Below, piece by piece: positions 1 to 64,000 of a DNA stretch of 64,000 bases. The position numbers were made by a program, and so were the translations under genes. Where the stretch lies: contig NZ_CP150637.1 of assembly GCF_038500265.1 (NCBI RefSeq), forward strand, positions 1,079,501 through 1,143,500, given 5' to 3'. Within the stretch, counting starts at the first letter, position 1. Each line of letters starts with the position of its first letter. The notes below the pieces were generated by a model. The model made no database searches and was not told where the DNA came from. It saw only the letters and a list, made by a program, of their open reading frames with translations. The DNA is from Ignatzschineria larvae DSM 13226 (GTDB lineage: Bacteria > Pseudomonadota > Gammaproteobacteria > Cardiobacteriales > Wohlfahrtiimonadaceae).

Positions 1-107
1 TTCTCAAAGAGATGTATGAAGCGGGAGATATCGGAATTGTCGGGGCTTTCTACAAAGTTGAAACCGGAGAAGTCGATTTTATTCAAGAGCTATTTGTGGA
101 GAAATAG
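1..107 (+). CDS. C-terminal end of a probable beta-carbonic anhydrase (partial)
   Basis: Only the last 34 codons are present, read from base 3 to the TAG at 105-107. The peptide contains EAGDIGIVGAFYKVETGEV. This resembles the C-terminal strand of beta-class carbonic anhydrases, which typically reads like GxIxIVGAxYDVxTGxV. The enzyme would interconvert CO2 and bicarbonate with a zinc ion. The zinc ligands lie upstream of the window, so the call rests on this short tail alone. Confidence 0.55.
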   Translation, partial: LKEMYEAGDIGIVGAFYKVETGEVDFIQELFVEK

Positions 108-109
108 AA

Positions 110-138
110 AATGCCAGCAGATGATTCTTGCCGGCATT
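110..138 (+). terminator. hairpin after the carbonic anhydrase gene
   Basis: AATGCCAGCA (110-119) and TGCCGGCATT (129-138) can pair with one A/C mismatch, three bases after the stop codon. There is no clear T-run after the stem, so it may be a weak or factor-dependent terminator or an mRNA-stabilising hairpin. Confidence 0.35.
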
Positions 139-248
139 ACTGTATTGATTGTATCGATTATTCCAATTCAATAGAGTGTTAAATTGATTCCTAAACAGAG
201 TACTAGACAGATTCTGTTGTAATTCTTCACTGTTATGATTGAATTATT

Positions 249-905
249 TTAATCCTTAAATATCCAAGGTGCTCTTTCTGCTCGTTTGGCTTCATAAGCA
301 CGGATTTCATCAGCGTGTTCTAAGGTTAAGCTGATATCGTCAAATCCTTGAATAAGGCAATGTTTACGGAATTCATCAATTTCGAAGATAAATGAATCTG
401 TTAATACTTCACCCTTGCGTACTGCGGTCACACTTTGATTAGGTAGATCAATTGCAATCTCAAGATCATCATATTGTGCAGTCAGTTGGAATAAAGTTTC
501 GATCTGTTCTGGTGTTAAACGAATGGGAAGAAAACCATTTTTGAAGCAGTTATTATAGAAAATATCTGAATAGCTAGAGCTAATCACTGCCCGAAATCCA
601 TAATCGGTTAATGCCCAAACAGCATGTTCCCGGGAAGAGCCACAGCCAAAATTTTCTCGGGCGAGTAGAATGGTGGCTTCTTTATATTGTGGCTGATTGA
701 GTGAAAATTCCATATTAAGAGGACGCTTGCTGTTATCCATTCCTGGAGCACCGAGATCTAAATAACGCCACTCATCAAAGAGATTAGGACCAAATCCTGT
801 TTTATAAATACTCGTTAAAAATTGTTTAGGAATAATGGCATCGGTATCAATATTGGCTCGATCGAGAGGAACAACGATGCCGGTATGAGTTACAAATGGT
901 TGCAT
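249..905 (-). CDS. leuD: 3-isopropylmalate dehydratase small subunit
   Basis: This is the small subunit of isopropylmalate isomerase. With LeuC it converts 2-isopropylmalate to 3-isopropylmalate in leucine synthesis in the cytoplasm. The 218-residue protein has the swivel-domain signatures [12 protein letters not shown] (about 18-29) and [15 protein letters not shown] (about 85-99), which are typical of LeuD. It is slightly longer than the roughly 200 residues usual in enterics. The start is supported by an AAGGAG ribosome binding site ending 8 bases before the ATG. leuC ends 18 bases upstream, so the two are one operon. leuA and leuB are not in the window. Confidence 0.96.
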
Positions 906-923
906 AGATAATCTCCTTCTTGA

Positions 924-2336
924 TTAAGCTTCATTAATAGTACGAATATCCACAAAATGCCCAGCAATTGCAGCAGCGGCCGCCATCGCAGGGCTCACTA
1001 AGTGAGTACGGCCTGCAGCACCTTGACGGCCCTCAAAGTTCCGATTAGAAGTGGAAGCGCAACGTTCATAAGGCTCAAGTCTATCAGGATTCATCGCAAG
1101 ACACATTGAGCAACCTGGCTCACGCCATTCAAAGCCAGCATCAATAAAGATTTGATCTAATCCTTCTGCTTCTGCAGCCGCTTTGACAATCCCTGAGCCG
1201 GGAACAACCATCGCTAATTTGATATTAGGAGCAATTTTTTTCCCTTTCACGAATCGCGCTGCATCGCGAATATCTTCTAATCGAGAGTTGGTGCAAGAGC
1301 CGATAAAGACCTTATCAATCATCATCTCTTCTGGGGATTCACCCGCTTTCAATCCCATATATTTAAGTGCTTTAGCGATGCTGTCTCGCTGTACAGCATT
1401 AGCCGCTTTTTCAGGATCGGGGACAACTTGATCGATACCAATCACCATTTCAGGACTGGTACCATAACTTACCTGTGGCGCGATCATTGCTGCATCGAGC
1501 GTGATCACTTTATCAAAATGCGCATTTGGATCAGAATGCAATGTTTGCCAATAGCTCACCGCTTTATCCCAATCTTCACCCTTAGGAGCAAATGGACGAT
1601 TTTTAACATACTCTATCGTGGTATTATCAACGGCCACTAATCCGACGCGAGCACCAGCTTCTATCGCCATATTACACATGGTCATTCGACCTTCCATTGA
1701 CAGATTAGCGACAGCATCGCCAGCAAACTCAATGGCATAGCCGGTACCGCCAGCAGTACCAATATGGCCGATAATGGCAAGAATCAGATCTTTAGCAGTC
1801 ACATTAGGTTGTAATTGACCCATGACTTCGATCTTCATCGTTTTAGACGGTTTTTGCACTAGGCAACTTGTTGCCATAACATGTTCAACTTCACTAGTAC
1901 CAATTCCAAAAGCAATCGCACCGAAAGCACCATGTGTTGCCGTATGTGAATCGCCGCAAACAATTGTCATCCCCGGAAGTGTCGCTCCTTGTTCAGGACC
2001 TGCAACGTGTACAATGCCTCGGCGTTGATCACCGATAGGGAAGTAATTGAGGGCATGTTTTGTGGCATTTTGATGCAGCGTATCGACTTGCAGTTTAGCA
2101 ATAGGATCTGTGATATTCGCGATATCACTTGTTGTCGGCGTATTGTGATCTGCCATTGCGACAATTGCATTTTTACGCCAGAGCGAACGTCCTGCTTTCT
2201 CGAGGCCTTCAAAAGCCTGAGCGCTTGTAACTTCATGAATAATATGTCGATCGATATAGAGAAGGGCTGTACCATCTGCTTCAGTGCGAACAACATGATC
2301 ATCCCAAATCTTTTCGTAAAGTGTTTTTGCTGTCAT
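924..2336 (-). CDS. leuC: 3-isopropylmalate dehydratase large subunit
   Basis: This is the catalytic aconitase-family subunit that carries a [4Fe-4S] cluster and partners LeuD. Recognisable signatures are [36 protein letters not shown] and the double-cysteine [11 protein letters not shown], which supply the cluster ligands. The reading frame extends 4 codons further to a GTG at 2348. The ATG at 2336 is preferred because the protein then begins [16 protein letters not shown], matching the family's usual MAKTLYEK start. Neither start has a strong ribosome binding site. It is the first gene of leuCD. Confidence 0.95.
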
Positions 2337-2348
2337 TTTTATATCCAC

Positions 2349-2879
2349 TATCTTTTTTATGAATGCGTTGATGCGTTGATTCCTATAGATCTATTTTCCT
2401 ATTAGGGATAAAAACTATTACTAATAAGAAAATCATAAGCAACTTATTGATAAGCCTAATGTCGGATAGGGAAGGCTTGGGTAGATCTTTAATGTGATAA
2501 AGATTACCGTTGTTCACATGATCATAAGATTTTGTCCTGATCTGTGCTATAAAGTTGATCGCTGCTCATTCGCCCTTGTGATTCTCATTTGATTATGTAA
2601 TAGCGATGGAAGTTTATCTGACCACGCTATGATTTTTTTGAGGGCTCTTATATTCTAATACCCTGTTTTTGATTTTTTGTAAAATAGAACACTATAAATC
2701 GGGTAATAAGTTGTCAGGCGTAATGATTAGGATAGCACTCATCTTTTAACAAAAACAAGTAGATGAATGAAAAGCTGTAAAACAGAGAAAAAGATACAAA
2801 CAACTTACGGTACAATTTATTTAGATTATTCAGAATATTTAGGCTAATAACTGCACTATATATAGTAGGGAGATCGCTA
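2349..2879. other. intergenic region between divergent leuC and proB
   Basis: 531 bases hold the promoters for leuCD (leftward) and proB (rightward). No gene longer than a short peptide is supported. Minus strand 2436-2383 could encode a 17-residue peptide rich in Ile, Leu and Val upstream of leuC, but it has no ribosome binding site and no terminator follows it. An 8-base unit ATGCGTTG is repeated in tandem near 2363-2378. Confidence 0.5.
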
Positions 2880-3995
2880 ATGAAAGGCGTTGAGAAACAA
2901 GTTTGGGTTGTGAAAATTGGAAGCGCTATGATTACCAATGATGGTCGTGGCGTTGATGAAGCACGAATTCATCATTGGTGTGAGCAAGTAGCTAAATTGC
3001 ATGAAAAAGGGATTCAAGTGGTGCTGGTTTCATCAGGGGCTGTTGCAGAAGGAATGAAGCTTTTGAACTGGCATGAACGTCCGCAATTCTTAAGCGAGTT
3101 ACAAGCGGCGGCTTCTGTTGGGCAATCTTCCCTTATTCGTGCTTGGAGTCGAGGATTTATGCCATTTAATCTGAATGTAGGGCAGATTCTATTGACCCAT
3201 GAAGATGCCGCAGATCGTCAACGCTATCTCAATATTAAAAATACAATTAATACGCTATTACAATACGATGCTGTACCCGTTATTAATGAGAACGACACAA
3301 TCTCTTTTTCAGAGATTAAGTTTGGCGATAATGATACCTTAGGGGCGCTTGTTGCGAATCTCATTGAAGCGGATAACTATATTATCCTGACGGATCAAGA
3401 GGGCGTTTATGAAGCGGATCCACGTAAAAATCCTGAGGCAAAGATGATTCATGAAGCTGACGCCCATGATGAACGATTATTAGGCATGGTAACGAGTGAA
3501 GGTGGAAAATTTGGAACAGGTGGTATGTACACTAAGATCACCGCCTCGCATATTGCGGCAACATCTGGTACGAATACCTATATTGTGAAAGGGGATCGTC
3601 CAAATGCCTTATTAGATATTGCAAATTCTGCCAAAGTGGGCACAAAGTTGAAGGCTGATGGCTCTGTGATTGCGGCGAAAAAGCGTTGGATGCTGGCACA
3701 AAAGCAGATTAAAGGGCATTTGGTCATTGATGATGGTGCGGTAAAAGCGATGTTAGAAGATGGTAAGAGCTTGTTACCTATCGGAGTGATTGCCGTAGAT
3801 GGTAATTTTGATCGGGGTGATGTTGTTGTCTGTATTGATCAAAAAGGTCGGGAAATCGGTCGAGGTTTGAGTAATTATCATGCATTGGAAATTGAGAATA
3901 TTTTGCAAACGCCATCCTCTGAAATCGTTGATAAACTCGGGTATATCATTACTGATGAGTTGATTCATCGGAACAATTGGGTTGAAACACAATAA
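2880..3995 (+). CDS. proB: glutamate 5-kinase
   Basis: ProB phosphorylates glutamate to gamma-glutamyl phosphate, the first step of proline synthesis. The 371-residue protein has the amino-acid kinase domain (start VWVVKIGSAMITNDGRG, then VLVSSGAVAEG, PVINENDTI and FGDNDTLGALVA). A C-terminal PUA domain follows from about residue 280 (GVIAVDGNFDRGDVV). The length matches ProB enzymes that carry a PUA domain. An AGGGAG ribosome binding site precedes the ATG by about 8 bases. proA is not adjacent. Control is normally by proline feedback at the kinase domain. Confidence 0.95.
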   Translation: MKGVEKQVWVVKIGSAMITNDGRGVDEARIHHWCEQVAKLHEKGIQVVLVSSGAVAEGMKLLNWHERPQFLSELQAAASVGQSSLIRAWSRGFMPFNLNVGQILLTHEDAADRQRYLNIKNTINTLLQYDAVPVINENDTISFSEIKFGDNDTLGALVANLIEADNYIILTDQEGVYEADPRKNPEAKMIHEADAHDERLLGMVTSEGGKFGTGGMYTKITASHIAATSGTNTYIVKGDRPNALLDIANSAKVGTKLKADGSVIAAKKRWMLAQKQIKGHLVIDDGAVKAMLEDGKSLLPIGVIAVDGNFDRGDVVVCIDQKGREIGRGLSNYHALEIENILQTPSSEIVDKLGYIITDELIHRNNWVETQ

Positions 3996-4145
3996 TTTCA
4001 CCCCATATTGATAATTAGCAATTAAATTTAACTGTAAAATCAGGTATGATAAGGGGCTAAATTTGTTAGCTATGTCATAAAAATTAGAAGTTAGATAACT
4101 AGCTATTAAAATAACAACAAACATTGAATTGGTAAAAGGTCTCAA

Positions 4146-7016
4146 ATGATTAATAAATTAATCCGAAAAATCTTTGGTACACGTAATGATCGTATGATTA
4201 AAGAAGCAAAGCGTTACGTGATGCAAGTGAATGCGCTAGAAGAGAAAATGCGCGCTATGTCGGACGAGGAGCTTAAAGGGCAGACCAATCTCTTTAAAGA
4301 GCGCCTAACCAAAGGTGAGACCTTAGATGATCTACTTCCTGAAGCCTTTGCGGTCATGCGGGAAGCGTCATTCCGAGTATTAGGAATGCGTCACTATGAT
4401 GTGCAGTTGATCGGTGGTTATATGCTACATAAAGGGCGTATCGCTGAGATGCGTACCGGTGAAGGTAAAACACTGGTCGCAACGCTTGCGGTTTATCTGA
4501 ATGCGATCGCCGGCAAAGGGGTTCATGTTGTGACGGTGAATGACTATCTTGCTCGCCGTGATGCTGAGTGGATGGGGCAAGTATATAACTTCTTAGATTT
4601 AACCGTCGGTGTGATTGTTTCGAATCAATCATTAGAAGAGAAAAAAGCGGCTTATCAAGCGGATATATCCTATGCGACTAATAACGAGTTAGGCTTTGAT
4701 TATCTACGGGATAACATGGTTTTTGATATGAGCCAAAAGGTACAACGTCCGCTCTATTTTGCCGTCATCGATGAGGTAGACTCAATCTTAATCGATGAAG
4801 CGAGAACGCCGTTAATCATTTCAGGGCCTGTTGAAGGTAGTGCAGAACTCTATCATGCTGTTAATAAACTCATTCCACATCTTAAAAAGCCAACGGCTGA
4901 TGGGCCTATCGATTTTGAGATCAATGAGAAAGATAAACAGGTCAATCTCACAGAAGAGGGACATCAACATCTCGAATCACTTCTAATGGAAGCAGAGTTA
5001 TTGAAAGAGGGTGAGAGTCTTTATGATAGTCAAAACTTAAAACTCTATCATCACGTCGATAACTGCTTACGTGCACACTATATTTTCCACAAAGATGTCG
5101 ATTATATCGTCGAAAAAGGCGAAATTGTTATCGTTGATGAGCATACTGGTCGAACACTCGCCGGCCGTCGTTGGTCTGATGGTTTACATCAAGCCATTGA
5201 AGTGAAAGAAGGGGTAGAAGTTAAACCTGAGAATCAAACATTGGCTTCTATTACATTCCAAAACTACTTCCGTATCTATGAAAAATTAGCGGGTATGACC
5301 GGTACAGCAGACACAGAAGCACCGGAATTTTTAGAAATTTATGGACTAGAAGTGGTGGTCATTCCGACAAACCGCCCCATTCAGCGTAAAGATTATGGAG
5401 ATCTCATCTATCTCACTCAACAAGAGAAATATGAAGCGATCATCAAAGATATTCAAGATTGTTATGAGCGCAAACAACCTGTATTAGTGGGAACCGCTTC
5501 TGTTGAAGTTTCAGAATTAATCTCTGATCTTCTAAAAGCTGAAAATATCCCCCATGAAGTCTTAAATGCTAAACAACATGAACGGGAAGCGTACATTGTT
5601 GGGCGTGCTGGTATTCCGGGAGCTGTGACAATTGCTACTAATATGGCGGGTCGTGGTACCGATATCGTGTTAGGTGGTAATGTGAAGCTTGAGGAAGAGC
5701 TCTATCTCGCTGAAAACCCTAACGCTACAGAAGAAGAGTTGAAAGCACTTCGCGAAAAAGCGAAAGAGCGCCAGAAAGAGGTGCTCGAGCTTGGCGGTTT
5801 ACATATTATCGGGACAGAGCGCCATGAATCTCGTCGTATCGATAACCAGCTTCGTGGTCGTGCCGGCCGTCAAGGGGATGTGGGTTCTTCACGTTTCTAT
5901 CTATCACTTGATGATCATTTAATGCGAATCTTTATGAATCCTAAGATGCGCAGCTTGATGGCAAGTTTAGGAATGGGTAATGGCGAAGCGCTTGAGCATC
6001 GTATGATTACTCGCTCTATTGAAAATGCCCAGCGTAAAGTGGAAGGCCATAACTTCGATATCCGTAAAAATCTTCTTCAATATGATGATATTGCTAATGA
6101 TCAACGTAAAATTATCTATCAACAACGTGATGATATCTTAAAAGCAGAAGATATTAGCAATGCCATTAAGATGATGCGGGAGCAAGTATTTGCGGAGATT
6201 GTAGAGAAATATGTCCCTGCACAAAGTTATGCCGAGCAGTGGGATTTAGAAGGTCTTACAGATATTCTCAATAAAGAATTCCGTATTGATCTTAATTTCA
6301 CTAAGATGCTTGCCGATAACCCTAATTTAACGGAAGAAGAGATCTATAATACGATTATTGCGGAAAGTGAGCGTATTTACGAAGAGAAGAAAAAACAGGC
6401 GAATGCGGATGTTGATCCAACGCAATTCCGTCGTTTTGAAAAATCTGTTCTACTTGAAGTACAAGATTCACAATGGAAAGAGCATCTTGCAGCGATGGAT
6501 TATTTGCGTCAAGGGATTCAACTTCGCGCCTATGGCCAACGTCGTCCTGAGCAAGAATATAAACGAGAATCCTTTATTCTCTTTGAAGAGATGCTGCATC
6601 AAATTCACTACAAAACAATTCGCTTCTTAAGCAATATCGTGATTCGGGTAGAGAAACCTGAAGAGGTGCAAGAGACATTGCAAGCACCGGTAGAAGCTGA
6701 AAGTAAAGTGATTCAAGGCTCTATCACCAATGCTGAAGATATTGATCGTTTAGCAGATGAAATTGGTAATATTCAGGAGGAAGGGATTGCCGATACTGAA
6801 AAAGCAATTTTAGCAGATATTCAATCTGGCGCACTAGATGAGAAAAAGGGGGGTAATGAGCCTTGTCCTTGTGGTTCAGGTAAGCCTTATTCCCAATGTC
6901 ATGGTGCGATTGAGCTAAATGAAAAGGAACATGATCTCTTCCATATCGGTCGTAATGATCCATGTCCTTGTGGTTCAGGTGCTAAGTATAAAAACTGTCA
7001 TGGTAAGATTCGTTAA
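4146..7016 (+). CDS. secA: preprotein translocase ATPase with two C-terminal SEC-C zinc motifs
   Basis: SecA is the motor that drives proteins through the SecYEG channel. The 956-residue protein has the DEAD-like motor with Walker A MRTGEGKT (about 101-108) and the IDEVDSILIDEARTP Walker B region. It also has the preprotein cross-linking region, the second motor fold (MAGRGTDIVLGGN, RGRAGRQGD) and the helical wing/scaffold. Most SecA proteins end in one zinc-binding SEC-C motif. This one has two: EPCPCGSGKPYSQCHG (905-920) and DPCPCGSGAKYKNCHG (938-953), separated by 17 residues. The zinc motif binds SecB and ribosomes. It stands 150 bases after proB with no terminator seen between them. Confidence 0.97.
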   Translation: MINKLIRKIFGTRNDRMIKEAKRYVMQVNALEEKMRAMSDEELKGQTNLFKERLTKGETLDDLLPEAFAVMREASFRVLGMRHYDVQLIGGYMLHKGRIAEMRTGEGKTLVATLAVYLNAIAGKGVHVVTVNDYLARRDAEWMGQVYNFLDLTVGVIVSNQSLEEKKAAYQADISYATNNELGFDYLRDNMVFDMSQKVQRPLYFAVIDEVDSILIDEARTPLIISGPVEGSAELYHAVNKLIPHLKKPTADGPIDFEINEKDKQVNLTEEGHQHLESLLMEAELLKEGESLYDSQNLKLYHHVDNCLRAHYIFHKDVDYIVEKGEIVIVDEHTGRTLAGRRWSDGLHQAIEVKEGVEVKPENQTLASITFQNYFRIYEKLAGMTGTADTEAPEFLEIYGLEVVVIPTNRPIQRKDYGDLIYLTQQEKYEAIIKDIQDCYERKQPVLVGTASVEVSELISDLLKAENIPHEVLNAKQHEREAYIVGRAGIPGAVTIATNMAGRGTDIVLGGNVKLEEELYLAENPNATEEELKALREKAKERQKEVLELGGLHIIGTERHESRRIDNQLRGRAGRQGDVGSSRFYLSLDDHLMRIFMNPKMRSLMASLGMGNGEALEHRMITRSIENAQRKVEGHNFDIRKNLLQYDDIANDQRKIIYQQRDDILKAEDISNAIKMMREQVFAEIVEKYVPAQSYAEQWDLEGLTDILNKEFRIDLNFTKMLADNPNLTEEEIYNTIIAESERIYEEKKKQANADVDPTQFRRFEKSVLLEVQDSQWKEHLAAMDYLRQGIQLRAYGQRRPEQEYKRESFILFEEMLHQIHYKTIRFLSNIVIRVEKPEEVQETLQAPVEAESKVIQGSITNAEDIDRLADEIGNIQEEGIADTEKAILADIQSGALDEKKGGNEPCPCGSGKPYSQCHGAIELNEKEHDLFHIGRNDPCPCGSGAKYKNCHGKIR

Positions 7017-7115
7017 TAGGCTCAAATTTAGAGTGATTAGATCTTATAATCTGTAGCCTGTTCGATGAAAGTGATTGAACCGAATAGTTACAGAGAGACA
7101 AAGAAGAGATAAAAG

Positions 7116-7149
7116 AAACCGCTAATAGTCGTCAGATTATTAGCGGTTT
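7116..7149. terminator. bidirectional terminator between secA and the converging gene
   Basis: AAACCGCTAAT (7116-7126) pairs perfectly with ATTAGCGGTTT (7139-7149). There is a T-run on the right and A-rich sequence on the left, so it can serve both secA and the gene ending at 7169. Confidence 0.8.
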
Positions 7150-7168
7150 TATTTGATTTGGCTGAATT

Positions 7169-8071
7169 TTATAACGCTTTAATATGTTGATTTAATTGTC
7201 CTCGAGCCCGTTCAATATCAATGTTTCCTTCAAAGAATTTTGGATCCATGACTTCAATTTTGGCATACGGAATTTGATGCATTTTAAAGAGATGTTCTAA
7301 GCGCTGCGTTGTAAGCGCATAGGTTTGGTAATCTTGCAGATAATCTTTCATCGCAACATCATAGATGGAAGGATGGGCCACATAAAGCGCAACTTCATCG
7401 AGTTTCCAATAGAGTGTGTGGCCACTGCCTAATGTGCGAAGCGTTTCAGTTTGATCGAAAATGACCGCTTGAATCACTTCCCAAAGCTCTTCTAGGCCGA
7501 TTTGAATCAGTTGTGATGCAAATAGGCCATTGAGATCTGCCAGGGTCACTATTGAAATATTATTAATATTCTGATTGAAAGCTGTTTCAAATTGATCCAC
7601 AGACTCTTGGTTAAGATGGGCTTTAGTAATAAGCTCATTCTCTAACTGTGCAATAAAAGCTTCTGCTTCAGCATCGTCAGGCATTACAACAGTGAAGGGA
7701 AGCACCTCTAACGGATCAGCAAATTGGTTGAGTTCTTTATTAAAAATCGGAATCTCAAATTGATCAGAACTCGTTCCAATTCCAATGACTAATGGTTTAA
7801 AGTTATTGGCGCGAAATCGAATTTTAGAGATTTCAAAAAGCTGGGTATAGATCGGAAAATTGGGGCGAATAATTTGGTGAAGATGATAGATAGAGCCGAT
7901 ACCAATTAATCCATACTCTCTAATTTGGGGGAAATATTGTGCGATATTCTGGCCAATTGTATGCAGTAATTCGGTTGCTTGTTCTTTATCAAGGTAATGT
8001 GCTTTTTCATCAGGTTTGGGCTGATGTTCGATAACGACAGCTAGGTCGATCGTTCGAAGTCTGTTCTCCAT
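7169..8071 (-). CDS. unrecognised 300-residue cytoplasmic protein
   Basis: I do not recognise this family. The protein is soluble in appearance, with no signal peptide or membrane segment, and is rich in Ile, Leu, Gln and Glu. A ribosome binding site AAGGAT lies 7 bases before the ATG, and codon use looks like that of its neighbours, so it is a real gene. Segments that may help a search are YGLIGIGSIYHLHQIIRPNF, FKPLVIGIGTSSDQFEIPIF and LEELWEVIQAVIFDQTETLR. It stands alone, converging on secA, with 618 bases of AT-rich spacer upstream. Confidence 0.75.
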   Translation of the reverse strand: MENRLRTIDLAVVIEHQPKPDEKAHYLDKEQATELLHTIGQNIAQYFPQIREYGLIGIGSIYHLHQIIRPNFPIYTQLFEISKIRFRANNFKPLVIGIGTSSDQFEIPIFNKELNQFADPLEVLPFTVVMPDDAEAEAFIAQLENELITKAHLNQESVDQFETAFNQNINNISIVTLADLNGLFASQLIQIGLEELWEVIQAVIFDQTETLRTLGSGHTLYWKLDEVALYVAHPSIYDVAMKDYLQDYQTYALTTQRLEHLFKMHQIPYAKIEVMDPKFFEGNIDIERARGQLNQHIKAL

Positions 8072-8689
8072 GAGTATCCTTATTAAATCGGAATATTGCC
8101 GACAAAAATAGTAGATAAAATAGATATAGGTATCTGTTTAGGCCTATATCCATTGTCTGTAAAAATGTTGAATGTAGCATTGTACGTCTTTCTGCTAGAG
8201 AACAGCAAATTGCTTTTAATGCTTTCTATGTCAGTCAAAGTCGTTATTTTAAGTAGTTGAAATTATCAATCAATTAATTAAATAAGAATTGGTATCAAAT
8301 GTATTTTTTTATCGTTTAAATTTTAAGGAAGTTCCGCTATACTTTTGAAGGATTAAATATGGATTAGTTGTTATTTGTCCGTCATCGATATTTCTTATTT
8401 ATAGTATATTAACAATAGTATATTAAATAGTATATTGTGTTATTTATTGAGTGAGAAATTTTCTCAAATAATTCATCATATTAAGATCAGCTTAAGTTTC
8501 ATTGACTATAAAATAGGAATAGAGAAGCATAATAATAGAGTGAAAAAATAGGGCTTAAGCACATTTAAGATGAGAATAATAAATTAAATGGACGCTATCC
8601 TTCAATAGTAAAAAATAGTGAAACAAGAAGAGACGTAAAAACAAGAACAAAAAATCATCAATTGCTAACTTAATTAACAGATTAAAACT
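8072..8689. other. AT-rich spacer with direct repeats upstream of macAB
   Basis: 618 bases without a plausible gene, between the divergent genes at 8071 and 8690. It contains three copies of ATAGTATATT(A/G) starting at 8401, 8415 and 8427. A possible promoter is TTTAAA (8315-8320), 17 bases, TATACT (8338-8343); this would give macA a leader of about 340 bases. The rest is low-complexity AT-rich sequence in which I see nothing more. Confidence 0.4.
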
Positions 8690-9895
8690 ATGAAAAAATA
8701 TCGTAAATGGATTGTAAGCTTGGTTATTATTGCTATTGTGGGGGTTATAGGTTATGTCTATTTGAAACCTGAAGATCGTATTAATTATTTAACCGCACCG
8801 GTAGAAAAAGGGGATCTTGAGGTAAGTATCTTAGCTTACGGTAAGATGGAAGCATCGCAACAGGTGGATGTGGGGGCGCAGGTTTCAGGGCAGATCCAAA
8901 AGATGTATGTTACCCTTGGCGAATCTGTGAAGAAGGGGGAGCTGCTTGTCGAGATCGATGATCTTCCTCAACAAAATGCGCTTCGAGATAGTGAAGCACG
9001 GTTGAAGAATATGATTGCTTCAAAAGTAGCTAAAGAAGCACAACTGATCAATGCTCGTATTAATCTCGAGCGTCAGAAAAATCTCATTAAAAATGGGGCG
9101 ACAACGCAATCTGAATATGATCTAGCGGAGGCGAATTTAAAGGTTTATGAAGCAGAAGTCGAGGCTCTTGTGGCGCAAATTGCCCAAGCACAGATTGCAC
9201 TCGATACCGCTGAAATTGATCTTGGTTATACTAAAATTACATCGCCGATGGATGGCGTTGTCGTTGCAACGGTTGTGAAAGAGGGACAGACGGTGAACTC
9301 AACCCAAACAGCACCGACAATTGTTAAAGTGGCGGATCTTTCGGTTATGACGATTAAAGCGCAAATATCTGAAGCGGATGTCACCAAACTCTATCCCGGC
9401 ATGAAGGCTTACTTTACGATTTTGGGGGAGCCAGATCAACGCTATGAAGCTGTATTACGGCAAATTGAGCCGGCAACGGAAACGTTTCAAACGACAACAG
9501 GTAATGCGGTGACAAACTTCACAGAAGCGGTCTATTACAACGGTCTTTTTGATGTAGAGAATCCTGATCATAAGTTTTATATCGGTATGTCAACGCAAGT
9601 CTACATAGTGTTAGAAGATGCAGAGAATGTCTTGAAGATTCCTGTATCCGCACTTCGCTTTAATCCCACTCAAGGTGCTATGACGGGAAAAGCACCAGAA
9701 GGAATGCGCTGGGTTTGGGTGTTAGAAGATCAAACTCAAGGGAAAATTGTACCTAGAGCGATTAAAACCGGGATTTCCAATAATATTGCTGTAGAAGTAA
9801 TTGAGGGCTTAAAAGAAGGGGAGGCGGTGATTACCGCGGAATCAACAGGAACTATCCCCGTTACAAGCGGTGGCCCAATGGGTCGAAGACGATAG
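8690..9895 (+). CDS. macA: MacA-like periplasmic adaptor of the MacAB efflux pump
   Basis: Membrane-fusion protein that links the inner-membrane ABC transporter MacB to an outer-membrane TolC-type channel. The N-terminus has a single membrane anchor (WIVSLVIIAIVGVIGYVYL, about 5-23). A biotinyl-lipoyl half (VGAQVSGQIQKMYVTLGESV) follows, then an alpha-helical hairpin (about 100-180), a second lipoyl half (YTKITSPMDGVVVA) and a beta-barrel region. It is 401 residues long, a little longer than E. coli MacA. No good ribosome binding site precedes the ATG. macB follows 31 bases later. The TolC partner is not in the window. Confidence 0.9.
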   Translation: MKKYRKWIVSLVIIAIVGVIGYVYLKPEDRINYLTAPVEKGDLEVSILAYGKMEASQQVDVGAQVSGQIQKMYVTLGESVKKGELLVEIDDLPQQNALRDSEARLKNMIASKVAKEAQLINARINLERQKNLIKNGATTQSEYDLAEANLKVYEAEVEALVAQIAQAQIALDTAEIDLGYTKITSPMDGVVVATVVKEGQTVNSTQTAPTIVKVADLSVMTIKAQISEADVTKLYPGMKAYFTILGEPDQRYEAVLRQIEPATETFQTTTGNAVTNFTEAVYYNGLFDVENPDHKFYIGMSTQVYIVLEDAENVLKIPVSALRFNPTQGAMTGKAPEGMRWVWVLEDQTQGKIVPRAIKTGISNNIAVEVIEGLKEGEAVITAESTGTIPVTSGGPMGRRR

Positions 9896-9926
9896 ATCAT
9901 CTGTGATAAAAAATAGAGGCAATATA

Positions 9927-11885
9927 ATGAACAACATTCCTATGATTGAGCTCACAGATCTGCGCCGTCGTTTTCGCTCTGGTGATACTGAAGTGGAAGT
10001 TTTGAAAGGGATTAACCTTTCGGTAGAGAAAGGCGAATTTATCGCGATTATGGGCGCTTCAGGTTCAGGTAAATCAACCCTTATGAACATTATCGGCGGG
10101 CTTGATTATCTTTTAGAGGGTAGCTATCGCTTTAATGGTAAAGAGATTACCCACTATGATGAAGATGAATTAGCAGAACTTCGCCGCGAGCATTTTGGTT
10201 TTATCTTTCAACGTTACCATCTTCTTAATAGCCTAACAGCCGAAGGTAATGTAGAGATGCCAGCAATCTATTCGGGAATGCCGGGACAATTACGGCATAA
10301 ACGGGCAGTGGCGCTTTTAAGCCGATTAGGATTAGAGGAGCGTGTTCATTACTATCCCACCCAATTATCCGGTGGACAGCAACAGCGGGTTAGTATCGCT
10401 CGTGCATTAATGAACGGCGGTGAGATTATCCTTGCAGATGAACCCACAGGCGCACTTGATAGTGAGAGTGGAAAAGCAGTGCTTGAGATTTTGAAAGAAC
10501 TCAATGAAGCAGGTCATACCATTATAATGGTTACACATGATCCTGAAGTCGCGGCGCATGCAAAACGAATTATTGAAATTAAAGATGGGGAAATTATCTC
10601 TGATCAACTTCAATCTGAACAGAGAAGTGAAGCTGTTGATATAGAGCCTCTTGCTTGGAAAAGAGCCTCAGGAGTTTCCCATATGTGGCTTCGCTTATCG
10701 AATGCCTTTAAGATGGCTATTGTGTCAATGATGATGCAACGATTGCGGACTTTTTTAACGATGCTCGGCATTATTATCGGTATTGCTGCGGTAGTGTTAG
10801 TGATCGCTTTAGGAAGAGGTTCTACTGATCAAATTATTGCAGATATTCGGCAGATGGGGACGAATACGCTGACCGTTTACCCTGGTACAGGATTTGGTGA
10901 TCGGCGCTCTCAAAGTATTGATTCTCTGCAGCCGCGCGATGTAGAAGCATTAAAACAGCTTCCTTTTGTGCATAGTGTAACACCCCTAGTGGCGAATTCT
11001 GTGGAAGCACGATATGGCAATATTTCAGCCGTTAATACACAAGTTCAAGGCGTTGGTTCACAGTTTTTTGATGTGCAAGGTTATGAGATTACAGAGGGTA
11101 TTGCCTTTGATGAAGAGAGTGAGAAGAACTTAGCACTTGAAGCTGTGGTCGATAAAAATACCGTTAAGACATTGTTCCCCAATGGTGAGAGTCCGCTTGG
11201 AAAGGTGATTATTCTTGGATCATTACCGGTTCAGATTATTGGCGTAGCGACTTCTAAATCTCAAGGGATGTTTAGTAGTGAAAATATGACAATCTGGATT
11301 CCTTATTCGAGTGCAATGCATAGAATGACCGGAGGAACCTCGCTGCGTAATATCACTGTACGAGTAGATGATGGTGTTGATATGAGCCTAGCGGATAAGA
11401 GTATTACCGATGTATTAATGGATCTACATGGTAAAAAGGATTTCTTTATCTACAACGCCGATGCCATTAAAGAGATGGTGGAATCAACGACGCTTATTAT
11501 GCGGGTACTCATTACTTCCATTGCCTTAATTTCACTATTAGTGGGCGGTATCGGAGTGATGAATATTATGTTGGTATCTGTTGCCGAACGCACCAAAGAG
11601 ATTGGGATGAGAATGGCTGTGGGAGCTCGCAAGAGTGATATTTCTCAGCAATTTCTGATTGAATCGGTACTTGTCTGCTTATTAGGCGGTATTATTGGAC
11701 TATCGTTAGCATTGATGGTGGGCTTTTTAGTACAACAGGCAGGAAGCGTGATTCCATTAAGCTTCTCTGTCCCTTCAATTATCTTCTCTTTTTTAGCTGC
11801 ATTTTTAATAGGCATTTTATTTGGTTATTTTCCTGCGAAAAAAGCAGCGGAACTTGCACCGATTGAGGCGCTTGAGCGTTCGTAG
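9927..11885 (+). CDS. macB: MacB-type ABC transporter, ATPase and permease
   Basis: The 652-residue protein joins an N-terminal ATPase to a four-helix permease with a large periplasmic domain. The ATPase has Walker [10 protein letters not shown] (about 42-50), LSGGQQQR, and Walker [14 protein letters not shown]. The layout is typical of MacB (type VII ABC), which expels macrolides, peptides or siderophore-like molecules with MacA and TolC. An upstream in-frame ATG at 9870 lies inside macA. The ATG at 9927 is preferred because it has AGAGG 7 bases upstream and gives the usual N-terminus ([11 protein letters not shown]). Strong similarity to E. coli MacB runs through the ATPase and the C-terminal [14 protein letters not shown] segment. 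Confidence 0.95.
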
Positions 11886-11968
11886 ATTTAATAATTCAAT
11901 AATTTATATAATAATATGCAAAATATATAGACTATTTATGACGTTCTGATTGAAAAAGCTATCATAAA

Positions 11969-11997
11969 TTGGCAAACTGATCTAACTTAGGTTTAAT
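11969..11997 (+). promoter_or_regulatory. probable promoter of sdhCDAB
   Basis: TTGGCA (11969-11974) and TTTAAT (11992-11997) are spaced by 17 bases, giving a start about 30 bases before sdhC. A GGAG ribosome binding site lies just before the sdhC ATG. Confidence 0.45.
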
Positions 11998-12032
11998 TTG
12001 TAATATCTATTTTTTATTATTGGAGTTTATCT

Positions 12033-12422
12033 ATGAGTCAAAATAAGCGGCCTTTGTCGCCTTTTATGCTCGGTAGCGACTATAAATTGCAAGTCACTTC
12101 GGTGATGAGTTTTTTACATCGTGCATCCGGTGCCGCATTAGTATTAGTTTTACTAGTACTCGGTGCGTGGTTTATCTCTCTTGCAGCAGGGCCTAAAGCC
12201 TTTGCAACTATGACCGCGGTGATCACAAATCCTTTAATGGCATTACTCGTGATGGTTGGTACATTTGCAGCCTGTTACCATTTCTGTAATGGTATTCGTC
12301 ATCTTTTCTGGGATGCGGGGAAAGGGGTTGATATTGAATCTGCGAAAAAGAGCGCTAAGATTGTAAAAATTGCAGCGCCTGTATTAGCAGTTCTTCTTAT
12401 TCTTGTTGGTTTAGTTGCGTAG
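12033..12422 (+). CDS. sdhC: succinate dehydrogenase cytochrome b556 subunit
   Basis: Membrane anchor of complex II that helps bind haem b and ubiquinone. The 129-residue protein has three predicted membrane helices. It shows the SdhC signature RPLSPFMLGSDYKLQVTSVM followed by SFLHRASG, and the haem-ligand region CYHFCNGIRHLFWDAGKG. It is the first gene of sdhCDAB. Its stop codon TAG is the first part of the ribosome binding site of sdhD (TAGGAG), so the two are probably translationally coupled. Confidence 0.95.
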   Translation: MSQNKRPLSPFMLGSDYKLQVTSVMSFLHRASGAALVLVLLVLGAWFISLAAGPKAFATMTAVITNPLMALLVMVGTFAACYHFCNGIRHLFWDAGKGVDIESAKKSAKIVKIAAPVLAVLLILVGLVA

Positions 12423-12434
12423 GAGCTATTGAAT

Positions 12435-12836
12435 ATGAAACGTTATCAAACTCCACTAGGTCGAGTAAAAGGCCTTGGTTCTGCACACGCAGGCTCTAGT
12501 CATTGGTTAGCACAACGCGTTACAGCTGCTGTTTTAGCGGTTCTTTTTTTATGGTTTGCTTTTTCATTCGCAAGCCTCTACGGGAAAGAGTATCTCGAAG
12601 TCATGGTTTGGGTTGGCACGCCATTTAATACGGTATTACTCGTCACCTTGATTGTAACAGCGATCTATCATGCGATTTTAGGCCTTCAAGTTGTGATTGA
12701 AGATTATGTGCATAAAGCATGCCAACGTACTATCCTGATCAACGCAATGCGTGTGATCTTATCGATTATTGGCCTTGCAATTGTATGGGCAATTATTCGT
12801 GTAGGATTAGTTGTCAGCACAATGATGATCCACTAA
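12435..12836 (+). CDS. sdhD: succinate dehydrogenase hydrophobic anchor subunit
   Basis: Second membrane anchor of complex II. It has three predicted helices and the haem and quinone region YHAILGLQVVIEDYVHK. The open frame starts two codons earlier at a TTG (12429). The ATG at 12435 is chosen because AGGAG at 12421-12425 is then 9 bases upstream, which is normal spacing, giving 133 residues. sdhA starts 162 bases downstream; no terminator is visible between them. Confidence 0.94.
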   Translation: MKRYQTPLGRVKGLGSAHAGSSHWLAQRVTAAVLAVLFLWFAFSFASLYGKEYLEVMVWVGTPFNTVLLVTLIVTAIYHAILGLQVVIEDYVHKACQRTILINAMRVILSIIGLAIVWAIIRVGLVVSTMMIH

Positions 12837-12998
12837 TTACTATCTCTTAATATTCCCTAATATCTTAATTGATATTGGCTAAGAAGTAACAGGATGATGC
12901 TTCTTCATAAGGTTTGTAATTCTGCAAATTACGCCTGAGAATATTCAGAGATACAATAGTTTCATTTTAATAGAATAAAAATCTCGAGGTTTTAATCG

Positions 12999-14801
12999 AT
13001 GAGTAACTTAAAAGAGTATAAAGATTATAAAATTCAAGAACACGTCTATGACGTTGTTGTTGTCGGTGCCGGGGGCGCGGGTCTTCGTGCAACGCTTGGT
13101 ATGGCAGAAAAGGGCCTTAAAACAGCTTGTGTAACTAAAGTATTCCCGACACGTTCTCATACTGTAGCGGCGCAAGGTGGTGTGTCTGCAGCCCTTGGTA
13201 ATATGGGTGAAGATGACTGGCGCTGGCATATGTATGACACAGTAAAAGGTTCTGACTGGTTAGGTGATCAAGATGCAATCGAATATATGTGTCGTGAAGC
13301 AATCCCTGCGATCTTAGAATTAGAGCATTATGGCTTACCATTCTCTCGTACAGAAGAGGGTAAAATCTACCAACGTCCTTTCGGTGGTATGACTACTAAC
13401 TTTGGTGAAGGGCAAGCGCAAAGAACTTGTGCGGCAGCGGATAGAACAGGGCACGCGATGCTTCATACGCTCTATCAACAATCACTCAAACACAATGCTG
13501 AATTCTATATCGAATATTTTGCTATCGATCTTTTGATGGATGAAGGTGAATGCCGTGGTGTTGTCGCTTGGGATTTAGCAGAAGGTACAATGCATGTATT
13601 CCGTTCACAAATGGTTGTGCTCGCAACAGGTGGTTACGGTCGTGCTTACTTTTCAGCAACCTCTGCGCATACTTGTACGGGTGATGGTAACGGTATGGTA
13701 GCTCGCGCGGGTTTACCACTTCAAGACATGGAATTTGTTCAGTTCCATCCTACAGGTATCTATGGCGCTGGTTGCTTAATTACTGAAGGTGTTCGTGGTG
13801 AGGGGGGGTATTTAACCAACTCAAATGGCGAGCGCTTCATGGAGCGTTATGCACCAAATGCGAAAGACCTTGCTTCTCGTGATGTTGTTTCACGTTCAAT
13901 GCTTATTGAAATCCGTGAAGGTCGCGGTGTGGGGCCTAAGAAAGATCATATCTATCTTCATCTTGAGCATTTAGGACCTGAAGTGATTGAAGAGCGTCTT
14001 CCAAGTATTGCAGAAAGTGCTCGTATCTTTGCTGACGTTGATGTTCGTAAAGAGCCGATCCCTGTAATCCCAACAGTTCACTACAACATGGGTGGTATCC
14101 CAACGAATTACCATGCTGAAGTTGTCACATTGAAAGATGGTAATCCAGATACAATCGTCCCAGGATTGATGGCGATTGGTGAAGCTGCTTGTGTATCTGT
14201 ACATGGTGCAAACCGTTTAGGTTCTAACTCATTACTGGATCTTGTTGTCTTTGGTCGTGCTGCCGCAAATCGTGCAGCTGAGATCTTAACGCCAAATGGT
14301 CCACATAAGCCTCTTGATAACCAAAAAATCATCGATATTTTAGATCGTTTTGACAAGATCCGTTATGCAGATGGTTCAATCTCAACTGCAGCACTTCGTG
14401 ACAAGATGCAACGGGCGATGCAGGAAGATGTATCTGTATTCCGTATGCAAGAGACGCTTGAAGATGGTGCAAAACGTGTAGAAGAAGCCTATCAACAATT
14501 TAATGATATTAAAGTTCACGATCGTAGCTTAATCTGGAACTCAGATCTCGTTGAGACTTTAGAATTATCGAACCTTTTAACCTGTGCCTTAATTACTGTG
14601 AAATCAGCCGTTAATCGTACAGAGTCTCGTGGTGCGCATGCTCGTGAAGATTATCCAACGCGTGATGATGTGAATTGGATGAAACACACACTAGCGTGGG
14701 TAGATGAAAATGGTAATGTTACCATTGATTATCGTCCTGTTCATGCTTATACCTTAACAGATGAAGTTCAATATATTGAGCCAAAAGAGCGTACTTATTA
14801 A
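12999..14801 (+). CDS. sdhA: succinate dehydrogenase flavoprotein subunit
   Basis: Catalytic subunit that oxidises succinate to fumarate and carries covalent FAD. The 600-residue protein has the dinucleotide-binding motif [12 protein letters not shown], the FAD-linkage histidine in [10 protein letters not shown], and the active-site segments [11 protein letters not shown] and RGEGGYL. Several stretches ([60 protein letters not shown]) read closer to alphaproteobacterial and mitochondrial SdhA than to E. coli SdhA. That is a judgement from memory of both sequences. Confidence 0.97.
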
Positions 14802-14880
14802 TGTTGTAATGTCAGATCTCAATCGGCACTAAATATTACGACACAATGAATAAGACAGGTTAAATAAAAGGAAAAGTATT

Positions 14881-15657
14881 ATGGCTGAATTTAAATTACC
14901 TGCAAATTCGGTTGTTAAAGAAGGTAAATTCTTTAAGAACGAAGAAGCAAAAAATAAAAGAGTCTTTAAAATCTATCGTTGGAATCCAGATACCGGGGAA
15001 AATCCACGTTATGACCGCTATGAAGTAGATCTTGATGCTTGTGGTCCTATGATCCTCGATGCATTACTTCTTATCAAAAATACCATCGACCCAACATTAA
15101 CACTTCGCCGCTCGTGCCGTGAAGGAGTGTGCGGTTCATGTGCGATGAATATTGATGGAACTAATACATTGGCATGTACTAAAGCGATTAGCTCTGTACC
15201 TGAAGGTGAAATCAAGATCAATCCATTACCACATATGCATGTTGTCAAAGATCTAGTGCCAGATTTAACGCACTTCTATGCACAATATGCATCAATCAAA
15301 CCGTGGTTACAAACCGATACAGCAACGCCACCGCGTGAGCGTTTGCAATCTATTGAAGAGCGCCGGAAATTAGATGGTTACTATGAGTGTATTTTATGTG
15401 CTTCATGTTCAACATCTTGCCCAAGTTACTGGTGGAACTCTGATAAATACTTAGGTCCTGCGGTATTATTACAGGCTTATCGTTTTATCTCTGATAGCCG
15501 TGATGAACATACTGGTGAGCGTTTAGATGAACTAGAAGATCCATTTAAACTCTATCGTTGTCATACAATCATGAACTGTACCAACACCTGTCCGAAAGGC
15601 TTGAATCCTGCAAAAGCAATTGCAGAAATTAAGAAGTTGATGGTTGCAAGACACTAA
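14881..15657 (+). CDS. sdhB: succinate dehydrogenase iron-sulfur subunit
   Basis: Passes electrons from FAD to ubiquinone through three iron-sulfur clusters. The [2Fe-2S] ligands are in [16 protein letters not shown] plus a later Cys. The [4Fe-4S] ligands are in [12 protein letters not shown], and the [3Fe-4S] ligands in [14 protein letters not shown]. At 258 residues it is longer than the roughly 238 of E. coli SdhB and closer in size and N-terminus ([16 protein letters not shown]) to alphaproteobacterial and mitochondrial proteins. It is the last gene of sdhCDAB and is followed by a strong terminator. Confidence 0.96.
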
Positions 15658-15694
15658 TAAAAAGTATCTGAAATAGATAATAATTGCATTAGAG

Positions 15695-15728
15695 AAGAGC
15701 GTTGTGTAGTTCACAGCGCTCTTTTTTT
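15695..15728 (+). terminator. rho-independent terminator of sdhCDAB
   Basis: AAGAGCGTTGTG (15695-15706) pairs with CACAGCGCTCTT (15712-15723) with one G-T wobble, followed directly by a T-run to 15728. Confidence 0.9.
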
Positions 15729-15730
15729 AT

Positions 15731-15904
15731 GGTTTAAGAAAAGTGGCTTTTAAACAGCTATTGTGGGGTTTTAAAAGAAGATAAAACCGTACTAAACAAC
15801 ACTTGCACGAACACTTGCACGATGCCGGATAGAATGGCTACCTTTCTTTTTACAACCGATGCGCCGGCATTTGAATAAGCTTATTTTGAACCGACCTTAC
15901 TCTA
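15731..15904. repeat. copy A of the TATAGT-type MITE (left end lost)
   Basis: This stretch matches the copy at 37619-37792 almost throughout. It shares GGTTTAAGAAAA at the left, TTTTAAAAGAAGATAAAACC inside, GATGCCGGATAGAA and GATGCGCCGGCATTTGAATA in the core, and AAGCTTATTTTGAACCGA at the right. The outer TATAGTAAATTT of the left terminal repeat is missing, because the element abuts the sdhB terminator, and the right end is degenerate (TTACTCTA). Unlike other copies it has a tandem 12-base duplication, AACACTTGCACG twice, at 15798-15821. It lies in the convergent gap between sdhB and the MscS gene. The remaining spacer, 15905-16120, shows nothing I can name. Confidence 0.8.
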
Positions 15905-16120
15905 TTCCCATTATTTATCTAGATCCTATTATTTTCATTAACTGAAGTCGTTGAGGGTTTATCTTAAAATGACTACAAGCGTGGGTTTACTATGGGAAAT
16001 TTAATAACCAAGAATATCCTAATCTGAAAGATCTATATTATTAATAGAAGTCTTATCCACCCTCGATAAAACCTAGTCACCGTTACTGAATGAGGTAAGA
16101 ATAGGGTGAGATCGTTACAT

Positions 16121-16152
16121 AAAAAAAGAGTTAGCTATTGTGCTAACTCTTT
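16121..16152 (-). terminator. terminator of the MscS-like gene
   Basis: AAAGAGTTAGC (16125-16135) pairs perfectly with GCTAACTCTTT (16142-16152). On the minus strand the stem is followed by a run of seven T. Confidence 0.85.
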
Positions 16153-16208
16153 CTGATTTTCTAGTTCATCGAATAGCGAGATTCGATCAACTATGATTGG
16201 TGATTATT

Positions 16209-17918
16209 TTATTGACCGCTGTTAATCGCTCGATTTTGATGATCGCGCATCTCAATCGTTGTAAATGGCATATTCCATCCCTCTTTCTGTGCACAGCGTA
16301 AGCAGGCTTCTTGAATCTTACGACCTGATTGATAATAGTAAGGGGCAGAGGAGCCTTTCATTGCCACGATAATCGTATAAACGAGCGATAATCCCTCATT
16401 AATTTTACGGAACTCAACGCTCAATGAATTATATTGGTCATGAAGATCTGTTTTTGAAAGAAAATCAATGACATATTCGCGAAGTTTGGTAAATACTTCA
16501 TCAACGGGGGTTGCAAAATGGTCGTAAGAGAGGCCAAAGTCTACGACTGTATAGTATCCGCGAGAAAGATTGGTCGGTGCATTGGCAATAAAATCCGCTG
16601 TGGGATAGATAATCATGCTATTGAATGAATCTAAGTAGAGCGATTCCGGTGTTTGACGTTTGACTTCTACATAGGTGCCATTTGGAAGAAGGAAAGATTC
16701 ACCAACTTTTGAAGGGAACCAAATTTCGTCTGTTTCAAATGGGCGAGAAGTTAAGGTTTTTAATTCTGGTAGCATAAGACGAATACGACCATTATCAAGC
16801 GCAGGATTATAAAGTGTTGCTGAGTAGAGTGTAATGCGCTCAATAATCCAAGGAATACCTCGATAAATAACACGTTCTCCTTGGCGAGCAGATCCTAGAT
16901 TTAAGAACTGACGAATTTCAGAGAAGTACTTAGGGACATAATTTCGGAATGCGAAAATTAATGCAATGAGGATTAATATTGCTAAGCCAAAGAGTACCAT
17001 ATCACCCATAGCATGTAAGACGACTAATGAAGCGAATAGGGCGAGGATTCCTGAAAATGCACGATAGAGTAGAAGCAGTAGTCTACCACGCATATTCACT
17101 TTTTGCTGACCCCGTAGATTTTTATTACGGCGTTGAACAAAGAAATCCATGATTTTCGTTAAGACATAAAGCGTAATAGCAAACGTTAAGATAGAGACAA
17201 AAAGAACCAATCCTCGACCTTTAACAAAATCAATAACCCCATCTTTCAACGATTGAAGAAATGTTTTATCGGTGGTTAAGCTCTCAAGCACTGTTTGATA
17301 ATGCGCTTGATCTCGTTTGAGATTATCGAGGAAATTAGTCCAATTATCATCAATTGTCGCAAGTCTAGTCACAAGCTTTTCATCTAAATTATCTTTAGGA
17401 ATCGCCTTTAGATAAGCAAGACCTTGTTCTAATTTTGCAATCTTCTCATTTGTTAAAGTCAGCTCTCTATTGAGGTCTTCTCGTTCCCGAGTGGCTTGCG
17501 TCAATTTTTGAATCTCAGAGAAGACAGGTTGTACGATTTGCAATAATTCTGCTTGCCAATCGTAATTAAGATCTGCTTCATCATCGCTTTTAGTCAAGAA
17601 ATTAACATCTACTCCACCGAGCGCATACTTGACAAAGTCATTACGGGATTGATCTAAACGTGTTTGTAGTTGGGTAATTCTGCTCTCTAATGCAGCTTTG
17701 GCTTCTTCACTTTCAGCCTCAGGTAATTGTGCACGAAGATCGTTGATATTGTTTTGTAGATCAAGAATGCTCTGTTCGGTGGATTCTAAGATCTCACAAC
17801 ACTCAACTTTTGTAACGGGTTCAGGCTTATTATTCGCAAGCACAAATGAACTCATTCCAAAGGAGAGTAATAACAGGAGCGCGAGTAGCGGTTTTGAAAA
17901 ATATTTTGTTTTGATCAT
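16209..17918 (-). CDS. MscS-family mechanosensitive channel-like protein with periplasmic coiled coil
   Basis: The 569-residue protein starts with a signal peptide (LLALLLLLSFGMSSFVLA). A long periplasmic coiled-coil domain rich in Glu, Gln and Leu follows (about 40-230). Three predicted membrane helices come next (about 235-340) and then a cytoplasmic MscS-like beta domain (ITLYSATLYNPALDNGRIRL, MIIYPTADFIANAPTNLSRG). Channels of this type release solutes on hypo-osmotic shock. The pore helix lacks the textbook Gly/Ala pattern of E. coli MscS and the match is distant, so activity is uncertain. It is a single-gene unit with its own terminator. Confidence 0.65.
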   Translation of the reverse strand: MIKTKYFSKPLLALLLLLSFGMSSFVLANNKPEPVTKVECCEILESTEQSILDLQNNINDLRAQLPEAESEEAKAALESRITQLQTRLDQSRNDFVKYALGGVDVNFLTKSDDEADLNYDWQAELLQIVQPVFSEIQKLTQATREREDLNRELTLTNEKIAKLEQGLAYLKAIPKDNLDEKLVTRLATIDDNWTNFLDNLKRDQAHYQTVLESLTTDKTFLQSLKDGVIDFVKGRGLVLFVSILTFAITLYVLTKIMDFFVQRRNKNLRGQQKVNMRGRLLLLLYRAFSGILALFASLVVLHAMGDMVLFGLAILILIALIFAFRNYVPKYFSEIRQFLNLGSARQGERVIYRGIPWIIERITLYSATLYNPALDNGRIRLMLPELKTLTSRPFETDEIWFPSKVGESFLLPNGTYVEVKRQTPESLYLDSFNSMIIYPTADFIANAPTNLSRGYYTVVDFGLSYDHFATPVDEVFTKLREYVIDFLSKTDLHDQYNSLSVEFRKINEGLSLVYTIIVAMKGSSAPYYYQSGRKIQEACLRCAQKEGWNMPFTTIEMRDHQNRAINSGQ

Positions 17919-18445
17919 AATCTCACATTCGTTCTGTTTGCATTGAATTGTTCGTATTTACGAAGCGTTATGGTAACAAATCAAAATTATAAATTCATTC
18001 TAACCGTTAGATAATCAATCAAATCACTATAAAAATTCTCATATTCAAATAGCTATCAAATGACTTTTTTCAGCAACATCTCATAGGAGTTACTCTCGGA
18101 GATATAAGTTTTTATCGGCTATTTGAATTATATAGCCTATGAAAAATCTCATTGGATATTTTGCTAATTAAGATAACTACTTCGATTCGCTCGTTACAAA
18201 AAATTACGAAATTTTTCATGTTTTGGTGATTTTTCTAGATATAGATCCTTTTGCTAGCTTTGATATATCGTAAAGTAGATGAATACCTCATCTTCCTATC
18301 TTATTCTGAAATGAGATCGCTCATAGAGATGAATAATAGGATGACAAACGATCAGATTCAGTAAAAATATGCTAGGATAATACAATTTATCGTAGCCACA
18401 ATATGAGATATGATTGATATTGTGTTAACAAGAAGGAACAGAAGA
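17919..18445. other. divergent intergenic region, MscS-like gene and ibaG
   Basis: 527 AT-rich bases between the divergently oriented genes. They should hold both promoters. I see no gene, no long palindrome and no repeat that I can support here. Confidence 0.4.
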
Positions 18446-18685
18446 ATGATGACTAAAGATAAATTGAAAGCGCTCATCGAAGCAAGCGTACAGTGTGATT
18501 ATATTGAAGTAAAAGGAGATGATGGCGTCCATTTTGAAGCTATTATTGTCAGTCCTGAATTTGAGAATCTTTCAATGTTAAAGCAACATAAATTAATCTA
18601 TGCGGCCTTAGGCGACCGTCTACAAACGGAAGAGATTCATGCATTAGCACTTAAAACCTACAAACCCTCTCAGTGGAATCAATAA
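18446..18685 (+). CDS. ibaG: BolA-family protein IbaG
   Basis: Small BolA-like protein (79 residues) of the IbaG/YrbA branch, thought to work with monothiol glutaredoxins in iron-sulfur handling and to affect cell envelope balance. It shows the BolA fold pattern KLKALIEASVQCDYIEVKGD and FENLSMLKQHKLIYAALGDR, with the usual C-terminal IHALALKTYKPSQW. The frame is open upstream to 18410, but AAGGA at 18434 sits correctly before the ATG ATG at 18446/18449. Its stop overlaps the start of murA by one base (TAATG). The ibaG-murA pairing is also found in E. coli. Confidence 0.93.
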   Translation: MMTKDKLKALIEASVQCDYIEVKGDDGVHFEAIIVSPEFENLSMLKQHKLIYAALGDRLQTEEIHALALKTYKPSQWNQ

Positions 18686-19962
18686 TGAAAGATCAAGAGC
18701 GATTATTAGTAAATAGTAATGGGCCTCTTCGAGGGGTAGTAGAAGCAAGTGGCGCTAAAAATGCAGTTCTCCCAATTCTAGCAGCAACAATTTTAGCCAG
18801 CGAACCTGTTACATTAAATAATGTGCCGGCTCTACAAGATGTATTTGTACTGAGCAAGATTTTAGAAGATCTTGGCGCAAAAGTTAGCTTTAGCAATAAT
18901 CAATTAATCGTTGATCCTCGTGATATCAATAAGACTCGCGCTAATCATGATCTTGTGAGCCAAATGCGCGCATCGATTCTTGTTTTAGGCCCGATTTTAG
19001 CAAAATTTGGGGAAGCGGAAGTATCATTACCGGGTGGTTGTGCAATCGGCAGTCGGCCGGTTGATCAGCATCTATTAGGCATGGAAGCATTAGGTGCGAA
19101 GATTAAGATAGAGAATGGTTATGTTCATGCTTCGGTCAATGGTGGACGATTAAAAGCGAATCATCATGCTTTTGATGTTGTGACTGTAACCGGTGTTGAG
19201 AATGTCTTAATGGCAGCAGTATTAGCCAATGGTGTTACGGTTTTAGAAAACTGTGCGAAAGAACCAGAAGTGAGCGATCTTGCAAATATGTTAGTACAGC
19301 TCGGTGCCAAAATTGAAGGTATCGGTACAGATCGTTTGACCATTACCGGCGTTGAAAAGCTCTCCGGCGGTGAATATACCGTCATGCCTGATCGTATTGA
19401 AATTGGTACTTATATGGTGGCTGGTGCAATGACGTTTGGCGATATTACCATTGAATCTTGCATTCCTGAGCATGTAGAAGCTGTTACTTTTGCACTACGT
19501 CAAGCAGGTTGCGGTGTGGAGACAACGGATTCTAGTATCCGAATTTATCCTCTCATCTCTCGTTTGAAAGCAATTCGTATTAAAACAGCACCTTACCCAC
19601 TCTTTGCCACCGATATGCAAGCACAATTTATGGCAATGGCGGCAGTATCGGAAGGGACTTCATCGATTATTGAAACAATCTTTGAAAACCGTTTCATGCA
19701 TGCCAATGAATTGGTACGTATGGGGGCTAATATCAAGATTGATAATCGTTTAGCATTGATTGAAGGGGTAGAGAAGCTGTCTGGTGCGACTGTTACGGCA
19801 ACGGATCTTCGTGCGTCAGCAGCTCTGATTTTGGCAGGTTTAGTGGCTGAAGGTACTACGACAATTGGAGCATTACATCATCTTGATCGTGGTTATGATT
19901 CTATCGAAGCAAAATTGACGAATCTTGGTGCGAAGATTGAGCGCATTACATTAGCCTCTTAA
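18685..19962 (+). CDS. murA: UDP-N-acetylglucosamine 1-carboxyvinyltransferase
   Basis: MurA transfers enolpyruvate from PEP to UDP-GlcNAc, the first committed step of peptidoglycan synthesis, and is the fosfomycin target. The 425-residue protein contains SGAKNAVLPILAATIL and the catalytic loop PGGCAIGSRPVDQHLLG. The loop retains the cysteine that fosfomycin alkylates. The ATG at 18685 overlaps the ibaG stop and is preferred over a start four codons earlier inside ibaG. Translational coupling to ibaG is likely. Confidence 0.97.
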   Translation: MKDQERLLVNSNGPLRGVVEASGAKNAVLPILAATILASEPVTLNNVPALQDVFVLSKILEDLGAKVSFSNNQLIVDPRDINKTRANHDLVSQMRASILVLGPILAKFGEAEVSLPGGCAIGSRPVDQHLLGMEALGAKIKIENGYVHASVNGGRLKANHHAFDVVTVTGVENVLMAAVLANGVTVLENCAKEPEVSDLANMLVQLGAKIEGIGTDRLTITGVEKLSGGEYTVMPDRIEIGTYMVAGAMTFGDITIESCIPEHVEAVTFALRQAGCGVETTDSSIRIYPLISRLKAIRIKTAPYPLFATDMQAQFMAMAAVSEGTSSIIETIFENRFMHANELVRMGANIKIDNRLALIEGVEKLSGATVTATDLRASAALILAGLVAEGTTTIGALHHLDRGYDSIEAKLTNLGAKIERITLAS

Positions 19963-20041
19963 TTGTTAGCAGATGAAAATAGGCTGATAAGTGCTCAATG
20001 AAAGTTAGTGTCTGACGAGTATAACGGATAATGACTATACA

Positions 20042-20074
20042 AAAATCCCACTGTTTAAAAGCAGTGGGATTTTT
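20042..20074. terminator. terminator after murA
   Basis: AAAATCCCACTG (20042-20053) pairs perfectly with CAGTGGGATTTT (20062-20073). T and A runs on the two flanks make it potentially bidirectional, serving murA and perhaps dcuA. Confidence 0.9.
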
Positions 20075-20088
20075 ATTGATATCGTATT

Positions 20089-20218
20089 TATAGTCAATTT
20101 GGTTTAAGAAAAATGGTTTAAACATCACTTGCAAGATGCCGGATAGAACGTCTTCCTTGCCTCGATCAGCCGATGCGCCGGCATTTGGATAAGCTTATTT
20201 TGAGTCGATATTACTATA
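20089..20218. repeat. copy B of the TATAGT-type MITE (internal deletion form)
   Basis: 130 bases. The left end TATAGTCAATTTGGTTTAAG and right end TCGATATTACTATA form terminal inverted repeats. The palindromic core GATGCCGG to CCGGCATT is intact. Compared with copy C it lacks about 44 bases after AAAAATGGTTT. It lies between murA and dcuA, which converge. Confidence 0.85.
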
Positions 20219-20236
20219 ATAATAGATATGCAATGA

Positions 20237-21559
20237 TTAGAGAATCATTCCTCCAAAGAGGAAACCAAAGAGTACCGCTAAGATAACGGCAATCGTTCCC
20301 GGAATAAAGAAGGGATGATTAAAAACAAAGCGCCCAATACGAGTGGTACCGGTATCATCCATCTGTACAGCTGCCACTAATGTTGGATAGGTCGGGAGGA
20401 TAAAAAGCCCGCTGACAGCCGAAAAAGAGGCAATCGCAGTTAAAGGGGTTACATGAAGGGCGAGAGCCATTGGCATTAAGGCTTTTGCGGTGGCGGCTTG
20501 CGAATAGAGGAGTGCTGAGCAGAAGAAGAAAATTACTGCAAGCATCCAAGAATGTTCATGAATTAGATCGCCGGCAGTGGCTTTAATCCATTCAAGATTA
20601 TGTTGTACAAAAGTATCCCCAAGCCAAGCAACCCCTAAGATACAGATACAAGCGCTCATCCCTGCCTTAAAAGTGCTTGAGTTTAAAATAGCATCTGTCT
20701 GTACTCGGCAGAATAAGGTAATAAAGGTCGCCACACTGAGCATGATGATTAAAATAGCACTGGTGGTATTCATAAGCGGCGTTTCAACAAGTCCTAAACT
20801 TTGACTATTGATAATGGCGTAAATAACTACACTTATCACGCCTAGTAAGAATAGAAATACTGATAATTTAGCACCCGACTTAATTGTTTTAACTTGACTG
20901 CCTCGTAATTCAATTAATCCTTCCGCTAATCTCGCTTGATAAACAGGATCATCTGAAAGCTTTGAATTAAAGAGCCATGCAATAATCAAAGACATAATAA
21001 CAATCGCTAGGAAAGTTGCCGGCAATAGAATCACTAAGAGAGTCAAATAGCTTACTGTATGACCCGCACCGACCATTGAGGCATTCTCCATTACTGAAGC
21101 CATATAGACAACCGCTGCGGAGATAGGCGATGCCGTAATTCCGATTTGCGCAGCAACGACCGCCGTTGAGAGCGGACGACAAGGCTTAATACCTTGCTCT
21201 TTAGCCACTTCGGCAATGACCGGCAATGTTGCTAATGAGATATTACCCGTACCGGCAAAAAGTGTAAGGAAATAGGTCACAATCGGGGCTAAGATTGTAA
21301 TATATTTGGGATTTTTACGAAGTAGTTTTTCGGTTTGATCGACAAGATAATCGAGCCCGCCGGCAATTTGCATTGCTGAGATCGCCGCTATAACAGCCAT
21401 AATAATCGAGATCACATCGAAAGGAATCGTACCAGGCTTAACATCAATAGCCGCGAGTACTAAGACACCGAGTCCGCCGGCAAACCCAATTCCAAGCCCC
21501 CCTAAGCGTGCGCCTAGAAAAATGGCCAGCAGAACAATAATAAATTCTACGGCAATCAT
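20237..21559 (-). CDS. dcuA: anaerobic C4-dicarboxylate antiporter DcuA
   Basis: Inner-membrane exchanger of fumarate, malate, aspartate and succinate. The 440-residue, highly hydrophobic protein has about ten to twelve predicted helices. It matches E. coli DcuA over its length, for example VLLAIFLGARLGG near the start and PTYPTLVAAVQMDDTGTTRI near the end. A short insertion (about VMENASMVGAGHTVSYL) is present relative to E. coli. An AAGGAG ribosome binding site precedes the ATG. dsbD lies upstream in the same direction, but a terminator separates them. dcuA and dsbD are also near each other in E. coli, in the opposite order. Confidence 0.95.
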   Translation of the reverse strand: MIAVEFIIVLLAIFLGARLGGLGIGFAGGLGVLVLAAIDVKPGTIPFDVISIIMAVIAAISAMQIAGGLDYLVDQTEKLLRKNPKYITILAPIVTYFLTLFAGTGNISLATLPVIAEVAKEQGIKPCRPLSTAVVAAQIGITASPISAAVVYMASVMENASMVGAGHTVSYLTLLVILLPATFLAIVIMSLIIAWLFNSKLSDDPVYQARLAEGLIELRGSQVKTIKSGAKLSVFLFLLGVISVVIYAIINSQSLGLVETPLMNTTSAILIIMLSVATFITLFCRVQTDAILNSSTFKAGMSACICILGVAWLGDTFVQHNLEWIKATAGDLIHEHSWMLAVIFFFCSALLYSQAATAKALMPMALALHVTPLTAIASFSAVSGLFILPTYPTLVAAVQMDDTGTTRIGRFVFNHPFFIPGTIAVILAVLFGFLFGGMIL

Positions 21560-21674
21560 ATTATCAACTCCTTGATTATGGTGAATAGATTATAAATAAC
21601 AGAATAGAATCCCAAATTAATAACAGATGATAGGCTCAGCAATACACAATGAATAAGCAATTAAAACATCCAAT

Positions 21675-21709
21675 AAAAAAGGTATGCAAACCTGTTAAGG
21701 CGCATACCT
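21675..21709 (-). terminator. terminator after dsbD
   Basis: AGGTATGC (21680-21687) pairs with GCATACCT (21702-21709). On the minus strand the stem is followed by six T. It separates dsbD from dcuA. Confidence 0.8.
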
Positions 21710-21844
21710 AATGTCTTTATAAGAGATGCACAACGCTACAATTATATATAGATCTCTCACATAATAGAACAATTTTTACACTCAATAGCTATGACCTTTA
21801 GCCCTTAGGATAGCGCTAAATAAGGATCATTACCCTAATCGAGA

Positions 21845-23674
21845 TCAATAGTGTTCTAAAATATAATCAAGATGCCGTAAAAAATCTTCTTTAGGAACAC
21901 TTCCCATAACGCGTAACTGTGGAATCTCTTTCCCATTTCTATCAAAAAAGAGCATAGCTGGCGGCCCGAAGATATCAAAATGCATCTCTAATTTTTGATC
22001 TTGAGCATCATTTTTAGTGACATCTGCGGCCAATAGTTGTAACTCTGCCATTTTCGCTTTCACTTCGGGATCACTAAAGACATATTTCTCCATCTCTTTA
22101 CAAGCAACACACCAATCGGCATTAAATTCTAACATCGTAATCCGATGATCATTTTCTGCTAGTGCTTGGTTCAGACCACTAATTCCTTTAATTTGAGTAA
22201 ATTGTGCCGTTTCAATGGTGCGATTAGATTCTTGAATCGACATAATACCGAATGTGAGGGTTCCGACTGCTAATAGACCAAAGAAGAGGCGACCTTTGAA
22301 TTGGCTTTCAATGACCGTTACCATCAACCAGATAAAAGTGGTGAGTGAAAGAATGGCGTAGAGCATCTGCTCCCAATAGTGCGGCAATGTTCTACCAATA
22401 AAGTAAGCCGCTAATCCTAAGAGCATAAAGCCAAAGAGCACTTTGACTCTATCCATCCAAGCCCCTGCTTTCGGCAAGAGGTGGCCAGAAGAGGCGCCGA
22501 GGATTAGAAGTGGGATGCCCATCCCCATACTCATTGCAAAGAGCGCCGATCCACCGAGTAGATAATTTTGTGATTCCACAACAAGCCCAATAATGCCAAT
22601 GAGCGGGGCAGTCACACAAGGCCCCACAATCAGTGCCGAGAGCATTCCCATAATGGCGGTACCGATATAGCTATTTTTCGAGGATTGCTGATTGCTCACA
22701 CGACTTAATGCCGATTGAATAGAAGCGGGCATCTGAATTTGATAAAGCCCAAACATAGAAAAAGAGAGAAAGACGAAGATGAGTCCAAATCCAATAAGTA
22801 CATAACTATTTTGTAGGTAAGCGGCTAATCCTTTTCCGAAATAAGCGGCTAATAATCCTAATAGTATATAGACAAAGGCCATCGCTAGTACATAGACCAG
22901 CGAAATGGTAAAACCTTTCTTCGGCGATAAATTCCCACTTCTTGTTAAGATTCCAGAGAGGATCGGTAACATCGGCAGTACGCAAGGCGTAAAAGTGAGC
23001 AATAATCCTAGTAGGAAGAATAGCGGTAGAGCAAGATATTGATTATCTTTGAGATATTGCGATAGGCGATCATGTTCTGCTTCTAATTCAGGAGGAAGTA
23101 CATCAGGATTCTCTGTTACTGTTGTAACGAGATCGAGCGCGGGATCTTGTGTAGGATCCATTTCTACTTCTAGTGAATATTGCTGCGGGGCAAAGCAGTA
23201 ACCACTTTTTGCACACCCTTGCGCTTCAAGTTCAAAGTAAGCTGTATTCATGCCGGCATTCTTAGCCAGTGTTAAAGGGATAATAATCGAGCTATCATAG
23301 ATCTCTTGCTTGCCAAAAAATTCATCCTCATGGGCTTTGCCTGAGGGAAGCGTAACGGGAATGAGTTCACCATTACTATTTTTAAGCTCAATCTCGATCT
23401 TGTCTTTATAGAGATAATAATCAGGATGAATATCCCAGAGTAATACAAATTCTTGATCCCCTTTGCGATGAATAGCCGGTGCAAAGGCTTCTGTGGGACG
23501 AAGTAAACTATTGGTATCTAAACCTATTTTAGGTGGCGATACAGTATTTGCACTTGCACTGATTCCTTGCGAGCGATTAAAAAGAGATTGTGCTTCAACC
23601 TGTGAAGTTACGAGTAATACAATTCCTAGAAGTAGAAAGGTAAACCACCGAGAGATTGCGCTATTTTTTTGCAT
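21845..23674 (-). CDS. dsbD: thiol:disulfide interchange protein DsbD
   Basis: Carries electrons from cytoplasmic thioredoxin to periplasmic DsbC, DsbG and CcmG. The signal peptide (FTFLLLGIVLLVTSQVEA) leads into the periplasmic alpha domain with its two cysteines (GCAKSGYCFAP). Eight membrane helices follow, with the paired cysteine motifs FTPCVLPMLPILSG and GPCVTAPLIG. The C-terminal thioredoxin domain has CVAC in FNADWCVACKEMEKYVF. The frame opens at a GTG at 23701. The ATG at 23674 is preferred because GGAA lies just upstream and the signal peptide then begins MQKN. It is 609 residues long, with all three redox pairs kept. Confidence 0.95.
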   Translation of the reverse strand: MQKNSAISRWFTFLLLGIVLLVTSQVEAQSLFNRSQGISASANTVSPPKIGLDTNSLLRPTEAFAPAIHRKGDQEFVLLWDIHPDYYLYKDKIEIELKNSNGELIPVTLPSGKAHEDEFFGKQEIYDSSIIIPLTLAKNAGMNTAYFELEAQGCAKSGYCFAPQQYSLEVEMDPTQDPALDLVTTVTENPDVLPPELEAEHDRLSQYLKDNQYLALPLFFLLGLLLTFTPCVLPMLPILSGILTRSGNLSPKKGFTISLVYVLAMAFVYILLGLLAAYFGKGLAAYLQNSYVLIGFGLIFVFLSFSMFGLYQIQMPASIQSALSRVSNQQSSKNSYIGTAIMGMLSALIVGPCVTAPLIGIIGLVVESQNYLLGGSALFAMSMGMGIPLLILGASSGHLLPKAGAWMDRVKVLFGFMLLGLAAYFIGRTLPHYWEQMLYAILSLTTFIWLMVTVIESQFKGRLFFGLLAVGTLTFGIMSIQESNRTIETAQFTQIKGISGLNQALAENDHRITMLEFNADWCVACKEMEKYVFSDPEVKAKMAELQLLAADVTKNDAQDQKLEMHFDIFGPPAMLFFDRNGKEIPQLRVMGSVPKEDFLRHLDYILEHY

Positions 23675-23980
23675 AGTAAATTCCATTCCCATGATGTTCA
23701 CTAATTTGGATTGAAGATTCGAAGGGCTATGAACATTGAATTCATCTTATTATTTGTTAATGATTCATTATTATATGATTTTGCAGAATATCATTAAAGC
23801 AGTAAGTATAACGAAAAACACCTTAGAAATTTGTCAATAACTCATAAAATAATAGTGATCGATTAGAATTTGAAATAGATTTTCATGTGCCGGGAGGTGG
23901 TAAATAGAGTGATTCAAGCAGATTATGTTTCGAGATTGTGTGAGAAATAAATAGTGTCTATTTTTTATGCTTACAATCAA
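23675..23980. other. intergenic region upstream of dsbD and tRNA-Gly
   Basis: About 306 AT-rich bases that should hold the leftward dsbD promoter. No gene, strong palindrome or repeat seen. Confidence 0.35.
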
Positions 23981-24008
23981 TTGACAGATTTCAGAAAAAA
24001 TCTATAAT
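23981..24008 (+). promoter_or_regulatory. consensus promoter of tRNA-Gly
   Basis: TTGACA (23981-23986) and TATAAT (24003-24008), both perfect consensus, are 16 bases apart and end 14 bases before the tRNA. Confidence 0.9.
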
Positions 24009-24022
24009 ACATCCATTCTCAA

Positions 24023-24098
<76 letters not shown>

Positions 24099-24104
24099 AA
24101 TTTT

Positions 24105-24134
24105 AAAGCCGATCACATAAGTGGTCGGCTTTTT
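24105..24134 (+). terminator. terminator of tRNA-Gly
   Basis: AAAGCCGATCAC (24105-24116) pairs with GTGGTCGGCTTT (24121-24132) with one wobble, followed by T. Confidence 0.85.
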
Positions 24135-24330
24135 ACTTAAGGTATCCTTCTCGATTACAGGTAATCTCTTATAAATTCATGATGAAATAATCATGATTAG
24201 ACCTAGCTACATCAGGCAAATATTAGTATTACCTTATTCTAAATATATGTAATTATATTGACATTTCTTGGATTTTTTGTGAACAGAGCAGTTGAGTTAA
24301 TATTATGCAATTGCAAACAGTTTAAAATAG

Positions 24331-24358
24331 TTGATTTTTATCAAAAAAAGAGTATCAT
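24331..24358 (+). promoter_or_regulatory. probable promoter of the DEAD-box helicase gene
   Basis: TTGATT (24331-24336), 16 bases, TATCAT (24353-24358). Transcription from here would give an untranslated leader of about 150 bases. Confidence 0.45.
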
Positions 24359-24402
24359 TATCGCTTCCCATCGCCCTGTTGGTTCATAATTGAGATTATG
24401 AC

Positions 24403-24510
24403 ATAAGTGTACTTGACACTTATCTGAGATTCGGTCGATGTCTTTTTTGGCTGAATGTTCAAGCGCATTCCCTACATTTAATTATAAAGGAAATTTCACT
24501 TTTCAGTGAA
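24403..24510 (+). promoter_or_regulatory. structured leader of the DEAD-box helicase mRNA
   Basis: Two perfect hairpins lie between the likely promoter and the start codon. ATAAGTGT (24403-24410) pairs with ACACTTAT (24416-24423). TTCACT (24495-24500) pairs with AGTGAA (24505-24510). The second falls exactly between the AAAGG ribosome binding site and the ATG at 24518, bringing the two closer when folded. Long leaders are common in cold-shock helicase mRNAs. That this one responds to temperature is an inference. Confidence 0.4.
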
Positions 24511-24517
24511 GTAATAT

Positions 24518-26086
24518 ATGTCTATGTCTCAATTTTCTGATTTAAATTTAAATCCTATTCTTTTAGCCGCAGTTGAAAAAATGGGTTATGATACACCAAC
24601 AGATGTTCAAATGCGTGTAATCCCTGTAGCAATGGGCTGCCAAGATGTAATGGTATCAAGTCAAACAGGTAGTGGTAAAACAGCCGCATTCTTATTACCT
24701 ATTCTTCATCAGATCATGGCTGAGAAAGCACTTGAGAGTGTTAATAGTAATAACAGTGGAGAAGAGGGTAAAAAGGGGCGTCGTGGCGGTCGCAATCAAC
24801 GTTATCAAATGCCTGAGCCTCAAGCAATTATTATGTGCCCAACTCGTGAGTTAGCACAGCAAGTTGCACAAGAAGCAATTCATCTAAAAGGTTCCCATCG
24901 TGATTTCCGTGTGGCAACTGTTGTAGGCGGCATGCCTTATGGTCGCCAAATTCGTGAATTGCAAAATGTGACATTATTAGTGGCAACACCCGGTCGTTTA
25001 ATTGATCTCTATAAGCAAAAAGAGATCAGTTTCGATAAAGTTCATTACTTTATTGCCGATGAAGCGGATCGTATGCTCGATATGGGATTCTCTGAAGATC
25101 TTGAGATCCTCCATAGAAGTTGTATCAACAATATGCAAACATTAATGTTCTCAGCCACATTTCCACCTAAAGTGATGAAATTAGCAGAGAGTATGATGCA
25201 TCATCCTATGCGTATTGAAATTTCACCTAAAGATACGATTAATAAAAATATTACGCAAATTTTACATTGGGCTGATGGACGTGAACATCAGAAAAAAATG
25301 CTATTTCATTGGTTGGAGAATGCCGATATAGATCAGACAGTTGTATTCGTACCAACACAAATTGATACTGAAGAGATTGCAGGAGAGTTACGAGAGTTAG
25401 GTTTATCAGTAGATTATCTTCATGGGGGAATGCAACAGCGAGTTCGTAATCGTTGTTTGGATAGTTTGCGAAAAGGTAAAATTAAAATATTAGTGGCAAC
25501 TGATGTTGCTGCTCGTGGTATTGATGTTGAAACAATTACTCATGTTTTTAACTTTGGTGTTCCTCGACAAGCAGAGGATTACGTACATCGCATTGGTCGT
25601 ACAGGTCGTGCAGGTCGTGAAGGTATTGCTGTAACATTTGTTCACTTTAAAGATAAACGTCTATTAGATGCGGTTGAAGATTTTATTCAATTAGAAATTA
25701 AACCTAGTGTAATCGATGGACTTGAGCCGAAGAGAGAGCCGGTACGAAGTGCACCAAAAGGTCGTGGACGAGGTGGCAATGGTCGTGGACGTGGCAATAG
25801 TGGTGGCGGTTCAAGACAAGGTACTCGTCGTTCTGAAGGACGCCGCGAGGGCGGTTCATCTGAGCGTCGTGGCCGTAATACGGAAGGTTATGCGGCTCGC
25901 ACAGGTGGTGGCCGTTCACAATCATCTGAAGGTCGTTCGCATTCTTCAGAAGGCCGTCGTGAAAATCGCAACGAACGTAGAGAAGGGGGAGCTTCACAAG
26001 GTAGTCCTCGTCCTGCAAGAAATCGTAATGCGGCTCCTAGTAATGTCGGTGAAAAGCGTCCATCACGTAGAACAGCATATCGATAG
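24518..26086 (+). CDS. DEAD-box RNA helicase with RGG-rich tail
   Basis: ATP-dependent RNA helicase, likely acting in ribosome assembly or RNA decay. All motifs are present in order: Q motif (FSDLNLNPILLAAVEKMGY to PTDVQ), motif I QTGSGKT, PTREL, TPGR, DEAD (ADEADRMLDMGF), SAT, then VATDVAARGID and HRIGRTGRAGR. The last 120 residues or so are a disordered Arg/Gly/Ser tail (GRGRGGNGRGRGNSGGG) that should bind RNA. An insertion of about 25 residues (NSGEEGKKGRRGGRNQR) lies between motifs I and Ia. It resembles RhlE/SrmB-type helicases, but I cannot assign a subfamily. A second ATG two codons in (24524) is an alternative start. Confidence 0.9.
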   Translation: MSMSQFSDLNLNPILLAAVEKMGYDTPTDVQMRVIPVAMGCQDVMVSSQTGSGKTAAFLLPILHQIMAEKALESVNSNNSGEEGKKGRRGGRNQRYQMPEPQAIIMCPTRELAQQVAQEAIHLKGSHRDFRVATVVGGMPYGRQIRELQNVTLLVATPGRLIDLYKQKEISFDKVHYFIADEADRMLDMGFSEDLEILHRSCINNMQTLMFSATFPPKVMKLAESMMHHPMRIEISPKDTINKNITQILHWADGREHQKKMLFHWLENADIDQTVVFVPTQIDTEEIAGELRELGLSVDYLHGGMQQRVRNRCLDSLRKGKIKILVATDVAARGIDVETITHVFNFGVPRQAEDYVHRIGRTGRAGREGIAVTFVHFKDKRLLDAVEDFIQLEIKPSVIDGLEPKREPVRSAPKGRGRGGNGRGRGNSGGGSRQGTRRSEGRREGGSSERRGRNTEGYAARTGGGRSQSSEGRSHSSEGRRENRNERREGGASQGSPRPARNRNAAPSNVGEKRPSRRTAYR

Positions 26087-26169
26087 AAATAAACTCCTAT
26101 CTATCTCTGATAGGTAGTAAATAATTGAATAAATTATTAAAAAATAACAATATTTGAGTTAGAATAGAG

Positions 26170-26203
26170 ATCTCAACCTACCATGGGTAGGTTGAGATTT
26201 TTT
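26170..26203 (+). terminator. terminator of the helicase gene
   Basis: ATCTCAACCTACC (26170-26182) pairs perfectly with GGTAGGTTGAGAT (26186-26198) around a 3-base loop, followed by T6. Confidence 0.92.
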
Positions 26204-26626
26204 CTATTGAGGTATTTTAATGTGCAACGGGTAACTTGTAGGTTCATAACATTTTCATAATTTTAAAGTCTATTTTTGGCTATAGAATCTGATGTTGCGT
26301 TAGAAATTGGAACTCAAGTAGTAATAAGTCGTGATATGTAATGTTATTTATGTAATATTATTTGTGATAATAAAATAAAAATATTCAATATTAAACATAA
26401 CGTGCGGAATAATATATAAAATTCGTAATTAATATTAATATCTATTTAGCATAGATGTATTTAGCATAGATAACTTTATATAATTTATAGTATTTGTAAT
26501 TGTTATTTATGTATTTACTAGTTTGATTATTTAATTAAACTAAAAATAGTTTATATATCCTCTTAATTCTATTAAATCTTGTTATAATAGAGTAAGACAA
26601 AATTTGTAGTATTTAAGGAGAATCAT
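26204..26626. other. very AT-rich spacer upstream of the LysR gene
   Basis: 423 bases, low complexity, no gene seen. A 15-base unit TATTTAGCATAGAT(G) is present twice in tandem at 26443-26472. The LysR promoter should be near the right end, but I could not pick one hexamer pair over others in such AT-rich sequence. Confidence 0.45.
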
Positions 26627-27523
26627 ATGACTTTACGATTAATGAAAATTTTTAGATCGGTCGCTGAACACAAAAGTTTTAGTCGGGCTTCTGAAGAACT
26701 TGATATCACAAGACCCGCAGTGAGTCAGGCTATTACCCAATTAGAAGAACAACTTCAAGTTAAGTTATTTAATAGAACAACAAGAAAAGTAACGCTTACG
26801 ACAGAAGGGGAACTTTATTATCATCATGTTGTTGATATTCTAGAACGAATGGAGGTTATGGAAGAGCAGTTAAAAATGCCTTTTAAAGGGCCTGCCGGGA
26901 GAATTAGAATTGAAGCCTCTGCCGCTATTGCTAAATATTTTCTACTACCGCATATTCTCTCATTTCAACAACATTATCCTAGTATCGAAATTTTGTTGGG
27001 AACAAATGAATCCAATATCAACTTTGAAGAATCAGCGATTGATTTTGCGATTCAATTAGGATCAACCAATGATCAAAGCATTATCGTACAACCTTTAGCA
27101 GAGATTAAGTTTGTCTGTTGTGCTGCACCTAGCTATCTAGAGTCTTATGGAAGACCTCAAAGTTTAGCAGATCTAGATTTTCATAAAGCAGTTAATTATT
27201 TCTCAACATCCACAGGGCGTACATTCTCATGGCCCTTCATTGATCAAAAAGAGATTAAACAAGTGCATATGAAACATGATATTGCAGTCAATGACGTAGA
27301 TACCTGTTTAGCATATACTGTTGCCGGAAAAGGGATAGCGGTTTTAGCTCGTTATCTTGCTGAGCCTTATATCCAAGAAGGGCGATTAGAGACAATTCTT
27401 GAGCAATATCCTATTGCGCAGCAACCTTTAAATTTACTCTATCTTCCGAATAAGTTAGATAATCCAAAATTAAAGCTTTTCTATGAATGGTTAATTAAAT
27501 CTGCAATTGAGCAAGATTTATAA
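26627..27523 (+). CDS. LysR-family transcriptional regulator
   Basis: The 298-residue protein has a winged helix-turn-helix at the N-terminus (about 1-60: FSRASEELDITRPAVSQAITQLEEQL, KLFNRTTRKVTLTTEG). A LysR substrate-binding domain follows (about 90-295). The sequence is nearest the CrgA/AaeR-like branch by general look. AAGGAG is close before the ATG. The target and effector cannot be read from the sequence. The only close neighbour is sstT, which converges on it, so control of a neighbouring gene is not implied. Confidence 0.92.
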   Translation: MTLRLMKIFRSVAEHKSFSRASEELDITRPAVSQAITQLEEQLQVKLFNRTTRKVTLTTEGELYYHHVVDILERMEVMEEQLKMPFKGPAGRIRIEASAAIAKYFLLPHILSFQQHYPSIEILLGTNESNINFEESAIDFAIQLGSTNDQSIIVQPLAEIKFVCCAAPSYLESYGRPQSLADLDFHKAVNYFSTSTGRTFSWPFIDQKEIKQVHMKHDIAVNDVDTCLAYTVAGKGIAVLARYLAEPYIQEGRLETILEQYPIAQQPLNLLYLPNKLDNPKLKLFYEWLIKSAIEQDL

Positions 27524-27542
27524 AATCAGCTTTTATCTCAAT

Positions 27543-27579
27543 AAAATGCCCGGTTACAGTCATAACACCGGGCATTTTT
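27543..27579. terminator. bidirectional terminator between the LysR gene and sstT
   Basis: AAAATGCCCGGT (27543-27554) pairs perfectly with ACCGGGCATTTT (27567-27578), with T on the right and A on the left flank. Confidence 0.9.
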
Positions 27580-27590
27580 GTTATATATCA

Positions 27591-27622
27591 CTTATACTCT
27601 CACTGACTTATACTCTCACTGA
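27591..27622. repeat. tandem 16-base duplication
   Basis: CTTATACTCTCACTGA occurs twice with no gap (27591-27606 and 27607-27622). It is probably a replication-slippage product just after the shared terminator. Confidence 0.85.
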
Positions 27623-27683
27623 GTTTGATAGAAGAAGGATGTTAAGTTCATTTTCTTTTATTGTCTAACTTAATTCCTTCAAC

Positions 27684-28913
27684 TTAATCTTTCAAATTAG
27701 GTTCTTCTCCCGTTGCAGCAAAATCTGCGGCAGCGGTAAAGAGCACATCTGTCGAAGAGTTCAGTGCTGTTTCTGTAGAATCTTGAATGACACCCACTAC
27801 ATAACCGATGACAACGAGTTGCATTGCGATACTATTGTCAATTTGGAACAATGCACAAGCAAGTGGAATTAGTAAGAGAGATCCACCGGCAACCCCTGAA
27901 GCACCACAAGCCCCCACTGTTGCAAAGATACTTAAAAGTAGTGCCGATAAAAAGTCTACTTCAATGCCTAAAGTATGCACTGCCGCAAGTGTAAAGATGG
28001 TAATAGTCACTGCTGCGCCAGCCATATTGATGGTTGCGCCAAGAGGTATAGAAACAGAGTAGGTTTCTTCCCGCACACCGAGTTTACGACTTAGCTCAAT
28101 ATTAACAGGAATATTGGCTGCCGAGCTTCTAGTAAAGAATGCGGTCATGCCACTTTCTCTGATACATCTAAAGACTAAGGGATAGGGATTTTTACGCATT
28201 AATAGATAGACTAATAATGGATTAACCACAAAAGCCACTAATCCCATTGCCAATAGAAGCACTAATACTAATTGAATATAAGATTTAATTCCCTCAAATC
28301 CGGTTTCGGCTATTGTTACAGCCACAAGCCCAAAAACACCTAATGGCGCAATTAAGATAACTTTTTTAATGACACTAGTGACTAGTTGTGCTAAGTCTTG
28401 GAAAAGATTGCGAGTTGATTGATTGGTTGAGCGAAGTGCAAAGCCAAAGAGCATTCCCCAAGAGATGAGACCAATATAGTTCGCACTTACAAGCGCATTC
28501 ACAGGATTATCAACCATATTCATAAAGAGAGTACGAAGCACTTCGGTAATATCGGCAGGTCCTCGGGCTTCCATAGAGGTCACTTCAAGAGGCACAATAA
28601 TAGGGAAGAGGAAGCTCACGGTCACTGCTACCAGCGCTGCTAAGAAAGTGCCCAATACATAGAGAAGCACAACTTTTTGCATAGCACCGCCACTCTCTTG
28701 TTTTTGATAGTTAGAGATTGCCGCAATAATAAGCACAAAAATCAAAAGAGGAGCAATGGCTTTTAATGCACCAATAAAAAATTCTCCGATAATGCCAATT
28801 GATTGCACAACATGAAGCGGAAAGAAAAAGCCAACAATCACGCCGAGGATAAGACCGACGATAATTTGTTGAACGAGACTAAAGCGATTAATAAAGTGAA
28901 ATACTGGCTTCAT
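27684..28913 (-). CDS. sstT: serine/threonine:sodium symporter SstT
   Basis: Inner-membrane importer of serine and threonine driven by sodium, in the dicarboxylate/amino acid:cation symporter (DAACS) family. The 409-residue protein has eight or nine hydrophobic segments. It shows SstT-like stretches: FSLVQQIIVGLILGVIVGF at the start, FTRSSAANIPVNIELSRKLG (the serine-rich re-entrant loop) and GACGASGVAGGSLLLIPLAC. The length matches E. coli SstT (414). It is monocistronic and converges with the LysR gene. Confidence 0.94.
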   Translation of the reverse strand: MKPVFHFINRFSLVQQIIVGLILGVIVGFFFPLHVVQSIGIIGEFFIGALKAIAPLLIFVLIIAAISNYQKQESGGAMQKVVLLYVLGTFLAALVAVTVSFLFPIIVPLEVTSMEARGPADITEVLRTLFMNMVDNPVNALVSANYIGLISWGMLFGFALRSTNQSTRNLFQDLAQLVTSVIKKVILIAPLGVFGLVAVTIAETGFEGIKSYIQLVLVLLLAMGLVAFVVNPLLVYLLMRKNPYPLVFRCIRESGMTAFFTRSSAANIPVNIELSRKLGVREETYSVSIPLGATINMAGAAVTITIFTLAAVHTLGIEVDFLSALLLSIFATVGACGASGVAGGSLLLIPLACALFQIDNSIAMQLVVIGYVVGVIQDSTETALNSSTDVLFTAAADFAATGEEPNLKD

Positions 28914-28984
28914 AAATAAAGCAATCCTATATTGATATGTAAAGATATTTTTAAACGTCAGAGCTTAAGAATAGCAATTTTATA

Positions 28985-29506
28985 TCAACTGTAAATAGTT
29001 TTATTTAGCCAACGCTCAATAATGATTGCTGCCGCAATAGCATCTAATTGACCTTTTTCTCTCTTTTTAGAGGGTTTCACATATTGTAAACTCTCAAGAG
29101 AACTATTCGATTCATCAACGACAAATACTGGTAAACCAAAGCGTCCATGCAATCTTTGGATAAATTTGCGAATGATTTTTAAGTGTTCCGTTTCTGTTCC
29201 ATCTTGTGTGTACGGTATTCCGACGACAAAGATATCTGGCTGCCAATTTGCGATTAATTGTTCAATCATTTCCCATTGAGGCTGATTATTTTTCACTGGT
29301 AAAATCGTGACAGGCTGAGCCGTATTCGTTGTTGTATTACCCACAGCAACCCCAAGATTCTTAGTACCATAATCAAATCCGAGTATTATTTCAATGGATT
29401 GGCTTGGTTTTAAATTGCCAATATAGGGTTCTTGAGATGTTGAATCTGACTGCAAATCAGGCTCTATATCTAGTAGATGGTGTTCTAATGCCTTTAAATC
29501 ACTCAT
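28985..29506 (-). CDS. ruvX: RuvX/YqgF family RNase H-fold nuclease
   Basis: Predicted Holliday-junction resolvase-like nuclease that also acts in 16S rRNA 5' end processing. The RNase H fold core is LGFDYGTKNLGVAVGN, then IFVVGIPY, VVDES and GQLDAIAAAIIIERWL. The three acidic residues (DYG, DE, DA) are kept, but the usual DERxTT is DESNSS. The first 38 residues, rich in acidic and polar residues, are an extension beyond the typical 138-residue protein. The start codon overlaps the stop of the nitroreductase gene by ATGA, so the long N-terminus is probably real. Confidence 0.88.
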   Translation of the reverse strand: MSDLKALEHHLLDIEPDLQSDSTSQEPYIGNLKPSQSIEIILGFDYGTKNLGVAVGNTTTNTAQPVTILPVKNNQPQWEMIEQLIANWQPDIFVVGIPYTQDGTETEHLKIIRKFIQRLHGRFGLPVFVVDESNSSLESLQYVKPSKKREKGQLDAIAAAIIIERWLNKTIYS

Positions 29507-30054
29507 GGAAGATCAGTAACAAATTGAGAATATTCAGGTTTTGGAAATGGATGAGGGACTTTCTCAGGATATCCGTACCAAAACATCCCTTCAATGACTT
29601 CTTTCTTAGGGTCAATATTGCAAATACGGTAGACTTCCTCTTCAAAGAGAAGAGAACCTGTAGACCATTTTGTGCCAATGCCATGAGAAGTCAGGTATTG
29701 CATCATAATATAGAGCGAAATGCTTAGTGTAGCATAATCTTCATGCGCACTCTTTGCATCATCACTCAATTTACGAGTCATTAAAATCCAACCAGGGATA
29801 GTTTTCCATTTAGCCAGTTTTTTCTGAGCACTTTCAAGATCGCGATGAGAGAAAGCCTTCTCTGCATAACGCAAGAATTCTTGTTTTGTTTCCTCACCGA
29901 ACCAATAGAAGTGGCAAGGATGAGTATGATGATGATTAGGTGCATAAACTGCAAGTGAAAGGGCTTCTTGCACAATCGCTTGAGGGACCGGCGTTGATTC
30001 AAAATGATGAATCGTACGGCGGTCTTTAATAATATCAGTCAATGAAATGGTCAT
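29503..30054 (-). CDS. nitroreductase-family protein
   Basis: FMN-dependent oxidoreductase of the nitroreductase superfamily, 183 residues, of the short YdjA-like kind. Visible features are IIKDRRTIHHFESTPVP (FMN phosphate-binding start), LAVYAPNHHHTHPCHFYWFG and GIGTKWSTGSL, with C-terminal GMFWYGYPEK. The physiological substrate cannot be told. It overlaps pepN upstream and ruvX downstream by four bases each (ATGA), so the three are co-translated. Confidence 0.85.
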   Translation of the reverse strand: MTISLTDIIKDRRTIHHFESTPVPQAIVQEALSLAVYAPNHHHTHPCHFYWFGEETKQEFLRYAEKAFSHRDLESAQKKLAKWKTIPGWILMTRKLSDDAKSAHEDYATLSISLYIMMQYLTSHGIGTKWSTGSLLFEEEVYRICNIDPKKEVIEGMFWYGYPEKVPHPFPKPEYSQFVTDLP

Positions 30055-32612
30055 TGTACTATCCTTTTTAACTGATCAAATAGGTTATTGGAGATATTCG
30101 GTGCTTTGAGCATTGTATGAATAATCTCGATGACTTCACTCTGTAATGGTTCTTGTAATCTAGCAACTTTTGTAAAGGGTGTCACGAGTTTTGCTGCCGT
30201 AATAGAGTTAATTCGGTCAATTTCTAAAATTTCATTCGCAATCCATTGATAAAGTGGGCTACCGACTTTAGCTAAGGCATAGCGATTTTTACCAACTGCT
30301 CCCACAATTGCTCTTACACGATTAGGATTATTGCGGGTAAAGGCAGGGTGCTCTACGATTTTATCGAGCATATCAAGTGTTAAATTAGGATCGCTCTCTT
30401 GTACGCTAAACCAACGATCGATAAGCGTTGAATAATGTTGGTAGCGTTCATAAAAATCATCTAACATTGCCTGCTTCTCAGGAATATCTTGCCATACAGC
30501 ACACTTCAGTGCAGAACCAATATCAGTCATATTGCTAGATTGATAATATTGTTCTGGTAGAAGATATTGATACTCTTCTAAAGAGGTAATAAATTTCAGG
30601 GCAATATTTTTGATTGCACGTGACTCTGCATCATCCTTTTGGAAGTCCTGGTAGAGTTTAAGCCAACGATCTTGGAATCGGGAAGCGACATAGCGCACAA
30701 TTGTTTGGCGAATATTGCGTAGATAGAAAATATCTTCTACTTCCATTAATCCTAGATAGTAACCTTCATCGGGGATCGTGAGCAGTTGAGCGCAAAATGC
30801 AGGGTCTTCATAGGCATAATCAAAGAGTGGCTCAACGGCATTGCCGATAATTTCCGACATCTGATCTAGCGTCATATCCCGGGCAAAGATGACTTTCAAA
30901 ATGAGATTTTGTAATGCTTCCCATTTTGAGAAATAATCTGTTTCATAAGCAATTAATGTTTGTAGCTCTCTAAATGAGTAATCATAATCGAGCATAACAG
31001 GTGCTGAGAATCCCCGTAAAAGCGAGATAATAGGCTCTGCATCAATATTATGAAAGACTAAGCACTGCTGATGTGTTGTGAGCGTAAATGTCTCTTCAAG
31101 TAACAATTCACCATCTTGTGAAAAGAGAGCATAACTCACTGGAATGGGCATCGGTTGTTTTGATTCTTTTGTCACAGGGTCAAATAGATATTGTTTTAGT
31201 GAGAGACGTAACTCTTTTTTATCGGGATGATATTCTGTTGAGGCTTTTACAATCGGCGTACCCCGTTGACTATACCAAAGCATAAAGTTATCAAAAAGAC
31301 GGGGATTTTCCGCTTTCATCGCTTGATAGAAATCATCAACAGTTACTGCTTGCCCATCAAATTCCTTAATATAGCGTGCAAAACCACGATCAAAACCCTC
31401 TTTTCCTAAAATCGTCTGATAAAGGCGAATAATTTCCGCCCCCTTTTCATAGGTGGTCGTTGTATAGATATTTTCGATAGAACCGAGTGTATCAGGGCGA
31501 ACGGCGTGAGAAAGAGGTCCTTGATCATCAGGGAATTGATGTGTGCGAAGATAGTTAACATCTTGTACTCTACGAACGCCGGGGTGTTCTTCGGTGCCGA
31601 TAAATTCCTGTTCCCGGAATACCGTAAGACTCTCTTTTAAGGAGAGATTGAACCAATCCCGGAGAGTAATACGATTACCGGTCCAATTGTGGAAATATTC
31701 ATGACCCACAACAGCTTCCACAAAAGTAAAATCATCATCATTTGCCGTTTCAGGAGAGGCTAAAATACAACTAGTATTAAAAAGATTTAACCCTTTATTT
31801 TCCATTGCCCCGCCATTAAAGTCATCTACTGCCACGATATTGTAGAAATCAAGGTCACAGATAAGCCCAAAGCGCTCCTCATCCCATTTCATCGCTTTTT
31901 TAAGTGATTTCATCGCAAAATCACAACGATCAATATCTTTCTGATCGGCATAGACACGAAGCTGTACAGGAGATCCATTAGGACGAATATGTTGATCTTC
32001 AATATAGGCTAAATTGCCGGCCACAATGGCAAATAGATACGTGGGTTTCGGGAAAGGATCTTCCCAAATGGCATAATGACGATTATTCTCTAAAAGCCCT
32101 TCTTCAATTAAGTTACCATTAGAGAGGAGAACAGGGTAAGCTTGATCAGCTCGGAGTGTTACGCGGTATCGCGTCATCACATCAGGCCGATCAGGAAAAT
32201 AGGTGATATTACGAAAGCCTTGTGGCTCACAATCGCTACAAAACATTCCATTAGAGATATAAATCCCACTTAATTCTGTGTTAGTACTCGGATTAATGGT
32301 ATTAATGATCTCAACAGTATGTTGTCCTTGAGTAAAAATGATGAGCAGATCATTCTCATCAAATATAAATTCAGAAGAATCAAGTTGCTGACCATCAATG
32401 GCAATGGTTGCTAACAGCAGTTCATTAGAACCGTGTAAGCGAACCTCATACTCATCTATATTCTGATCTATCGCATCGATCACAAATCGGGTGGTCACTT
32501 TTGTTGACACTGGATCTAGATCAATCTCAAGCGCAAGCTGTTCAACAGTGAAATTGGGGGCAGTATAATCTAAACGATAAATTTGATGATCATTAGTATA
32601 AGTAAAAGGCAT
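30051..32612 (-). CDS. pepN: aminopeptidase N
   Basis: Zinc metallopeptidase of family M1 that removes N-terminal residues from peptides in the cytoplasm. The 853-residue protein has the exopeptidase motif GGAMENKGLNLFN. The zinc site is HEYFHNWTGNRIT, with the third ligand Glu in LSLKESLTVFREQEF. The C-terminal helical domain is of the bacterial PepN type (DUF3458-like). The length is close to E. coli PepN (870). It is the first gene of a pepN / nitroreductase / ruvX operon. Confidence 0.96.
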   Translation of the reverse strand: MPFTYTNDHQIYRLDYTAPNFTVEQLALEIDLDPVSTKVTTRFVIDAIDQNIDEYEVRLHGSNELLLATIAIDGQQLDSSEFIFDENDLLIIFTQGQHTVEIINTINPSTNTELSGIYISNGMFCSDCEPQGFRNITYFPDRPDVMTRYRVTLRADQAYPVLLSNGNLIEEGLLENNRHYAIWEDPFPKPTYLFAIVAGNLAYIEDQHIRPNGSPVQLRVYADQKDIDRCDFAMKSLKKAMKWDEERFGLICDLDFYNIVAVDDFNGGAMENKGLNLFNTSCILASPETANDDDFTFVEAVVGHEYFHNWTGNRITLRDWFNLSLKESLTVFREQEFIGTEEHPGVRRVQDVNYLRTHQFPDDQGPLSHAVRPDTLGSIENIYTTTTYEKGAEIIRLYQTILGKEGFDRGFARYIKEFDGQAVTVDDFYQAMKAENPRLFDNFMLWYSQRGTPIVKASTEYHPDKKELRLSLKQYLFDPVTKESKQPMPIPVSYALFSQDGELLLEETFTLTTHQQCLVFHNIDAEPIISLLRGFSAPVMLDYDYSFRELQTLIAYETDYFSKWEALQNLILKVIFARDMTLDQMSEIIGNAVEPLFDYAYEDPAFCAQLLTIPDEGYYLGLMEVEDIFYLRNIRQTIVRYVASRFQDRWLKLYQDFQKDDAESRAIKNIALKFITSLEEYQYLLPEQYYQSSNMTDIGSALKCAVWQDIPEKQAMLDDFYERYQHYSTLIDRWFSVQESDPNLTLDMLDKIVEHPAFTRNNPNRVRAIVGAVGKNRYALAKVGSPLYQWIANEILEIDRINSITAAKLVTPFTKVARLQEPLQSEVIEIIHTMLKAPNISNNLFDQLKRIVQ

Positions 32613-32949
32613 AGGTTTCCTTGAGCTTCCCTAAATTATAAGTTCTGACAATTATAGCGATATCCAAAAAATAATCTCATTAATTATTTAAAATACTTTT
32701 ATTATTTTATTATCTTAACTATTTAAGAATGATTGACAAGTCGCTCACAATGAAAAATGCAATGGTGAGGAATATAAAGCATAGAATATTATCAGAAGGG
32801 ATTAGATATATGAAATGGCGAAAAAGAGCATTCAAAACGCTCTTTTCATTTTCGACCTTTCGATCTTCTATCTTTTTATAATATTCAAATATTGAATGAC
32901 TGCGTGAAGCTATTATTTTTCGATCAGCATTTGAATGAATAATGAAACA
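32613..32949. other. intergenic region with a weak hairpin
   Basis: 337 AT-rich bases upstream of pepN and downstream of the lipoprotein gene. AAAAGAGC (32822-32829) can pair with GCTCTTTT (32839-32846), a possible weak terminator for the lipoprotein gene. Nothing else seen. Confidence 0.4.
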
Positions 32950-33492
32950 TTATCGATGAAAAAATTGCACGCTACTAATAGCTTTTTCTGCGGCTTTAGG
33001 ATCCCGGCTGGTACCTAAGCAGACAGAGGTAATCGCATCTTCTAGAGAGATTAGGCAATATTCATAATATGGTCTTCCATCTCGAGTCGTCGTTTCTGCC
33101 GCATAGGCCACTTCACTGGCTGTATTTTTAACCGGCAATGCTTTAAAACTTTTAATTTCAGGGATATTTTCCATCTGCTCATTCATTACATCTTCATACT
33201 CATCTTTAGTGACCACAATTCCCTCAGGCAGCTGTAACCTGACAGAATAAAGTAGATCATCGGCAATATTACCTTTTCTTGCTTGTAGCAAAATGAGATT
33301 GTTAGGATCTGTTCCAGGAAGTCGTTCATTAATAACGAACTCTTTTTGATCGCTCACATCTTGGTAATCGGTATTTAATTCAATTGTAAAATTTCCGTCT
33401 GTAGGAGAAACTGTTTTCACAGATTCACCACAAGATGCCAAAATGAACATTGCACTCAATGCTGTAATGGTAATGGGCAATATTTTTTTCAT
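32950..33492 (-). CDS. putative lipoprotein of unknown function
   Basis: 180 residues from the ATG at 33492. That start is chosen because it has AGGA upstream and opens directly on a signal peptide with lipobox LASC (Cys 21); the frame is open to 33537. After the lipid anchor the mature part is acidic, with no further membrane segments. It contains DGNFTIELNTDYQDVSD, a paired central region and two late cysteines (YCLISLEDAITSVCLG) that might form a disulfide. Likely an inner- or outer-membrane lipoprotein in the periplasm. I do not recognise the family. Confidence 0.75.
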   Translation of the reverse strand: MKKILPITITALSAMFILASCGESVKTVSPTDGNFTIELNTDYQDVSDQKEFVINERLPGTDPNNLILLQARKGNIADDLLYSVRLQLPEGIVVTKDEYEDVMNEQMENIPEIKSFKALPVKNTASEVAYAAETTTRDGRPYYEYCLISLEDAITSVCLGTSRDPKAAEKAISSVQFFHR

Positions 33493-33687
33493 ACTATAAT
33501 ATTCCTGATTTCTACAATATGTAGCGTAATAATACAATTAACGAACCGACCCTAGTTTATATTTATAGCAAAATTATTCTATAACAAGCCATTTTGCTGC
33601 TAGGTATTGAATTAGATACTAGACTGAATATCGAACTTAATATTGAATAAAATGAATGATTGATATTACCACAAATCCCTATTTTCG

Positions 33688-34569
33688 TTAACAATCTATT
33701 CTTTGTAGTCGCAACTGATGATAACGAGATGATACCAATGTATCCACTTGTTGTGTGAAATTATCGATATTACCAGTCGTTATTAAAATAAGATTTATCT
33801 GTGGCTGCCCGATAATTACTGTTTTATTTGTTGAAGTGTCCATTAGTATGGTGTGGGTAGTAGTTGGAGGTAGCTTACCAATCTCAAAAAGACGTTGGTC
33901 GCATTGCGCTACAATAGAGCGAGCTGGATTAAGGAGTGAAACTCGCTTAGGAATATGGCGAATAATAGCTTCTGTCAAAAAAGGAAAATGGGTACATCCT
34001 AAAATCAGCTGATCGACTGGATAAGTCCAAGTCACTTGCAAGCTCTCTGCAAGGATTGAATCTGCAAGAGTGGAATTTAAATAATTACCAGATTCAACTA
34101 ATTCAACCCATTTTGTGCCGATAATGGGATGTAATGTGCAATGATTCGCATAGCGCTTTACCAGATTTGATAAGCGCTGGCTTTTCAATGTTGATTCTGT
34201 AGCGGCTACGGCAATATGCATTGTTTGCGTTAATTCTGTCGCAGGTTTAATAGCTGGTTCTACACCAATAATAGGGAGTTCAGGGTATTGCACACGCAGC
34301 AGGTCAGCACTGACTGCTGTCGCAGTATTGCAAGCAATGACCAAAGCATCAATTTTAAGGGATAGTAGATATTCTGTGAGCGCCAACATCCGTTGATGAA
34401 TATATCGTTCAGATTTAAGTCCATAAGGAAGGTGACCAGAATCTGCTATATAGTAATAATCAACATCCATTGATAATGAGCGACAGAGAAAACTATTGAG
34501 GATAGAGAAGCCGCCGACACCAGAGTCAATTAAGCCGATCTTTAGGCTATGGGAAGAATTTTGCTGCAT
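33688..34569 (-). CDS. murI: glutamate racemase
   Basis: Makes D-glutamate for peptidoglycan. The 293-residue protein starts with IGLIDSGVGGFSILNSF. It has both catalytic cysteines, in IACNTATA and LGCTHFPFL, with the Asp-Ser and Pro-Tyr-Gly substrate contacts in ADSGHLPYG. It begins 30 bases after mraZ on the same strand, so the two are probably co-transcribed. This puts a regulator of cell-wall and division genes next to a cell-wall precursor enzyme. Confidence 0.94.
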   Translation of the reverse strand: MQQNSSHSLKIGLIDSGVGGFSILNSFLCRSLSMDVDYYYIADSGHLPYGLKSERYIHQRMLALTEYLLSLKIDALVIACNTATAVSADLLRVQYPELPIIGVEPAIKPATELTQTMHIAVAATESTLKSQRLSNLVKRYANHCTLHPIIGTKWVELVESGNYLNSTLADSILAESLQVTWTYPVDQLILGCTHFPFLTEAIIRHIPKRVSLLNPARSIVAQCDQRLFEIGKLPPTTTHTILMDTSTNKTVIIGQPQINLILITTGNIDNFTQQVDTLVSSRYHQLRLQRIDC

Positions 34570-34599
34570 TTATCTATCTGTTCTCTTATATCATCAATT

Positions 34600-35103
34600 T
34601 TAACGGCGCACCATCGGCACAACGATTGCAGGATCAATGGGTACAACCTCTTTCTCAGGTTCGCTCCGCATCACCTCTTCAGCAAGTGCTGAGAAATCTT
34701 CAGGATCAATAGAGAGAGATTCTTCATAGATCGCTAAATCCCACATCTCAAAGAGGGTACCATTCCCAAGAATAATCATTTCCCCACTAATCTCGGCATA
34801 ATTCATAAGGCGTTTAGGTAAGAGAATACGGCCTTGACCATCAAGGCTTACTTCCGTAGCTCCCCCACGAACAAAGCGGGCAAAATCGCGCTCTTTTTTG
34901 ATAAAGGGATTGAGTTTATTGAGTTCAGCTTCCACATCGCGCCAAGCATCTATGGGATAGAAATTGAGACAGTGATCTAAAGCGCGGCTAATCACAAATT
35001 GCTCAATACCATCGAGCTGTTTTCTTAGGGCAGCGGGCAACGCAATACGATTTTTCGTATCGACCTTGACCTCATATTCCCCAAGAAATTGATAGTTTAC
35101 CAT
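34600..35103 (-). CDS. mraZ: MraZ-family transcriptional regulator
   Basis: MraZ is a DNA-binding protein with two AbrB-like swapped-hairpin domains that controls the division and cell-wall cluster. Both halves are seen: FLGEYEVKVDTKNRIALPAALRKQL (first 35 residues) and ATEVSLDGQGRILLPKRLMNYA (about 82-103). The protein has 167 residues. The extra acidic C-terminal tail (ALAEEVMRSEPEKEVVPIDP) makes it longer than the usual 140-150. It normally opens the dcw cluster before rsmH and ftsL. Here neither is present, and murI follows instead. Confidence 0.9.
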   Translation of the reverse strand: MVNYQFLGEYEVKVDTKNRIALPAALRKQLDGIEQFVISRALDHCLNFYPIDAWRDVEAELNKLNPFIKKERDFARFVRGGATEVSLDGQGRILLPKRLMNYAEISGEMIILGNGTLFEMWDLAIYEESLSIDPEDFSALAEEVMRSEPEKEVVPIDPAIVVPMVRR

Positions 35104-35314
35104 TATTTATCTGCTATACCCATTCACATTTACTATCGCACTACTGCTTGCTAAATTCATTCAAAGATGATTGAAACCCTTCAGCCCCACCGATATACAT
35201 TGGTATATTATATTACCTACAGATATAGTGGAACCCATGTAAATAGTCACATTTACCGACTATGATACGATAAGTTATGATTCAATAGCCAATATTTTTT
35301 ATCATCTTATTGAT

Positions 35315-37378
35315 TTATTCCGGCTCAACAAGCCAAATGAGTGGTTTTAATTCTCGCATTGTGAACTTAGGTGCCTTTGGAAAGTTCTTGTGAAGATTAG
35401 GATCCATTCGTCGTTTGAGGAGCTGGAAAATCTCTTTAAACTCTTGAACTTGCAGCGTATCCACGCGTTCTAATAATCCTGTAAGATAAGAGAGTTGGGA
35501 GAGAATGGATTGCATCTCAATCAGCTCATCATTAATGGCGGTAATATCATGTTCTCGTTTTTTGACAGGCTCATCTTTCATTCGCTCTAAAGAGTTTGAG
35601 AGAGCAACAATAGAGGCTTGAGCAGTTCGTAGGGCAAGTTTGAGATCTGCATCATCGTCATTCTCTTTAAGCAGCTTCCATTTCTCAATTTCGACCATCA
35701 CATTATAAAGACTCTCTCTCGCTGTAGAGAGCAGTTTAGGCAGATTGATCTTCTCCCAGCTTGGTAAAACATGACTGAAACTAAGGGCGATAGCTGCACC
35801 TATAAGCGTATCTATAATTCTTTCGATTGAAAGGCTGACACCTTGCATCATTGTTAAGTCTTTGCTGATATTGAGTAGAATTAAGACATAGACCGTTGTA
35901 AATGTAACACTTAATGGATTATGAATGCGTATCAGTCCATTGTTGAGTATAACGGAGATGAAGAGAATGCTTAAGAGCGTCATTGTTGAAAGCTCGATAG
36001 AAATTAACACCCCACCGATAAGACAGCCAATAATAGTCCCGATAATTCGGTTTCGACTGCGCTCTTTTGTGAGACTAAATCCAGGACGCATTAAGCTCAA
36101 TAGGGTAAAGGCAATCCAGAAACCATGGGTTAAGAAATTCGTCAGACTGACTAATAACAGTGCAAAGAACATCGCGAGCGATGAGCGAATGGCAAAACGA
36201 AGTACCGGCGAACGAAGCGTCAGATTTTGAATAATATAGTCATTCGACCAATATGAATGAGAAAGAAATTTCTTTAACTTATGACGGGGGATAACCGTAT
36301 CGAACTCTTCATCATCCACAAGAAATGTACGAATGCGTTCAAGATTACGAGAGAGTGACCAGACTTTACGAAAATGGTTCGCCACGATTTGATAAGCGTC
36401 GAGATCGTCGCCGGCTAGCTCTTTACGGCGTAATAATTCTAACTCATACTCTAAGGCACGCAATTCAGCTTTAAAGCCTAGACGCTTGAGCATATCGCCG
36501 GCACGAAGAGAGTACATCCCCATCTCTTCGAGGTTACGCCCCGCTTTTGCAAAGCTATCCCGGAAGAAGATCTGAAGATCACTATTGGGATAGCGATCAC
36601 GGATAATGACAAAATCTTGCAGTGGAATTGTGGCAATTTCTCTTGTTTCAATCAATAGCAGTAATTCATTCACCATCTGATTGAGGCGATGATCTTTCTC
36701 ATAATCTAAGCGAAAGAGGACATCACGCATTACTTGTAACTCTTCTAATAACTCGGTTTGTGAGTTAATGAAGTTTTTAAACTCTTTCTCAATATCGACA
36801 TTTTGCCGATAGCACTTTGAGAGCGCTTGCAGATAACGAGAGAGTTGAAAATAGATGCCTGATAGATGTTGACGAATAATATAGACTTGAAAAACTTTGC
36901 TAATAATCATACTAAAAGCAAAGTAGAAGAGCGCACCGAAACAGAAGTAGGCAATATAGACAAGAGGCGGGGCAGCGTAGTTTGAAGCAGCAAGGAGCGC
37001 AGTAAAGCTTACAATAAAGCCGAGTGCAATAAATTTAACCCGAAATGCATAGATAAAAGCGACGACAAAGGAGACGCCGGCAAGGGAGGTAATCTTCAGA
37101 AGGTGCAGCCCCTCTGGTTGAAAGATGAATGCTAGTGTAATTACGACGATCGCAATAAAGGTCACAAGCATTTCATTACGTTTATGCTTCAAAGTGCCCA
37201 TCTGATCGGCAATCGACATGGTCAAACTGCCATAACCAGCAATCATCAGAATCTGTAGGGGAATATCAAAGAGATAGAGAAAAATTACAGGAATAAAGAT
37301 CCCCAGTGCCATTTTGACACCCATAGCAAAATCGCTACTAAAAAAGAAACGATGGGTTGCTGTGATGAAGTGCTGCAT
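35315..37378 (-). CDS. FUSC-family inner membrane protein
   Basis: The 687-residue protein has two blocks of five or six membrane helices (about 15-165 and 385-510), each followed by a long helical cytoplasmic region. This is the YccS/YhfK and aromatic-acid exporter (FUSC) arrangement. The FUSC-like second block contains WIAFTLLSLMRPGFSLTKER followed by SRNRIIGTIIGCLIGG. Related proteins are proposed efflux carriers. The substrate is unknown and there is no membrane-fusion partner beside it, unlike AaeAB. Single gene. Confidence 0.82.
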   Translation of the reverse strand: MQHFITATHRFFFSSDFAMGVKMALGIFIPVIFLYLFDIPLQILMIAGYGSLTMSIADQMGTLKHKRNEMLVTFIAIVVITLAFIFQPEGLHLLKITSLAGVSFVVAFIYAFRVKFIALGFIVSFTALLAASNYAAPPLVYIAYFCFGALFYFAFSMIISKVFQVYIIRQHLSGIYFQLSRYLQALSKCYRQNVDIEKEFKNFINSQTELLEELQVMRDVLFRLDYEKDHRLNQMVNELLLLIETREIATIPLQDFVIIRDRYPNSDLQIFFRDSFAKAGRNLEEMGMYSLRAGDMLKRLGFKAELRALEYELELLRRKELAGDDLDAYQIVANHFRKVWSLSRNLERIRTFLVDDEEFDTVIPRHKLKKFLSHSYWSNDYIIQNLTLRSPVLRFAIRSSLAMFFALLLVSLTNFLTHGFWIAFTLLSLMRPGFSLTKERSRNRIIGTIIGCLIGGVLISIELSTMTLLSILFISVILNNGLIRIHNPLSVTFTTVYVLILLNISKDLTMMQGVSLSIERIIDTLIGAAIALSFSHVLPSWEKINLPKLLSTARESLYNVMVEIEKWKLLKENDDDADLKLALRTAQASIVALSNSLERMKDEPVKKREHDITAINDELIEMQSILSQLSYLTGLLERVDTLQVQEFKEIFQLLKRRMDPNLHKNFPKAPKFTMRELKPLIWLVEPE

Positions 37379-37539
37379 AATGAAATTAATCCCTAGTTAA
37401 TTGTGTAATGACTATTTATATTCGATGAATTGTATCATTTTTGTGCTTTCTAAATCTGTTAGAGCATATTATGGAGATAAACAGTATTCCTCATCAATCT
37501 GCGATTGATAGGTCAAGAAAAGTCTGTAGATATAAAGAA

Positions 37540-37587
37540 GGTGTTATAAAAATGATGTGCAATGAATCTCCAAAATTTTATAACACC
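37540..37587. repeat. 12-bp perfect inverted repeat next to a MITE
   Basis: GGTGTTATAAAA (37540-37551) and TTTTATAACACC (37576-37587) are perfect inverted repeats around a 24-base loop, 31 bases left of MITE copy C and upstream of the FUSC gene. It could be a terminator for leftward transcription or an operator; no T-run settles it. Confidence 0.6.
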
Positions 37588-37618
37588 AAGATTTTTCGAT
37601 GATAGAGACGTTTTATAT

Positions 37619-37792
37619 TATAGTAAATTTGGTTTAAGAAAAATGGTTTTTAAACAGCTATTGCGGGATTTTAAAAGAAGATAAAACCTGATTCACCAAC
37701 ACTTGCAAGATGCCGGATAGAACGGCTTCCTTGCCTCGATCAGCCGATGCGCCGGCATTTCAATAAGCTTATTTTGAACCGATATTACTATA
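37619..37792. repeat. copy C of the TATAGT-type MITE (most complete)
   Basis: 174 bases. The left end TATAGTAAATTTGGTTTAAG and the reverse complement of the right end, TATAGTAATATCGGTTCAAA, form imperfect terminal inverted repeats of about 24 bases. The GC-rich core has GATGCCGG at 37709-37716 and CCGGCATT near 37752-37759 as an inner palindrome. The ends begin and finish with TA, as expected for insertion into a TA target. It has no coding capacity. It lies between the NCS2 permease gene and the FUSC gene. Confidence 0.88.
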
Positions 37793-37875
37793 CAAATTAG
37801 AATTACAAACTAAAGATTAAAAACGTCAATCTATCATCTATTGTATTTGCTCTTTTAATGAATCCAAATATTCAA

Positions 37876-39192
37876 TTAAAAGAAAGCAAATTTTAGCAAA
37901 AAGAGGAGAGCAATAATATAGGTCGCAGGGTGAATATCGCGATATTTCCCTGTTCCTAATTTTAATGCCACAAAGCTAATGAATCCAAAGGCAAAGCCTT
38001 CGGCGATCGAATAGGTAAAAGGAATCCCTAATACTAAAAGTGCCGCAGGAATAGAGTCTGTCGGTGAATCCCAATCGACTTCAGTGAGCTCACGAAGCAT
38101 TAAGCCTGCAATATAGACAAGCGCCGGCGCTGTTGCATAAGCAGGGATAGAAGCAGCTAGTGGCGAGAAGAAGATTGCAAGTACGAAACAGAGCGCAATA
38201 GTGATCGCAGTTAGACCAGTGCGCCCCCCTGCTTGAACGCCGGAAGTACTCTCAACATATGCTGTTACTGAACTTGTTCCTAAAAGACTTCCGGATAAAA
38301 TTGCCGTACTATCGGCAAAAAGTGCACGATTAAAGCGTTTTTCAGAATCAGGAACATTCTCATTGAGTAGACCACTACGCTTAGCAACACTCATTAAAAC
38401 ACCGGTTGCATCGAAGAGCTCAACAAGTACAAGGGCAATTAAGATCTGAACGAAGCTGCCACTCAATACTTTTGCAAAACTGAGTTCAAAGAATGTGGGA
38501 GCCAATGACGGAGGCGTTGAAATAACGCCGACAAATTGGTTGTGACCGGTGAAAGCACTTAAAACAGAGACTATTAAGATACTGATTAAGATAGCCCCTT
38601 TCACTTTAAAGTTATCGAGAACAACGATGAGAAAGAATCCTAAGATTGCATAAAGTGCGCCAGGTGTTGAGAGATCACCGAGACTGACAATAGTTACAGA
38701 ATTCGCTTTGATAATACCAACTTCAGGATTTGATAGGCCAATAAAAGCAAGAAAAAGCCCAATACCAGCACCGATAGAAGCTCGTAGTGAGCGAGGAATC
38801 CCTTTAATGATCCAAGAACGAAGTCCTGTTGCGGTTAGAATAAAGAAGATCACCCCGGAGACAAATACCGCGCCAAGTGCTTCTTGCCAAGTATAACCAA
38901 ATCCACCTGTTGCGATAGGTGCGGTAATCGTGAAAGCGAAGAATGCGTTTAAGCCCATTCCAGGTGCAAGGCCGACAGGATAGTTTGCAACTAATGCCAT
39001 TACAACGGTACCAATCGCTGCTGCTAAACAGGTTGCCATAAAGATTGCATCCATATCCATACCACTTGCGCTGAGGATTTTAGGATTGACGAAAATAATA
39101 TATGACATCGTTAAAAAGGTGGTAAGCCCAGCAAATATCTCTGTACGGAAAGTGGTTCCGTGGGCCTTGAGTTTAAAGAGTTTCTCTAACAT
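37876..39192 (-). CDS. NCS2-family adenine/guanine/hypoxanthine permease
   Basis: Proton-coupled purine importer of the AzgA-like NCS2 branch (E. coli AdeP, AdeQ, GhxP, GhxQ; Bacillus PbuG). The 438-residue protein is highly hydrophobic with about 12 to 14 helices. Signatures include TEIFAGLTTFLTMSYIIFVN, NYPVGLAPGMGLNAFFAFT and SSVTAYVESTSGVQAGGRTG. The exact purine cannot be told. A terminator-like hairpin ends 25 bases before its start codon, leaving no room for a promoter after it. Expression must therefore depend on read-through or on attenuation. Confidence 0.9.
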   Translation of the reverse strand: MLEKLFKLKAHGTTFRTEIFAGLTTFLTMSYIIFVNPKILSASGMDMDAIFMATCLAAAIGTVVMALVANYPVGLAPGMGLNAFFAFTITAPIATGGFGYTWQEALGAVFVSGVIFFILTATGLRSWIIKGIPRSLRASIGAGIGLFLAFIGLSNPEVGIIKANSVTIVSLGDLSTPGALYAILGFFLIVVLDNFKVKGAILISILIVSVLSAFTGHNQFVGVISTPPSLAPTFFELSFAKVLSGSFVQILIALVLVELFDATGVLMSVAKRSGLLNENVPDSEKRFNRALFADSTAILSGSLLGTSSVTAYVESTSGVQAGGRTGLTAITIALCFVLAIFFSPLAASIPAYATAPALVYIAGLMLRELTEVDWDSPTDSIPAALLVLGIPFTYSIAEGFAFGFISFVALKLGTGKYRDIHPATYIIALLFLLKFAFF

Positions 39193-39216
39193 GGTCTGTC
39201 CTTTGACAAGAAGAAT

Positions 39217-39245
39217 AAAAAAAAGCCTCGTGGTATTCGAGACTT
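39217..39245 (-). terminator. intrinsic terminator or attenuator between terC and the purine permease
   Basis: On the minus strand AAGTCTCG (39245-39238) pairs with CGAGGCTT (39230-39223) with one wobble, followed by a run of eight T that overlaps the stem end. It begins 19 bases after the TerC stop and ends 24 bases before the permease start. Confidence 0.8.
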
Positions 39246-39264
39246 ATTAATAAATTAAGGTATG

Positions 39265-40266
39265 TTACTGGCTTTTACCTTTAGGGGGAATGAGCAGTGA
39301 TAGTACAATTGAGCCGATCAGTGTCACCAAAATAACACTTAAAGAGAGTGCAATAGGCAGGTGATAATCGAAATAGAGTACCAACATCTTAATACCGATA
39401 AAGATAAGAATAATCGCTAAACCATATTGTAATAGGTGGAAGCGTTCAGCCATATCCGCTAATAAAAAGTACATTGCACGTAAACCTAGAATTGCAAAAA
39501 CATTCGATGTCATCACAATAAAGGGGTCAGTGGTGACAGAGAATACAGCCGGCACTGAATCCACTGCAAAAATAACATCTGAAATAGTAATCATGACCAG
39601 TACAAGGAAAAGCGGTGTTGCATAACGAATCCCTTGTTCCACTACGAAAAAGTGCTCATGATGGTATTGATCGGTTGTTCTAAAGATACGTTTTGTAACC
39701 TTAATAATTTTATTCTGACTTAAATCGGCTTCTTCATCGTGCCCAAAACACATCTTAATTCCAGTAAAGAGCAGGAATGCGCCAAATAGATAGAGAATCC
39801 ATTCAAATTTGGAAATTAAGTAACTGCCAATTAAAACCATGACTATGCGGAGGAAAACAGCGCCTAATACACCATAGACAAGTACCCGCCGTTGATAGAT
39901 ATTGGGAACCTTGAAATACCCAAAAATTAATAAGAAGATAAAGATATTATCAATCGAGAGCGATTTCTCAACCACATAGCCGGTTAAGAATTCAAGGGCT
40001 TTACTGAGTGCAAAATCACTCTGTGAGCCTACGACTTCTGGTATAGTATCTGCCGGTAAGATATTGGCTAAATACCACCAGAGCCCCAAATCAAAGAGAA
40101 GCGCTACCGTAATCCAGATAATCGTCCAGATCAGGGCTTCCTTTATGCTAACTTTATGGTCGCCACTTGTTTTAAGGGCGAACATATCTATCAAAATCAT
40201 GATCGTAACAACTACTCCAAATATTGTGTAGAGTAGAGGAGAACCAATAGAGACATGATGTGTCAC
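39265..40266 (-). CDS. TerC/Alx-family membrane protein
   Basis: Integral membrane protein of 333 residues in the TerC family (E. coli Alx, Bacillus MeeF/MeeY), whose members export manganese. It has about nine helices and the two family signatures with acidic residues in the membrane: VVEKSLSIDNIFIFLLIFGY and ISDVIFAVDSVPAVF. A cytoplasmic loop (GHDEEADLSQ) lies between the two halves. It begins 37 bases after gshA on the same strand, too close for a yybP-ykoY manganese riboswitch, so it is probably co-transcribed with gshA. Confidence 0.9.
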   Translation of the reverse strand: MTHHVSIGSPLLYTIFGVVVTIMILIDMFALKTSGDHKVSIKEALIWTIIWITVALLFDLGLWWYLANILPADTIPEVVGSQSDFALSKALEFLTGYVVEKSLSIDNIFIFLLIFGYFKVPNIYQRRVLVYGVLGAVFLRIVMVLIGSYLISKFEWILYLFGAFLLFTGIKMCFGHDEEADLSQNKIIKVTKRIFRTTDQYHHEHFFVVEQGIRYATPLFLVLVMITISDVIFAVDSVPAVFSVTTDPFIVMTSNVFAILGLRAMYFLLADMAERFHLLQYGLAIILIFIGIKMLVLYFDYHLPIALSLSVILVTLIGSIVLSLLIPPKGKSQ

Positions 40267-40303
40267 AGCGCGCTATTCCTTGAGCTATTAAAAAGGTAAA
40301 GTA

Positions 40304-41866
40304 TCAAAATTTAAAGTAATTCGCTAGATATTCAGCAAAAGATATTTGAGGCTCAGCTTCTAATTGGGCAAGTTTCTCTAAAGATTCTTGAGCGATCTGC
40401 TGATATCTTTCCGTTGTCTTCGGATCTAATGAAGTATTATTTTGTTGATATAGCATTTGCGATTGATTTAAAAAGAAATCCTGATAACGCTCACCACTCT
40501 TTTGCAATCTATTTAAGACAATTTGAGAGGGAAGCAGCGCTGGATTTTGTAATTTAGCTCGCATACGTTCAAGCGCTTCTTGATACTCAGTACCGAGTAC
40601 TGTGGCAATTGGAGAGAGCCAATCTAAAGTGGCCTCTAAAGCCACCTGAAGGGGCATACTTTCATATTCGATAACGATTACATCGGTTAAAGAAAGGCCT
40701 TGTTTTGCCACTTGTTTAAGATTTTTCTGATTATGTTCATACTCTTTTTGTGAGAGCTCTGGCGCATCTGTCAATACTGAAGCTGTTAAAAAGAGCTGAA
40801 TAAAACGCATTGATTCTAGATCAATTCCCTCGGCGATCAAGGGATTAATATCAATAGAGCGAAGCTCAATATACTCAATCCCCCGTTTTTTGAGAGCAGT
40901 CAGGAAGTTTTCCCCTTTTTTAACAATCTGTTTAGGGCGGATGCTCGCATAATATTCATTCTCAATTTGAAGAATATGATTATTGATCTGATTATATTCT
41001 CCATTCTCAATGACCGGAATTTGCGAGAAAATACTACAAGGTGTTGTGACAGCGTAATGAATATTTTCGACAAAAGTATCAATACTATTAAAAGAGACAT
41101 CAAAATGGCATTTATTGTTGCCATAGCCGATATCAGAGAGTCGTAATGATTCTCCTTTAGATAGATAACTATCGGTTTCATTAAGCGATTCAAAAGGATT
41201 CTCTTTATCCGCTAAAAAGCTCTTATCCATCACCGGAGAAGCGCCTAGGAAGAAGGGAATAATGTAGCCATAACGGGACACATTACGACAAGCATGTAGA
41301 TAACGCGCTGTTTTAAAGTCTTGAAGCGAGCCATTAAATTGTGCCGCCTCTTTCCACGCTTCAAATACTGTATCTTTAAACGAGAAATTATAGTGAATAC
41401 CGGAGATCACCTGCATCATCTTGCCATAGCGTAGACTCAATCCTTTACGATAAAGTGACTTCATCTTCGCATCGTTAGAAGTTCCGTAGTGCGCAATCGT
41501 AATCTCATCTTCTGATTCAATAATGGGCGGCATTGAGTTTGGCCAAAAAAGCTCATTATCGAGTTGAGATAAGGTAAAACGTTGGATTTCACTTAATTCA
41601 GCTAAGGCTTTTTCAGGTGTTGAGCCTGGGTTTGTCACAAACTCTAAAAGCGGCTCGGCAAAGTCAGTAGTAATATGACTATTGGTCAGTGCTGATCCTA
41701 ATGCTTTGGGATGAGATTGATCACTAATGCGTCCTTGCTTTGCATCTACACGTAAAGTTTCCCGTTCAAGCCCAATATTTACCTCTTTTAACAAGGTCTT
41801 ATCTTCAGCAAGAAGGTCTAATTGCGCACTTAAACGATTTTGTAAACGATGATGTAGAGAACTCAT
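40304..41866 (-). CDS. gshA: glutamate-cysteine ligase
   Basis: First enzyme of glutathione synthesis, joining glutamate and cysteine with ATP. The 520-residue protein is of the gammaproteobacterial GshA type and about the length of the E. coli enzyme. It shows NIGLERETLRVDAKQGRIS, ITTDFAEPLLEFVTNP, GIHYNFSF and YIELRSIDINPL. gshB is not in the window. terC follows 37 bases downstream. Confidence 0.96.
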   Translation of the reverse strand: MSSLHHRLQNRLSAQLDLLAEDKTLLKEVNIGLERETLRVDAKQGRISDQSHPKALGSALTNSHITTDFAEPLLEFVTNPGSTPEKALAELSEIQRFTLSQLDNELFWPNSMPPIIESEDEITIAHYGTSNDAKMKSLYRKGLSLRYGKMMQVISGIHYNFSFKDTVFEAWKEAAQFNGSLQDFKTARYLHACRNVSRYGYIIPFFLGASPVMDKSFLADKENPFESLNETDSYLSKGESLRLSDIGYGNNKCHFDVSFNSIDTFVENIHYAVTTPCSIFSQIPVIENGEYNQINNHILQIENEYYASIRPKQIVKKGENFLTALKKRGIEYIELRSIDINPLIAEGIDLESMRFIQLFLTASVLTDAPELSQKEYEHNQKNLKQVAKQGLSLTDVIVIEYESMPLQVALEATLDWLSPIATVLGTEYQEALERMRAKLQNPALLPSQIVLNRLQKSGERYQDFFLNQSQMLYQQNNTSLDPKTTERYQQIAQESLEKLAQLEAEPQISFAEYLANYFKF

Positions 41867-41896
41867 AATATATCCTTTAACGGTGATCTACCATAT

Positions 41897-41924
41897 TCAA
41901 TAATATGCCATCAATAATATGTCA
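41897..41924. repeat. tandem 14-base duplication upstream of gshA
   Basis: TCAATAATATGCCA is followed at once by TCAATAATATGTCA (one difference). It lies 31 bases upstream of the gshA start, within its 5' region. Confidence 0.75.
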
Positions 41925-42047
41925 TTATTAATAATTATCAATAACTTCCATTAATCAGTAATGATCATTGATTGAGCAACAATCATAACATTGCAGTCAA
42001 TGAGTGGTTTTAGATAATCTATCAGTGAACTAACGTGATTGACGTCA

Positions 42048-42719
42048 TTAACGCTCATCTAGATTATCATTCTGAGGTTGAAAAAGGGCTAAATTAAATC
42101 CTACTTTTTCTTGCCATATATTCACAATATTACAGAAGAGCTCTGCTGTTTTTTCGGTATCATAAAGCGCTGAATGAGCTTGACTATGATCCCAATCAAT
42201 GCCGGCAGCGGCAATCGCTCTTGCTAATACTGTTTGGCCATAGGCTAGTCCCGCAAGGCTCACTGTATCGATCACTGAAAATGGATGGAACGGGGAGTTT
42301 TTGATGCCTGTCCTTTCAATTGCTGCATTGAGAAATCCTAGATCAAAATGTGCATTGTGCCCAACCAAAATAGCTCTTGTACAACCTTTCTCTTTCAACG
42401 TTTCTCGTACGAGTTGAAAGATTTTTTTTAATCCCTCTTTTTCAGAAACTGCAAAACGAAAGGGGTTGTCGAGTTTAATACCATTAATCTTCATTGATTC
42501 AGGATTGAGTAGTAATCCTTTCTCTGGCTCAATATGGGCAACTGCAGATTTCACCGGTGTTAAGATACCTTGTTCATTCATATCGACAATGACTGCGGCA
42601 ATCTCAAGGAGGGCATCTGTTCTTGGATTGACGCCCCCCGTTTCCACATCCACAACAACAGGAAGAAAACCGCGAAAACGCATCGAAATAGGGGGAGGGG
42701 ATTGTAAGTGATCAGCCAT
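42048..42719 (-). CDS. rnt: ribonuclease T
   Basis: DEDDh exoribonuclease that trims the 3' ends of tRNA and other stable RNAs. The 223-residue protein has the three exonuclease motifs: [11 protein letters not shown] (ExoI), [13 protein letters not shown] (ExoII) and [14 protein letters not shown] (ExoIII, with the general-base His). It matches E. coli RNase T in size (215). It stands alone between gshA and clpX. Confidence 0.95.
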
Positions 42720-42887
42720 AATTATGAGAGATTTATCTCGCCTTTTTGAGTGATGATTTAAATAAGTAATCTATAAAACAACCGATAGCATCTATTCACC
42801 AAAGAAATTACTATAAGTTATTTTGAAAAGAAGAGGGTCGCTATTGGAGTGTAGTATTTGATACATCGGAACCATTGCTATTCTATC

Positions 42888-42958
42888 TGATTCATACAGT
42901 AATTAAATGCCTTTATTGGGTAAATACCTTTATTGGGTCATTAATACTGTATGAATCA
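42888..42958. repeat. 14-bp perfect inverted repeat enclosing a direct repeat
   Basis: TGATTCATACAGTA (42888-42901) and TACTGTATGAATCA (42945-42958) are perfect inverted repeats. The loop carries CCTTTATTGGGT twice, 17 bases apart. It lies 20 bases after the clpX stop codon (clpX is on the minus strand). The stem is AT-rich and has no T-run. Confidence 0.8.
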
Positions 42959-42977
42959 TCTTAGAAATCATTACAAT

Positions 42978-44219
42978 TTAGTGATAAACCAGTTCAGGTG
43001 CAACTTTTTCTGTTACACAGTTTTCGTGGACAATCACCTCTTTAACATTATCTAGAGAGGGAAGATCGAACATCGTATCTAATAGGAGATGTTCAATAAT
43101 ACTCCGTAATCCTCTTGCACCGGTTTTACGTTTAAGCGCTTGTTGGGCAATGGCTTTGAGCGCCTCGTCTGTAAATTTCAGTTCAACTCCTTCCATTTCA
43201 AAAAGATAGGAGAATTGTTTCACGATCGCATTTTTCGGCTCGGTAAGAATATTCACTAATGCCGCTTCATCTAACTCTTCAAGTGTGGTGATAACCGGCA
43301 AACGACCAATAAATTCAGGAATTAACCCATATTTTGTTAAATCTTCCGCTTCTACTTCTGCAAATAGCGTTGAGAGATCTTTCTTCTCATCGTCCCCTTT
43401 GACTTCAGCACCAAAACCAATTCCGCCTTTCGATTGACGCTGTTGCACGATCTTCTCTAAACCAGAGAATGCGCCCCCACAAATAAAGAGAATATTGCGA
43501 GTATTGACGTCAATTAATTCGGCATTAGGGTGTTTTCGCCCACCTGTCGGAGAGATTGAAGCGGTTGTTCCCTCGATGATTTTAAGAAGCGCCTGCTGCA
43601 CTCCCTCACCAGAGACATCACGAGTAATCGATGGATTTTCGCTACGACGAGAAATCTTATCAATTTCATCTACATAGATAATCCCTGATTCTGCCGCTTC
43701 AACATCAAAGTCACAATTTTGAAGTAGGCGAAGCACGATATTTTCTACATCTTCACCTACGTAACCAGCTTCCGTTAGGGTGGTGGCATCGGCAATGGCA
43801 AAAGGCACATTTAGGCTACGCGCCAATGTTTCGGCAAGTAGTGTTTTACCAGAACCTGTAGGACCGATCAGTAGAATATTACTCTTACTCAATTCGATCT
43901 CTTTATTATCATTTAAGCGCTCATTTTCTAGGCGTTTATAGTGATTATAGACGGCAACACTTAATGTACGCTTTGCTTGTGATTGACCAATGACATATTG
44001 ATCGAGATCTTCATAGATCTCTTTAGGTGTAGGCAGTGTTGCGGCTTCTGCTGCGATCTCTTCTTTAAGGTCTTTAGTAACGAGATCATTACATAGCTCG
44101 ATACAGTCTTTACAGATATATACGCCATCGCCCGAAATTAGGCGTTCCACCTCTTCTTGATCCTTGCCACAGAAAGAGCACTTTACGCCACTATTTGTCT
44201 TATCAGTTGTATTACTCAT
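42978..44219 (-). CDS. clpX: ATP-dependent Clp protease ATP-binding subunit ClpX
   Basis: AAA+ unfoldase that recognises tagged proteins and feeds them to ClpP. The 413-residue protein has the N-terminal zinc domain ([23 protein letters not shown]). It has Walker [16 protein letters not shown], Walker [11 protein letters not shown], sensor and arginine finger regions, and the pore loop GYVGEDVE. The IGF-type ClpP-binding loop is seen as [10 protein letters not shown]. The frame is open to 44258, but GGGAG lies 6 bases before the ATG at 44219. clpP is 204 bases upstream on the same strand. Confidence 0.96.
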
Positions 44220-44423
44220 ATTGCTCCCGAAACTTGTGTTGATTGATACTATTATCATTAATTGCGAATAGGTAATGAGGAAAAACCATTACATAACTGA
44301 GGCAATATCAATCAGCACATTTCTTGTAATTTTTTAACTTGTAGATTTGAATACTTAAAATATTCTTTTGTTCGTGTTTATTGCACATTATTTTAGATTA
44401 GATGCAATTATTAGTATTTAGTA

Positions 44424-45044
44424 TTAACGCTTAGTGACAACCTTGTCGATTAAGCCATACTTCGCCGCTTCTTCAGCACCCATAAAGTTATCACGATCGG
44501 TATCTTTTTCGATCTGCTTTAATGTCTTACCCGTATGGTGCGCAAGTAGGGTATTTAATTGTTTCTTAATTTTGAGCATCTCTCTTGTATGGATCTCAAT
44601 ATCTGATGCTTGGCCTTGATAGCCGCCTAAAGGTTGATGGATCATTACACGCGCATTTGGTAGGGCAAAACGTTTACCCGGAGCGCCCGCTGCTAATAAA
44701 AATGCCCCCATACTACATGCTTGACCCAAGCACATTGTTGATACATCTGGCTTTACAAATTGCATTGTGTCGTAGATTGACATTCCAGCAGTTACTGATC
44801 CACCTGGAGAATTGATATAGAGATGAATATCTTTATTGGGATCTTCCGCTTCTAAAAAGAGTAACTGGGCGACAATTAAATTCGCCATATGATCTTCTAC
44901 TTGTCCTACCATAAAGATAATACGTTCTTTGAGTAAGCGAGAGTAAATATCGTATGAACGTTCACCACGACCGGTTTGCTCAACAACCATAGGTACTAAA
45001 CGTGATTCGGCATTAAACATCTCTGTATTAAAAATAGAAGACAT
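44424..45044 (-). CDS. clpP: ATP-dependent Clp protease proteolytic subunit ClpP
   Basis: Serine peptidase that forms the 14-subunit chamber used by ClpX. The 206-residue protein has the catalytic triad: Ser in [15 protein letters not shown], His in [10 protein letters not shown] and Asp in [12 protein letters not shown]. The frame opens at 45080, but AAGGA precedes the ATG at 45044, which gives the normal length. tig does not precede clpP, and lon does not follow clpX, as they do in E. coli. Confidence 0.95.
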
Positions 45045-45384
45045 AATTGATGATTCCTTTGATATCCAATAATGATTCATTTCAAACGCATTATTTTAGC
45101 AGAAATAACCATTTTCAGAATGAATTAATTCAAGAAATGGGAAAGTCGAGCAGTTTAAATACAATTATAAGTACGATTAGAAAAATTATTCTCAATGCAA
45201 TTCTGAATATACTGCAACTTTGATTGAAATTTAAATCGGATATGCAGAATGGGATTTGTCCTTGTTTTTAACAATATTCGAGAGATAGGCGAGGAAATAA
45301 TGAAATCTATCATTCATCGTAGTAAGATAGTTAGACTTGTCATTTTTAGTTATTTCAATCTATTTTTGAGTAAAGGATAAAGTT
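45045..45384. other. divergent promoter region of clpP and serC
   Basis: 340 AT-rich bases between the divergent genes. I looked for a sigma-32 type promoter before clpP and did not find a convincing one. No repeat or gene seen. Confidence 0.35.
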
Positions 45385-46485
45385 GTGAGAGAGACTTTCA
45401 ATTTTTGTGCGGGACCTGCGACAATGCCCTATAACGTGTTAAAGAAAGCACAAGAGGAGTTGCTAGATTGGCATAAAGAGGGGGCTTCGGTAATGGAAGT
45501 TTCCCATCGAGGTAAAGCATTTGTGGCGCTTGCGAAAGAGTGCGAATCGGATCTACGGGAGCTTCTTGATATTCCGGCGAATTACAAAGTTCTTTTCTTA
45601 CAAGGCGGTGGCCTTGCACAATTTGGTTTAGTGCCACTGAATCTCTTAGGTACACAAATTGGCGATGGTAAAACGACAGTTGATTACTTAGAAACCGGAA
45701 TTTGGTCCAAAAAAGCAATGCTCGAAGGTGCTCGCTATGCCGGCGTAAGTACATTATATAGCGGCAAAGCAGATGGTTACGTAGATGTACCGCATCAAAA
45801 TAAGATTAATGTGAATCCTGATAGTGCCTATCTACATCTTTGTTCTAACGAGACGATTAACGGCGTTGAATTTCATTACGATATTAAAAATTGCCCAATA
45901 CCTGTTGTTGCGGATATGAGTTCTAATATTCTGTCAAAGCGCATTGATGTCAATCAGTACGGCGTCATCTACGCTGGCGCTCAGAAAAACATTGGCCCTG
46001 CAGGATTAACTTTAGTGATTGTTCGGGAAGATCTATTAGGTAAAGCCTCGCCTTATGTACCCGATGCGCTGAATTATACGTTGCAAGCTGAACATGATTC
46101 TATGCTCAATACACCGCCAACTTTTGCGATCTATCTGATGAGTTTAGTGCTCAAAGAGTTAAAAGAGAAGGGTGGACTTGAAGAGATGGAGAAACTCAAT
46201 CATAAAAAAGCATTTTTACTCTATAGCACGATTGATAATAGTCGCCTCTATCGTAATCCTGTGCATATTGATGCTCGTTCTAATATGACTATTCCTTTTA
46301 CCTTAGCCGATCCAACGCTTGATGCGCTCTTCTTAAAAGAGGCGGAGCAACATCACTTGATCAATCTTAAAGGACATCGAAGTGTTGGCGGTATGCGTGC
46401 AAGTATCTATAATGCAATGCCCATTGAAGGTGTCATTGCGCTTACTAATTTTATGAAAGATTTTGAGGCTAGACACTATGGGTAA
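45385..46485 (+). CDS. serC: phosphoserine aminotransferase
   Basis: PLP enzyme that makes phosphoserine from 3-phosphohydroxypyruvate and also serves in pyridoxal phosphate synthesis. The 366-residue protein starts with FNFCAGPATMPYNVLKKAQEE. It has the PLP lysine in YAGAQKNIGPAGLTLV and the C-terminal GGMRASIYNAMP. The start codon is GTG at 45385: AAAGGA lies a few bases upstream, the family N-terminus begins here and no ATG fits. serA and aroA are not adjacent. Confidence 0.96.
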   Translation: MRETFNFCAGPATMPYNVLKKAQEELLDWHKEGASVMEVSHRGKAFVALAKECESDLRELLDIPANYKVLFLQGGGLAQFGLVPLNLLGTQIGDGKTTVDYLETGIWSKKAMLEGARYAGVSTLYSGKADGYVDVPHQNKINVNPDSAYLHLCSNETINGVEFHYDIKNCPIPVVADMSSNILSKRIDVNQYGVIYAGAQKNIGPAGLTLVIVREDLLGKASPYVPDALNYTLQAEHDSMLNTPPTFAIYLMSLVLKELKEKGGLEEMEKLNHKKAFLLYSTIDNSRLYRNPVHIDARSNMTIPFTLADPTLDALFLKEAEQHHLINLKGHRSVGGMRASIYNAMPIEGVIALTNFMKDFEARHYG

Positions 46486-46783
46486 AATTTCAAGAACATT
46501 CAACGTTAAGAGCTTGATATTTTTTATATGAATCATCATTATGGTCTGATGTCTAAAAGAGTAATTCAATTGATTCAATGAAAAGCCAAAAAATAAACAG
46601 ATTTAATCAAATCTTAAGGGTTCGTAATTAAAAATGTAATAATATTGAGTTATATTAGGCTTGTAATGCTCTGTTTAATCAAGTAGTTAATGACGTAGAA
46701 TGATTATGAATTTTGAAAAAGGTCAATCAATAATGGGTTAAGTTTCGTTTTAAATTAACCCCCCAATGAATGGATAAAAAGTG

Positions 46784-48973
46784 ATGTTTAATCAGAAAAA
46801 ATTAATAAAAAAAGAGTTTTGGAGAGTTGCTTCTGCACTATTCCTAGCATCTTCTCTGCTTATTGGCAATCATCTTGTTGCGAGTGAGATCAAAAAAGAG
46901 CCTCTTAAAACAGTTATCGCTGCTCCAACTTATAATGAACAACTGATTAATGCTGCGCATTCAGCTATTTTAGCGCAATATCATTACGAGCGTTTACCCA
47001 TTGATGATCAGCTTTCAGAGCGTATCTATACCCTCTATCTTAAAGCATTAGACCCTCAAAAGGTCTTCTTTTTACAATCTGATATCGATAATTTTGAACG
47101 TTACAAATATCAATTTGATGACTTTGTACGTCAATCGCGGTTAGAAGTACCCTATCAAATGTACGATCTTCTGATTCAGAGAATGGATGAACAATATGAT
47201 CTAGTCGAAGAGCTTTTAAAAGAAGACTATGACTTTAATATCGATCGTTCTATCGTGATTCAACGTAAAGATGCGGATTTCCCTAAAACGAAAAAAGAGA
47301 TGCGTGCGCTTTGGAAAGATCGTCTACAAAATGAGTTAATCAATCTCATGATTACGGATGATAAATTAACCCTTGATGAAGCAAAAGCGAAGTTGCAAAA
47401 GCGATATAATACACGTCAAAAACGTATTCATGATATGGAAGAGGGTGAATTATTTAGCCTCGTAATGAATGTTGTGTCGCTTAGTTTTGACCCCCATTCT
47501 GGTTACTATTCAGCGAAACAGATGGAGCAATTTAATATCAGTATGAGCCTTTCACTGCAAGGGATCGGTACGGTATTACGCCAAAATGATGATTCTGTCT
47601 CAATTGTTGAAATTGTCCCCGGAGGCCCTGCGGATTTAACTGGTCAAGTACAGATCGGTGATGAGATTATCGGTGTTGCACAGGGCGAAGATGGCGAATT
47701 TGTGGATATTGTGGGAATGCGCCTTGATAAAGTGGTTGAGATGGTTCGGGGTGAAAAAGGAACCGTCGTTCGCTTGCAAATGATCGGTAATAAAGGTAAA
47801 GGCGGTGAGAAGATTGTCAAAATCGTTCGTGATACCGTCAAGCTTGAAGAGCAGGAAGCAAAATCAAAAGTTTATACAATGCCTTCTGATGTAGAGGAAG
47901 CAGAATATAAATTAGGCGTCATCACCTTACCGGCATTCTATAGTGATTTTGAAGGGAATAAACAGGGTGTTCAAGACTTCAAGAGTACTACACGAGATGT
48001 CAAAAAATTACTTTTAGAGTTGGTCAATAAAGAACATATCAATGGTCTAGTGATCGATCTTCGCGGTAATGGCGGCGGCTCATTAACCGAAGTGATTGAT
48101 CTATCTGCGCTCTTTGTAGGAAGTGATAAATCAATCGTACAGACTCGTGGCTTTGATGGTAATACAGATGCACAATCAAGCCCGAATGAAGATTTGATCT
48201 ATACGGGTCCTATGGTCGTCTTAATTGATCGCCTTAGCGCTTCAGCTAGTGAGATCTTTGCCGGCAGTATGCAAGATCAAGGACGTGCAATCATCGCCGG
48301 ATCTACGAGTTTTGGGAAGGGGACTGTACAAACGATGATCGACTTGAGTCGAATCTTGGCAAAATCCACTAAACCAGGTCAATCGAAAGTCACCATTGCA
48401 AAATTCTACCGTGCAAATGGGGAATCAACACAGGAGAAAGGGGTTGAGCCTGATGTGCACTTGCCAAGCACTTATGATCCTACTGAAATTGGTGAGTCTA
48501 AAGAGATGTATGTGATGTCTTGGGATACAATCGATGCCGCACCAGATTATGATCCATCAGTAGTCATTTCAGATGATGTAGCGACAAAGCTACAACAAAA
48601 AAGTGCGCAACGTTTTAAAGAGGATGAGAAACATCAAATCTATAAACGTCAAGCAGATAAAACACTTGAGCTCTGGAAAGTGAATGAGTTAAGCCTCAAT
48701 CTTGATACTCGCAAAGAGAAACTCAAAACAGAAGAAGCTGAGAATCTTGAACTACAAAATAGAATGCGAGTGCTTTATGGATATGAGCCATTAACGTTAG
48801 AGCAATTCCGTAATGAAGATGGTACCTACACAAAACTCTTAAAAGATACGCAAACTGATCTTCTACTTGAAGAGGGATTACTGATTCTTCGAGATTACAT
48901 TGATCTTATTGATGTTGAAAAAACATTAGATATGACCGATGAAAATAAGGCTGAAGAGATCGTAATGCCGTAG
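46784..48973 (+). CDS. prc: carboxy-terminal processing (tail-specific) protease
   Basis: Periplasmic serine protease of family S41 that trims or degrades proteins from their C-termini. In E. coli it acts on FtsI and on peptidoglycan hydrolases. The 729-residue protein has a signal peptide (VASALFLASSLLIGNHLVAS) and a PDZ domain (about 240-340: GIGTVLRQNDDSVSIVEIVP). In the S41 core the catalytic Ser is in DRLSASASEIFAG and the Lys in STSFGKGTVQT. A long helical C-terminal region follows. GTG at 46781 and ATG at 46784 are both possible starts; ATG is preferred. Confidence 0.94.
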   Translation: MFNQKKLIKKEFWRVASALFLASSLLIGNHLVASEIKKEPLKTVIAAPTYNEQLINAAHSAILAQYHYERLPIDDQLSERIYTLYLKALDPQKVFFLQSDIDNFERYKYQFDDFVRQSRLEVPYQMYDLLIQRMDEQYDLVEELLKEDYDFNIDRSIVIQRKDADFPKTKKEMRALWKDRLQNELINLMITDDKLTLDEAKAKLQKRYNTRQKRIHDMEEGELFSLVMNVVSLSFDPHSGYYSAKQMEQFNISMSLSLQGIGTVLRQNDDSVSIVEIVPGGPADLTGQVQIGDEIIGVAQGEDGEFVDIVGMRLDKVVEMVRGEKGTVVRLQMIGNKGKGGEKIVKIVRDTVKLEEQEAKSKVYTMPSDVEEAEYKLGVITLPAFYSDFEGNKQGVQDFKSTTRDVKKLLLELVNKEHINGLVIDLRGNGGGSLTEVIDLSALFVGSDKSIVQTRGFDGNTDAQSSPNEDLIYTGPMVVLIDRLSASASEIFAGSMQDQGRAIIAGSTSFGKGTVQTMIDLSRILAKSTKPGQSKVTIAKFYRANGESTQEKGVEPDVHLPSTYDPTEIGESKEMYVMSWDTIDAAPDYDPSVVISDDVATKLQQKSAQRFKEDEKHQIYKRQADKTLELWKVNELSLNLDTRKEKLKTEEAENLELQNRMRVLYGYEPLTLEQFRNEDGTYTKLLKDTQTDLLLEEGLLILRDYIDLIDVEKTLDMTDENKAEEIVMP

Positions 48974-49038
48974 CATCAAGATTGACTGATACTCTAATTA
49001 TACTCTCATATTAAAATCATATATTAGGGTCTATATCG

Positions 49039-49066
49039 AAGCTACTTGTTCTCAAGTGGCTTTTTT
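49039..49066 (+). terminator. terminator of prc
   Basis: AAGCTACTTG (49039-49048) pairs with CAAGTGGCTT (49053-49062) with one A/G mismatch, followed by T6. Confidence 0.8.
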
Positions 49067-49127
49067 ATTGTCCGAATATTGATGATATTCAGATGGGAGA
49101 TATTCAGCGCATAAAGTTCAGTAAGAT

Positions 49128-49150
49128 CCACTTTTAGAAAGTGGTATAAT
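49128..49150 (+). promoter_or_regulatory. mnmA promoter with overlapping inverted repeat
   Basis: A perfect -10 box TATAAT (49145-49150) lies about 60 bases before mnmA. Immediately upstream, CCACTTT (49128-49134) and AAAGTGG (49138-49144) form a 7-bp inverted repeat in the -35/-10 spacer, a possible operator. No good -35 box is visible. Confidence 0.4.
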
Positions 49151-49209
49151 AGCGTATTCAAAATTATCTTAAAAAAGTAAGAATTTCATAATTAAGGGTC
49201 AGAGATTGA

Positions 49210-50322
49210 ATGGAAGATATCAGAGGGAAACGCGTAGTTGTCGGGATGAGTGGTGGCGTTGATTCATCCGTTGCCGCTTATTTATTAAAAGAACGCGGAG
49301 CCGATGTTCACGGCGTTTTTATGAAGAATTGGGAAGAGGAGTTCGACCAAGGATATTGTACCGCCGAAGATGATCTGCGGGATGCAGAATCTGTCTGCGA
49401 AACGTTAGGAATCCCGCTTCATAAGGTTAATTTCGCTAAAAACTACAAAGAGCGTGTTTTTGATTATTTCCTAGAAACCTTAAAAGATGGTTTAACACCG
49501 AATCCTGATGTGCTCTGTAATAAAGAGATTAAATTTAAAGCTTTTCTACAATATGCCGAAGAGCTTGGCGCTGATTATTTAGCAACCGGTCATTATGCTC
49601 GGGTAGAGCGTAAAGAGGGTAAAGCCTACCTACTCAAAGGGATTGATAATAACAAAGATCAGAGTTATTTTCTCTATCTGCTCAATCAGCAGCAATTGAT
49701 CAATACTCTATTTCCGATCGGCGATTATGAGAAGACCGAAGTACGTCAAATCGCTCTAGACAATAAACTTATTACCTTTGATAAGAAAGATTCCACAGGG
49801 ATCTGTTTTATTGGTGAGCGAGATTTCACGGATTTTATTATGCAATATCTGCCTACAGCCCCCGGCGATATGGTATTACCCAATGGTGAAGTGGTTGCAG
49901 AGCATAAAGGCTTAGCATTTTATACCATTGGTCAGCGGCAAGGTTTAGGGATTGGGGGTCGTAAGGATTCTAATGGTGAGCCTTGGTTTGTGGCAGATAA
50001 AGATCTTGCGAATAATCGTTTAATTGTAGTGCAGGGCGATCAGAAAGAGCTTTATGGAAAAGGGTTGATTGCTAGGGATCTACATCAAATTAATCCTATT
50101 GATTGGGCAGAAGTGAACCCTCGTTTAACTGCTAAGATTCGTTATCGCCAACAAGATGTTAAGTGCCAAGTTACTCTATTAGAGAGCATTCCTGGTCAAG
50201 TTGATCGAATTCAAGTGAATTTTGATGAGCCGCAGCGAGCCATTACGCCGGGGCAATCAATCGTATTCTACGATGGTGAGATCTGCTTAGGGGGCGCTTT
50301 TATTGAATCAAAAAAGCTATAA
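49210..50322 (+). CDS. mnmA: tRNA-specific 2-thiouridylase
   Basis: Thiolates U34 of Glu, Gln and Lys tRNAs, taking sulfur from the IscS/Tus relay. The 370-residue protein has the PP-loop [13 protein letters not shown] (about 14-26). It has both catalytic cysteines, in [12 protein letters not shown] and [13 protein letters not shown]. The GTG-free ATG start is followed by the normal N-terminal VVVGMSGG. It is usually followed by hflD in enterics; here it is followed by an unrelated small membrane protein. Confidence 0.96.
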
Positions 50323-50476
50323 TTAACCCTTCATTCGCACTAGTTTGATGACTTTTACCTTCTTAAAATGTTTATTCGTAAAATATTTACAATCAATGCC
50401 TTATAATGATGTTAGTAGAATATAAAGAAATGCCTTTTATTATCAATAGCGATGAACTGTTTGCTAGAGGAAAACT

Positions 50477-50740
50477 ATGATAGGACTTTTAATTGCTTTA
50501 AAAATTAAAGAACAGCAACAAACAGATTCAAAATTAATGGCAACAATATTTGGGGTATTCTATTTCTTAATTGCTGCAACTATTGATGGGGTATTACTAT
50601 TTCTTATAGTAACGTCAGAGTCTCTGATCCAAAATGGCTATCTGGCTATTGCGATTTTACAAGTAAGCCCTCTCATTATATTGCCTTCAGCGCTGATTTC
50701 AGCGATTATTTTTGGGTATAAAATGCTGATAAAATCTTAA
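50477..50740 (+). CDS. small two-helix membrane protein, function unknown
   Basis: 87 residues with two hydrophobic segments (FGVFYFLIAATIDGVLLFLIV and LQVSPLIILPSALISAIIFGY) joined by a short polar loop. The N-terminus is polar with a Lys/Gln stretch (KIKEQQQTDSK). A good ribosome binding site AGAGGA lies 7 bases before the ATG, which argues that it is real. It sits between mnmA and an ABC exporter on the same strand. I do not recognise the family. Confidence 0.65.
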   Translation: MIGLLIALKIKEQQQTDSKLMATIFGVFYFLIAATIDGVLLFLIVTSESLIQNGYLAIAILQVSPLIILPSALISAIIFGYKMLIKS

Positions 50741-50850
50741 AAAATTATCAAATAAGATAATTATTCATTTAAGTAATAGTTTATAGAAGCTCCTAAATTG
50801 ATAATAACTCTCAATTAAAGTAAACTAACTATACCTCAACATAATAGAAA

Positions 50851-52713
50851 ATGAGCATGAAATTACTCGCGCTTTTTGAATCGTTTATTAATCCTTTTAA
50901 AAAACATCCTGATGAAGCGCCCCCTAAAACCTTATTCGCTTTTTATTGGCACTATGTCAAACAAGTAAAGTGGGTTTTTGCCGGATTATTATTCGTTGGT
51001 TTTTTTGTATCAATCTTAGAGATTGCGCTCTTTAGTTATATTGGGCAAGTTGTAGATATGGTGGAATCAGTAGATTCTCTAGGTGCGCTTTGGGAGACTT
51101 ATAGCGACAAATTCATTTGGATGCTGATTGTGATTATGCTTCTTAGGCCAATTGCCTCTCTGATTCATAATCTCTTTCTGAATCAAGCGCTCACGACCAA
51201 CTTTACCTCAATGATTCGCTGGCAACAGCATCGCTATGTGTTAAAACAGAGTGTCGGCTTTTTCCATAATAGTCTATCTGGCGGTATTGCCAATCGTATT
51301 ATGAATACGGGGCAGGCGATTCGAAATTCAGTCATTATGACCACAGATTCGATGTGGCGAGTGATTATCTATGCAGTCACGACTGTGGTACTCTTTTTTG
51401 AAGTTAATATCTGGCTTACAGTGCCGATTCTACTTTGGATTGTGGCGTATATTCTATTGATGATCTACTTCTTGCCGAGAACTCGCTATCGCTCACATCA
51501 ATCCGCCAAAACTCGTTCAAAATTAATGGGTCATATTGTTGATAGTTATAGCAATATTGTCACGCTAAAGCTCTTTTCCCATAGTGATAAAAATGAAGAA
51601 GATGCTCGGAAAATGATGCGTGAACAGACGGATGCGGCGCTCTATTCTACAAAATTATCAACGGGAATGGATTTCTCGCTCACGATGATTAATACCCTCT
51701 TAATTGTAGCAACCGTAGTTCTATCACTCTATCTTTGGGGTGCTTCCTTAATTTCAGCCGGTGCCATTGCATTTACCATAAGTTTGGTGGTGAGAATCAA
51801 TACGATGTCCACTTGGGTAATGCGAGTCGTAAGCCACATCTTTGAAGATATTGGGAGTGTTCAAGATGGAATCAGAGTGATTGCACAATCAAGAGAAGTG
51901 ATGGATCAACCGAATGCCGGCACTATTGATACGGTAGAGGGGGAGATTGAATTTAAGTCAGTGAATTTCAGTTATCATCCTGCGAAACCCATTTATACAG
52001 ATTTCAATCTTCATATTCGTGCCGGGGAAAAGATCGGTTTAGTAGGACCTTCAGGAGCCGGAAAGACGACTTTAACGCAGATTTTGCTTCGCTTGTATGA
52101 TATTCAACAGGGGGAAATTCTGATTGATGGCGTGAATATTCGTACCCTGACGCAAGATAGTTTACGAGCGCAAATCGGAGTGGTTACTCAAGAACCCACG
52201 CTTTTTCATCGTTCAATCCGCGATAATCTACTTTATGGAAATGTTGATGCGACAGATGAGATGCTCTTTGAGGCCTTAAAGCAGACAAAAGCCGATCAAT
52301 TTGTGAGAGAATTGGTGGATCAATATGGTCATCGAGGATTAGATGCTTTAGTGGGGGAAAGCGGGGTGAAACTCTCCGGCGGACAACGTCAACGCATTGC
52401 CATTGCCCGAGTTTTACTCAAAAATGCACCAATCTTAATTTTAGATGAAGCTACCTCAGCCCTCGATTCAGAATCAGAAGCGGTCATTCAAGAGAATCTT
52501 GAGCTTTTAATGGCCGGGAAAACGGTGATAGCGATCGCACATCGTCTTTCTACCATTGCCAAAATGGATCGATTAATCGTGATGGATCAAGGGGAAATTG
52601 TCGAAATGGGAACACACGAAGCATTAATTAGTGCTGATGGCCTGTATGCACAATTTTGGCGACAACAAGCTTCTAATCCGATGAGTGATAAAGATAAAAA
52701 ATTGGATAAATAG
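50851..52713 (+). CDS. ABC-type exporter (half-transporter with fused ATPase)
   Basis: The 620-residue protein has a six-helix type IV ABC exporter domain (about 35-330) followed by the ATPase. Walker A is GPSGAGKTTL, the Q-loop region VVTQEPTLFH, the signature LSGGQRQRIAIA, Walker B ILILDEATSALDS and the switch AHRLST. It works as a homodimer, or with a partner not seen here. The family includes lipid, peptide and drug exporters, and the substrate cannot be told. A second ATG two codons in is an alternative start. Confidence 0.9.
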   Translation: MSMKLLALFESFINPFKKHPDEAPPKTLFAFYWHYVKQVKWVFAGLLFVGFFVSILEIALFSYIGQVVDMVESVDSLGALWETYSDKFIWMLIVIMLLRPIASLIHNLFLNQALTTNFTSMIRWQQHRYVLKQSVGFFHNSLSGGIANRIMNTGQAIRNSVIMTTDSMWRVIIYAVTTVVLFFEVNIWLTVPILLWIVAYILLMIYFLPRTRYRSHQSAKTRSKLMGHIVDSYSNIVTLKLFSHSDKNEEDARKMMREQTDAALYSTKLSTGMDFSLTMINTLLIVATVVLSLYLWGASLISAGAIAFTISLVVRINTMSTWVMRVVSHIFEDIGSVQDGIRVIAQSREVMDQPNAGTIDTVEGEIEFKSVNFSYHPAKPIYTDFNLHIRAGEKIGLVGPSGAGKTTLTQILLRLYDIQQGEILIDGVNIRTLTQDSLRAQIGVVTQEPTLFHRSIRDNLLYGNVDATDEMLFEALKQTKADQFVRELVDQYGHRGLDALVGESGVKLSGGQRQRIAIARVLLKNAPILILDEATSALDSESEAVIQENLELLMAGKTVIAIAHRLSTIAKMDRLIVMDQGEIVEMGTHEALISADGLYAQFWRQQASNPMSDKDKKLDK

Positions 52714-52802
52714 CATTTATGTCTCTTTGAAAATTTCTCGAATAATAGAGTCTAATAAAGAGATAAAAGGAATATCAATTATCGCTAAAAGAAAATAATT
52801 AT

Positions 52803-52832
52803 TTGACTTCTAAAATCCTTTAGGTGTATTAT
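52803..52832 (+). promoter_or_regulatory. promoter of the M-box/corA transcript
   Basis: TTGACT (52803-52808), 18 bases, TATTAT (52827-52832). Transcription would start near 52839, just before the 5' edge of the riboswitch. Confidence 0.6.
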
Positions 52833-52849
52833 CCATGCACAAATTGCAG

Positions 52850-53055
52850 GTACCTCGTTAGGTGAGGCTCCTGTACGGAGATAGGCTACTGCCCAGAAAC
52901 GTCCAAAGACGCCAACGGGTTTAACAGAGATCATCGAATTAAGGTGATCTATAACGTAGCTAGCGACTAGAGAAATCATTGAATATATTATCCATAATGG
53001 AATATTCATGTAACTATTTCCTTATGCCGTACAGTGCTAAAGCTCAATGAAAGAG
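52850..53055 (+). ncRNA. M-box (ykoK leader) magnesium riboswitch
   Basis: The sequence carries the conserved M-box blocks in order: TCGTTAGGTGAGGCTCCTGT, then GGAGATA, TGCCCAGAAACGTCCAAAGA, CGCCAACGGGT, AACAGAGATCATC with GGTGATC, and finally TATGCCGTACAGTGCTAAAG followed by CTC. The stems pair. P1 is TCGTT (52855-52859) with AATGA (53046-53050). An inner stem is GCTAC (52885-52889) with GTAGC (52956-52960), and another hairpin is GATCATC with GGTGATC. Compared with the Bacillus mgtE M-box as I remember it, GCTGC/GCAGC has become GCTAC/GTAGC, a compensating change. A segment of about 50 bases with its own hairpin is inserted near 52965-53020. It senses Mg2+ and should switch off the corA genes when Mg2+ is high. 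Confidence 0.93.
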
Positions 53056-53336
53056 GAAATCAGTAATTTCACTGATAATCATCGATATTTTGGCAAATAG
53101 CCAAGATGTTCTTGTGGTAGTTTCAAAATGATTATCCATTCAAATGGTATTAATAGAAACTGTAAAAGCAGATTTTGAGCGTAATAGATTAGAATGGGGA
53201 ATGATTTTAAGAAGCGAGCAGGGCACATAGTCATTAATCTATGAGCCTACTTCTGGCGTATAGTCTATACGCTACCACAGGATTATTAAGTGTGATATTG
53301 ATTTGTTATGCACTCTAGTGAATTGATTGGATTTCA
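53056..53336 (+). other. long linker between riboswitch and terminator
   Basis: 281 bases of leader without a gene. It contains a near-continuous palindrome GCGTATAG-T-CTATACGC (53256-53272) and a small stem CATAG/CTATG (53226-53242). It may form part of the expression platform; no antiterminator partner for the terminator stem was found by eye. Confidence 0.4.
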
Positions 53337-53372
53337 AGAGCGCACCTTTTTCATAAGAAGGGTGCGCTTTTT
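53337..53372 (+). terminator. terminator of the M-box expression platform
   Basis: AGCGCACC (53339-53346) pairs perfectly with GGTGCGCT (53361-53368), followed by T5, and lies 42 bases before the first corA start. Its position between the aptamer and the genes fits control by transcription attenuation. Confidence 0.85.
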
Positions 53373-53414
53373 GTTTGTTTCAATTTTTCAATTCACTTTG
53401 CCAAGGAGAGCAAT

Positions 53415-54347
53415 ATGAGCATCGTACAAGATAAAATCATTCTCTCAAAAGAATCTGCCATAAAAGCGGGCCCCCAAACATCGGCTACAGAATGGATTAA
53501 TCTTATTTCTCCCTCTGTGGCTGAATTGAGTCGTGTTCTTAAAAAATACCATTTGCCGGAAGATACACTGCAGCGGGCTCGAGGTCATTTGAATCAATTA
53601 GAAGATGATACTATTTTATTAAAAATTGATATTCCTCGGAAAAATTTACCTCGCTCTAAAGTGCCATATCAAATATCACATCTAACGCTTTTAGTGAAAG
53701 AGGATACGGTTATTACGATCGCAGACCAAGACTCATTTCTCTTTACCTACTTAGAACACGAGCATTTAGTGACTTGGGCAGAGAAAGATCCGACTGATTT
53801 TGTCTATCGAATCTTAGATATGACAACAACAATGTTTATCAATTTAACTGAAAATTTAATTCAGGAAATTAACGTATTAGAGACTAATCTCAAACGGGAA
53901 TTTAATAATAAATCGGTCTATAAACTAATTGATAACAATAAAAGTCTACTCTACTTTGCAAAAGCACTGAATAGAAACATTAAGCTTCTCAAATCTCTAG
54001 CTCAGAAGAGTATATTAAAAGCGGACTATGAACAGGATTTAGCGCTTCAAGATTTGATCACTAAAACAGAACAAGCTGAGAGTGTTGCAACGATTCATCA
54101 AGCAAACTTACGGAACTTAATGGATGCTTATTCTGCATTGATCGAGAATAATCTCAGTCTCTCAGTGCAATATTTAACAATCTTGGTAACGGTTGCAACG
54201 GTACCGATGGCTATTGGTGGCATTTATGGAATGAATATTCCATTGCCTTGGCAAGAATCACCGTATGCGTTAACAGGATTAGCGGTGATTGCCGGCATTA
54301 TTATCGTGGGGGCTTTAGCATTCTTCAGATCGAAGAAGATGATTTAA
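53415..54347 (+). CDS. CorA-family divalent cation transporter, first of three
   Basis: The 310-residue CorA-type channel has a soluble N-terminal funnel domain, a long stalk helix and two C-terminal membrane helices. The selectivity motif is intact: YGMNIPLPWQ with GMN at 272-274. The C-terminus is basic (RSKKMI). CorA proteins form pentamers that import Mg2+ (also Co2+ and Ni2+) and close when cytoplasmic Mg2+ is high. A strong AAGGAG ribosome binding site precedes the ATG. It is the first gene after the M-box riboswitch and its terminator, so it should be expressed when Mg2+ is scarce. Confidence 0.93.
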   Translation: MSIVQDKIILSKESAIKAGPQTSATEWINLISPSVAELSRVLKKYHLPEDTLQRARGHLNQLEDDTILLKIDIPRKNLPRSKVPYQISHLTLLVKEDTVITIADQDSFLFTYLEHEHLVTWAEKDPTDFVYRILDMTTTMFINLTENLIQEINVLETNLKREFNNKSVYKLIDNNKSLLYFAKALNRNIKLLKSLAQKSILKADYEQDLALQDLITKTEQAESVATIHQANLRNLMDAYSALIENNLSLSVQYLTILVTVATVPMAIGGIYGMNIPLPWQESPYALTGLAVIAGIIIVGALAFFRSKKMI

Positions 54348-54524
54348 AGGGATTCAGTGTAATCAGAGCCATACCAATAAAACGCTATCCATAAAATATT
54401 CCATAAATTTTATAAATTTCATAATGAATTTTGTCTATGTTGCAGTGATAACACATAGCACTGTAAAGACCTTGTTTGCGCATGATAAAGAGCAAAATTC
54501 AGTTAAGTTAGAAAGGATTGTCCT

Positions 54525-55481
54525 ATGTTAAAAGTATATAAAAGCCTCGCATTAGGGGAACTTCAAGAAGAAGCACGTTTTAAAAGCAATACATTAATTG
54601 TCTTAACTGACCCAGATTCAGAGAAAATCAAGCAAGTTGCCTCGCAATTCAAGTTGCCAGAGAAATTCTTTACTGATTCCCTCGATCCCCAGGAGCATCC
54701 TCGTTTAGAGCGGGATAGTAATGGTTTATTGATTGTTCTCAATATTCCCGTTACCAATCCTAATGCAGGTAAAGAGAATGAGGCACCTTATATTACGCTT
54801 CCATTTGGCATTATTCATGCGGAAAATAACCTCTTTTTAGTCACTAAAAAGGCACATCAACCACTTATTGATCAATTTTTAAATGGCCAATTCGGGCTCT
54901 TTGAAACCCATATGAAAACCCGAATGACAATTTTGCTCTTTAAAGCAGTGGCTAAATCTTACGATGATCATTTAGGTTTTGTGAAAGATGAGACGCGAGT
55001 ATTACAACAGAAACTACGCCAATCTTACCAAAATCGCGAGCTCTTTAGCTTAATCAATCAGAATAAAAGTTTACTACAATTTTCTGTTGCACTATCAGCT
55101 CTCACGATCTTATATCGGCAAGTGATTAATGGTTATGCCGTTAAAATTTATCCTGAAGAGAAGGGCTTGCTATCAGATATTTTAGTCGATATCGAACAAT
55201 CTGCAGAAGTCGCAGAGATGAGCCGTGAAAGCTTGAGTAACTTGATGGATGCTTATGCGGCGATTGTTCATAATAATCTTAATACGGTTCTCAAAACATT
55301 AACAGCCTTAGCGATCATTCTGATTATTCCCTCGATGATTGGTTCTATTTTCTCCATGAATGTGGCACTGCCAAGCGAAGAAGATCCAATATCTACCGTC
55401 GTTGTCGCCAGTATTATGGTGTTAGTGAGCGTTATTTTACTCTTTTTCTTCTACTGCAAAAAATATATTCGTTTTGATTAA
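54525..55481 (+). CDS. CorA-family paralog with SMN in place of GMN, second of three
   Basis: The 318-residue protein has the CorA layout: funnel domain, stalk helix with NKSLLQFSVALS, the ESLSNLMDAYAAIVHNNLN segment and two membrane helices. At the pore entrance the motif is IFSMNVALPSEED, so the Gly of GMN is Ser (codon TCC at 55353-55355). Gly-Met-Asn is nearly invariant in CorA and needed for Mg2+ transport. This copy could therefore be a different-ion carrier, a regulatory subunit of a mixed pentamer, or inactive. It starts 177 bases after the first corA; the third follows 12 bases later. Confidence 0.9.
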   Translation: MLKVYKSLALGELQEEARFKSNTLIVLTDPDSEKIKQVASQFKLPEKFFTDSLDPQEHPRLERDSNGLLIVLNIPVTNPNAGKENEAPYITLPFGIIHAENNLFLVTKKAHQPLIDQFLNGQFGLFETHMKTRMTILLFKAVAKSYDDHLGFVKDETRVLQQKLRQSYQNRELFSLINQNKSLLQFSVALSALTILYRQVINGYAVKIYPEEKGLLSDILVDIEQSAEVAEMSRESLSNLMDAYAAIVHNNLNTVLKTLTALAIILIIPSMIGSIFSMNVALPSEEDPISTVVVASIMVLVSVILLFFFYCKKYIRFD

Positions 55482-55493
55482 TGGGAGCTTATC

Positions 55494-56441
55494 ATGATCA
55501 CAATCTACAAAAACTTAGTTAAAAACACCTATGAGCATGAAACGCAAATCACCGATAACAACTGGATTCGTGTGATAAACCCCGATCAGATGGATCTCAA
55601 TACGTTGCATCGCACGCTCAATATCCCCATGGATTTCATGAAAGAGGCCATTGATATCAATACTCGCCCAACGATTATGAGCGAAGGTGATATGATGCTT
55701 TTTATCATTCATCTACCTTATGTAAACCCTGAATTTAAGGCTAATTCTGAGGGGATTCGTTATCAAACAATTCCCTTAGGGATTGCACTAGTCGGAACGC
55801 ATATTGTGACGATCTGCAATGTTGATATGACGAGCTTTTTCGAAGCATTTATGAAATGCTGCAATGGCTTAGGTCGAGAAAAACAGATACAAAATCTTTT
55901 GGATCTGTTCCATATCACTTCAGAGCGTTATCTTAAATTAATGCATACCATTGAATATGAGATTGCCGAAGCAGAAGATGAATTATCCCGCTCTTATCGG
56001 AACTCTGAGCTTTATACATTACTTTATATCAATGATGGTTTGCTAGATATGACAATCTCTTTGAAACAGATGTTACATCTTATGCGTAAAATCAATAAAG
56101 AGCGCCTTTTAGATCTCTTTCCAAATGCAGAAGAGCGCTTTGAAGACACCATTATTGAATTAGAACAAGCCTATTCTGTTGCTGAAATCAACCAATTAAA
56201 TGCCAATAACGTCATGGATGCTTACGGTAATATTATTCAAAATAATGTGAGCCATGTCGTTAAGCTATTAACAGCGCTCACCATTGTATTGTCAATTCCA
56301 ACAGTGATCGCCACAATCTACGGTATGAATGTACCATTACCATTTCAGGAGAGCGAACACGCATTTGCGATTCTAATCGTTATCATGGTTATTCTTACAG
56401 GTGTCGTTGCAGGAATCTTCTATAAGAAGAAGTATTTCTAA
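55494..56441 (+). CDS. CorA-family divalent cation transporter, third of three
   Basis: The 315-residue CorA protein has the intact motif YGMNVPLPFQ (GMN at 277-279) and the last-helix ending YKKKYF. The stalk contains LTALTIVLSIPTVIATIYGMN. It is separated from the second copy by 12 bases with GGGAG before the ATG, so the two are co-translated. The three proteins are clearly paralogous but diverged (different N-terminal domains), so the array is old rather than a recent duplication. Confidence 0.92.
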   Translation: MITIYKNLVKNTYEHETQITDNNWIRVINPDQMDLNTLHRTLNIPMDFMKEAIDINTRPTIMSEGDMMLFIIHLPYVNPEFKANSEGIRYQTIPLGIALVGTHIVTICNVDMTSFFEAFMKCCNGLGREKQIQNLLDLFHITSERYLKLMHTIEYEIAEAEDELSRSYRNSELYTLLYINDGLLDMTISLKQMLHLMRKINKERLLDLFPNAEERFEDTIIELEQAYSVAEINQLNANNVMDAYGNIIQNNVSHVVKLLTALTIVLSIPTVIATIYGMNVPLPFQESEHAFAILIVIMVILTGVVAGIFYKKKYF

Positions 56442-56514
56442 AGCTTTAATGAGGAAAGATAACTGATTATTCACGACTACTCTGATTCCTAACAGACTAA
56501 CAGTAAGCGCTATT

Positions 56515-56617
56515 TATAGTTAGTTCGATTTAAGAAAATTAACAATCATTGCAAGATAAAGATCTATACAACCTTGCACAAATTTTCAATCAATAATTTA
56601 AAACCGATTCTACTATA
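56515..56617. repeat. copy D, degenerate TATAGT-type MITE
   Basis: 103 bases. TATAGTTAGTTCGATTTAAG at the left and AAACCGATTCTACTATA at the right form the terminal inverted repeats, and CATTGCAAGAT near 56548 matches CTTGCAAGAT of the others. The GC-rich palindromic core is missing. It lies after the third corA and before a terminator. Confidence 0.55.
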
Positions 56618-56621
56618 TGTT

Positions 56622-56660
56622 AAAACTCTTGATCCAAAAAGGATCAAGAGTTTTATTTTT
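56622..56660. terminator. terminator of the corA operon
   Basis: AAAACTCTTGATCC (56622-56635) pairs perfectly with GGATCAAGAGTTTT (56641-56654), followed by more T (56655-56660 region). Confidence 0.9.
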
Positions 56661-56891
56661 GATACTTCTTAAAAAAGTAAGAAGCGGTCGTGGAAATGCG
56701 CTTCTATTTGAATCTGCGAAGGAATAAATTCAATCTATCAAATCATTAAGTTCAAACTCATTAATTTTAAAACATAGCAACAGAAGACCTCTTTCATTTT
56801 TTCGGTAGCTTACTTACTGTCAAGTATTTTTATTTTCATTCTAATGAGATATAAGTCTTTACTTTTCAAATAAATGGCTATAAATTAAACC

Positions 56892-56924
56892 TATAATAAA
56901 TTTACATAACATATATGTTATGTA
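56892..56924 (+). promoter_or_regulatory. -10 box and 22-bp palindromic operator of the transporter/monooxygenase operon
   Basis: A perfect -10 hexamer TATAAT (56892-56897) is followed 5 bases later by a perfect palindrome at 56903-56924. Its left half is TACATAACATA, and the right half is the exact complement. The palindrome covers the expected transcription start, 27 bases before the first ATG, which fits a repressor operator. No good -35 box is seen. The spacer from 56661 to 56891 holds nothing else I can name. Confidence 0.6.
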
Positions 56925-56951
56925 TGTAATAATGAAGGATAGGGAGATATA

Positions 56952-58769
56952 ATGGCTGCGGTAAAAGAAATAGATGAAAGAATCCCTTTAGTAAAGGAAC
57001 AGTATAAGGTAGACCACAATTATAAAAATTATAAGGTGATTCCTGCACGTTATCCTATGAGAAATGTAGGAAGTATTATTGCCGCATTTATCATTACCCT
57101 AGTGCTGTATTCGATATTGACTAATCCACGTTGGGGATGGGATATATTTGGAGAATGGCTTTTTTCTGAACCTGTAATGGTAGGTTTAAGTCGTACTATT
57201 TTGTTAACAATAATTGGAACAATACTAGGCTCTTTGCTCGGAATGTTATTAGCACTGGCGCGAGTTTCTAAATCGCCATTATTATCGGGTGCTTCATGGA
57301 CCTATATTTGGTTTTTAAGATCTATTCCTTTAATTGTTATTTTGCTGTTATTAAATAATATTGGATATTTATATGAGAGTATCAAGGTTTCTAATCCATT
57401 CACAGGAGAGGCCTTGCTTGAATATCCTATTGTTACACTTATTACTCCCTTTACTGCTGCTGTTATTGGCTTGACATTAAACCAATCGGCTTTCTTTGCT
57501 GAAATCATTCGAGGAGGGATTTTATCAGTTGATAATGGTCAGCATGAAGCAGCCTCGGCATTAGGTATTTCCAAAAAAAGACAATCTTTACGTATAGTTT
57601 TGCCTCAAGCGATGAGAACAATTTTACCGACAGGATTCAACGAAATTATCGGGCTTGCTAAAGGCACTTCAATGCTTTACGTTTTAGCATTACCGGAACT
57701 TTTTTATACTGTACAGGTCATCTATCGCCGAAATCTTGAAGTAATTCCATTGCTGATGGTTGCAACAATGTGGTATCTAGTCATTATGACGGTCTTATCT
57801 ATTATTCAACATTATGTAGAACGATATTATGCACGAGGAGCCGTTCGGAATCCCGTTATGATCCCTTTTCAAAAACAGATCGGTAATATTAAATCTTTCT
57901 TATTAGGCCAGCCCTCTAGAGTTTCATTAGATTTAAAGTTCAGTCGTAAAATAGCAATACAGACTTCCACTTCTGTCGATCCTATTATATTAGAGTCTAA
58001 ACAAACTGAAGGTGCAGCGATACAAATTGATAATGTTTCTAAAAGCTTTGGTAAAAATAGAGTGCTAAACGATATCAGTCTATTTTTTCCAGCGGGTAGT
58101 GTAACGGCAATTTTAGGTCCATCAGGCTCTGGCAAATCCACGCTTCTTCGAACAATTAATCACCTGGAAAGCGTAGATGAAGGATTTATCACCGTCGACG
58201 GTGAATTAATAGGATATTTACAGAAAGATAATAAGCTCTACGAATTAAAAGAGAAAGATATATTAAAACAACGTGCAGATATTGCAATGGTTTTTCAAAA
58301 CTTCAATCTTTTTCCCCACATGACAGTACTAGAAAATATTATTGAGGCACCTATTCAGGTTAAAGATATGAAATATGAAGAAGCTGTGGATATTGCTTTT
58401 GATCTACTTTTACGAGTAGGCTTGTTAGATAAAGCTGACAGTTACCCTCGACAATTATCAGGGGGACAACAACAAAGAATTGCAATTGCAAGAGCGCTCG
58501 CTCTCAACCCTAAAGTGATCTTATTTGATGAGCCCACATCCGCTCTTGATCCTGAGCTCGTAGGTGAAGTGCTTGATATTATTAAAAATCTTGCTCATTC
58601 AGGTACAACATTAGTGGTTGTGACCCATGAAATGAATTTTGCTTATGAGGTTGCCGATACAATCATCTTTATGGAAGAGGGTAATGTTATCGAACAAGGT
58701 AGTGTTGATAACGTATTCAATCATACCCAACACCCAAGGACTAAAGCATTTCTCAATAAAATCATTTAA
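56952..58769 (+). CDS. amino-acid-type ABC transporter, permease fused to ATPase
   Basis: The 605-residue fusion starts with a HisM/GlnP-type permease (about 40-290). Five or so helices are present, with the EAA-like loop EAASALGISKKRQSLRIVLP. A linker of about 60 residues leads to a GlnQ-type ATPase (about 360-605). This has Walker [15 protein letters not shown], signature [16 protein letters not shown], Walker B VILFDEPTSALDPE and the His switch VVVTHEM. The permease and ATPase are normally separate genes. The family imports polar amino acids, including cystine and S-substituted cysteines. Two binding-protein genes follow directly. A weak GGGAG precedes the ATG. Confidence 0.92.
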   Translation: MAAVKEIDERIPLVKEQYKVDHNYKNYKVIPARYPMRNVGSIIAAFIITLVLYSILTNPRWGWDIFGEWLFSEPVMVGLSRTILLTIIGTILGSLLGMLLALARVSKSPLLSGASWTYIWFLRSIPLIVILLLLNNIGYLYESIKVSNPFTGEALLEYPIVTLITPFTAAVIGLTLNQSAFFAEIIRGGILSVDNGQHEAASALGISKKRQSLRIVLPQAMRTILPTGFNEIIGLAKGTSMLYVLALPELFYTVQVIYRRNLEVIPLLMVATMWYLVIMTVLSIIQHYVERYYARGAVRNPVMIPFQKQIGNIKSFLLGQPSRVSLDLKFSRKIAIQTSTSVDPIILESKQTEGAAIQIDNVSKSFGKNRVLNDISLFFPAGSVTAILGPSGSGKSTLLRTINHLESVDEGFITVDGELIGYLQKDNKLYELKEKDILKQRADIAMVFQNFNLFPHMTVLENIIEAPIQVKDMKYEEAVDIAFDLLLRVGLLDKADSYPRQLSGGQQQRIAIARALALNPKVILFDEPTSALDPELVGEVLDIIKNLAHSGTTLVVVTHEMNFAYEVADTIIFMEEGNVIEQGSVDNVFNHTQHPRTKAFLNKII

Positions 58770-58888
58770 CTACTTCATAGTACCTCACAATTGAAATTTA
58801 GATTTGAACTAATATCAGAAAATTGTAGGAAACTGTGCATTATAGCATTACCAGTCATTTCAGTATTGAATGGCTCGAGGTCTTTTTT

Positions 58889-59860
58889 ATGAAAATAATC
58901 AAACGAATTAAATTAAGAAAACAACTGACATTTATGAAATGTTATCCTCTTTTGTTTCAGGGTTTTCTAAGCCTTATAGTACTTATATCAATGCTTGCAT
59001 TAGCTGGTAGGGGTGAGATTGATTTAAGTATTGAACAATTAGATCGACCAAGAGTCGCAGAAAATAGCACTTATATAAGGCATGTCAGTAGCGCATCCTT
59101 TGTAAAGCCGGATTATTTTACTGTTGGATTGAGCACATCCTCCTCCTTACCATTACATGACTATGCTTCTGACGCCATGACAATTATCGGTTTTGATGTA
59201 GATTTAGCACTAGCCATAGCAGATTCTATGGGGAAAGAGTTAAATATTGTGAGTGTCGCCTGGGCTGATTGGCCTCTAGGTCTTTCAAGTGGTAAATTTG
59301 ACGCAATCATTTCTAATATCACAGTGACAGAAGAACGAAAGAAAAAATATGATTTTGCAACTTATCGAAAAGATAATGTTGGCATCTATGTTAAACATGA
59401 TAGTTCGATTGAAAGTATTAATAAACCTTCCGATATTGCAGGATTAAGAATTATTACAGATTCAGGAACCAACCAAGAAAAGATATTACTTGAATGGGAT
59501 CAACATAATATTAGGGCAGGATTAGCTCCTGTGAAGATCTCTTATTATGATGATCGTGCTTTACAAACACTTGCCGTAGAGAGTGGTAGGGCAGATGCGA
59601 TTTTTAGTGTCAATCCAATGCAAGCTTATGCGGCTGCTATTAGCGGAAAAACGAAACATGTAGGCACCGTGAATGGCGGTTGGCCTTTAACAGCAGAAAT
59701 TGCAGTAGCCTTTCCTAAAGGTTCTGATTTAGTTGAGCCGACAGCAGATATTATCAATGAGCTAATTAACAATGGTATCTATCATCAAATTTTAACAAGA
59801 TGGGCTCTAGAGAGTGAGGCTATTGAACAGTCGCTAGTCAATCCTCAAGGTCTTCCTTGA
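58889..59860 (+). CDS. periplasmic amino-acid-type solute-binding protein, first of two
   Basis: Family 3 (PBPb) binding protein of about 323 residues from the ATG at 58889. That start has CGAGG upstream; the frame is open to 58835. The N-terminus is unusual: a basic stretch (KIIKRIKLRKQLTF), then a hydrophobic segment (FQGFLSLIVLISMLALAG). This could be a long signal peptide or a membrane anchor. The binding fold shows GFDVDLALAIADSMGKELN, WPLGLSSGKFDAIISNITVT, DIAGLRIITDSGTNQE and SGRADAIF. It ends NPQGLP like the second copy. It is paralogous to the next gene. Confidence 0.88.
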   Translation: MKIIKRIKLRKQLTFMKCYPLLFQGFLSLIVLISMLALAGRGEIDLSIEQLDRPRVAENSTYIRHVSSASFVKPDYFTVGLSTSSSLPLHDYASDAMTIIGFDVDLALAIADSMGKELNIVSVAWADWPLGLSSGKFDAIISNITVTEERKKKYDFATYRKDNVGIYVKHDSSIESINKPSDIAGLRIITDSGTNQEKILLEWDQHNIRAGLAPVKISYYDDRALQTLAVESGRADAIFSVNPMQAYAAAISGKTKHVGTVNGGWPLTAEIAVAFPKGSDLVEPTADIINELINNGIYHQILTRWALESEAIEQSLVNPQGLP

Positions 59861-59978
59861 ATTTTCATCATTACAATGTGTTAAAGAGATCTGTTTAGAT
59901 AAATATAGAGAAGATAGAGAGATTTCAAATAGCAACCTAAATTGTAATTTAATTACCTAGATTTAAAAGGATTACACT

Positions 59979-60917
59979 ATGACAATCTCAAAAAAAGAGA
60001 TTCTATCTCAATTATTACTTCTATTTGTCCTATTTAATATAGGGTTAGTTATCAAAGCACAGTCGTCCTTTGATATTACAGCCGCTCAATTAGGAAGAGT
60101 ACATGTAGAAAAAAGCACGCAAGCGATAGATGCAATTCCCGGTGATTTTAAATTTGTATCGCCTGGTAAATTAACGATTGCCGTTGCGCCAAGCGACCCT
60201 CCAACTGCATTCTATGCAACAGATGCGAAGACACCTATTGGAGTTGATCCTGATTTTGCTTCAGCGCTTGCTGAGAGTTTAGGGTTAGAATTATCCCTTA
60301 TTCCTATTACCTGGATCGATTGGTCATTGGGATTATCAAGCGGAAAATATGATGCTGTATTGGCAAATGTTGGTGTGACAGAAGATCGTAAGAAGAAATT
60401 TGATTTTTCTACTTATCGCTTAGGATTACATGGATTCTATGTGAAGAAAGAGAGTGAAATTACTGAAGTGACAGAGCCCAAAGATCTTTCAGGTTTACGT
60501 ATTATTGTGGGTGCCGGAACCAATCAAGAGAGAATTTTATTGCGATGGAATGAGACTCTATTAGCTGAAAATGATCCTCCACTACAACTGCAATACTATG
60601 ATGATGGTGCCGTGAGCTTATTAGCAATCCAATCGGAACGAGCCGATGTGATTGTTCAACCTAATGCTCAGTTAGTTTATATTGCTGAAAGAGATGGCAA
60701 TATCAGAGGGGTCGGAACTTTAAGCGCAGGATGGCCTGATCGTTCGGATGTGGCTGTTGTAACACGCAAAGATAGAGGCCTTGCAGAACCGATTACAATC
60801 GCCCTTAATAGTCTAATTGAAAATGGCCATTATCAAAAAATATTAGATAAGTGGTATTTAGGGGATGAAGCATTAGAGGTCTCTGAAACGAACCCTCAAG
60901 GCTTGCCATTACAATAA
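59979..60917 (+). CDS. periplasmic amino-acid-type solute-binding protein, second of two
   Basis: The 312-residue family 3 binding protein has a signal peptide (LLLLFVLFNIGLVIKAQ) and the same block order as the gene before it: GVDPDFASALAESLGLEL, WSLGLSSGKYDAVLANVGVT, DLSGLRIIVGAGTNQERILL and SERADVIVQ. Both end in NPQGLP. Differences in the ligand-facing segments suggest related but distinct ligands. It shares the operon with the permease-ATPase fusion, which both should serve. Confidence 0.9.
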   Translation: MTISKKEILSQLLLLFVLFNIGLVIKAQSSFDITAAQLGRVHVEKSTQAIDAIPGDFKFVSPGKLTIAVAPSDPPTAFYATDAKTPIGVDPDFASALAESLGLELSLIPITWIDWSLGLSSGKYDAVLANVGVTEDRKKKFDFSTYRLGLHGFYVKKESEITEVTEPKDLSGLRIIVGAGTNQERILLRWNETLLAENDPPLQLQYYDDGAVSLLAIQSERADVIVQPNAQLVYIAERDGNIRGVGTLSAGWPDRSDVAVVTRKDRGLAEPITIALNSLIENGHYQKILDKWYLGDEALEVSETNPQGLPLQ

Positions 60918-60956
60918 TTGATCAGCAATTTATAAATAATACTTTAGGAGGAAGAT

Positions 60957-62324
60957 ATGAATAATCAAAAAAAAGATAGACAAAAAGGCCAAAAAATAGA
61001 GATAGGCTTAATGCTTCATGGCGCAGGAGGGCATATGCATTCATGGAGACATCCTTCTTCTACATTAGATGCAAGCGTTAATCTCAGTTACAATATCGAC
61101 TTAGCAAAAGAAGCAGAAGACTCAGGCCTCTCTTTTATTTTTGTAGCCGATGGATTATATATTAATGAGAAGTCTATCCCCCATTTTTTAAATCGTTTTG
61201 AACCTTTGACTCTATTATCTGCGATTGCAGCTCATACATCGAAGATTGGTTTAGGCGGGACGGTTTCTACTTCATATAGTGATCCTTATACAATCGCTAG
61301 ACAGTTTGCCTCTTTAGATCTGATTAGTAATGGTCGAGCTGCTTGGAATCTAGTTACAACACCATTAGAAGGAACGGCTAAAAATTATGGTCGACCACAT
61401 CCTGAGCATAAGCTTCGTTATGAAATAGCGAAAGAATATATTGATGTTGTACAAGGACTCTGGTCATCTTGGGAAGAAGATGCATTCATTCGTGATAGGG
61501 ATAGTGGCCATTTTGTCAATACTGATAAAATGCATCGAGTTAATTATAGTGGTCAATTTTTTTCTGTTGAAGGTCCTCTTAATATCCAAAGATCTCCTCA
61601 AGGTGAACCTGTGATATTTCAAGCAGGTGCCTCTGAGTCAGGAATTGATTTTGCTGCACAATATGCAGAAGCTGTATTTACCCATATTCAACGTCTCGAT
61701 GATGCTAAGCACTATTATCAAAAAGTAAAAGCGCAAGCTGTCGCAAAAGGAAGATCTGAGGATGAAATTAAAATATTTCCCGGAATTGGGCCTATCATCG
61801 GTAAAACAGAAGCAGAGGCAGAAGAGAAGTATCAGGCAATTCGCAATCTTGTAAAGATTGATGATGCACTTGCTTATTTAGGTCGTTATTTTGATCACCA
61901 TGATTTTAGTCAATACCCATTAGATGCGCCATTCCCGGAGCTTGGAGATATTGGTCAAAATAGTTTTCGATCAACTACAGATCGTATTAAACGTGAAGCG
62001 GCTATCGGGGGGTTAACACTTCGAGAAGTTGCATTAAATGAAACGACTCAACGGAGTGATTTTATTGGCACTGCAGATCAAATTACCGAAAAAATGATTG
62101 AGTGGGTTGAAGCTGGGGCAGCAGATGGTTTTATTCTCACATTCTTAGTTAGTTCTCAGGGGTTTAGTGATTTTAAATCGGAAGTCTTACCTAGGCTTGA
62201 GCAACGAGGATATTTTAATTCAACTTTGGCTCATAGCACTCTACGAGCTAATCTAGGGCTTCCAATACGCCAGAATTGTTATAGGGTATCAAATCCTTTT
62301 TTAAAGGAGGCTCATAATGATTAA
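60957..62324 (+). CDS. NtaA/SnaA/DszA-family FMN-dependent monooxygenase
   Basis: 455-residue flavin monooxygenase of the two-component luciferase-like family. Features are IGLMLHGAGGHMHSWRHP near the start, TSKIGLGGTVSTSYSDPY, NGRAAWNLVTTPLEG (typical of NtaA-type enzymes) and RYEIAKEYIDVVQGLW. Such enzymes use reduced FMN from a partner reductase, and the next gene encodes one. Relatives include YtnJ and YxeK of Bacillus (S-substituted cysteine salvage), NtaA and DszA. The substrate here is inferred, not seen. AGGAGG lies close before the ATG. Confidence 0.9.
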   Translation: MNNQKKDRQKGQKIEIGLMLHGAGGHMHSWRHPSSTLDASVNLSYNIDLAKEAEDSGLSFIFVADGLYINEKSIPHFLNRFEPLTLLSAIAAHTSKIGLGGTVSTSYSDPYTIARQFASLDLISNGRAAWNLVTTPLEGTAKNYGRPHPEHKLRYEIAKEYIDVVQGLWSSWEEDAFIRDRDSGHFVNTDKMHRVNYSGQFFSVEGPLNIQRSPQGEPVIFQAGASESGIDFAAQYAEAVFTHIQRLDDAKHYYQKVKAQAVAKGRSEDEIKIFPGIGPIIGKTEAEAEEKYQAIRNLVKIDDALAYLGRYFDHHDFSQYPLDAPFPELGDIGQNSFRSTTDRIKREAAIGGLTLREVALNETTQRSDFIGTADQITEKMIEWVEAGAADGFILTFLVSSQGFSDFKSEVLPRLEQRGYFNSTLAHSTLRANLGLPIRQNCYRVSNPFLKEAHND

Positions 62325-62952
62325 ATTAGTAGCTTTTTCAGGCAGTGAAGGGACGTCTTCAAAAACATCCGTTTTACGAGATATGATTGCACAAAAAGCT
62401 GTGGATCAATATAGATTTAGATTACAGCAGTATGATATGACGGATTTAGGGCCATCCTTGGGATTAGCTAAAAGTATTGATGACTTAGATATAGAAGCAA
62501 AATCGGTTATTACAGCAATTGCTGAGGCGGATGCTTTGATTATTGTCACACCCGTTTATAAAGGAAGTTATCCCGGATTATTCAAACATTTTATAGACTT
62601 ATTAGATGTGAATCTACTTTATGGAAAACCTATTATTTTAGCGGCTACAGGTGGGGGAACGAGGCATGCTTTAATGGTTGAACATCAACTAAGACCACTA
62701 TTTGGCTTCTTTATGGCACATAGTTTGCCTACTGCAATATATGCCTCCTCGCAAGATTATTCCAAAGAAAATAAACTTATAAATCAGAGCATTATATCGA
62801 GAATAGAACAGGGTGTAAGAGAGTTTCAGCCTTTTATCCAAGTAGATAAAATGGATGAAAAATCATCGAGTAAGAATCATCTATTTTATGAGCGATTATT
62901 ACAATTTAAATTAATATTGCCATGGACGAATGATTTATCAGGGGAGAGATAA
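62317..62952 (+). CDS. NAD(P)H-dependent FMN reductase
   Basis: 211-residue flavodoxin-fold reductase of the SsuE/MsuE type. It has FSGSEGTSSKTSVLRD (phosphate-binding loop), IVTPVYKGSYPGLFKHFIDL and PIILAATGGGTRHALMVEHQ. It would supply reduced FMN to the monooxygenases in the operon. It overlaps the monooxygenase gene by 8 bases and has an unusually strong AAAGGAGG ribosome binding site inside the end of that gene. The C-terminus is slightly longer than SsuE. Confidence 0.9.
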   Translation: MIKLVAFSGSEGTSSKTSVLRDMIAQKAVDQYRFRLQQYDMTDLGPSLGLAKSIDDLDIEAKSVITAIAEADALIIVTPVYKGSYPGLFKHFIDLLDVNLLYGKPIILAATGGGTRHALMVEHQLRPLFGFFMAHSLPTAIYASSQDYSKENKLINQSIISRIEQGVREFQPFIQVDKMDEKSSSKNHLFYERLLQFKLILPWTNDLSGER

Positions 62953-63434
62953 TGGATACTGATTATTTCCTCTACATATCAGCAGATGATCCTAGAGCGG
63001 AGGTGCTTACTAAGGCATTGCTCAATGAATATGATAGCCGATATGGTACTTTTTTTGATCCCCGAGGTGCTATTGCTGAAATGGAGCGATATCCTACCAC
63101 GGATTTTGCGCCTCCTCTGGGAAATTTCATACTGTTAATGCGCAATCAAACAGTAATTGGCGGTGGCGGGTTTAAATTTTATGATTCTAAAACGGCTGAA
63201 ATTAAAAGAGTCTGGGTAGATGAAGATTACCGTCGACAGGGATTAGCTGAAAAGATCTTACAAGAACTAGAAGTACAAGCGGCAAGGCAAGGGTATAAAC
63301 GCATCTATTTAACGACAGGATGTCGGCAACCTGAAGCGGTTGGGCTCTATTTAAAGAATGGATATCTTAACCTTTTTGATTTAAAAGAGAATTTAGAAGC
63401 ATTGAAAAAACTTCCTTTTGAGAAGTTAATTTAG
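62952..63434 (+). CDS. GNAT-family N-acetyltransferase
   Basis: 160-residue GNAT protein with the acetyl-CoA binding signature VWVDEDYRRQGLAEKILQEL and the C-terminal strand pattern LTTGCRQPEAVGLYLKNGY. Its ATG overlaps the stop of the FMN reductase by one base (TAATG). In the Bacillus ytm and yxe operons an acetyltransferase of this fold N-acetylates S-modified cysteines before oxidation. The same role is proposed here from context only. Confidence 0.9.
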   Translation: MDTDYFLYISADDPRAEVLTKALLNEYDSRYGTFFDPRGAIAEMERYPTTDFAPPLGNFILLMRNQTVIGGGGFKFYDSKTAEIKRVWVDEDYRRQGLAEKILQELEVQAARQGYKRIYLTTGCRQPEAVGLYLKNGYLNLFDLKENLEALKKLPFEKLI

Positions 63435-63486
63435 TATTGCGGATGAAAATAGATAATGTGCAAGGAACATATACAAGGAGTTTTTA

Positions 63487-64000
63487 ATGGTTTATCAACT
63501 AAGTATGTTAGACAAGTGCCCACTCCATGGAGGGATTACGGCACATCAAGCGCTTTTAAATGCCGTAGAAACGGTACAAGCAGCCGAGGTAGCCGGATTC
63601 ACTCGATTTTGGGTAGCAGAACATCATAATTCACTCACGCATGCCTCAAGTGCTCCGGAAATATTAGTATCTTATCTACTTGCTGCAACTCAAAGTATTC
63701 GAATTGGAACTGGTGGAGTGATGTTACAGCATTACAGTCCTTACAAAATTGCTGAAGTTTTCAATGTACTGGCATCATTAGCACCGGGAAGGGTAGATAT
63801 CGGTATTGGTAAAGCGCCAGGAGGATTACCCTCTTCAACTCAAGCATTGCAATTAGAGATGTCTGCAGATACACGGTTATCATTTGAAGATAAAGCTTTA
63901 TATTTAAGTCAATTCTTAGAAGGTTATGCTCTGGAAAATAGTCGTATTAAACGGGTTACAGCGACGCCCGTTCCTGTTCAGAAAGTGCAAGGATTTCTAT
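63487..64000 (+). CDS. luciferase-like monooxygenase (runs off the window)
   Basis: 171 codons are present from the ATG at 63487, with AAGGAG upstream. The protein starts VYQLSMLDKCPLHGG and continues AEVAGFTRFWVAEHHNS, TGGVMLQHYSPYKIAEVFNV and GRVDIGIGKAPGG. These are typical of the MsnO8/YtmO group of luciferase-like flavin monooxygenases. It lies 52 bases after the GNAT gene in the same operon. The C-terminal half is outside the window. Confidence 0.88.
   Translation, partial: MVYQLSMLDKCPLHGGITAHQALLNAVETVQAAEVAGFTRFWVAEHHNSLTHASSAPEILVSYLLAATQSIRIGTGGVMLQHYSPYKIAEVFNVLASLAPGRVDIGIGKAPGGLPSSTQALQLEMSADTRLSFEDKALYLSQFLEGYALENSRIKRVTATPVPVQKVQGFL

Follow-up and report, generated by a model that had tools for sequence, protein, structure and literature searches.

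Upstream of three genes for CorA-family proteins in Ignatzschineria larvae DSM 13226, an earlier sequence-only reading of the 64-kb stretch of DNA analysed here (the window) placed a complete Mg2+-sensing attenuator, i.e. an M-box riboswitch with its own intrinsic terminator, and considered such an arrangement unusual for a gammaproteobacterium. The locus raises the question whether the leader is indeed such a switch, how it would act on the genes behind it, and what in it is out of the ordinary. As argued below, it very probably represents a known type of OFF switch, a transcription-attenuating M-box riboswitch that controls one operon of three corA genes.

The aptamer can be identified without difficulty. 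A covariance-model search with RF00380 had been named as the way to check the proposed M-box ahead of the corA genes, and this search found the aptamer (M-box, Mg2+-I, ykoK leader) at 52847-53062 of the + strand over the full length of the model (1-169 of 169) with 136.7 bits and an E-value of 4.6e-32, far over the gathering score of 44 bits. When the whole window was compared with the Rfam cut-offs, only this element and one tRNA passed, thus the M-box is the sole riboswitch match; the mgtA Mg2+ sensor leader (RF01056) had no match in the window at gathering score. The presence of three corA genes downstream was borne out as well: corA1 (53415-54347), corA2 (54525-55481) and corA3 (55494-56441), all on the + strand, match Pfam CorA (PF01544, cut-off 27 bits) with 136.3, 143.5 and 146 bits, so that Mg2+ transporter genes follow the aptamer as expected of RF00380 members. 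The accessible part of PMC4072509 describes corA, mgtA or mgtE as being almost always downstream of M-boxes, the parts of PMC3766115 and PMC9495176 at hand are in line with the general picture and contain no case like the present one, and PMC9111926, as far as accessible, names Gram-positives as the bacteria where M-boxes are commoner. The ligand of the M-box before the corA trio would be Mg2+.

The stretch marked out by the sequence-only reading has meaningful borders: its start, 52803, coincides with the first T of a sigma70-like promoter pattern (TTGACT-18-TATTAT, 52803-52832, + strand), and its end, 53415, with the A of the corA1 ATG. Promoter-like sites are no commoner than chance between 52600 and 57000 (18 vs. 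18.3 expected from shuffles), thus the support for this one comes from its conserved position: in 13 aligned corA leaders a -35-like box stands at the same place, as TTGAC in the nine leaders of the window's genus and as TTGC in the four of a second genus (g2), and the -10-like box, too, keeps its place before the aptamer. The intrinsic terminator claimed just before the first corA gene was located at 53336-53371 (+ strand, 16 pairs, -21.3 kcal/mol, T-rich tail). Its end is 43 nt from the corA1 ATG, and direct reading of the sequence gives a Shine-Dalgarno-like AAGGAG for corA1 at 53403-53408 (+ strand). Terminator-like sites as a class are not above chance in this region (4 vs. 2.7 expected). 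The exact arm pattern of the site at 53336-53371 occurs once in the 2.56-Mb genome, which rules out that this pattern is a general genomic repeat. When ten bases were searched in the window with one mismatch allowed, five matches came up (2.75 expected), two of them being the arms of this terminator. On the minus strand RefA9 matched over the terminator with 24.8 bits, short of its cut-off of 49, and this was taken as chance. Past the trio a further intrinsic terminator-like sequence pattern (56621-56655, + strand) probably marks the end of the operon. Farther downstream, at 56952-58769, the window encodes an ABC transporter protein that combines a permease domain (BPD_transp_1) and an ATPase domain (ABC_tran) in a single chain of 605 aa; behind it come a family-3 solute-binding protein and a second ORF that is similar.

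The link between aptamer and terminator is a strand that can belong to either of two helices. According to the Rfam structure line, the 3' side of P1 consists of 53047-53048 and 53053-53058. The strand 53047-53056 (+ strand) overlaps it and is complementary to 53345-53354 (+ strand), the 5' arm and loop strand of the terminator (10 bp, one of them G-U), thus it can alternatively serve as antiterminator. Being shared by P1 and antiterminator, this strand makes the expression platform mutually exclusive, by sequence, with a closed P1. 

The complementarity was evaluated in 13 corA and 10 mgtE leaders, the 23 in which a usable terminator was present. In a first look, in which the terminator arm was paired with four stretches of each leader, the best partner was the aptamer 3' region in 9 of the 13 corA leaders, and another stretch paired more strongly in L011, L012, L013 and L019. 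Pairing with the 3' region was then compared with pairing to 1000 dinucleotide shuffles of the terminator arm. It must be noted that this region was picked after the first look and that the leaders are related, hence the p values are not independent tests: for duplex energy they were at most 0.046 in 12 of the 13 corA leaders (0.031 in the window's) and 0.093 in the 13th, for the mgtE leaders below 0.05 in 6 of 10 and 0.06-0.134 in the other four, and for the longest uninterrupted helix below 0.05 in three of the 13 corA leaders (0.003 in the window, 0.004 in L012, 0.006 in L015) and 0.06-0.99 in the other ten. The complementarity is found in two genera, and one antiterminator position is U-A throughout the window's genus (nine of nine leaders) and C-G throughout g2 (four of four), a compensatory change that is probably one event.

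Folding of truncated RNAs is informative about the time course. In an RNA that ends at 53356, in the terminator loop, the mean probability of the ten antiterminator pairs was 0.98, most of these pairs were still at 0.86-0.88 when the RNA ended at 53364, and in RNAs reaching 53368 or beyond the terminator took their place. For the full-length leader the equilibrium fold shows no switch, there the terminator is preferred. Since the terminator wins at full length, the switch would have to be kinetic, and in our model the choice would be set by whether P1 holds the strand while the terminator arm emerges. At high cytoplasmic Mg2+ the aptamer would become compact and P1 would close, hiding 53047-53056; with this strand hidden the terminator at 53336-53371 would form and transcription would stop before corA1. 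At low Mg2+ the strand would be free to pair with 53345-53354, the terminator could not form in time, and corA1-corA2-corA3 would be transcribed together, resulting in more Mg2+ uptake by their products. In the accessible part of PMC4072509 most M-boxes are said to use intrinsic terminators by way of an exposed strand, which is the same logic. Of the complete Mg2+-sensing attenuator that had been claimed, the attenuator is thus supported by the covariance-model score, the position of the promoter, the genome-unique terminator and the complementarity recurring in 13 genomes, and the control by Mg2+ itself is what we infer.

A feature absent from the sequence-only reading is the insert of 273 nt (53063-53335, + strand) that separates aptamer and terminator. 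In the 11 corA leaders without insert about 54-104 nt separate the aptamer from the start of the terminator hairpin, thus the gap in the window is longer, and the antiterminator strands are approximately 290 nt apart in the window's species and in G006, a close relative. The insert is predicted to be structured (fold z -4.7 against 200 shuffles), and among the 18 genomes searched (G012-G017 lying outside the search) only the window's genome and G006 have it, with 88% identity. When the truncated RNA was folded, the antiterminator helix extended into the insert, 53057-53075 pairing with 53286-53304. This picture is tempered by two controls. A shuffled insert still allowed an antiterminator probability of at least 0.5 in 24 of 60 trials (mean 0.37). 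Folded alone, the insert does not bring its ends closer than shuffled inserts do (19 exterior-loop elements vs. a shuffled mean of 13.2; 162 of 200 shuffles as low).

These properties of the insert raise the possibility that the aptamer acts through Rho-dependent termination, or through another element within the 273 nt, and not through the distant intrinsic terminator. The length, the structure and the restricted occurrence of the insert would fit this explanation, and a translational M-box with Rho-dependent termination is described for Mycobacterium tuberculosis in the accessible part of PMC12810186. We consider it unlikely, however, because the terminator and its complementarity to the aptamer 3' strand are present in both species that carry the insert and, with the reservations about competing pairings mentioned above, also in the 11 leaders that lack it. 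It is very improbable that the terminator is constitutive, as part of the upstream unit or as a general repeat, and stands outside the control of the aptamer. The preference of the full-length equilibrium fold would be compatible with a constitutive terminator, but the site follows the aptamer's own promoter-like site and stands immediately ahead of corA1. No second copy of its exact arm pattern occurs in the genome, and between the genera a position in its 5' arm changes together with the P1-side strand of the aptamer. Attenuation by the intrinsic terminator under the control of the aptamer thus remains the reading that we prefer.

It is interesting to ask how widespread this arrangement is. 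In the window's family RF00380 was above cut-off in 15 of 18 genomes (G000-G017); it was not found above cut-off in G010, G016 and G017, whose assemblies are 80, 94 and 81% complete. The corA trio occurs in 13 of the 18 genomes, each time with an M-box directly before it, namely in all nine genomes of the window's genus and in four of six of g2 (one of these, G015, was counted with two trio genes, the third would fall past the end of the contig). This unit of aptamer and trio is thus conserved across two genera. G016 and G017 show neither M-box nor trio, and in G011 and G013 M-boxes were found only before mgtE-like genes (Pfam MgtE confirmed for L017). Fourteen other genomes sampled from the order gave no RF00380 match. 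The larger draws used stricter filters, by which some weak matches were lost: among 369 genomes of the class the own genome alone was over the cut-off, and among 398 of the phylum there were six, the own genome included. In the class draw G104 had a weak, 26-bit match below the cut-off. The five other phylum matches belong to one family (f185), in which RF00380 was detected in 21 of 119 genomes with 97-152 bits. One of these elements is 75% identical to an element of Klebsiella pneumoniae, and on this basis we read f185 as Enterobacteriaceae; the Klebsiella element (108-109 bits) precedes an annotated magnesium transporter with Pfam MgtE. A search of the E. coli collection yielded no similar DNA.

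The view that a gammaproteobacterial M-box would be unusual does not hold, given 15 of 18 genomes of the own family and 21 of 119 in f185, and given an mgtE-linked copy in the same genome (see below). What stands is that the trio behind an M-box is confined to the window's family within the genomes searched. As M-boxes recur in Gammaproteobacteria before mgtE-like genes at the loci that we read, the surprise belongs to the corA trio and not to the M-box. We found no paper on an M-box of Gammaproteobacteria or of Ignatzschineria, in a literature coverage that was partial and thus no proof of absence. Gammaproteobacterial M-boxes may already be contained in the data of PMC3766115, which according to its accessible part included 12 Enterobacteriales among the 255 genomes scanned with Rfam models.

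The second M-box of the genome (one contig, 2.56 Mb searched) is L002 (G000:C1:2190478-2190679), with 125.3 bits. It lies 188 nt before a gene (L002 1891-2892) with Pfam MgtE and CBS domains, and its leader has a terminator-like hairpin of its own, whose arm is complementary to the aptamer 3' strand (duplex energy p 0.036). Relatives have a further M-box before another mgtE gene (L026-L030, L017 and L018; Pfam MgtE for L017, L027 and L030). No strong terminator was found in these leaders, and the gene beside mgtE at these loci resembles trkA by eye. In two genomes this M-box copy reaches just 29 bits, below the cut-off. The f185 loci L032-L036 and L092-L094 have the M-box 45-75 nt before an mgtE-like gene. 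Pfam confirmed the MgtE domain in all three downstream proteins that were scanned, those of L032, L034 and the Klebsiella locus L052; the proteins at L033, L035, L036, L092, L093 and L094 resemble MgtE by eye only. In L032-L036 the start codon is 56-73 nt past the aptamer, and the hairpins followed by a T-rich tail are weak, the best of them reaching -11.8 kcal/mol at most (L032 has no such hairpin). At L035 a hairpin could mask the Shine-Dalgarno sequence, which suggests translational control.

The three proteins encoded behind the M-box have pairwise identities of 27-32% (85/299, 95/299 and 84/314 aligned residues); CorA1 is 96% identical to a protein of Ignatzschineria ureiclastica, by which the organism stands near that species. 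With 86.7, 88.7 and 79.1 bits they do not reach the cut-off of the NCBIfam corA equivalog TIGR00383 (200.75 bits), thus by profile scores they would be classified as members of the CorA family outside this equivalog. In a tree of 55 CorA rows, from which the long-branch row L091 was left out, CorA1, CorA2 and CorA3 each formed one group across both genera with full or near-full support, hence the three copies appear to be older than the separation of the two genera. In this tree, which has a midpoint root and long branches, the trio grouped with six CorA-family proteins from Bacillota and Bacteroidota and not with the other sampled proteobacterial CorAs. The best outside tblastn matches of CorA2 in the plasmid collection were in Listeria and Clostridia (30-33% identity), and at E 1e-15 its sole match in 274 sampled gammaproteobacterial genomes was the own genome. 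The grouping in the tree and the CorA2 matches make an origin of the trio by transfer from Bacillota plausible. A sign of joint transfer of M-box and corA was looked for in eight Bacillota and Bacteroidota CorA loci, where no M-box was found at gathering score within 2.5 kb on either side.

The GMN signature sits at the pore mouth of CorA. CorA1 and CorA3 have kept it; CorA2 differs by having SMN, and this is so in all 13 CorA2 orthologues, GMN being present in the other 43 of the 56 rows counted. A homologue from Subdoligranulum (L087, Bacillota), outside both the tree and this count, reads GSN at the signature, so that signatures other than GMN may be commoner in this branch of CorA. The altered pore signature of CorA2, as well as a group of mycobacterial M-boxes adjoining manganese-type transporters in the accessible part of PMC12810186, would fit an aptamer that is a relic or that senses another divalent ion imported by the trio (Mn2+, Co2+, Ni2+), but we regard this as scarcely credible, because the aptamer core is nearly invariant across the 13 corA leaders with scores as high as those of mgtE-linked aptamers, corA1 and corA3 have GMN, and of two tested M-boxes before Nramp-like genes one gave Mg2+-specific control in the accessible part of PMC4072509.

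Going further, it is possible, if rather doubtful, that the M-box serves a CorA set of its own. The three paralogues, ancient and regulated together, would then form a mixed channel or channels of differing properties, CorA2 with its SMN would be a regulatory or differently selective subunit, and in those Ignatzschineria that are near I. ureiclastica a long-range antiterminator would operate across the folded insert. An SMN paralogue within a conserved trio under one Mg2+ switch would offer a natural test of specialisation or mixing of CorA subunits in bacteria. The locus would also extend the hosts of M-boxes that use an intrinsic-terminator platform by one gammaproteobacterial family, it would place two classes of Mg2+ transporters (the corA trio and mgtE) under M-boxes in one genome, and the insert would provide an example of a riboswitch in which about 290 nt separate the switching strands.

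How does the locus compare with known systems? The enteric mgtA leader (RF01056) responds to cytoplasmic Mg2+. The leader described here is like it in being a leader RNA of the type that serves a Mg2+ response, and unlike it in that the window has no RF01056 match. The mgtE leaders of Klebsiella pneumoniae (L052, L053; 108-109 bits) and of f185 (97-152 bits) share the RF00380 M-box with the window, whereas the f185 leaders L032-L036 have a short gap between aptamer and start codon and weak hairpins, thus their output may be different, perhaps translational. With CorA proteins of the Bacillota type (Listeria, Peptoclostridium) CorA2 has 33% identity over 91% of its length; unlike CorA2, those placed in the tree have GMN. 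A close parallel in design is the ykoK (mgtE) leader of Bacillus subtilis (RF00380), which has an aptamer, a P1-side strand able to antiterminate, an intrinsic terminator and downstream Mg2+ transporter genes. The differences are the gammaproteobacterial host, three corA genes in the place of mgtE and the 273-nt structured insert in the window's species. Judged by its sequence, the locus is a real M-box attenuator, new as an instance and ordinary in mechanism; its unusual features are the corA trio, one of whose products has SMN, and the long folded stretch between aptamer and terminator.
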